Positions 1-34,471 of a DNA stretch of 34,471 nt are shown in pieces. Source of the stretch: Acidobacteriota bacterium (GTDB lineage: Bacteria; Acidobacteriota; Holophagae; Holophagales; Holophagaceae); assembly GCA_021812805.1 (NCBI GenBank), contig JAKAMQ010000010.1:1-34471 (forward strand), written 5' to 3'. A program made the translations under genes and the position numbers. Within the stretch, counting starts at the first letter, position 1. Every line of letters begins with the position of its first letter. The notes below the pieces were generated by a model. That model ran no database searches. It was given only the letters and a program-made list of their open reading frames with translations, and had not been told where the DNA came from.

Positions 1-1
1 C

Positions 2-112
2 GCCAGCATCACCCAGGCCATGGACAAGCTTGAGGTGCAGGCGCACAAGTACCAGGGCAAGCGGAACGCCCATCCCCATGAGAGCGCCAAGGCCGGCGTC
101 GCGGAAGAGTAG
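2..112 (+). CDS. hpf: Ribosome hibernation promoting factor (HPF/RaiA family), C-terminal fragment, truncated by the window start
   Basis: Open frame from base 2 ends ...SITQAMDKLEVQAHKYQGKRNAHPHESAKAGVAEE*; the DKLE-Q-KYK pattern is typical of the HPF/RaiA C-terminus; followed by a terminator. Confidence 0.6.
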   Translation, partial: ASITQAMDKLEVQAHKYQGKRNAHPHESAKAGVAEE

Positions 113-126
113 GACGCCTGCAGGCC

Positions 127-156
127 AGGAAAGGCGGCCTTCGGGCCGCCTTTCCT
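127..156 (+). terminator. Intrinsic terminator-like hairpin after hpf
   Basis: Perfect 13-bp stem AGGAAAGGCGGCC-TTCG-GGCCGCCTTTCCT with a UUCG tetraloop. Confidence 0.75.
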
Positions 157-219
157 GTGCCGGGCCCCAGGAGCGGCCCGACCCCATCCACGCTATCCTT
201 GGAGGTTCCGGAGTCCGCC

Positions 220-384
220 ATGCCCGATCCCACCCATCTCTACGCCCCGAAAACCTGCACCGAACCCACCCAGATCTGCGAGAAGTGCCGGAGCCCCTAC
301 ACCCTGGAGCACTTCCAGCATGGCGTGGAAGGCCAGGAATGCGTCTGCCGCCGCTGCCTGCAGGTGATGGGCTACCAGGTCTAG
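220..384 (+). CDS. Small zinc-ribbon-like protein (54 aa, CxxC...CxxC)
   Basis: ATG at 220 with GGAGG upstream; MPDPTHLYAPKTCTEPTQICEKCRSPYTLEHFQHGVEGQECVCRRCLQVMGYQV. Confidence 0.6.
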   Translation: MPDPTHLYAPKTCTEPTQICEKCRSPYTLEHFQHGVEGQECVCRRCLQVMGYQV

Positions 385-394
385 GCTGCCGGAT

Positions 395-1489
395 ATGCCC
401 ACGACTGCCACCGACACCCTCGTCGCTGGGATCCTCCAGGGCCGGCGCCTGTCCGAGGACGAAGCGCTCCACCTGCTGGAACGGGCCGATCTGCCGGATC
501 TGGCCCTGGCCGCCACCGCTGTGCGCGACCGGCACAACGACCCCGCCCGGGTGAGCTACGTCATTGACCGCAACGTCAACTACACCGACGTCTGCAACGT
601 CTACTGCACCTTCTGCGCCTTCTACCACAAGCCCGGCGACACCCGCGGCTATGTGCTGACGAAGGCGCAGCTCAAACAGAAGGCCGAGGAGACGAAGGCC
701 CTCGGCGGCACCGGCTTCCTGCTGCAGGGCGGTGTGAATCCCGACCTGCCCTGGGACTACTACCTGGACCTGGTGCGCTACCTGAACCACGATCTGGGCA
801 TCTGGGTCCATGGCTTCTCGCCCGTGGAGATTCAGATGATGGCCAAGCTCAGCGGCCAGAGCCTCGGCAAGACCATCGCCGACCTGCGCGATGCCGGCCT
901 GGGCTCCATCCCCGGCGGCGGCGCGGAGATCCTCGTGGACCGCATCCGCAAGAAGATCGCGCCCCTCAAGGGCGGTCGCGAGAAGTGGCTGGAGGTCATG
1001 GAGGCCGCCCACGAGGCGGGCGTGAAGACCACGGGCACCATGATGTTCGGCATCACCGAGACGATGGCGGAACGCGTGGATCACCTGCGCGTGCTGCGCG
1101 AGCAGCAGGACCGCGCCCTCGCGCGGGGCAACGGCGGCGGCTACACGGCCTTCGCCGCCTGGCCCTTCCAGAGCGGCCACACCGTGTGGGAGGGCAAGGT
1201 GCCCAAGCCCACGGATGCCGAGTACCTCCGCACCATCGCCGTGGCGCGCATCTACCTCGACAACTTCGCCCACATCCAGAGCAGCTGGGTCACCATGGGC
1301 CGCAAGACCGGCCAGGTGGCGCTGCACTACGGCTGCGACGACATGGGCAGCCTCATGCTCGAGGAGAACGTCGTCAGCGCCGCCGGCACCTGCTACAGCG
1401 TCAACAACGATGAGATGAACCGCATGATCCGCGCCGCCGGCTACGAGCCCTGGCAGCGGGACAACGTCTACGGGCCGGTCGGGGTGTAG
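395..1489 (+). CDS. mqnC: Cyclic dehypoxanthinyl futalosine synthase (radical SAM, futalosine menaquinone pathway)
   Basis: Radical SAM CNVYCTFCAFY, LLQGGVNPDLPWDYY, SSWVTMGRKTGQVALHYGCDDMGSLMLEENVVSAAG, C-terminal RDNVY. Confidence 0.87.
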   Translation: MPTTATDTLVAGILQGRRLSEDEALHLLERADLPDLALAATAVRDRHNDPARVSYVIDRNVNYTDVCNVYCTFCAFYHKPGDTRGYVLTKAQLKQKAEETKALGGTGFLLQGGVNPDLPWDYYLDLVRYLNHDLGIWVHGFSPVEIQMMAKLSGQSLGKTIADLRDAGLGSIPGGGAEILVDRIRKKIAPLKGGREKWLEVMEAAHEAGVKTTGTMMFGITETMAERVDHLRVLREQQDRALARGNGGGYTAFAAWPFQSGHTVWEGKVPKPTDAEYLRTIAVARIYLDNFAHIQSSWVTMGRKTGQVALHYGCDDMGSLMLEENVVSAAGTCYSVNNDEMNRMIRAAGYEPWQRDNVYGPVGV

Positions 1490-1497
1490 GCGCAGGC

Positions 1498-1591
1498 TGG
1501 ACACGGAAGGCACGGAAGTCCACGGAAGACACGGAAAAGGCAGCCTGTCGCTTCTGTGTCTTCCGGCCGTTTGCCGTGCCTTCCGTGACCA
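1498..1591. repeat. Long imperfect inverted repeat built from CACGGAAG-type units between convergent genes
   Basis: Left arm TGGACACGGAAGGCACGGAAGTCCACGGAAGACACGGAA resembles the reverse complement of the right arm TTCTGTGTCTTCCGGCCGTTTGCCGTGCCTTCCGTGACCA. Confidence 0.75.
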
Positions 1592-1608
1592 GTCATCCTT
1601 TGAACGCC

Positions 1609-2514
1609 TCAAGCCCGTTCGTTCTTCACGCCGCTGACCACATGCCCCGTCGGTCCCACGCGGGACGCGGTGTCGCAATAGCCGGTCTGGTCGTCGAAGA
1701 AGAAGTCGGGTTCGAATTCGCGGAGGAAGTCGGCCTTTTCGAGGCCGCCGAGGAACATGGCCTCGTCCACCTGGATGTTCCAGGCCATGAGGGTGCGGAT
1801 GGCGCGCTCGTGGGCGGGGGCGCTGCGGGCGGTGACGAGGGCGGTGCGCAGGCGCATGGGTGCATCCGGCGCCTGGGCCTGGAGCCGCTGGAGGGCCTCC
1901 AGCAGGGGCTTGAAGGGCCCGGGGGGCAGGGGCACGGCCACCCGCTCGCTCTCATGGGCCTGGAAGGCCGCGAGGCCGCCCTGCTCGTAGATGCGCTCCG
2001 CCTCGTCGCTGAACAGCACCGCATCGCCATCGAAGGCGATGCGGATCTCCTCGGGATGGCGGTCGGCGGCCACGGCGCTGTCGGGATAGACCCGCGCCGC
2101 CGCGAAGCCTGCCGTGAGGGCCGCGCGCACATCCGGCTCCCGGGCCGAGAGGAAGAGATTGGCGCCCAGCGAGGTCAGGTACGGATAGGGATCCCGCCCC
2201 CGGGTGAACACGCCGCGCTCCAGGGGCAGCTGCGCCGCCTGGGCGCTGCGGAACACCCGCAAGCCGCTCACCGGGTCGTTGCGGGACAGCACCACCACCG
2301 CCACCTGGTCGTTCCCGGGCGTATTGAAGGCCAGCAGCTTCTTCACCAGCGGGTAGGCCACCCCGGGCTTTGCCGCCACCTCCAGCCGCGAAAGCTGCAG
2401 CTCCATGTAGGCCCGGTCATCCGTCTCCTCGAAGACCCGGTTCTCCTCCTCGAAATCGAAGAGCGCCCGGCTCGAAATCGCCACCACCAGCTTGCCTTCC
2501 AGCGTCTTCGCCAT
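1609..2514 (-). CDS. 5'-nucleotidase, cytosolic NT5C1-like family
   Basis: VVVLSRNDPVSGLRVFRSAQ, YPYLTSLGANLFLSAREPDVRAALTAGFAAARVYP, FDGDAVLFSDEAERIY, MFLGGLEKADFLREFEPDFFFDDQ. Confidence 0.85.
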   Translation of the reverse strand: MAKTLEGKLVVAISSRALFDFEEENRVFEETDDRAYMELQLSRLEVAAKPGVAYPLVKKLLAFNTPGNDQVAVVVLSRNDPVSGLRVFRSAQAAQLPLERGVFTRGRDPYPYLTSLGANLFLSAREPDVRAALTAGFAAARVYPDSAVAADRHPEEIRIAFDGDAVLFSDEAERIYEQGGLAAFQAHESERVAVPLPPGPFKPLLEALQRLQAQAPDAPMRLRTALVTARSAPAHERAIRTLMAWNIQVDEAMFLGGLEKADFLREFEPDFFFDDQTGYCDTASRVGPTGHVVSGVKNERA

Positions 2515-2617
2515 GGCACCAGAGTAGCGAGAACCGGGAAACCACGAGGCTGGACCTGGAAAGACAGGGGCGATTCACCACAGAAGGCTTGAAGGAAAGG
2601 TCAAAGGCAAAAGGATG

Positions 2618-2661
2618 GAACACCGATGAACACCGATAAAAGCTGATGGACACAGATAAAG
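2618..2661. repeat. Left arm of a 43-bp inverted repeat flanking the low-GC island (GAACACCGAT-type units)
   Basis: GGAACACCGATGAACACCGATAAAAGCTGATGGACACAGATAA; differs from the reverse complement of 5017-5059 at 3 positions. Confidence 0.85.
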
Positions 2662-2688
2662 CATGAAAATTGTGTCAATGACATGAGT

Positions 2689-2771
2689 CGCGAGGCAGGG
2701 ATTGGGATGGAAGTCATATCGACTCCGTGGCAGCATCGACACAGCTTTCCATCCCCAGGCTTTCCGCCTCG
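2689..2771. repeat. Imperfect stem-loop element just upstream of the cassette insertion point
   Basis: CGAGGCAGGGATTGGGATGGAA versus TTTCCATCCCCAGGCTTTCCGCCTCG (CGAGGC and TGGGATGGAA blocks complementary). Confidence 0.5.
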
Positions 2772-2832
2772 TTCATCGCGACCGATGACGGTGCGGCCTG
2801 ACATTCGACTCCTGTAGTTTGTCTAATTCCTG

Positions 2833-2839
2833 GTTAGGC
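2833..2839 (+). other. Integron-type recombination core GTTAGGC (left edge of cassette 1)
   Basis: G^TTAGGCGC here is exactly complementary to GCGCCTAAC at 3922-3930, as expected when cassette 1 carries the 3' edge of its own attC at its 5' end. Confidence 0.65.
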
Positions 2840-2863
2840 GCACTCATCATCAAGGAGGTCCCA

Positions 2864-3841
2864 GTGCATCGCGACAAGTCCTTCAGTCGGTCTTTAATTC
2901 TTATAGTCTGCGCTTGGTTCACACTTCCGCTAATGCCTCAAAGCAAGTGGAAGTTAACGCCACAAGCTATCGCCGAAAAGTCCAGCAAGTCTATCGTCCA
3001 GATCACCAGTAAAAATTCATCCGGAGATGCTTTGGGCTTTGGTACTGGTTTTTTTGTAGAACCGAACAAGGTTGTAACTAATTTCCATGTAATAGACGGT
3101 GCGAGCTTTGTAACAATCAAAGTCTTGAGTAGTGGAAAAGTTTATGAGGTGACAACGGTAGATGGGCACTCAATTGAAAACGATTTGGCGATTCTACTGG
3201 TCGATGGGTTCGAAAAACCTCTTTCTATCACCGATGTCCTGCCCAGGGTGGGGGACACTGTCTATGTGAACGGCAATCCCAAAGGGTTGACCGGCACCTT
3301 CTCCTCTGGAATTGTCAGTGCAATTAGAGGAGAAGCCGACACCACAAGGATCCAAATCACAGCTCCGATTTCACCTGGAAGTAGTGGCAGCCCCGTAATG
3401 AATTCCAGGGGCGAAGTAATTGGAGTTGCTTCTTCGGGAGTGGTAAATGGGCAAAATCTAAATTTCGCTATCCCTTTCACGGTTGGTATTCACACGACTT
3501 CCGTACCCCTCGCGGACTTACCAACATCGAAACTTCGGCCAGCGCCTCTTCAGTCCTCAAACCCTGTGTATGCCAGAGACTTCAAATTCAACAACCAAGG
3601 AATTCCGACTTCCTTCTCAATAGTCAACAATACCTACGACCGAATCATGATGGGTGGTTATAAGGTAGTTTGGTACGACAAGAAAATGAACCGGCTCGGC
3701 TCTGAATTCATGTCCTGGATTCAGACCATTGAACCCCGCTCCACCTGGGAATGGGGGCAGTTTCCTCGGTCGAAAGCTGAACCCCTTCGAGGGCGGGCCT
3801 ATTTCGCAATCGAAGATATCCTTTATAAGGCAATCAAGTAG
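2864..3841 (+). CDS. Secreted trypsin-like serine protease (HtrA/DegP-like S1 domain, no recognisable PDZ), cassette 1 cargo
   Basis: GTG start after AAGGAGG; signal-peptide-like N-terminus; triad signatures NFHVI, NDLAIL, GSSGSP. The ORF-track start at 2819 (TTG) lies upstream of the cassette boundary and is unlikely. Confidence 0.8.
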   Translation: MHRDKSFSRSLILIVCAWFTLPLMPQSKWKLTPQAIAEKSSKSIVQITSKNSSGDALGFGTGFFVEPNKVVTNFHVIDGASFVTIKVLSSGKVYEVTTVDGHSIENDLAILLVDGFEKPLSITDVLPRVGDTVYVNGNPKGLTGTFSSGIVSAIRGEADTTRIQITAPISPGSSGSPVMNSRGEVIGVASSGVVNGQNLNFAIPFTVGIHTTSVPLADLPTSKLRPAPLQSSNPVYARDFKFNNQGIPTSFSIVNNTYDRIMMGGYKVVWYDKKMNRLGSEFMSWIQTIEPRSTWEWGQFPRSKAEPLRGRAYFAIEDILYKAIK

Positions 3842-3923
3842 TCACTCGATTATTTGACGATGTATTCGGATTTAGGTATATAAAGAAGGTGCCAGAATGC
3901 AAAACCAAGCATGCTGTTGATGC

Positions 3924-4045
3924 GCCTAACACTCCGCTCAACTCGGACTCCGCCTGCATTGTCTTCCGCTCTCTCAACTTCTCGCTTCCTCGGCTCCGTT
4001 CAGCGCCTCGGTGCATCCGGGGTCGGTCAGATTCATTCGTTAGGT
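3924..4045 (+). other. attC-like site 1 (integron cassette recombination site, ~122 bp)
   Basis: Begins GCCTAAC (R'', RYYYAAC), ends GTTAGGT (R', GTTRRRY), with partially complementary inner arms (CTCGGACTCCGCCTGCATTG versus CGGTGCATCCGGGGTCGGTCAG); shares about 95 bp of similarity with attC-like site 2. Confidence 0.75.
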
Positions 4046-4120
4046 ATCAGGTTATCACGATCACAATACTCACTATCACCTTTAGTCATTTACCAAAATT
4101 TCTACGACAAGGGAATAGAG

Positions 4121-4858
4121 ATGGAAAATATTTTCAATTCTCTCAAGACAAAACTTTTGCAAGCAGGGCTCACTGAGGCTGAAAATCATTTCTCTCAAGC
4201 CAAATCAGCTATAGAACGCAGCGAATGGGAGGCAGCAAATAGTCAAGTACGAGCTACATTAGAATCATTATTTAATAGTGTTGCTGCCATCTGCCTTAAA
4301 ACCCAAAAAAGGGGAGGAGTGGCTCGTGAGGAACTGGAGAGAGCTGGGATACTAAGGTTTCGAGAAGCCAGGCTTATTCAAGAATTTATGGCGTATGCCG
4401 GTGGTTCTGGTTCACATGCCGGCACCTCATCAGAAGATGAGGCAATGGGACAATGGCTAATCGGGGCCGGCATTGCGAACCAAAGTCTAAGGTTCCTGCC
4501 GAGCTTGGTTAAAGTTGAAGATGCCTTAAAAGCCAATTTACCTCCAGGCTCCAACGACCGTACCGCATCGGATAATGAATTAAAAACAAAATGCCCAACC
4601 TGTGGAACAATGCAATTTCTTTCTGAAGCCACAATTTCAAAAAAAGGAAGTGAGACAATATATACCTGTATCAATGGTTGCCAAGCTATTGTAATCGGGG
4701 GCGATAAAGAAAATCATCTCAAAAGAGGTCGCGGTTATCAGTCAGAAAATTATTTTATAAGAAATGCTGAAGACTTGTTTTTTCCACCTAGTGGCAATGC
4801 AATCGCGATACTTCTTCCGAAATGTAAACATGCGCTTATGCCTTCCTTCAAATTCTAA
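4121..4858 (+). CDS. HEPN-like domain plus zinc-ribbon orphan protein (245 aa), cassette 2 cargo
   Basis: ATG 4121 with AAGGGA upstream; N-terminal helical region with EWEAANSQVRATLESLFNSVA and FMAYAGGSGSHAGTSSEDEA, then CPTCG...C-x3-C. The ORF-track start at 3911 runs through attC and is unlikely. Confidence 0.6.
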   Translation: MENIFNSLKTKLLQAGLTEAENHFSQAKSAIERSEWEAANSQVRATLESLFNSVAAICLKTQKRGGVAREELERAGILRFREARLIQEFMAYAGGSGSHAGTSSEDEAMGQWLIGAGIANQSLRFLPSLVKVEDALKANLPPGSNDRTASDNELKTKCPTCGTMQFLSEATISKKGSETIYTCINGCQAIVIGGDKENHLKRGRGYQSENYFIRNAEDLFFPPSGNAIAILLPKCKHALMPSFKF

Positions 4859-4896
4859 ATATTCGACTGAAGGCAATTCAATAAAAACTCGCACCT

Positions 4897-5005
4897 GCCT
4901 AACCCTGCGCTAAACTCGGACCCCGCCTGCATTGCCTTTCGTTCTCTCTCGGCATCTCGCTACCTCGGCTTCGCTCAGCGCCTCGATGTAGGTGGGGCCA
5001 TCCAG
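4897..5005 (+). other. attC-like site 2, apparently truncated at its 3' (R') end
   Basis: GCCTAACCCTGCGCTAAACTCGGACCCCGCCTGCATTGCC...CTCGGCTTCGCTCAGCGCCTCGATGTAGGTGGGGCC matches attC-like site 1, but no GTTRRRY follows; the sequence runs into T-rich DNA and the inverted repeat. Confidence 0.65.
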
Positions 5006-5016
5006 TTTTTCTTTTT

Positions 5017-5059
5017 TTATCGGTGTTCATCAGCTTTTATCTGTGTTCATCGGTGTTCC
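5017..5059. repeat. Right arm of the 43-bp inverted repeat flanking the low-GC island
   Basis: TTATCGGTGTTCATCAGCTTTTATCTGTGTTCATCGGTGTTCC, reverse complement of 2618-2661 with 3 mismatches. Confidence 0.85.
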
Positions 5060-5090
5060 GCTTTTAGCTTTTGCTTTTAGCTTTTAGTCC

Positions 5091-8009
5091 TCACCCCACC
5101 TCCAGCACCGCCAGTCCGTCCTGTCGTGTGCTGCGGCCGCGGACGGGGACGATGTCGCCGACGCGGTAGGGGCGCTGGCGGCGTTTGAGGACGGGGGGGA
5201 AGGCGACGGCTTCGGCGAGGCCGGTCTCGTCTTCGAAGGTGATGAACTGCATGCGCTCGCCTTGCTCGGTGGCCACGTCCTTGTCGGCCACCACCAGCGC
5301 CCAGAAGCGGAGGGCGCGCCCGGGCTTCGCAACGTCCGCCGCGCGGTCGGGGCCGCCACCCTTCCGCACGCGGGCGAGGGCGGCGGGGTGGAGTTCCAGG
5401 GTGAGGCCCATCGTCTCCAGTTCCAGGTCGGCGCGCTCGAAAAGATCGGTGGGCCTCGGGCGCACGCCGGCGGGCACGCCGCCCAGCCGCGCCCACATCA
5501 GGCGCGTGCGGTCGCCATCCGGGGCCCAGTGGTCGAAGGCCCCGGCGGCGCAGAGGGCCTCGGCGGTGGGCACGGAGAGGGCCGTGCGGCCCAGCAGGTC
5601 GTCCAGGTGCGCGAAGGGGCCGTGGCGCTCGCGTTCCTCCAGCAGCGCCTCCACCTCCGCCTGCCGGGCGCCCTTCACTTGCATGAGCCCCACGCGCAGG
5701 GCCTGCTCGCCCTCGGCGGTGAAGGGCCAGGCGGAGGCATTGGCATCGGGGCCCCGCACCACCAGCCGGTGGCGGCGGGCATCGCCCAGGTAGGCGATGG
5801 CGGGGTAGTAGCCGCCCTGGTTGGTGATGACGGAGGCGAAGAACACCGCCGGATGGTGGGCCTTCAGCCACGCGCTCTCGAAGCTCACCTGGGCGTAGCT
5901 GGCCGAGTGGGGCTTGCAGAAGGAGTAGCCCGTGAAGGTGCGGATCATGTCCCAGGCCTCGTCCACCGTGGCGGGCCGCACGCGGCGCTCGGCGCAGCCC
6001 CGGCGGAACCGCGCCTCGAAGAGGGGCAGCTTCGCCTCGCAGTCGGGCTTGCCCAGCAGCTTGCGGAGCTGGTCGGCGTCGTGGTGGCTCCAGCCCGCCA
6101 GGGCCACGCAGACCTTGATGACATCCTCCTGGTAGACCAGCACGCCGAAGCTGTCGGACAGCAGCTCGTTGAACACGGGATCGGAGGGCTCCCAGGCCTC
6201 CTCGCCCCGGCTGCGCTTCACGTAGCGGTCCACCCAGCGGTAGGCCGCCGGGCGGATGAGGCTGGAGTGGATCACCAGCGTCTCGAAGTCGCCCTTCTTC
6301 ACCCGCTGCTGGAGCTGGCGCGTGGCGGGGCTCTCCACGTAGAAGACGCCGATGCTGTCGCCGCGCGCCAGCAGATCCTGCGTGGCGGGATCCTCCCGCG
6401 AATGGGCGCCGGGATCGGCGGGCACGGCGTCGCCCAGGATCTCGTAGGCGTCGCGGATGACGGCCAGGCTGCGGTTCCCCAGCAGGTCAATCTTCACCAG
6501 GCCGTAGTTCTCCACGCCGTCCTTGTCCCAGGTGGTGGTGGACACGCCCTCCTTGGCGGGCGCGGGCTGGAAGGCTGCGTGTTCCCAGAAGGGGCCGGGC
6601 GTCACGACGGTGCCGCCGGGGTGCACGGAGAACTGGTGGAAGTGGCCCGTGAGCGCCGCGGCCTGGCGCAGGATCATGCCCCAGGCAGGGTTCTCCGCCG
6701 CGCGGTCCAGGCCACCTTCCCAGCCGCGCACGTACCGCGCCAGCTGCTTGAGCTCGCTGTCGGGCCGCCCGTGGGCCTGGGCCACGGCCCGCAGGGCGCC
6801 CTTGGGCTTGAAGAAGGCGTGGTTGGCCACCATGGCCACCCGATGGCGGCCGTAGCGCGCGAAGACCGACTGGATGACGGCGTCGCGCTCGTCCCAGGCG
6901 AAATCAATGTCCATGTCCGGCGGATCCCGGCGCTCCTTGGTGAGGAAGCGCTCGAACAGGAGGTTCGTGGCCACGGGATCCACGTTGCTGAGGCCCAGGG
7001 CGTAGCTCACCAGGGAGGCCGCGCCGCTGCCCCGTCCGCAGATGCGGGGTGTCGCGCCCTGGGCGGCCTGGACGATGTCCTGCACCAGCAGGAAGTAGCG
7101 GGCGAAGCCCTTGTAGGCGATGAGGTCCAGCTCCTGTTCCATGCGGGCCAGCACCGCGCCGTCCGCCTTCGGGAACCGCACTGCCACACCCGCCCGCACC
7201 CGCTCGCGCAGGAGGGCGTCCAGGTCCGCGCCCTCGCGGCCCAGGGGTTCGGGCAGCACCCAGCCGCCCCAGTGGAGGGACCAGCCGGCCACCTGCTCCA
7301 GCGCGGCGGCGGTGGCCTTCGCCACGGCGGGCTCGCCGAAGGGGAAGCGGGCCTCCCAGTCGGCGCGGGGCACGGCGGCGTCGGCCGGATCCCATAGGGC
7401 CTCGGTGCGGATCAGCGTGGCCTGCGCCGCGATGGCCCGCTTCAGCCGATGCATCTCCAGGCCCTCGGCCGTGCGGAAGCGCAGCACCTGGGGCGCCACC
7501 ACCGTCAAGCCCGTGGCCAGGGCTTTCCGGGCCTCCTGGGCCCGGCGGGGATGGCCCAGCAGGGCGCCCTGGAGGCCCTCCCGCAGGAGCGCGTCCAGGC
7601 CCGCGAGATCCTCCGCCAGCAGCACACAGCCTCCCGGTGGCTCGGGCTCCCCGAGGCCGGGGATCACGAGATCGGAGCGCGCCGCGTGGGCCTGGGCCGA
7701 CAGCAGGCGGTTTAGGGCCGCGTAGCCCGCATCGCTGACGGGCAGCGCACCGTAGCCGTGCCCGCGCCACGTGAACCGCGCCCCCAGGTGCAGGCGGAAG
7801 TCCGCCCAGTCCGGATCCGGCGGCAGGCCCTCCAGTTCCCGGGCCTGGTGGATCCACGCCAGCGCCTCCCGCAGCTTCGGGTAGCCCGCCACACCCTGGT
7901 CCCAGCAGACCAGGTCGCGGTAGCCCAGGGTGCGCGCCAGGCGCAGCAGCTGCTTCGCCGGGTAGACGCCTTCACCTGTGGAGAAATCGGAAATGCCGAG
8001 GGCGAACAT
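5091..8009 (-). CDS. dnaE2: Error-prone DNA polymerase III alpha subunit, DnaE2/ImuC-like, with degenerate PHP domain
   Basis: GRGSGAASLVSYALGLSNVDP, PPDMDIDFAWDERD, VKIDLLGNRSLAVI, SFCKPHSASYAQVSFESAWLKAHHP; lies 6 bp downstream of the imuB-like stop. Confidence 0.85.
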   Translation of the reverse strand: MFALGISDFSTGEGVYPAKQLLRLARTLGYRDLVCWDQGVAGYPKLREALAWIHQARELEGLPPDPDWADFRLHLGARFTWRGHGYGALPVSDAGYAALNRLLSAQAHAARSDLVIPGLGEPEPPGGCVLLAEDLAGLDALLREGLQGALLGHPRRAQEARKALATGLTVVAPQVLRFRTAEGLEMHRLKRAIAAQATLIRTEALWDPADAAVPRADWEARFPFGEPAVAKATAAALEQVAGWSLHWGGWVLPEPLGREGADLDALLRERVRAGVAVRFPKADGAVLARMEQELDLIAYKGFARYFLLVQDIVQAAQGATPRICGRGSGAASLVSYALGLSNVDPVATNLLFERFLTKERRDPPDMDIDFAWDERDAVIQSVFARYGRHRVAMVANHAFFKPKGALRAVAQAHGRPDSELKQLARYVRGWEGGLDRAAENPAWGMILRQAAALTGHFHQFSVHPGGTVVTPGPFWEHAAFQPAPAKEGVSTTTWDKDGVENYGLVKIDLLGNRSLAVIRDAYEILGDAVPADPGAHSREDPATQDLLARGDSIGVFYVESPATRQLQQRVKKGDFETLVIHSSLIRPAAYRWVDRYVKRSRGEEAWEPSDPVFNELLSDSFGVLVYQEDVIKVCVALAGWSHHDADQLRKLLGKPDCEAKLPLFEARFRRGCAERRVRPATVDEAWDMIRTFTGYSFCKPHSASYAQVSFESAWLKAHHPAVFFASVITNQGGYYPAIAYLGDARRHRLVVRGPDANASAWPFTAEGEQALRVGLMQVKGARQAEVEALLEERERHGPFAHLDDLLGRTALSVPTAEALCAAGAFDHWAPDGDRTRLMWARLGGVPAGVRPRPTDLFERADLELETMGLTLELHPAALARVRKGGGPDRAADVAKPGRALRFWALVVADKDVATEQGERMQFITFEDETGLAEAVAFPPVLKRRQRPYRVGDIVPVRGRSTRQDGLAVLEVG

Positions 8010-8015
8010 GGGGCA

Positions 8016-9137
8016 TCAAGCCCCCTTTCCCATCCATCCCGGCCGCACCGCCTGGTCGGGGAAGCGGCGACGGAGCCTCGCCAGGGCGGGTTCGAGGCGG
8101 TCGAGCTTGGCGTTCCGGGGATCCTCGAAGAGGCTCCGCTCGCGGCCCAGGCCCCAGGCCAAACGCAGCTCCACCTCGCGGACCAGCAGGCGCCGGGTGG
8201 CGAGGGCCAGGAAGGCCTGCTGGATGCGGCGGGCCAGCACCAGGGGCGGGGCCGCCAGATCCTCCGGCTCGGCGCGCCAGGCGTGGGGCTCGCCGTCCAC
8301 ATCCCACCAACGCAGCACCAACGTCCGGGGGTGGCGGGGATCGGACCAGAGCCAGTCGAGGCAGCGCACGGCCAGGGCCACCTCCTCCGGCAGGCGGGGG
8401 GGCTGGAGGCGCCAGCCGTGGCGGGCGTGGCCGGGACGCTCGGTGAGCAGGGGCAGGCGGGGCCGGTCCTCGCCCCGCACCCGGGCCCGCAGATCCGGCG
8501 CCAGCGTGGGGTTTGTCAGCTCCGCCAGCACGGGCAGGGGCACGGGCTGGAGGTCGCCGAAGGACCGCAGGCCCAGTCGGCGGAACCGCTCGTGCAGGCG
8601 CGGGGCCAGGTCGGGCAGGCGGCGCAGGGGCTCGGGCGCCAGGAAGGTGGCTTCGGCGCCCTCCACCACCCGCTCCAGCCGGTGTTCGGCATGGGCCGCG
8701 AACTGGGCGGCGGTGGCGCTGAGGGAGAGGCCGCCGTGGCTCTCCCAGCCGTGCCGTGCGGCCAGCTCCCGGCGGATGCGCTCAGCAGTATCCGGCAGGG
8801 GGCCGAAGAGCCGCTGGGTGCCCTGGAGCTCCACCAGGGCCTCGCCCAGGCGCAGGAGCTGGCCCTGGGGTGTCCAATGCTGAAGAAGGGTTCCCAGCTC
8901 CGCCTGGGCCTCCCACCAGACCTGGGGGGAGGGATCCAGCACCCCCAGCCCCGGTGCGGCGCGGAGGGCCTGGTCCATGGGCTGGCCCGGCGCCAGCCCC
9001 TCGGCCCGGCCCAGGCGGTTCACGAACCAGAGGGTGGGCGAGCGGGGACTCTCGGGGCTCAGGAAGGCCAGGGGCCGGCCCCGCAGGCTCCCATTCCGGC
9101 CGCAGGCCAGCTGGAACGGCAGTTCGGGAACCCACAT
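8016..9137 (-). CDS. imuB: ImuB-like Y-family polymerase homologue (mutasome component)
   Basis: MWVPELPFQLACGR..., ALVELQGTQRLFGPLP, LSATAAQFAAHAEH; canonical Y-family acidic motifs absent as in ImuB; coupled to the dnaE2-like gene. Confidence 0.75.
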   Translation of the reverse strand: MWVPELPFQLACGRNGSLRGRPLAFLSPESPRSPTLWFVNRLGRAEGLAPGQPMDQALRAAPGLGVLDPSPQVWWEAQAELGTLLQHWTPQGQLLRLGEALVELQGTQRLFGPLPDTAERIRRELAARHGWESHGGLSLSATAAQFAAHAEHRLERVVEGAEATFLAPEPLRRLPDLAPRLHERFRRLGLRSFGDLQPVPLPVLAELTNPTLAPDLRARVRGEDRPRLPLLTERPGHARHGWRLQPPRLPEEVALAVRCLDWLWSDPRHPRTLVLRWWDVDGEPHAWRAEPEDLAAPPLVLARRIQQAFLALATRRLLVREVELRLAWGLGRERSLFEDPRNAKLDRLEPALARLRRRFPDQAVRPGWMGKGA

Positions 9138-9232
9138 CGCCAGCACCGGAACCTCCAGGGGGGATCCAAGTATGGCGTAAAAAAAGCGAAAAACAATCTC
9201 GACCGGGACCATCTGCGGTTGAATGGCATCTC

Positions 9233-10267
9233 ATGCCGCGCTTCTACGCCGATGCCAACGCCACGGTGCCGCCCCACCCAGAGGCGGTGGAGGCCGTGCG
9301 GCGGGCCATGGTGGAGGACTGGGCGAATCCCACCAGCACCCACCGCGAAGGGCAGCGGGCGCGCTACAAGCTGGAGGAGGCCCGGCGGGAGATCGCGGTG
9401 TCCCTGGGCGTGGCGCCCGGGGAGCTGGTGTTCTGCGCCAGTGCGACGGAGGCCTTGCACCTTCTGATCCGCGGGCTCCGGCCCGCCCTGGGGGATCGGC
9501 CTGTCGCCGTGTTCCCCGGCGAGCACAGCGCCTGCCTGAGCCCCCTGCGCGACTGGAGCCGGGTGGCCTGGCTGCCGGAGGTGCCGGAGGGCTGCGCCAC
9601 GGTGGTGCAGATGGCGGCGAGCAACGAGACGGGGATCCTCTACCCGATGCCCCAGGTGTCCGGCGCGGTGCGGGTGAAGGATTGCGCCCAGGCCTGGGGC
9701 AAGGTGCCCGTGGACCTCACGGACTGCGACGCCGCCGTGTTCAGCGGCCACAAGATGGGCGGTCCGCGGGGCGCGGCATTGTTGTGGATGCGGCCCGGTC
9801 TGCCCTGGGAGGCGGTGATGGAGGGCCCGCAGGAGCGGCGCCGGCGCGGCGGCACGGAGGATCTGCCCGCCATCCTGGGCCTGGCGGCGGCGGTGCGGCA
9901 TTTGACGGAGCGTCAATCCCTGAATGCGTCCTTGGTCACACTGCGCGATGCCCTCGAGGCCGAGATCCTGGGCTGGAACCGGGGCATCGAGGTGATCGGG
10001 AAGGACCGGCCCCGCCTGCCGAACACCGCGGCCCTGCTGCTTCGCGGGCGGAACGGGGAGGCGGTCCAGGCGGCCCTGGACCTGGCTGGCTTCGCCGTCA
10101 GCACGGGCAGCGCCTGCCACAGCGGGGCGGTGAAGCCGAGTCACGCGATCACGACCCTTGGGTATTCTTCGGACGAGGCGCGGTCGGTGGTGCGGTTGTC
10201 GCTCCTGCCGGATGCGCGCCCGGCCGATGCGGAAGCCCTTGCGGCGGCCCTCCAGCGACTCACCTGA
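9233..10267 (+). CDS. Cysteine desulfurase / class V aminotransferase (NifS/IscS-like)
   Basis: YADANATVPPHPEAVEAV, NPTSTHREGQRAR, AASNETGILYP, FSGHKMGGPRGAALL, FAVSTGSACHSG. Confidence 0.85.
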   Translation: MPRFYADANATVPPHPEAVEAVRRAMVEDWANPTSTHREGQRARYKLEEARREIAVSLGVAPGELVFCASATEALHLLIRGLRPALGDRPVAVFPGEHSACLSPLRDWSRVAWLPEVPEGCATVVQMAASNETGILYPMPQVSGAVRVKDCAQAWGKVPVDLTDCDAAVFSGHKMGGPRGAALLWMRPGLPWEAVMEGPQERRRRGGTEDLPAILGLAAAVRHLTERQSLNASLVTLRDALEAEILGWNRGIEVIGKDRPRLPNTAALLLRGRNGEAVQAALDLAGFAVSTGSACHSGAVKPSHAITTLGYSSDEARSVVRLSLLPDARPADAEALAAALQRLT

Positions 10268-10302
10268 TCGGTGCCCCGGCCCCCCGGGGCCGGGGAGCGT
10301 CC

Positions 10303-11988
10303 ATGTTCCAGCAGAGTCTCCTGTTCCTGGCCCACAACCCGCTGCTGCTGCTCTTTGCGGTGGTGGCCCTCGGCTACCCGATCAGCAAGATCCGCATCGC
10401 CGGGGCCTCCCTCGGCATCGCGAGCATCCTCTTCGCCGGCATCGCCCTGGGGGCGCTGGTGATCCGGCCGGATCTGGATCCGGGGCTCCGGCACAACCTC
10501 TCCCTGGAGATGAAGCTGGTCTACGAGCTGGGGCTGGCGATCTTCGTGTACGCCATGGGCCTCTCCATCGCCCACAGCTTCTGGGCCGCCTTCAGCCGGG
10601 AGGGGCTGCGGAAGAACGCGGTGGTCCTGGTAGCGCTGGTGGCCTCCACGGCCTTCGTGGTGGTGCTGGCGCGGCTGCTGCACTTCAACGCCCGCTACGC
10701 CGCGGGGCTCATGACCGGCAGCCTGAACAACATGCCGGCCCTGGCGGGGGTGGTGGACCGGGTGAAGTCCATGCCAGGCATGGGCCCCCTGCAGGTGGCC
10801 GAGCCCACCGTGGCCTCCGCCATCGCCTATCCCTTCGGGGTGGTAGTGCCCATGCTCGCGCTGCTGGTGGCGCCCCGGCTCTTCCGGGTGGACCTGCGGA
10901 AGGAGGCCGAGGGGCTCAAGGAATACCAGACGGGCCACCACAGCCTGGAGGTCTGGACGATCCGCGTGACGCGGCCCGAGGCCGCCTCTCTCCGCAAGCA
11001 CGATCTCTGCGCGGAGCACGGCTTCCGCGTGGTGTTCGGCCGCGTGCTCCGCAAGGCCGAGCTGCTGCTGCCTGGCCCCGGGTTCCGGCTGGACCTGGAT
11101 GACCTGGTCACAGTGGTGGGCGCTCCGGACGACCTGGCGAAGGTGGTAGGGCTGCTGGGTGAGCGCAGCCACGTGGAGCTGGACCGGGACCAGAGCGCCC
11201 TGGATGCCACGCGGATCTTCGTGTCCCGTCCCGAGGTGGTGGGCGTGCCCCTGGGGCACCTGGACTTGGTGGCGACGCACCAGGCCATCATCACCCGCGT
11301 CCGCCGGGGCGATCTGTGGTTCGTGCCCGACGGGGACACCGTGCTGGAACTGGGCGACCGGGTGCGCGTGACGACGCGGCGGGACAACATCCAGGCCGTC
11401 GAGTCCTTCTTCGGCGACAGCTACCACGCCCTCAGCGATGTCAGCTTCCTCACCTTCGCCATGGGCCTGGCGGCGGGCCTGGTGCTGGGCGAGGTGCCCA
11501 TCCCGCTGGGTGGCGGCATGATCTTCAAGCTCGGCTTCGCGGGGGGACCGCTGATCGTGGCCCTCATCCTTGGTCGGATCCATCGCCTGGGGCGCCTGGT
11601 GTGGAACTTCCCCTACGGCGCCAACCACACGGTCCTCCAGTTCGGCCTGGTGCTGTTCTCCGCGGGGATCGGCCTGATCTCCGGCGAAGGCTTCCGGGCC
11701 ATCGTGTCGGACCATCCTGGCGTGGTGCCCCTCTTCCTGGCGGCCTCCTTCGCGATCTGCCTCGTGGCGGATGCCCTGGCGCTCTACGTGGGCTACCGCC
11801 TGCTCCGGGTGCCCATGAACGTGATGTTCGGCATCCTTGCCGGGGCGCACACCCAGCCCGTCATCCTGGGCTACGCCAGCCAGCAGACGGGCAACGAGCT
11901 GCCCAACGTGGGCTTCGCCACGGTGTATCCCCTGGCCACCATCCTCAAGATCGTGCTGGCCCAGGCGCTGCTGGGGTTCGTGCGGTGA
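10303..11988 (+). CDS. AspT/YidE-type (aspartate:alanine exchanger family) transporter with central TrkA-C-like domains
   Basis: Two TM blocks around a cytosolic RCK-C-like region; AAGLMTGSLNNMPALAG and GILAGAHTQPVILGYA repeats. Confidence 0.8.
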   Translation: MFQQSLLFLAHNPLLLLFAVVALGYPISKIRIAGASLGIASILFAGIALGALVIRPDLDPGLRHNLSLEMKLVYELGLAIFVYAMGLSIAHSFWAAFSREGLRKNAVVLVALVASTAFVVVLARLLHFNARYAAGLMTGSLNNMPALAGVVDRVKSMPGMGPLQVAEPTVASAIAYPFGVVVPMLALLVAPRLFRVDLRKEAEGLKEYQTGHHSLEVWTIRVTRPEAASLRKHDLCAEHGFRVVFGRVLRKAELLLPGPGFRLDLDDLVTVVGAPDDLAKVVGLLGERSHVELDRDQSALDATRIFVSRPEVVGVPLGHLDLVATHQAIITRVRRGDLWFVPDGDTVLELGDRVRVTTRRDNIQAVESFFGDSYHALSDVSFLTFAMGLAAGLVLGEVPIPLGGGMIFKLGFAGGPLIVALILGRIHRLGRLVWNFPYGANHTVLQFGLVLFSAGIGLISGEGFRAIVSDHPGVVPLFLAASFAICLVADALALYVGYRLLRVPMNVMFGILAGAHTQPVILGYASQQTGNELPNVGFATVYPLATILKIVLAQALLGFVR

Positions 11989-12019
11989 GGGCGGGGCCCG
12001 ACCGGGCCTCCGCTCTGGA

Positions 12020-13177
12020 TCAAAGCCCGGGCACCGGCCTGCCGTCGGGCGGCTCCGACCAGCGAATCCCCAGCCAGCGCGCGATCGTAGGTGCGATGTC
12101 CCAGGCGGGGATGTCGCCGAGGGGGCCGCGTCCATCCCCCAGCACCACCAGCCAGGCGTGCATGGAAGGCGTTTCGGGGGCATAGGCGTGGGCGCCAGCC
12201 CGCCCGCGCCGCTCGGCGGCGGCCTCCGCCGGGGTGCGCGCCTGGGAGAGCCAGGTGCCCTCCGGGGCAAGCACCACCAGATCGCCCACGCGGGGGTTCC
12301 CGCCCAGGTGGTAGCGCGTGGGGACTTCCGCCCGGCGCCAGACGGTGAGGCCCGCGGCGCGCAGGCGTTCTGCGGCCGGGCCGGCCTCCGAAGGCTTTCG
12401 GAGGTAGATGTAGGCGCTTCCCCCATGGGCGATGCAGGTGGCGGGAAGACCGTGGAGCAGGTCTGGAATGGACAGACGATGTCGCATGGTGGCCATGCCA
12501 TGGTCCGCCGTGAGGATTACCCGCAGGCCCGGATGAACGGCCATCAGCCTGGCCAGCCAGGGGGCCATTTCGTCATCCAGATGCCTGAGCTTGGCCTTCA
12601 CCTCGGGGCTGCCGGGGCCGTGGAGATGGCCTTCCTCATCGGTGCCGGAAAGATAGGTCATCACCAGCTTCGCGCCATCGGCCAGGGCGGCATCGGAGAA
12701 GGCGAGGCCCTCGGCGTCGGGGTGCCCGGGGTGGAAGGTCTGCATGCGCCAGGCGGTGACCCCCTGCCAGGGGCCGGTGGCGCCGACCCAGTGGTACACC
12801 GCCGTGCGGATGCCGCTGCGGGTGGCGGCCACCCAGAGCGGTTCGCGCTCCAGGTCTTCCACCCGGGAGGCGGCCGGGACCAGGTGGTGGCCAGAGGGCT
12901 CGAGGTAGGCGTTGGCCACCACGCCGTGGTGCTCGGGCCAGCAGCCCGTGGCGAGGGTCACATGGCCGTTGAAGGTGGTGGCCGGGAAGGGGGGCAGCAG
13001 GGCCCCGCGGCGACCCGCCTCCGAAAGGGCCCACACCTTCGGCATGGTGTCGGGGCGGAACTGGTTGGCACCCAGGCCATCCTCGCTGATGATGAGCACC
13101 GGCGCGGATTCCGACGTGGGCGGCGCGGCGGGCGCGGGGAGCACGAGCAGCAAGGCGAGAAGAACGGCGGCGCGCAT
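12020..13177 (-). CDS. Secreted nucleotide pyrophosphatase/phosphodiesterase (alkaline phosphatase superfamily)
   Basis: Signal peptide MRAAVLLALLLVLPAPA; FPATTFNGHVTLATGCWPEHHGVVAN; TYLSGTDEEGHLHGP; ILTADHGM. Confidence 0.8.
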   Translation of the reverse strand: MRAAVLLALLLVLPAPAAPPTSESAPVLIISEDGLGANQFRPDTMPKVWALSEAGRRGALLPPFPATTFNGHVTLATGCWPEHHGVVANAYLEPSGHHLVPAASRVEDLEREPLWVAATRSGIRTAVYHWVGATGPWQGVTAWRMQTFHPGHPDAEGLAFSDAALADGAKLVMTYLSGTDEEGHLHGPGSPEVKAKLRHLDDEMAPWLARLMAVHPGLRVILTADHGMATMRHRLSIPDLLHGLPATCIAHGGSAYIYLRKPSEAGPAAERLRAAGLTVWRRAEVPTRYHLGGNPRVGDLVVLAPEGTWLSQARTPAEAAAERRGRAGAHAYAPETPSMHAWLVVLGDGRGPLGDIPAWDIAPTIARWLGIRWSEPPDGRPVPGL

Positions 13178-13199
13178 GCCCCCAGAGTACCCTGGAAGC

Positions 13200-14390
13200 A
13201 TGGACACGCCCCGCTGGCCCTACCCCCTTCTCCGCCTCAAGCCCGGCAAGGAGGCCCTGCTCTCCAAACGGCATCCCTGGATCTTCAGCGGAGCCGTGGC
13301 GGCGCCGGCCTCCGCGTCCGTGGTGCGGGTGGCCGACGATTCGGGGAACGTGCTGGGCGTGGGCACCGCCAGCCCCGCGAATCCCTTGGCGGCGCGCCTC
13401 TTCCGGTTCGACGACGGGCCCCTGGACGAGGCTTTCTTCCGTGTCCGGTTCGAATCGGCCCTGGCCCTGCGCAAGACCCTGGGCCTCTGGGATCCCCAGG
13501 GCGGCTGCCGGTGGGTGTTCGGCGAGGGCGACGGCCTGCCGGGCCTGGTGGTGGACCGCTACGCCCACGCCCTGGTACTGCAGGTGGGCACGGCGGGGCT
13601 GGAGGCCCTGCGGGACGCCTGGTGGCCCGCGCTCTGGGAGATCGCGAAGCGGGAGGGCCTCACGGCCTTTGTGGAGCGCAGCCAGTCGGGCCGCAAGGAG
13701 GAGGGCCTCGATCCCGTGAACCGCCTGCTGAAGGGCAGCCTGGCGGGGCCGGTGACGGTGCATGAGGGCGCGGCGAAGCTCAGCGTGGACCTGCTGCGGG
13801 GCCAGAAGACGGGCTTCTTCCTGGATCAGCGGGCGCACCGCCTGCAGGTGGGCGCCCACGCCGCGGGCTGCCGGGTGCTCAACGCCTTCGGCTACACCGG
13901 CGGCTTCAGCATCCACGCGGGCCTGGGCGGCGCCACGGAGGTGGCCACCCTGGACATCAGCGGGCCGGCTTTGGACCAGGCGGAACGCGACTGGGCGGTC
14001 AACGGCCTGGAGCCCGCGGCCCACCTGCGGATGGAGGGCGATGCTTTCGAACTCATGCGCCAGCTGGAGCCCGGCGCCTGGGACCGCGTCATCGTGGATC
14101 CCCCGGCCTTCGCCAAGCAGCGCAAGGACGTGGACAAGGCCTTCAAGGCCTACAAGGATGTCTTCCGCCTCGGCGCCCGGGCCACCGCGCCGGGCGGCCT
14201 GCTGTGGGTGTTCTCCTGCAGCCAGCACCTGGACCGCGCCCGCTTCCAGGAGGCCGTCTGGACCGCCCTCCTGGAGGCCGGCCGCGAGGCCCGCGTCCTC
14301 GCCCACCTCGGCCAGCCCGCCGACCATCCCTACGCCCTGAACCACCCCGAGGGGTTCTACCTCAAGGGGCTGTGGCTGGCGGTGGACTGA
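13200..14390 (+). CDS. rlmI: Class I rRNA methyltransferase, RlmI-like (PUA + SAM methyltransferase)
   Basis: RHPWIFSGAV PUA start; GDGLPGLVVDRY; GQKTGFFLDQRAHR; LNAFGYTGGFSIHA; VIVDPPAFAK; FSCSQHL. Confidence 0.85.
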   Translation: MDTPRWPYPLLRLKPGKEALLSKRHPWIFSGAVAAPASASVVRVADDSGNVLGVGTASPANPLAARLFRFDDGPLDEAFFRVRFESALALRKTLGLWDPQGGCRWVFGEGDGLPGLVVDRYAHALVLQVGTAGLEALRDAWWPALWEIAKREGLTAFVERSQSGRKEEGLDPVNRLLKGSLAGPVTVHEGAAKLSVDLLRGQKTGFFLDQRAHRLQVGAHAAGCRVLNAFGYTGGFSIHAGLGGATEVATLDISGPALDQAERDWAVNGLEPAAHLRMEGDAFELMRQLEPGAWDRVIVDPPAFAKQRKDVDKAFKAYKDVFRLGARATAPGGLLWVFSCSQHLDRARFQEAVWTALLEAGREARVLAHLGQPADHPYALNHPEGFYLKGLWLAVD

Positions 14391-14412
14391 ATCATCCGGT
14401 TCTCCAGGGGCC

Positions 14413-14814
14413 TCATCGCTTCCAGGCATCGCCGGGAGAGGCGACGGGAGCGCCGGCCAATAGAGGGATGGGGAGCACCGAGGCGGGATGGCTGGGATCC
14501 TGGTGCATGAAGGCGTACAACTCGCGTTGGCCCTGCGTGTCCATGGGGTGGAACTCGCGCCAGACCTGCTCCAGCACCCGGAAGGACAGGAGCTTCAGCG
14601 CGGCGGTCTCGTCGGTGCCGATCACCTCCACCGTGGCCCCGGGTGTGGTTCGCTGAGCCGAATCCTGGGGCAGCATCTCCCTCAGTTGTTCCCGAAGGGG
14701 CAGGAAGGCGGCCTGGAGGGCGCGGGATTGCTCCAGGGGCATCGGGATGGGCAAGGGCCGGGGCGACTGCCCCGCGAGACTCGCGGCGAGAAGAAGGACG
14801 AACCAGGGGCGCAT
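14413..14814 (-). CDS. Hypothetical secreted protein
   Basis: Signal-peptide-like MRPWFVLLLAASLAGQ; no domain recognised. Confidence 0.5.
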   Translation of the reverse strand: MRPWFVLLLAASLAGQSPRPLPIPMPLEQSRALQAAFLPLREQLREMLPQDSAQRTTPGATVEVIGTDETAALKLLSFRVLEQVWREFHPMDTQGQRELYAFMHQDPSHPASVLPIPLLAGAPVASPGDAWKR

Positions 14815-14880
14815 GCCCTCTGAGTGTTCCCAGCCCGTGGCAGGTTTCAGTGACCGTCACCGGGCGGATCGAGGATTCCC

Positions 14881-15732
14881 TCAGCCCAGCCGCTCCACGG
14901 CCTCGTCCACGCCCTTGGCGCCCAGGGCACCGAGGTTCAGATCCAGCAGGTGGCTCAGCTTCACGTTGCCCATGGCGCCGAGCATGGAGGCCTTCAGGCG
15001 GGGGATGCTCTGTTCCATGGAGCCGATGAGTTCCTTCACCTGCTTGCGGCGGCTCTCCAGGCTGGAGCAGCCGCAGAGGGGGCAGCCGCAGGGCACGATG
15101 GGGAAGCCGCGCAGCCAGGCGTAGCGCTGGAGATCCTTCTCCTCGCAGGTGCCCAGGGGGCGGATGACGGTGTTGGCGCCATCGTCGCTCGTGAGGCGCA
15201 GGGGCATGGTGCTGAGGCGGCCCTCGAAGAAGAGGTTGATGAGCAGCGTCTCCAGCAGGTCATCCAGATGATGGCCCAGGGCGATCTTGGTGAAGCCGCG
15301 CTGCTTGGCGAAGGAGTAGAGCACGCCGCGCCGGAGCCGCGAGCAGATGATGCAGGGCAGCTCCTCGGGCTTGGTGCGCACCATGGTGTCAATGGGGGCC
15401 GGGATGATGTGATGCGGCACGCCGAGCCGCTCGCAGGTTTCGGCGATGGGGTCGGGGTTGAACTGGGGGAAGCCCGGATCCACGGTCACGGCCTCCACCG
15501 CGAAGGTGACCGGGGCGCGCTTCCGCAGCCGCTCCAGCACATCGAGCAGGGCCCAGGAGTCCTTGCCGCCGCTCACGGCCACCAGGATGCGGTCCCCGTC
15601 CTCGATCAGCCGGTAGGCGGCATTGGTCTCGCCCACACGCCGGGCGATCTTCCGTTCCAGCCGGGGCAGGGTCTTGAGGTCCGCCTCGGCCGGGGGCAGG
15701 GCCAGACTGGGAAGCGCGCAGGGATGGCTCAA
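14881..15732 (-). CDS. ttcA: TtcA-like tRNA 2-thiocytidine synthetase (PP-loop ATPase)
   Basis: SGGKDSWALLDVL, CIICSRLRRGVLY, GHHLDDLLETLLINLFF, CGCPLCGC. Start uncertain: a TTG at 15732 overlaps the upstream Rrf2 stop; the ORF-track start at 15807 overlaps Rrf2 by 79 bp. Confidence 0.85.
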   Translation of the reverse strand: MSHPCALPSLALPPAEADLKTLPRLERKIARRVGETNAAYRLIEDGDRILVAVSGGKDSWALLDVLERLRKRAPVTFAVEAVTVDPGFPQFNPDPIAETCERLGVPHHIIPAPIDTMVRTKPEELPCIICSRLRRGVLYSFAKQRGFTKIALGHHLDDLLETLLINLFFEGRLSTMPLRLTSDDGANTVIRPLGTCEEKDLQRYAWLRGFPIVPCGCPLCGCSSLESRRKQVKELIGSMEQSIPRLKASMLGAMGNVKLSHLLDLNLGALGAKGVDEAVERLG

Positions 15733-16235
15733 AGGACGCCGCAGGGCCTGCGTTCGCCCCGCGAAATCTGCCCTTCCACGTCCTTCACATACTCGGGGCA
15801 GGTGCAATCCGGGCAGGTGTTGCTGGCGGTTTCCGTGCAGAGATCGGCGAAGGTGACCTTCTCCATGAAGGCCGAGATGTGGTTGGACAGCTGGTTCCAG
15901 AGCAGCCGGCTCATCTTCTCATCGGCCATCAGCACACGGTTGGCGGCCTTGGGATCCTCCTTGGCCGCGGCGTAGAAACTGCTGTCCGTGAGGCGCAGCA
16001 CCTCGCCCACGCTGACCTGGTTGCAGGGCCGCGTGAGGACGTAGCCCCCGCGCGGACCGCGAACGCTGGCCACGATGCCCGCCTTGCGCAGCTTGTTGAA
16101 GATCTGCTCCAGGAAGGGCAGGGAGAGCTTCTGGCGCTCGGCGATGACATGCAGAGGCACCGGCTGGCCATGGCTGTGGTGGGCCAGGTCGAACAGGGCC
16201 TGCATGCTGTACCTGCCTCGGGCGGAGATCTTCAC
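15729..16235 (-). CDS. Rrf2/IscR-family transcriptional regulator
   Basis: MKISARGRYSMQALFDLA, LSLPFLEQIFNKLRKAGIVASVRGPRGGYVL; Cys-rich CPDCTCPEY near the C-terminus. Confidence 0.88.
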   Translation of the reverse strand: MKISARGRYSMQALFDLAHHSHGQPVPLHVIAERQKLSLPFLEQIFNKLRKAGIVASVRGPRGGYVLTRPCNQVSVGEVLRLTDSSFYAAAKEDPKAANRVLMADEKMSRLLWNQLSNHISAFMEKVTFADLCTETASNTCPDCTCPEYVKDVEGQISRGERRPCGVL

Positions 16236-16317
16236 AGGACACTCCTGGCCTACAGGCTAGGATTCTTGAGCGTTTGAGTCAAGTTTGCCTCAGGAGTAGC
16301 ATGGGCTCCTGGAGCCG

Positions 16318-16890
16318 ATGATGAAACGCGCCCTCCTCCTGACGACCACGCTGCTCCATGCCCAGCCAGCTGCGCCCCCCCCGATGATTCCGGCCGCGAC
16401 GCCCGGCGCGCTGCCCTGTGATGCGCTGGATCACCAGCCGCTGCTGATCGGGCCCACCACACGCGAGGCCATCCTGGCGCACCGGGCGGTCTTCCGGGAG
16501 GCCACCGCCAAGACCCACCTGCCCGAAGCCCTGGTCGCCCGCTGGCAGGCCGTGAAACAGCCCCTGACCCTGGTGGCCGTCTTCGGTTCCTGGTGCAGCG
16601 ACAGCCAGCACCAGCTGCCGGAACTGCTCGCGTTGCAGGCGCATCCCAATCCGTTCATCGAGGTGCATTACCTGGGGGTCTACCGGGACAAGAAGGTGGA
16701 TCCTGCCGCCTGGCCCAAGGGGTGCGCCTCCCAGAACGTGGAGCGGGTGCCGACGTTCTATGTCTATGCCACGCAGCCCGGGGGCGGCCAGAAGCTGGTG
16801 GGCTCCATCGTGGAGAGGCCCCCCAAGCCCGGCCAGCGGATGTCCGAGGCCCTGGTGGATCTGGTGGAGCGGGGGGCCGTGGCTTTCTGA
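16318..16890 (+). CDS. Secreted thioredoxin-fold protein
   Basis: Signal peptide; LTLVAVFGSWCSDSQHQLPEL; VERVPTFYVY. Confidence 0.7.
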   Translation: MMKRALLLTTTLLHAQPAAPPPMIPAATPGALPCDALDHQPLLIGPTTREAILAHRAVFREATAKTHLPEALVARWQAVKQPLTLVAVFGSWCSDSQHQLPELLALQAHPNPFIEVHYLGVYRDKKVDPAAWPKGCASQNVERVPTFYVYATQPGGGQKLVGSIVERPPKPGQRMSEALVDLVERGAVAF

Positions 16891-16926
16891 ACTCAGCGTC
16901 GGTCCAGATCTGCCGATGGAATAGCC

Positions 16927-18495
16927 ATGATGCGATGCCGCCTGCTGCTGTTCCTGCTGAGCGCCACCTTGGCCCTGGGGGCGGCGACGCCCATCCGGGT
17001 GGGCCTGAGCGGGTGGAGCACCCTGAACCCGCTGCTCCTCTCGCGGGATACCGATGTCGAGATGGTGGACCTGGTGTTCGACCGTCTGGTGACCATTGAC
17101 GAGCAGGGGCACTTTATACCTGAATTGCTGCAATCGTGGGACATACAGAACGGAGGATGCGACATCATCCTGCATCTGCGGCCGGGCATGCGCTGGCAGG
17201 ATGGCAGCCCCATCGAGGCTGAGGATGTGGTGTTTACCTGGAAAATGCTGCGTCTGCCCCAGGTCCGGGCCATCAACGACACGGTGCCGGGCATCCGGAC
17301 CATGGACAGCCTCACGGCCGAAGGGCCGCTGACGGTGCATATCCACCTGGCCCGTCCCCGCGGCACGCTGATGTCCGATCTCTACAACTTCATTCCGGTG
17401 CCGCGCAAGTTCTATGTGATGGGTCCGCATCCAGCCACCCAGCCCATCGATCTGACCCCCGTGGGCTCCGGCCCCTACCGGGTGGTGGGCCAGGGCAACC
17501 GGCAGGAAGTGCGGCTCGAACGCTGGGACGGGTACCGAGGCGTCCACCCCGGGCAATGGCCCGGGTTCGATTTGATCAATGTGGATCCCATCAAGGATGT
17601 GCGGCCCCCGCTGCTGGATGGACGCCTTCATTTCTGTCCGGTGGGCCCGCTGACCCACTACCTGGTTCGGCAGGGGGCCATCCTGAAGGGGCGTGTCAAG
17701 GCCTATGCGGCGCCCCAGGCGGCCTTCAATGCCTTTTTCCTGAACTGCGACCCCAAGCTCAGCCTGCTGGGGGATGTGCGCCTGCGCCAGGCCCTGGCCG
17801 AGATGGTGCCCTGGGAGGAACTGTCCCGCGGGCGCGAACTCTTCGGCACCCGCCTGGCCACCTCGTTCTGGTCGCCGGAGAGCTGGGCCTACGATCCCAC
17901 GCCGCGGCCCTTGCCCAAGCTCTCGCGGGCGGTGGCCCTGCTCGATGAAGCCGGCTGGCACCTCGGGCCCGATGGCCTGCGGCACGATGCCCAGGGGCGC
18001 ACCTTGAGCCTGGTGGCCTACGAAGAGAGCGACGCGGGCAAGCGGAGTGTCACCCATCTCCTGGTGGCCCGCGCCGCTACGATCGGCGTCCGCATCGAGA
18101 TCCGCCCCGTGTCCTTTGATGATCTCGGCGTCAAGTCGGCCAACCACCAAGGGGACATCTGGTCCTACGGATGGACCACCACCCTTGATCCCAACGACGA
18201 CAGCCCGCTCTTCACGCGCGAGGGGCTGCTCAGCAAGGCGAATGTCAGTTCCTACGTGAATCCCGAGGTGGACCGCCTCTTCGACGAGGGGCTGCATACC
18301 CTCGACCCCGAAGCCCGGAAGCGCATCTATCAACGCATCGCCGGGTTGATCTGGCGGGACCGTCCCGTGATCCCGCTCACCTACAACCTGAACCGCTACA
18401 TCGCCACAGTGAAGCTGCAAGGTGTCGGCTTCAACCCGCTCGGGCAGCCCTTTGCCTATTGGCCCGGCATGCGGGGATGGACGCTGGCCGAGTGA
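16927..18495 (+). CDS. Extracellular solute-binding protein family 5 (oligopeptide/nickel ABC-type SBP)
   Basis: TPIRVGLSGWSTLNPLLLSRDTDVEMVDLVFDRL, LRPGMRWQDGSPIEAEDVVFTWKM, DPEARKRIYQRIAGLIWRDRPVIPL. Confidence 0.85.
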   Translation: MMRCRLLLFLLSATLALGAATPIRVGLSGWSTLNPLLLSRDTDVEMVDLVFDRLVTIDEQGHFIPELLQSWDIQNGGCDIILHLRPGMRWQDGSPIEAEDVVFTWKMLRLPQVRAINDTVPGIRTMDSLTAEGPLTVHIHLARPRGTLMSDLYNFIPVPRKFYVMGPHPATQPIDLTPVGSGPYRVVGQGNRQEVRLERWDGYRGVHPGQWPGFDLINVDPIKDVRPPLLDGRLHFCPVGPLTHYLVRQGAILKGRVKAYAAPQAAFNAFFLNCDPKLSLLGDVRLRQALAEMVPWEELSRGRELFGTRLATSFWSPESWAYDPTPRPLPKLSRAVALLDEAGWHLGPDGLRHDAQGRTLSLVAYEESDAGKRSVTHLLVARAATIGVRIEIRPVSFDDLGVKSANHQGDIWSYGWTTTLDPNDDSPLFTREGLLSKANVSSYVNPEVDRLFDEGLHTLDPEARKRIYQRIAGLIWRDRPVIPLTYNLNRYIATVKLQGVGFNPLGQPFAYWPGMRGWTLAE

Positions 18496-18537
18496 TCAGA
18501 CGGGGTGTTCCTGCTTGGCCGGGACGCCATCCCTGTG

Positions 18538-19542
18538 TCAGAGCCGGTCGAAACGGATGACTTCGACCTTGCCCGGCTTGGTCCGGGGAGCTTCCTCTTC
18601 GGGTTCGCGCGGACGGATTTCCCGGGGAGGACGGGCTTCCTGGCGGCGGGGTTCCGGGTGCGCCTCGGGACGCGGCGCGGGGCGGTGTTCCGCATGGGGT
18701 GGTTCGGGCCGGGCCGGGGCGATGGCCGTGCGCTCACGACCGGCCCACACCGCGGCCACCTGCCGCATCCGGTCCAGCAGGCGAGGGGGCTCCGAGACCT
18801 GGATGCCATCGCCGAACTGGAAGATCCACCGTGCGATGGCGCGCAGGTCCGTGGCGGAGAAGGTCACCAGCGCCTGGCCATCGCCGATCTCTTCCAGGCG
18901 GAAGTTGGGGAAGGCCGGTGGTGCCTGCTTCACCGCGAACACCCACTGCTTCATGAGAGTGGCCTTGACGACGATGGGCTCACCTCCCAGCCAGCCGCCG
19001 ATCTGGTTGGCCGGTGTGCCATCGGCGTAGGGGCCCTGCGCGGCGCGGCCCACGCCTTCCACCCGGTTGATCTCCGCCAGCAGGTCCAGCCGGTGGAAAC
19101 GCTCCGCATTGTAGCGGCGGTCCCAGCCCCAGACGTACCAGGCCTGGCTCAGGGCGTCGAAGGTGAGTTGGCGCGGCTCGAAGGTGCGGGGCGCGTTCGC
19201 ATCCGCATCGGCGAAGATGAATTCCAGCGCGTGTCCCTCCTGGATGGCGGCAAGCACCGTTTCGGCGAGGACCGGAAGCATCGGGGCAGCGGCGGCAGCC
19301 TTCTTTTTGGGTTCCACTTTGGGAGCGGGCTCCTGTGGGGCTGGGGATTCGGCGGCCACCGGAGTGGGTTCGGCGGCCGGAACTTTGGCCTTCCGGGCCG
19401 GCTTCTTCGCGAGGGTGGGCGCAGGGACTTCCTTGGGGGCGGCCTTCACGGCCGGCTTCTTGGCCGGAGCCTTGGCAGGCTTGGGGGCTTCGTGGGCCTC
19501 GGCGGCAGCAGCCTTCTTGCGGGGGGTCTTTGTCACGGCCAT
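18538..19542 (-). CDS. WYL-domain protein with N-terminal Lys/Ala/Pro-rich (histone H1-like) tail and Pro/Arg/Glu-rich C-tail
   Basis: MAVTKTPRKKAAAAEAHEAPKPAKAPAKKPAVKAAPKE...; WYL-like EPRQLTFDALSQAWYVWGWDRRYNAERFHRLDLLAEI. Confidence 0.65.
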   Translation of the reverse strand: MAVTKTPRKKAAAAEAHEAPKPAKAPAKKPAVKAAPKEVPAPTLAKKPARKAKVPAAEPTPVAAESPAPQEPAPKVEPKKKAAAAAPMLPVLAETVLAAIQEGHALEFIFADADANAPRTFEPRQLTFDALSQAWYVWGWDRRYNAERFHRLDLLAEINRVEGVGRAAQGPYADGTPANQIGGWLGGEPIVVKATLMKQWVFAVKQAPPAFPNFRLEEIGDGQALVTFSATDLRAIARWIFQFGDGIQVSEPPRLLDRMRQVAAVWAGRERTAIAPARPEPPHAEHRPAPRPEAHPEPRRQEARPPREIRPREPEEEAPRTKPGKVEVIRFDRL

Positions 19543-19641
19543 GGATGGATGCTCCTGGGCCCATGATCGCCCATCCCTGCCTGGGCGGTCCACGCCCATT
19601 TCGGAGGGGCGCCAGGTCTCGGCGGCGGCCATGCTGGAGGG

Positions 19642-20523
19642 ATGGCTCGATCCAACCTCCGCTTCGCCGTCGTCATGACCCTCCACACCTGCCTTTCCGC
19701 CGGCACCTACCTGGTGGGCAAGATCGCTGCGGATGCCTTCCCCACCTTGGTTCTGGGCCTCTTCCGATTCCTCATCGCGGGTGCTGGATTCCTCTTCCTG
19801 GCCCGGCTGCGGGGTCTGGTCCTCTGGCCTCTGGCCCGGGCAGAATGGCGCGCCTACCTGGGGCTGGGCTTTCTCGGCGTGGCCCTCAACCAGATCGCAT
19901 TCCTCGGCGGACTGGCCTTCACGCTGCCGTCTCATGCCGCGCTCCTGTACGCCCTGACGCCCACGTTCGTGCTCCTGATGGCCTGGGTCCGCGGGCAGGA
20001 GCGCCCGAATGCCCAGAAGCTGCTGGGCCTTGTCCTCGCCTTCGCGGGGGTGGTGGCGCTGCTGGCAGGAAGGCAAGGCCGCGCCAGCCTGCCGCCCCGC
20101 TGGATCCTTGGCGATCTGATGATCCTCGTGGCTGTGATCGCCTGGGCCGGTTACACCGTGGCCAGCCGTCCCCTGGTGTTGAGGCATGGCGCCCAGTCCG
20201 CCACCACCCTGTCCATCCTGTTCGGTCTGGCGGTCTTCGCGCCCCTGGGTGTGGCCGGGCTTCCCCAGGTGCATCTGGCCCATGTCCCGCCCATGGCCTG
20301 GGTCGGCCTGGTCTACCTCGGCCTCATCACCAGCGTCGCGTCCTACCTGCTCTGGTTCCACGCCCTCTCCCTGAAAGAACCCAGCCGCGTGGCCATCGCG
20401 AGCAACGCCCAGCCAGTGGTGACGGCGCTGCTCGGATGGCTCTTCCTGGCCCAGCCCATCACGCTGCCCTTCGTGGCGGGGACCGTCCTGGTCGCCTCCG
20501 GCGTGGTGCTGGCCCAGCGCTGA
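19642..20523 (+). CDS. EamA/DMT-family transporter
   Basis: Ten-TM hydrophobic pattern with two EamA-like repeats (VGLVYLGLITSVASYLLWFHAL...). Confidence 0.85.
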   Translation: MARSNLRFAVVMTLHTCLSAGTYLVGKIAADAFPTLVLGLFRFLIAGAGFLFLARLRGLVLWPLARAEWRAYLGLGFLGVALNQIAFLGGLAFTLPSHAALLYALTPTFVLLMAWVRGQERPNAQKLLGLVLAFAGVVALLAGRQGRASLPPRWILGDLMILVAVIAWAGYTVASRPLVLRHGAQSATTLSILFGLAVFAPLGVAGLPQVHLAHVPPMAWVGLVYLGLITSVASYLLWFHALSLKEPSRVAIASNAQPVVTALLGWLFLAQPITLPFVAGTVLVASGVVLAQR

Positions 20524-20533
20524 CACCAGAGAG

Positions 20534-20573
20534 GGGACATCGCGAACCGCAGGCGAGCAGGCGGTCCCCCCTC
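20534..20573. terminator. Hairpin between convergent EamA and xerD genes (possible bidirectional terminator)
   Basis: GAGGGG...CCGC...GCGG...CCCCCTC nested complementarity. Confidence 0.45.
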
Positions 20574-20575
20574 GT

Positions 20576-21529
20576 TCATATTCCGCCGCCGCGCGGGTGC
20601 ATTCGGTCGTAGAGGGCGCGCAGGCGGGCCTGGTGGACATGGGTGTAGATCTGCGTGGTGCTGATGTCCGCATGGCCCAGCATGGCCTGGACGGCCCGCA
20701 GATCGGCTCCGTGGTCCAGCAGATGGGTGGCGAAGGCATGCCTGAGGACGTGCGGGCTCACCATGCTGGGCCGCAGGTCTGCCTTCCGCGCATAGCCTTT
20801 GAGGAGCCGCCAGAGATGCTGCCGGCTGAGGGGTTCGCCGCGCTGCCCCACGAACAGTTCGCCCCCCTTCGGCTTGAACCCAGATCGCACGGCCAGCCAC
20901 GCGCGGATCCAGTGTTCGGCGCTGGCGCCGAAGGGGATCAGGCGCTCCTTGCGGCCCTTGCCCATGACCTTCAGGAATCCCTCGTCCAGGAAGACGCCAA
21001 GCGCCGGAAGTCCCGCCAGTTCCGAGACGCGAAGGCCGGAGGCATAGAGCAGCTCCAGCCAGGCCCGGTCGCGGATGCCGAGGGGGGTGTTCGTGTCTGG
21101 CGCTCCCAGGAGGGCCTCCACTTGGGGTTCGCTCAGGGTCCGCGGGAGCATCCGCGGCGGACGGGGAGCCTTCACCACGGCTTCGGGGCCCGCGCCGTGG
21201 CCGCCCTCCATGCGCAGGAAGGTCAGGAACGACCGCACGCTGGAACTCATCCGTGCCAGGCTCCGCGGCGCCTTCCCCAGGGCCTGCTGGGCGACCAGGA
21301 ACCGCGAGAGGTGGTCGCGCGTCAGTTCGCCGGGAGCCAGATGCTCGGTGCTGCCCCAGGCTGCCAGATGGGCAAGATCGGACAGGTAGCCCTCTGTGGT
21401 GTGGGGTGAGAGCCCCCGCTCCACTGCCAGGAACGTCCGGAATTTCCGCAGACTGGCGGCCCAGCCCAGGGGCCATCCATGCTCAGGTTCTTCGGTCTGC
21501 TTGCGGCGGGGCATGTGCCATTCCCGCAT
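20576..21529 (-). CDS. xerD: Tyrosine recombinase XerD-like
   Basis: LLYASGLRVSELAGL, KGRKERLIPFG, SPHVLRHAFATHLLDHGADLRAVQAMLGHADISTTQIYTHV. Confidence 0.88.
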   Translation of the reverse strand: MREWHMPRRKQTEEPEHGWPLGWAASLRKFRTFLAVERGLSPHTTEGYLSDLAHLAAWGSTEHLAPGELTRDHLSRFLVAQQALGKAPRSLARMSSSVRSFLTFLRMEGGHGAGPEAVVKAPRPPRMLPRTLSEPQVEALLGAPDTNTPLGIRDRAWLELLYASGLRVSELAGLPALGVFLDEGFLKVMGKGRKERLIPFGASAEHWIRAWLAVRSGFKPKGGELFVGQRGEPLSRQHLWRLLKGYARKADLRPSMVSPHVLRHAFATHLLDHGADLRAVQAMLGHADISTTQIYTHVHQARLRALYDRMHPRGGGI

Positions 21530-21623
21530 ACCGGCGGGGGAGACGCAACGGATGGTTGACTCGGGGTTTTGCTTTCGGAGGGGGTTGTGTTAGGGTTTTC
21601 GGGTTCGTCTGGAGGAGCCCACG

Positions 21624-21863
21624 ATGGCTGATGTACGTAAGAAGGTCATTGCAATCATTGCCGAGCAGCTGGCCAAGCCCGAGGATTCGATCACCGAAGC
21701 CAGCCATTTCGTGGATGACCTCGGCGCCGACAGCCTCGACACCGTTGAGATCATCATGGCCATCGAGGAGGCCTTCAGCCTCGAGATCCCCGAGAGCGAG
21801 CAGGAGAAGATCCGCACCGTGGGCGATGCGGTTGCCTACATCGAGAAGCACGCCAAGGCCTGA
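21624..21863 (+). CDS. acpP: Acyl carrier protein
   Basis: [48 protein letters not shown]. Confidence 0.96.
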
Positions 21864-21879
21864 TCCCACGCCCGCATTC

Positions 21880-21918
21880 CGTGCCGCAGCGCCCCCTGGC
21901 CTGCGGCACGTTCGTTTT
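21880..21918 (+). terminator. Intrinsic terminator after acpP
   Basis: CGTGCCGCAG-11 nt-CTGCGGCACG followed by TTCGTTTTT. Confidence 0.8.
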
Positions 21919-21979
21919 TCAACCGGACCCCGCAGGCGATTAGACTCCAGGAACCCGCAGTCCGTTCGAGAGGTGAAGC

Positions 21980-23233
21980 ATGAGCACTCCCATCCATCGC
22001 CGCCGCGTGGTCATCACGGGCATGGGCACGGTCAACCCCTGCGGTCTCGGAGTCGCGGAAACCTGGGACAGCCTGCTGGCGGGCCGAAGTGGCATCGGGC
22101 TCATTGACCGGTTCGACACCTCCGAGTTCGCCTGCAAGATCGCTGGGCAGGTCAAGGGCTTCAACCCAGATGGGTGCATTGACAAGAAAGAGCAGAAGAA
22201 GATGGATATCTTCATCCACTACGCCCTGGGCGCGGCCCAGGAGGCGTGGATGGATGCGGGCTTCGACCAGGCCACGCTCAGCAAGGCGGAGCGTGAGGTG
22301 TTCGGCGTCTACATCGGCAGCGGCATCGGCGGCCTCAGCACCATCTGGGAAGAGGCCAACGGCTACCGCGGCCCCCGGCGCACCAGCCCCTTCTTCATCC
22401 CCAGCCTCATCGTGAACATGGCCAGCGGCCAGGCCAGCATCAAATACGGCCTCCAGGGGCCCAACAGCGCCGTGGCGACTGCCTGCGCCACGGGGGCCCA
22501 TGCCATCGGCGATGCCGCGCGCCTCATCGCCTTCGGGTACGCCGACCGGATGATGGCGGGCGGCAGCGATTCCGTCATCAACCAGCTGGGCGTGGGTGGC
22601 TTCTCGTCCATGCGCGCCCTGAGCACCCGGAACGACGAGCCCCAGCGCGCGTCGCGTCCCTTCGATGTGGACCGCGACGGCTTCGTCATGGGCGAGGGAT
22701 CCGGCATCGTCATCCTCGAGGAGTACGAACTCGCGAAGGCGCGGGGCGCCAAGATCTACGCCGAAGTGGCCGGCTACGGCATGAGCGGCGACGCGAACCA
22801 CATCACCGCGCCCGCCCCTGAGGGCGAGGGCGGCCAGCGCGTCATGCGGGCGGCCATGAAGGATGCCGGCATCGCGCCTGAGCAGGTGGGCTACATCAAC
22901 ATGCATGGAACCAGTACGCCCGTGGGCGACCGCCTGGAGTGCATGGCGATCCACCGGGTCTTCGGGGATCACGCCAAGCGGCTGAAGGTCAGCAGCACCA
23001 AGTCCATGCACGGCCATCTGCTGGGCGCGGCGGGCGGGCTGGAAACCATCGTCACCGCGCTGGCGGTGAAGACCGGGAAGATTCCCCCCACGATCAATGT
23101 GGACCACCAGGATGCCGAATGCGACCTGGATGTCACCCCGAACGCCGCGGGGGCCTTCGAGGCTGAGTACGCCATGAACAATGGCTTCGGCTTCGGCGGC
23201 ACCAACGCCTGCCTGCTGCTTCGCCGCGTCTGA
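21980..23233 (+). CDS. fabF: Beta-ketoacyl-ACP synthase II
   Basis: [66 protein letters not shown]. Confidence 0.95.
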
Positions 23234-26200
23234 TCATTCCGGCGCGAGCCCGGGCTCCGGGAATTCGGGCTCCGGGCTCTCCGCTGCCGGGGCCTGGGTG
23301 AAGATGGCGGCCGAGGTGTGCCGCCCATCCATGACGATGTGGAGGGGCGCCTCCACGCGGCTGTGGACCACGCACCCGGCCCGGGAGACGATGGGCTGCT
23401 GGCGGAGCCAGTCCCAGTCCAGGATGCTCGATTTCCGGGGGTAGGGAATCGTGAAGTAGCCGATGTTCAGGGATGTCACGTTGTGGAAGAAGTGGGAACC
23501 CAGCGAGGCATCGGCCTGGAAGTGCTCCATGGCGTACTCCACGATCACCTGGGCGCAGGAGATCATCGCCCAGGCCACGGGGATGCCCAGGTGCTGGTCG
23601 GTGCTCCCCCAGCGGCCGGGACCGATCAGCACATAGCGCCGGCCCTCGCCCCTGAAGGTGTCGTTCAGCTTTTCCAGGATTCGCGCCAGGGCAGGGGTGT
23701 CGAACTTGTCGAACCCTTCCGGGTCAATCCAGACGATGTCCCGCAGTCCCTCGACCACGCCGTTGCCCACGCACTTCTCGGAGAAGAGGAACACGGAGGC
23801 CGGATCGAGGTCTGCCGGGGATAGGGTCACGTCCCCGTTCTCCATGAGCTGGTGCTTGATCTGGAGCAGATGGAACGTCGGCTTCCCATTCTCCGGATCG
23901 GGCTCGAGGTTCACGGCGAACTCGATCTCGACGGGGGTTTCCATTGCCTCGCGGATGAGTTCCAGGGCGTGCTGGAGGATCTGGGCCAGGGGAAACGAGT
24001 CGTACTTCAGGATGTTCCGGAAGTTCACGATGCGGGGGCCGGGGTGGTCCAGGCCATCCTGGATCCGGTCATCGTTGGCGTCCCAGGCGGAGGCGCAATG
24101 GTGCAGGGCCCCGTCTGCTTCGGCCTCCTGGATGCCGAGGGTGAGCAGGGTGGCATCCTCCCCGCGGTAGAGGTCCACCGAGGTTCGGCTCATGTCGAGG
24201 GCGTAGAACTCCTTCTGGGTGGTCCGCAGCTGCTCCCGCGGCGAAAGCATGTCCATGGCCGGATAGGGCGGCGCGAAGCGATAGGTCTTCCCGCCATCCA
24301 CCACGTACTTCCCGAGGCCCACGGCCAGGTTGGCGATGCCATCCTCCGGCTGGGTGTAGGCCACGGGATAGTAGTTGAAGGATTGCGCCACGCCGGAGAA
24401 ATGGGGATAGAAGCGATCGCCGAAGCGGCAGCCCGCCACCTCCTGGATGAGGATGGCCATCTGTTCCTCTTCGATCTTGTAGTCAATGGCTTCGAAGTAG
24501 GAGCGGGCGGCCTTGGAATACACGGAGGCATAGACCAGGCGGATGGCTTCGGCGATCTGGGCCACGCGGACTTCCAGGTCGGGGTGGTTGTTGGGCAGGA
24601 AGAAGGTGTTGTAGAGGCCGGCGAAGGGATGGGAAAGGCTGTCCTCCAGCAGGCCTGAAGAGCGCACGGCCAGCGGCATCTTCGCGTGCTTCGAGAGGAA
24701 CAGGCGCAGCTTCTCCATCAGTTCGGGAGAGAGGGCGCCGAGGAGGAAACGCCGCTTCACGACTTCGTCGTCCTCCTCCTGGAGGGCCTGGCGCAGGTCG
24801 TGCCGCTCGATGAAGCGGATGAATTCCTCGGTTCCCACGATGGCGCTGCGGGGGATGCGGATGTTCGCTTCCGGGATGAGGGCTTCCATGTCGAGCCTGG
24901 AAAGCAGCGCGTGGGTGAAGGCCACCCCGCGGCCCTTGCCGCCCATGGAGCCCGGGGCCAGCCGGAGGATGTTGGCTTCCTCCCTCGGCGTGGTGCCGGT
25001 CAAGGGGACCACCTTCCCCCGCGACTTCATGCGCTGGACGTAATCCCCGACGCTGATCAGGAAGCCCCTCATCTCCTCGGGATCGCGGTAGTCCTCGATG
25101 CGGAAGGTGGCGAGCACCTTGGCCACCTGGACTTCGCCCCGCGCCATGATCCACGTGGAGAAGTGGTTGCGGGACGCGTGGTAGACCAGGGATGCCACCG
25201 GCACGCTGCGCAGCTTCTCCTGGAGATCCTCCATGTCCTTGGCCCGGGCGATCTCCTGGCCGGCCTCGTTGCGGAAGATGAAGTCGCCGAAGCCCAGGTA
25301 GTCGTGGAAGAAGCGCGAGAGTTCGGTGCCCAGCGTGGCGGAATTCTTGTTCAGGAAGCAGCTCTGGAGGGCGGCCGCCCAGGCCTCCTTGTCGGGGTCC
25401 GAGGACTGGAGCAGGGTCGGCAGGTGGGGATTCCGGTCCTTGACGGCCCGGATGAGCTTGATGCCGGCCTCGCGGTCCAGGGCGCCATCCTTGGGGAACT
25501 TCCGGTCGGAGATGAGGCAGAGCAGATAGTCCTGGAACCGCTCGGAGAGCGCCAGGGCCTCCTCGTAGGAAGTGGCCAGGATGACCTTCGGCCGGGCGCG
25601 CATCGCGAGAATCCGGGCCATGCCGTCCAGGTTCCGGTCCTGGGCCATGCGTGTGGTCTGCTTGAGGATCTCGCTGTAGAGGATCGGCAGGTACCGCGAG
25701 TAGTAGCGGATGCTGTCCTCCACGAGGAGGATCACCCGGGTCAGGCCGACCTGCGTGTCGTTCTCCACGTTGGCCCGGTCCTCCATGAACTTGACCATGG
25801 CCATGAAGACTTCCGGATTGCCGTTCCAGACGAAGATCTGGTCGTAGTGCCGCAGCAGCTCCTGGCGGCGGCGGTCCATGATGCCGACTTCCATGTTGTC
25901 GTTGAGCAGCAGGTAGATGGGGATGCGGCCGTTCGCCTTGCGCAGGGCCTGCGACAGTTCGGTATGCCCCACCTGGCCCAGGCGGCTCATGACGATGATC
26001 ATGTCGAAGTGGCGGGTGGCGAGCTTGAGCAGCGCCTCCTCCGCCGTGGAGACATTCACCACCCGTGGCGGATTGCTCATGTTGAGCTGGTAGTAGCCCT
26101 CGAACAGGATCTCCGTCAGGAGGCCATCCTGTTCCAGCGTGAAGGCATCGAAGGCCGGGGCCACCAGCAGGATCTCGCGGGTGCGCAGGGGCATGAGATC

Positions 26201-26263
26201 GTGGAAGATCTCCTTGTCCGATTTGTACTTCCCGAAGATCCGGTTGAACTCCTGCTGCACCAT
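23234..26263 (-). CDS. Two N-terminal receiver-like domains fused to a PEP synthase/PPDK N-terminal ATP-grasp domain
   Basis: TRVILLVEDSIRYYSRYLP...LISDRKFP (REC-like); GSMGGKGRGVAFTHALL, LAVRSSGLLEDSLSHPFAGLYNTFFLPN, IGPGRWGSTD (PPDK-like). Start at MVQQEF. Confidence 0.75.
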   Translation of the reverse strand: MVQQEFNRIFGKYKSDKEIFHDLMPLRTREILLVAPAFDAFTLEQDGLLTEILFEGYYQLNMSNPPRVVNVSTAEEALLKLATRHFDMIIVMSRLGQVGHTELSQALRKANGRIPIYLLLNDNMEVGIMDRRRQELLRHYDQIFVWNGNPEVFMAMVKFMEDRANVENDTQVGLTRVILLVEDSIRYYSRYLPILYSEILKQTTRMAQDRNLDGMARILAMRARPKVILATSYEEALALSERFQDYLLCLISDRKFPKDGALDREAGIKLIRAVKDRNPHLPTLLQSSDPDKEAWAAALQSCFLNKNSATLGTELSRFFHDYLGFGDFIFRNEAGQEIARAKDMEDLQEKLRSVPVASLVYHASRNHFSTWIMARGEVQVAKVLATFRIEDYRDPEEMRGFLISVGDYVQRMKSRGKVVPLTGTTPREEANILRLAPGSMGGKGRGVAFTHALLSRLDMEALIPEANIRIPRSAIVGTEEFIRFIERHDLRQALQEEDDEVVKRRFLLGALSPELMEKLRLFLSKHAKMPLAVRSSGLLEDSLSHPFAGLYNTFFLPNNHPDLEVRVAQIAEAIRLVYASVYSKAARSYFEAIDYKIEEEQMAILIQEVAGCRFGDRFYPHFSGVAQSFNYYPVAYTQPEDGIANLAVGLGKYVVDGGKTYRFAPPYPAMDMLSPREQLRTTQKEFYALDMSRTSVDLYRGEDATLLTLGIQEAEADGALHHCASAWDANDDRIQDGLDHPGPRIVNFRNILKYDSFPLAQILQHALELIREAMETPVEIEFAVNLEPDPENGKPTFHLLQIKHQLMENGDVTLSPADLDPASVFLFSEKCVGNGVVEGLRDIVWIDPEGFDKFDTPALARILEKLNDTFRGEGRRYVLIGPGRWGSTDQHLGIPVAWAMISCAQVIVEYAMEHFQADASLGSHFFHNVTSLNIGYFTIPYPRKSSILDWDWLRQQPIVSRAGCVVHSRVEAPLHIVMDGRHTSAAIFTQAPAAESPEPEFPEPGLAPE

Positions 26264-26295
26264 GCTGGCCCGCCCCTCCAGCAGTCTAACCAAAA

Positions 26296-26323
26296 GAACA
26301 GGGGCCCTTGCGGGCCCCTGTTC
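26296..26323 (-). terminator. Intrinsic terminator-like hairpin after gdhA
   Basis: Perfect 12-bp stem GAACAGGGGCCC-TTGC-GGGCCCCTGTTC between the gdhA stop and the next start. Confidence 0.75.
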
Positions 26324-26345
26324 GGTCGAGTGCGGTGCAGGGGTT

Positions 26346-27695
26346 CTAGACGAGGCCCTGGTCAATCATCGAATCCGCCACCTTGAGGAAGCCGGCGATG
26401 TTGGCGCCGTTCACGTAGTTGCCAGGGGTGCCGAAGCGGGCCGCGGCGTCCACGCAGGACTTGTGGATGTTGACCATGATCTGGTGCAGGCGGGCATCCA
26501 CTTCCTCGGCGGTCCAGCCCAGGCGCATGGAGTTCTGGCTCATCTCCAGGCCGGAGGTGGCCACGCCGCCGGCGTTGGAGGCCTTGCCGGGGGAGAAGAG
26601 GATCTTCCCGGTGTTGGCCTGGAAGAACTCCACCGCTTCCAGGGTGCTGGGCATGTTGGCGCCCTCGACCACCGCCAGGCAGCCATTGGCCATCAGGGTC
26701 TTGGCTTCGTCGAGGCTCAGCTCGTTCTGGATGGCGCAGGGCAGGGCCACGTCCACCTTCTGCTCCCACGGGCGCTTGCCCGCGTGGAACTGGGCCGTCT
26801 TGAACTTCTGGGCGAAGGGCGCCACCGACATGCGGTCAATGCGCAGCATCTCTTCCATGTAGGCGATCTTCTCGCCGCTGATGCCATCGGCGTCGTAGAT
26901 GTAGCCGTCGGGCCCGGAAATGGTGACGACCTTGGCACCGAGCTGGGTGGCCTTGGTGACGGCGCCCCAGGCCACGTTGCCGAAGCCGGACACGGCCACC
27001 TTCTTGCCCTGCATCGTCTCGCCCTTGGTCTTCAGGGCCTCTTCGGCGAAGTAGACCACGCCGTAGCCGGTGGCTTCGGGGCGCACGAGGCTGCCGCCCC
27101 AGTACTGGCCCTTGCCGGTCAGCACGCCCGTGAACTCGTTGGCGAGCTTCTTGTACATCCCGAACATGTAGCCCACTTCGCGGCCGCCCACGCCGATATC
27201 ACCGGCGGGCACATCCGTATCCGGGCCGATGTGGCGGAAGAGTTCCATCATGAAGGACTGGCAGAAGCGCATCACCTCGGCATCGGACTTGCCGTTGGGA
27301 TCGAAGTTGGAGCCGCCCTTGCCGCCGCCCATGGGCAGGCCGGTCAGGCTGTTCTTGAAGATCTGTTCGAAGCCCAGGAACTTCAGGGTGTCGAGGGAGA
27401 CATTGGGGTGGAAGCGGATGCCGCCCTTGTAGGGCCCGATGGCGCTGCTGAACTGCACGCGCCAGCCGTTGTGGATGCGGATCTGGCCCTTGTCGTCCAC
27501 CCAGGGCACACGGAACGAAATGGCGCGCTCGGGCTCGACGATGCGCTCGAGGATCGCGTGCTTCTTGTACTTCGGCTCCTTCTCGAGGACCGGAGCCAGG
27601 GAGTGCAGAATCTCGGTGGCGGCCTGGATGAAGAGGGTTTCCCAAGGCGCCTTCTTCTTCAGGCTCTCAAGGACCTCGTTGACGTACTGGCTCAT
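26346..27695 (-). CDS. gdhA: NADP-type glutamate dehydrogenase
   Basis: MSQYVNEVLESLKKK; GGIRFHPNVSLDTLKFLGFEQIFKNSLTGLPMGGGKGGSNFDPNGKSDAEVMRFCQSFM; GFGNVAWGA. Confidence 0.93.
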   Translation of the reverse strand: MSQYVNEVLESLKKKAPWETLFIQAATEILHSLAPVLEKEPKYKKHAILERIVEPERAISFRVPWVDDKGQIRIHNGWRVQFSSAIGPYKGGIRFHPNVSLDTLKFLGFEQIFKNSLTGLPMGGGKGGSNFDPNGKSDAEVMRFCQSFMMELFRHIGPDTDVPAGDIGVGGREVGYMFGMYKKLANEFTGVLTGKGQYWGGSLVRPEATGYGVVYFAEEALKTKGETMQGKKVAVSGFGNVAWGAVTKATQLGAKVVTISGPDGYIYDADGISGEKIAYMEEMLRIDRMSVAPFAQKFKTAQFHAGKRPWEQKVDVALPCAIQNELSLDEAKTLMANGCLAVVEGANMPSTLEAVEFFQANTGKILFSPGKASNAGGVATSGLEMSQNSMRLGWTAEEVDARLHQIMVNIHKSCVDAAARFGTPGNYVNGANIAGFLKVADSMIDQGLV

Positions 27696-27926
27696 GGTTC
27701 CTCCTGGAAGGAAGGGTGGTGGGGCACTCGAAGAACCCCGTCGTGGAAGCAGTTCCCCGAAAGGGCGCCGTGGGCCTGTCCTTGGGCTTCCCCGGCCTGC
27801 GTCGAACATCCTATACCGGACGTCCAGAACTCTAGCGGGGAAGGGCCTGGAGCTGCGAGAGAGCACGCAAAGTCGTGATGAGAAGCACTCCAGGGATGCC
27901 TTCCACAGCCATTTGGCCGTTCTGGT

Positions 27927-27943
27927 GTTGACAGGTTGTCAAC
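27927..27943. promoter_or_regulatory. Operator-like palindrome upstream of uvrB
   Basis: GTTGACA-GGT-TGTCAAC (perfect 7-3-7) overlapping AGGTTG-T-CAACCT; includes a TTGACA hexamer. Confidence 0.5.
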
Positions 27944-28030
27944 CTTTCCTGGGGCCCTGCGGGACCGCGCCCGCCTTGGCTGGATGGTGGCGTGCATTGA
28001 CATCCCCCCGGCGGGTGGTTTGCTGGAACC

Positions 28031-30043
28031 ATGCCGCGCGCGATCCCCTTCAGACTGCACGCCCCGTACGAACCTGCTGGCGACCAGCCAGCAGCCATCG
28101 CCCAGCTGGTGGAAGGGCTCGGGCGAGGGGATCGTTTCCAGACGCTGCTGGGGGTGACAGGCTCGGGGAAGACCTACACCATGGCCTCGACCATTGCCCG
28201 GGTGGGAAGGCCGGCGCTCATCTTTGCGCCCAACAAGACGCTGGCCGCCCAGCTCTTCAGCGAGTTCAAGCAGTTCTTCCCCGAGAATGCGGTTGAGTAC
28301 TTCGTCAGCTACTACGACTACTACCAGCCCGAGGCCTACGTGCCCGAGCGGGATCTGTTCATCGAGAAGGACGCCAAGATCAACGAGGAGCTGGAGAAGC
28401 TCCGCCTCAGCGCCACGCGCTGCCTGCTCGAGCGCCGCGACACCATCGTGGTGGCCTCGGTGAGCTGCATCTACGGCCTGGGCGATCCCAGCTCGTACTT
28501 GAACCTGTCGGTGACGCTGAAACCAGGCCAGATCATTGACCGCGCCATGCTCCTCCGCGACCTGGTGGCCATCCAGTACCAGCGGAACCACCTCAGCTTC
28601 GAGCCAGGTGTCTTCCGCGTGCGGGGCGATGTGGTGGAGGTGTATCCGGCCTACGAGGACGTGGCCTACCGCATCGAGCTGTGGGGCGACGAGGTGGAGC
28701 GCCTGTCGAAGATAGACCCCCTGCGGGGCGTGGTGATCGAGAAGCTGGACGAACTCACCATCTGGCCCAAGACCCACTACGTGACGCCCGAGGACAAGCT
28801 GAAGGCCGCCATCCGCGACATCAAGGACGAGCTGGAGGCCCGCGAGGAGGCCTTCCGGGCCCAGGGGAGGATCGTGGAGCTGCAGCGGCTCCACCAGCGG
28901 ATCATCTACGACGTGGAGATGATGAAGGAGATGGGCTACTGCAGCGGCATCGAGAACTACAGCCGCTTCCTGGACGGACGGAAGCCGGGCGAGCCGCCCC
29001 ACACCCTGCTGGACTACTTCCCAGAGGACTTCATCGTTTTCATGGATGAGAGCCATGTGGCCACGGGGCAGCTGCACGGCATGTACAACGGCGACCGCTC
29101 CCGCAAGACCACCCTGGTGGATTTCGGCTTCCGGCTGCCCTCCGCGCTGGATAACCGGCCGCTCCAGTTCGAGGAGTTCGAGAAGCGGGTGAACCAGGTG
29201 GTCTTCGTGAGCGCCACGCCCGGCGACTATGAACTGCGCCAGAGCGGCGGCGTGGTGGTGGAGCAGGTGGTGCGTCCCACTGGGCTGGTGGACCCTCTGG
29301 TGGAGGTGCGTCCCGTCGGCACCCAGGTGGATGACCTGCTGGAGGAGATTCGCAAGACCGTGGCCCGGGATGAGCGGGTGCTGGTGACGGTGCTCACCAA
29401 GAAGCTGGCGGAGCAGCTGACGGCCTACTACCAGGAACTGGGGGTCAAGGCCGAGTACCTGCACAGCGAGATTGACACCCTGGAGCGGGTGGAACTGCTG
29501 AAGAACCTTCGCCGGGGCGTCTTCGACGTCCTCATCGGCATCAACCTCCTGCGGGAGGGTCTGGACCTTCCGGAGGTGAGCCTCGTGGCCATCCTGGACG
29601 CGGACAAGGAGGGTTTCCTCCGCAACACCCGCAGCCTCATCCAGACCATCGGGCGGGCGGCGCGCCACGTGAACGGGAAGGCCATCCTCTACGCAGACGT
29701 GATGACCGGATCCATGACCCAGGCCATCGGCGAGACCGAGCGTCGGCGCCAGAAGCAGCTGGTCCACAACGCCGAGCACGGCATCACGCCCGAGACCGTC
29801 AAGCGGAATCTGGACGATGTCATGGGCGAGGCCCTGGCCCGGGAGTTCATCAACGTCCCCAAGGTCGAGACCGTGGCCGAGGAACCGCTCCTCTACCTGG
29901 AGGACAAGGCCTTCGCGCGCGAGGTGGCCAAGCTTGAGAAGCGCATGAAGGATCTGGCCTCCCAGATGAAGTTTGAGGATGCAGCCGAAATCCGGGACCG
30001 TATCCTTCGTGTCCAGCGCGAGCGGTTGACCTCGGCGACCTGA
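28031..30043 (+). CDS. uvrB: Excinuclease ABC subunit B
   Basis: [63 protein letters not shown]-terminal UVR motif. Confidence 0.97.
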
Positions 30044-30147
30044 CGCGGGCGGTCTCGCGTATGCCGCAGGCATACCGAGAGGATGCAGCCGAAATCCGGG
30101 ACCGCATCCTCCGTGTCCAGCGCGAGCGGTTGACCTCGGCGACCTGA
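29975..30147 (+). repeat. Direct duplication of the uvrB 3' end (69-bp copies at 29975-30043 and 30079-30147, 2 mismatches)
   Basis: GAGGATGCAGCCGAAATCCGGGACCG(T/C)ATCCT(T/C)CGTGTCCAGCGCGAGCGGTTGACCTCGGCGACCTGA present twice. Confidence 0.97.
30053..30080. repeat. Palindromic hairpin between the two uvrB 3'-end copies
   Basis: TCTCG-c-GTATGCC-GCA-GGCATAC-CGAGA. Confidence 0.75.
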
Positions 30148-30153
30148 AGGGGA

Positions 30154-30183
30154 CCCGCGGCGCCCTGATCGGGGCGTCGCGGG
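30154..30183 (+). terminator. GC-rich terminator-like hairpin downstream of uvrB duplication
   Basis: CCCGCGGCGCCC-TGATCG-GGGCGTCGCGGG (one G-U pair); no long T tract. Confidence 0.45.
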
Positions 30184-30203
30184 CCACCTCGGGAAGCTCG
30201 GGG

Positions 30204-33200
30204 CTACTCGGCGGATTCCACCGCGTGGGCCTGCTCGGCGTGGTGGTCTGAGCCGAGCAGCATGTAGAAGGCTGGCACCACGAAGAGGGTGAAGAGGGTG
30301 CCGATGGAAAGGCCGGTGAAGATCACGATGCCCATGTTGATGCGGCCTGCCGCGCCTGCGCCGCTGGCGATGACCAGCGGGAACACCCCCAGCACCATGG
30401 CGGCGCTGGTCATCAGGATGGGCCGGAGGCGGATGGAGGAGGCCTCGAGGATCGCGTCCAGCTTCCGATGGCCCGACCGCTGGAGTTCGTTGGCGAACTG
30501 CACGATGAGGATGCCGTGCTTGCTGATGAGGCCTATGAGCGTCACCAGGCCCACCTGGGTGTAGATGTTCAGGGAGACCTTGGTGAGCGAGAGGTTGGGG
30601 AAGAAGGCCCCCAGCATGGGCAGCGTGGAGATGAAGACCATGGCCCCGAACAGGGCCAGCGGCACCGAGATGAGGATGATCACGGGATCGCGGAAGCTGT
30701 TGAACTGGGCGGCCAGCGCCAGGAAGACGATGATGATGGCGAAGAACATGGTGAGCAGGAACCCGCCGGACTCCTGGACGTACTGCCGCGACACGCCGGA
30801 GTAGTCGGATGTGTATCCGGAAGGCGCCACCTCGTGGAGGGTGTCGTTCATGAACTTCAATACCTCCGCCTGGGATTTCGCGGGGTTGTACACGCCCGAG
30901 ATGGTGGCGGAATTCAGCTGCTGGAAGTGGGCGATGGACTCCGGCACCACGGAACGCTGGAGGGTGGCGACGGTGGAGGCGGGCACCACGGCGCCCGAGG
31001 GCGTCCGGATGTAGTAGTCCAGAACCTGGTCGGGGTTCAGCCGGTCCTTCTGGAGCACCTGGGGGATTACGCGGTAGGAACGGCCGCCGATGGAGAAGTA
31101 GTTCACGTACCCGCCGCCCAGGGCCGCGCTGAGGGAGGCGCCCACATCCTGCTGGGTGAGTCCCAGCTGGGCGGTCATGTCGCGATCCACCTTCACGGTG
31201 TATTCGGGCTTGTCCACCTTCAGATCGGAATCCACGAAGAAGAACATCCCGCTCTTCCGGGCCTTGTCGAGGACGGCCTGGGACACCTCGTAGAGGTTCT
31301 GGAAGGGCTGGGTGGTCTTGATGACGAACTGGAGCGGCAATCCCTGGCTGCCAGGAAGCGGCGGCTTCTGGAAGACCACCGCCCGGGCCCCGGCGATGGC
31401 CGAAAGCTTCTTCTGGAACTCCTGCTGGATTTGGTCCGCGCTCCGCGTCCGCTCGTCCCAGGGCTTGAGCAGCATGCCGCCGATGCCCTGGTTGGGGGTC
31501 GGCACGCCGGTCATCTGGAACATCTGCTGGTATTCGGGTGTGGACTTGGCGATCTGGTGGGCCTGGCGGGCGTAGGTCAGCATCTGCTGGGGTGTAGCGT
31601 TGGGCGGCCCCTGGATGTTGTAGAGGACGATGCCCTGGTCCTCCTGGGGGGCCAGCTCCGACTTGGCGAACTTGAAGAGCGGGACCATGAGCAGAAGCAG
31701 GAGCAGACCCATGACCACCAGCACGGGCCAGGTGGCGAGGAGGCTCTTCAGAATGCGGTGGTAGCGGTCATGGAGCCGTTCGAACTGGCCATCAATGAAC
31801 TTCACGAAGCGCCCGGTATCCTGCTCGGGGCGGAAGAAGCGGGAGCACATCATCGGCGAGAGCGTGAGGGCCACCACGCCCGAAACAGCCACGGAGCCTG
31901 CCAGGGTGAAGGCGAACTCGGTGAAGAGGCTCCCCGTCAGGCCGCCCTGGAAGCCGATGGGCACGTAGACGGCCACCAGCACCACAGTCATGGCCAGGAT
32001 GGGCCCGCCCAGCTCGCGGGCCGCCAGGAGGGCGGCTTCCAGGGGCTTCTTGCCCTCCTTCATGTGGCGGTCGGCGTTCTCCACCACGATGATGGCGTCG
32101 TCCACCACCAGGCCGATGGCCAGCACCAGCGCCAGGAGGGTGAGCAGGTTGATGGAATAGCCCAGGGTCAGCATCACGAAGAAGGTGCCGATCAGGGACA
32201 GCGGCATGGCGATCACGGGCACGGCTACGGCCCGGAAGGTGCCCAGGAAGAGGTAGATCACGAGCGTCACGATCAGGAGCGCCTCGATGAGGGTCTTGAT
32301 CACTTCGTAGATGGAGGTGTTGATGAAATGGGTGGCGTCATAGACCACCTTGCCGGTCACGCCGGCCGGCAGCTGCTGCTGGATCGCCGGGAAGGCCGCC
32401 CTGACGCGTTTGGCCACATCCAGGATATTGGCCTGGGGAGCCACCTTGATGCCGATGAACACCGACTGCTGGCCGTCGAAGGCCACGTTGAAGTTGTAGT
32501 TGTCTGAGCCGAGCACCACCTGCGCGACATCCTGCAGGCGGACCACCGCACCCTTGTCCTGGCGGATGACGAGCTGCTTGAACTCGTCCACGGAGTGGAG
32601 ATCCGTATCGGCGGTGAGGTCCACGCTCACCATCTGGCCCTTGGTGGTTCCCACCGCCGACAGGTAGTTGTTGGCGGCCATGGCGGCGTACACATCGGCC
32701 GCTGTGACGCCCTGGGCGGCCATGCGCTTGGGATCCAGCCATGCCCGGAGCGCGAAGTTGCGGGCGCCCAGGATCTCGGCGGTCTGGACGCCCTCGATGG
32801 AATCCAGCTTCGGCTTCACCACGCGCGACAGGTAGTCCGTGATGTCATTGGTCGGGAGCACCTTGCTGAAGAAGCCCATGTACATCGCGTCCGTGGTGTC
32901 GCCGGTCTGGACCGTGATGACGGGGACCTGGGCCTGGGGCGGAAGCTGGTTCTTCACCGCGTTCACCTGGGTGGTGATCTCGGTGAGGGCCTTGTTGGAG
33001 CTGTAGTTCAAGCGGAGGGTGCAGGTGATGGTGGACAGGCTGTTCACGCTGCTGGAGGACATGTAGTCAATGCCCTGGGCCTGGGCGATGGACTGCTCAA
33101 GGGGCTGCGTGATGAAGCCCGCCACAGTCTTGGCATCGGCGCCATAGTACGCAGTGCTGATGGTGACGACGGAGCTTTCGGTCTTGGGGTACTGGCTGAC

Positions 33201-33299
33201 CGGGAGATTGAAGACGGACCGAAGCCCCAGCACGACGATCAGCATGCTGATCACCATCGCCAGGACCGGCTTCCGGATGAAGATGTCGGTGAAATTCAT
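30204..33299 (-). CDS. RND multidrug efflux permease (HAE1/AcrB-like)
   Basis: MNFTDIFIRKPVLAMVISMLIVVLG, VDDAIIVVENADRHM, ANGRIN-type GAAGRINMGIVIFTGL; 1031 aa with a large duplicated TM topology. Confidence 0.93.
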   Translation of the reverse strand: MNFTDIFIRKPVLAMVISMLIVVLGLRSVFNLPVSQYPKTESSVVTISTAYYGADAKTVAGFITQPLEQSIAQAQGIDYMSSSSVNSLSTITCTLRLNYSSNKALTEITTQVNAVKNQLPPQAQVPVITVQTGDTTDAMYMGFFSKVLPTNDITDYLSRVVKPKLDSIEGVQTAEILGARNFALRAWLDPKRMAAQGVTAADVYAAMAANNYLSAVGTTKGQMVSVDLTADTDLHSVDEFKQLVIRQDKGAVVRLQDVAQVVLGSDNYNFNVAFDGQQSVFIGIKVAPQANILDVAKRVRAAFPAIQQQLPAGVTGKVVYDATHFINTSIYEVIKTLIEALLIVTLVIYLFLGTFRAVAVPVIAMPLSLIGTFFVMLTLGYSINLLTLLALVLAIGLVVDDAIIVVENADRHMKEGKKPLEAALLAARELGGPILAMTVVLVAVYVPIGFQGGLTGSLFTEFAFTLAGSVAVSGVVALTLSPMMCSRFFRPEQDTGRFVKFIDGQFERLHDRYHRILKSLLATWPVLVVMGLLLLLLMVPLFKFAKSELAPQEDQGIVLYNIQGPPNATPQQMLTYARQAHQIAKSTPEYQQMFQMTGVPTPNQGIGGMLLKPWDERTRSADQIQQEFQKKLSAIAGARAVVFQKPPLPGSQGLPLQFVIKTTQPFQNLYEVSQAVLDKARKSGMFFFVDSDLKVDKPEYTVKVDRDMTAQLGLTQQDVGASLSAALGGGYVNYFSIGGRSYRVIPQVLQKDRLNPDQVLDYYIRTPSGAVVPASTVATLQRSVVPESIAHFQQLNSATISGVYNPAKSQAEVLKFMNDTLHEVAPSGYTSDYSGVSRQYVQESGGFLLTMFFAIIIVFLALAAQFNSFRDPVIILISVPLALFGAMVFISTLPMLGAFFPNLSLTKVSLNIYTQVGLVTLIGLISKHGILIVQFANELQRSGHRKLDAILEASSIRLRPILMTSAAMVLGVFPLVIASGAGAAGRINMGIVIFTGLSIGTLFTLFVVPAFYMLLGSDHHAEQAHAVESAE

Positions 33300-33309
33300 C
33301 AGCGCCGCC

Positions 33310-34434
33310 TCACTGTTCCTGCGGCGCAGGGTTCGGATCGTTGCTCGGTGTCAGGCTGTTGTTCACGATCAGGGGCGTTCCGTTCTTCAATTTCAGGCCG
33401 CCGCTCGTGATGACCACGCTGCCCGGATCCAGTCCCTTGAGGATGGCCACCTGGTCGCCGCGGGTGGGGCCCGTGGTGACGAAGATCTGCTCGGCCAGGA
33501 GACCCTCCTTCTTCCGGCCGTCCGGCCCCACGACCTCCCCCTTCTTCGCCACGAAGACGGTGGCGCCGTAGGGGTTGTAGGTGATGGCCGTCTGCGGCAG
33601 GGTGAGGTACTCCACCTTGCCGCCGACCTCCATGCTCACCGTGGCGAACATGCCGGGCAGGAGCTGGTGCTTGGGATTGCGGAGCGTGGCTTCCACCTGG
33701 ATGTTGCGGGTCGCAGCCTCCACCTTGGGGTTAATGGTGGTCACCGCGCCTTTGAAGCTCTGCCCCGGGAATGCATCGAAGGACAGCTCCACCTTCTGCC
33801 CCGGTTTCAGAGAGGCCACATCCCGCTGGGGCAGGTAGAAGTCCACGTAGATGGGATCCAGCTGCTGGAGGGTGACGGCCGAGATGCCTGAGTTGAGGTA
33901 GGCGCCCGGGCTGGTGGTGAGAATGCCGATCCTGCCTCCGAAAGGCGCGCGGAGGCGCTTCTTCGCGAGGATGGCCGCCGCCTGCTGCACGGAGGCCTCC
34001 TTGACCCTGAAGTCCGCCTGGGCGGCATCGAAGTCGCCCTGGCTGATGGCGTGGATGGCGAGCTGTCCCCGGGCGCGCGCGAGGTTGACCCGGGCGAGCG
34101 AAAGGGCCGCCTGGAGCTGCTTGAGCTGGGCGGTCTCGACGGAATCATTGAGCTGGATGAGGAGCTGCCCCTGCTTCACGTCCCGGCCGGGATGCGCGCC
34201 GATCCGGGTCACCACGCCAGGCACCTCGAAGGCCAGGTCCGCGCCTTTCACCGCACGGAGGGTACCCACGGCGCTGAGGGCGGGTTGCCAGGCGCCATAC
34301 GCCGCAACCGCGGTCGTGACGGTCTGGGGTGGCTCGCCTTTGGGTGCGCCATGGATCCGCGAGAGGATGGCGCTGATCCAGATCGCGGCGATGAGCAGGG
34401 CCAGGGCGAGGACCCCGAGAATCATCACGACCAT
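33310..34434 (-). CDS. RND efflux periplasmic adaptor (membrane fusion protein); the frame stays open to the window edge, so the start may lie outside
   Basis: SAVGTLRAVKGADLAFEVPGVVTRIGAHPGRDVKQGQLLIQLN; LRAPFGGRIGILTTSPGAYLNSG; immediately upstream of the RND permease. Confidence 0.9.
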   Translation of the reverse strand: MVVMILGVLALALLIAAIWISAILSRIHGAPKGEPPQTVTTAVAAYGAWQPALSAVGTLRAVKGADLAFEVPGVVTRIGAHPGRDVKQGQLLIQLNDSVETAQLKQLQAALSLARVNLARARGQLAIHAISQGDFDAAQADFRVKEASVQQAAAILAKKRLRAPFGGRIGILTTSPGAYLNSGISAVTLQQLDPIYVDFYLPQRDVASLKPGQKVELSFDAFPGQSFKGAVTTINPKVEAATRNIQVEATLRNPKHQLLPGMFATVSMEVGGKVEYLTLPQTAITYNPYGATVFVAKKGEVVGPDGRKKEGLLAEQIFVTTGPTRGDQVAILKGLDPGSVVITSGGLKLKNGTPLIVNNSLTPSNDPNPAPQEQ

Positions 34435-34471
34435 CCGTTTGCCGGTGCTCGGGCGAGATCCGTTCGTATCC

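Follow-up and report, generated by a model that had tools for sequence, protein, structure and literature searches.

The standard description of an integron places its one attI site beside the integrase gene intI. Arrays of attC sites without such a neighbour, the CALINs, are common, and they are usually traced back to insertion off target, to a lost intI or to rearrangement (PMC8618304). IntegronFinder 2.0 calls a CALIN from at least two attC sites, and its authors warn that draft assemblies can yield false ones (PMC9024848). Integrons are known in Acidobacteriota (PMC8618304) and attC sites of Acidobacteria have already been modelled (PMC8352920); our literature search found nothing relevant on integrons of Geothrix or Holophaga, or on multiple or orphan attI sites. 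Arrays lacking intI occupy fixed chromosomal loci away from the integrase in Xanthomonas, according to the sections of PMC12444791 considered here, and cassettes can also enter a chromosome outside the integron and in trans at attG sites, as far as the accounts of Loot et al. 2024 given in PMC12901181 and PMC11023631 extend.

The window analysed here, a stretch of 34,471 nucleotides, is contig C77 of a 2.9-Mb bin (genome G000; 242 contigs, 88 % complete) belonging to Geothrix (Holophagaceae), a soil and sediment bacterium. Positions 2833–5005 hold two cassette-type units with attC-type sites of Geothrix (Table 1). A preliminary description, made from the letters alone, had already pointed out that each unit carries one plus-strand ORF ending just before its attC and that the base composition of the island departs from its surroundings. 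We measured distances of 82 bp in unit 1 and 38 bp in unit 2, and the 2.2-kb island has a GC content of ~0.44–0.49 as compared to ~0.70 in the chromosome around it. The island is flanked by a conserved minus-strand gene (1609–2514) and by a gene for an error-prone DnaE-type polymerase (5091–8009), the latter assignment having been checked by profile. The polymerase gene is followed on the minus strand by a gene that looks like one of the ImuB type (8016–9212), and the pair possibly represents an SOS mutasome.

Compared with a CALIN as called by IntegronFinder 2.0, the island agrees in having two attC-related sites with one ORF each, no adjacent intI and a content that varies between relatives, but one of its attC sites is truncated and it starts at an attI-type site instead of an unspecified edge. 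With the sedentary chromosomal integron of Geothrix, whose arrays in congeners often stand beside a full-length IntI, it shares the attC family and the cassette structure, yet it is remote from intI, short and equipped with decayed sites. The Xanthomonas arrays are alike in lacking intI at fixed loci; no attI-type heads are reported for them in the considered sections of PMC12444791, whereas the Geothrix heads match attI and the array content turns over between species. Insertion at attG likewise brings cassettes into the chromosome outside the integron and in trans, but attG is divergent from classical att sites in the available account (PMC12901181), whereas the attI sequence recurs in the Geothrix sites.

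Table 1. Features of the cassette island and its borders; positions refer to the window
Feature	Position	Strand	Remarks
Possible remnant of upstream attI element, GCGGCCTGA	2793–2801	+	Genus form YTAGGCGAAC; weak; same letters in a similar place at the orphan site of contig C173
attI-type head site, TGTCTAATTCCTG followed by GTTAGGC	2820–2839	+	Core GTTAGGC at 2833–2839; one mismatch to the genus pattern CGYCYAAKWYNNNGTTAGR
Cassette 1	2834–4039	+	From the cleavage point G/TTAGGC up to the G in the R' box of attC1; edge–R'' complementarity, attC model match
Cassette 1 gene, trypsin-like (HtrA-type) serine protease	2864–3841	+	325 aa; Pfam Trypsin_2 PF13365, E 1.4e-25
attC1	3924–4045	+	R'' GCCTAAC 3924–3930, R' GTTAGGT 4039–4045; covariance model R1 104.2 bits, E 2.7e-25
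Cassette 2, 3' end lost	4040–5005	+	attC2 without L' and R'
Cassette 2 gene, 245-aa protein	4121–4858	+	CxxC...CxxxC zinc-ribbon-like motif; no family
attC2, truncated	4897–5005	+	R'' GCCTAAC 4897–4903, no R'; covariance model 85 bits, E 3.3e-20
Right flank common to G019	5014–5090	.	Carries the dispersed intergenic repeat GATGAACACMGATRAA, inverted relative to 2617–2669

A covariance model built from 46 Geothrix attC copies, with the window's own copies excluded, matched both sites (104 and 85 bits) over the spans 3924–4044 and 4897–5023. The hairpin of this model is supported by covariation, with 84 double-change cells against 26 after shuffling and loss of the signal once the partner is slid. 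In the consensus derived from 214 full copies, GCCTAACCCTCCGCTCAACTCGGACCCCGCCTGCA...TGCAGGCGGGGCCGGTTAGCTTCATTCGTTAGGC, the bottom strand can be read as three stems, R, L and a central one, with a single extrahelical base in the L stem. Most full-length copies reach about 119–147 bits in the same search and retain 21–22 of the 22 pairs, and both window sites are weaker. The outer boxes that had been noted for attC1 as RYYYAAC and GTTRRRY read GCCTAAC and GTTAGGT, and 18 of the 22 consensus pairs are kept, L' being degenerate (GGTCAGA for GGTTAGC). The folding of its single bottom strand, however, from which R and L stems with extrahelical bases are expected, is not better than that of shuffled sequences (z = +0.6, as compared to −2.6 for an intact genus copy). 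The likeness of the second block, starting at 4897, to the first also held up, with 87 % identity over 52 nt and 75 % over 65 nt, but it stops near 5005 and a GTTRRRY end is missing; in nhmmer, the site covers model positions 1–109 of 123 and it departs from the consensus after GGGGCC. Both window attCs are thus decayed: part of the internal stem is gone from attC1, and L' as well as R' from attC2. Owing to this truncation, cassette 2 has no complete attC and is no longer a complete excisable cassette. One additional weak model match at 12531–12640 was taken as chance (E 0.16).

In the window's genome, BLAST located the repeat seven times, with both window copies counted. Among 60 relatives searched, the repeat was restricted to the window's own genus, and matches of the attC core pattern in GTDB genomes came almost only from Geothrix and from other Holophagaceae or Acidobacteria bins. 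An Rfam scan of the window and a plasmid search gave no match.

The complementarity between GTTAGGCGC at 2833–2841 and GCGCCTAAC at 3922–3930, from which a cassette had been proposed in the first place, is exact and even extends to 10 nt. It follows a rule of the genus: across 207 consecutive Geothrix cassettes, the 5' edge matches the complement of the cassette's own R'' far above shuffled partners, with z = 15, 18 and 11 for variable positions one to three after the core, and 10-nt matches are reached by 22 % of the cassettes with their own R'' as opposed to 2.4 % with a random partner. Unit 1 of the window obeys this rule over the full 10 nt, and unit 2 does not beyond the core, merely the 6 common core bases being complementary to its own R''. 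An origin of these features in chance resemblance or in a dispersed repeat unrelated to integrons could be suspected from the outer flanks, where inverted copies of a dispersed intergenic repeat are located, but it is excluded for practical purposes by attC E-values of 1e-25 and 1e-20, by the covariation, by the edge rule and by the arrays standing beside IntI in congeners. The flank repeats themselves, 53 bp long and 89 % identical, bound the island at 2617–2669 and 5007–5059; we considered them as transposon ends and rejected this, as GATGAACACMGATRAA is found dispersed in intergenic positions and lies also beside the orthologous polymerase gene of G001, where there is no array.

The cassette 1 gene begins with a GTG start codon preceded by a ribosome-binding site (AAGGAGGT, 2852–2859), and the closest congener relative of its protease is located between two attC sites of an array in G002. 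The protease domain also matches the PADLOC RT-Protease model and related defence models (E 6e-19), which may reflect merely the common protease fold. For the cassette 2 protein, no Pfam, NCBIfam or PADLOC family scored above cut-off and no relative was found in the other genus genomes searched, with three weak relatives detected in 396 genomes of the phylum; its structure, predicted without an alignment, had a mean pLDDT of 40 and was too poor to use.

The congener G019 has the same locus. Upstream, the two genomes share ~91 % identity up to GTTAGGC (window position 2839), which is exactly where their alignment stops. From this core onwards G019 carries three units unrelated to those of the window, encoding a 230-aa protein, a Sel1-repeat protein and an AbiU2 HEPN protein, the last attC of the array being likewise truncated. 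On the right, homology resumes at window position 5014 with 92 % identity over 987 bp, and the right boundary of the window array does not lie at a core site. A vertically conserved gene order without gain or loss of cassettes, named beforehand as the outcome that would speak against capture, is not what this locus displays. As the homology breaks at the core and the cassettes behind it differ, cassette content has been exchanged at that core without a local intI. An empty version of the window locus, from which the order of events could be read, was not found. The AbiU2 gene of G019 encodes an abortive-infection-type HEPN protein (L244, 1403–2146, minus strand; PF18734, E 4e-24).

No integron integrase is encoded in the window, as had been noted before. 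The only tyrosine recombinase in it (20576–21529) is Xer-like. It scores 332 bits with a general tyrosine-recombinase model, 315 with that of XerD, whose cut-off is 329.6, and 98 with that of the integron integrases, whose cut-off is 265. Both sides of the array consist of conserved chromosomal genes. The reading of the island as an intI-less array of two gene cassettes, a CALIN, is supported by the attC covariance model, the genus-wide relation between edge and R'' and the replacement of its content exactly at the core in G019. Three points of the preliminary description have to be amended: the attC sites are decayed and the second one truncated, the left boundary is attI-like, and the wording "without an integrase" is valid no further than the window and the bin as assembled, genome-wide absence being unproven. 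In the bin, all tyrosine recombinases are Xer-like or of other types and score below the integron-integrase cut-off. This absence of IntI proves little, because the bin is incomplete and fragmented, several of its contigs, C22 and C226 among them, break off inside or close to arrays, and most congeners encode IntI: a protein above the cut-off is present in 32 of the 47 genus genomes, among them G019 and G065, the relatives sharing the left flank of the window array. G000, G019 and G065 all lack the conserved neighbour that intI has in G032, and the place where intI would be expected in G000 could therefore not be located. The same fragmentation, together with the warning of the IntegronFinder authors about draft assemblies (PMC9024848), might suggest that the living cell holds a complete integron at this very locus. 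We consider this very improbable, since a single contig closes the locus with conserved chromosomal genes on both sides and the G019 contig does likewise, with no intI in either; for the window locus these contiguous flanks refute it. The window's cell may well have an intI elsewhere, not at the window array. On contig C22 (L084, 1890–4456), the array ends beside what appear, from reading the sequence, to be genes for a transposase and for an integrase of the phage type.

Beside IntI, the attI of the genus reads CGTCCAATTCAAAGTTAGG, with a second element, YTAGGCGAAC, ~35–45 bp upstream. The intI-adjacent attI sites of G019 and G065 are CGTCTAATACTTAGTTAGA and CGTCTAATTCTTAGTTAGG, respectively, and the head of the window array is TGTCTAATTCCTGGTTAGG, identical to the G065 site at 16 of 19 positions. 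In a position matrix, the window edge scores above all 204 attC ends and inside the leave-one-out range of true attI sites, near its low end, and 0.14 % of all window positions score as high. The homologous head in G019 has two mismatches to the genus pattern and is thus worse than that of the window. The best reading is that the left edge is more than a cassette edge and, by its resemblance to the genus attI, would be a decayed platform site of the attI type. Capture at such a site fits better than a bare attC cluster, because an attI-like left boundary is common to many intI-less arrays of the genus.

This became apparent from a search of 47 genus genomes with the 19-bp pattern CGYCYAAKWYNNNGTTAGR, which returned 53 matches compared to 2 for the reversed pattern used as control. 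Fourteen of the 53 sites adjoin intI, all at one orthologous locus. The other 39 show no IntI match within 1.5 kb upstream, although for one of them merely ~0.4 kb upstream was examined, and 34 of these have an attC within 3.5 kb downstream and thus head a cassette array; four of the remaining five are cut by a contig end. Three positions left unspecified in the pattern, and hence not demanded by the search, are A in 32–36 of the 39 intI-less sites. About half of the genus genomes gave no exact match, including some with IntI whose attI differs slightly, and the site counts are therefore minimum values and the feature cannot be generalised to all species. Two further intI-less attI-type sites are found in the window's genome, on contigs C173 and C231; that on C173 (L319, contig position 16574; TTAGGCGGCCTGA...CGTCCAATTCCAAGTTAGA) heads a lone cassette. 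In G032, assembled as a single contig, one IntI is accompanied by three attI-type sites and three array regions, and G002, in two contigs, combines one IntI with four sites and four array regions.

Where a locus is common to at least two species, the upstream sides are mostly 80–95 % identical and the downstream sides yield mostly attC-length matches or nothing. In some of these cases the homology is lost already a few hundred bp short of the site, and not all of them are therefore the same insertion point. At one locus (G006 C9, G018 C13, G026 C6), the attI-type sites keep the C-rich spacer of the true attI, which looks like duplication, and at others only the two elements are common. At a locus other than that of the window, three species have sites with flanks of 94–95 % identity, entirely different cassettes and no intI nearby.

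These data bear on two ordinary explanations of the window array. A complete integron may once have stood here and lost its intI by deletion, leaving attI and cassettes behind. An attI-like head would be the expected leftover, the decay of attC and attI fits a lost activity, and intI loss is frequent in Xanthomonas in the considered sections of PMC12444791. We nevertheless regard this as possible rather than probable: no remnant of intI was found near the site in the window's genome, the cassettes of G000 and G019 are wholly different with no local intI in either, so that exchange continued without intI or two independent losses took place, and many independent losses would be needed to explain exchange at loci such as the one with nearly identical flanks in three species. 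Alternatively, IntI may have captured the cassettes off target at a non-classical attG site resembling attI by chance, with no platform involved. Such insertion is established (Loot et al. 2024, via PMC12901181), is invoked for E. coli in the considered part of PMC12444791 and would work in trans too. It appears unlikely here, given that attG sites diverge strongly from the classical ones according to the account available (PMC12901181), whereas the Geothrix heads keep a 19-bp attI-like core, often with YTAGGCGAAC upstream, and outnumber the control matches by 53 to 2. At any single locus, local intI loss or attG insertion is possible.

We therefore favour, as the simplest and likely account, that the window array is a CALIN at a fixed Geothrix locus and belongs, in decayed form, to a group of attI platforms scattered over the chromosome and served by one IntI in trans. 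This IntI, its gene lying in another part of the genome, would in the past have joined circular cassettes at G/TTAGGC, new cassettes entering the array on its left. What speaks against this account is the loose match of the window's head to attI, the still poorer one of its G019 homologue, the lack of an empty version of the locus and a right boundary away from any core site. The later loss of part of the internal stem of attC1 and of L' and R' of attC2 would have left cassette 2 fixed and cassette 1 probably recombining poorly. For the window locus, we infer action in trans from the relatives, no IntI having been found in its incomplete genome. The broader proposal, which we hold with little more than even confidence, is that Geothrix possesses a distributed integron in which one IntI would serve several attI platforms apart from one another, each with an array of its own behind it and often located at loci conserved between species, with the window as a decaying example.

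Should this be true, the CALINs of Geothrix would be working remote platforms and neither wreckage nor off-target insertions, one integron would load new genes at several places in the chromosome simultaneously, and for many CALINs the origin could be tested from the first base pairs. The heads became visible because the genus attI can be read beside IntI in many genomes, and attI-type heads of intI-less arrays may have been missed elsewhere. Geothrix is well suited as a test case, its best-assembled genomes having three to four of these sites with conserved flanks around them. A separate variation of the attC family was seen in G020, which has two IntI genes and in which a shorter attC variant of ~107 bp dominates two arrays (L088 and L089).
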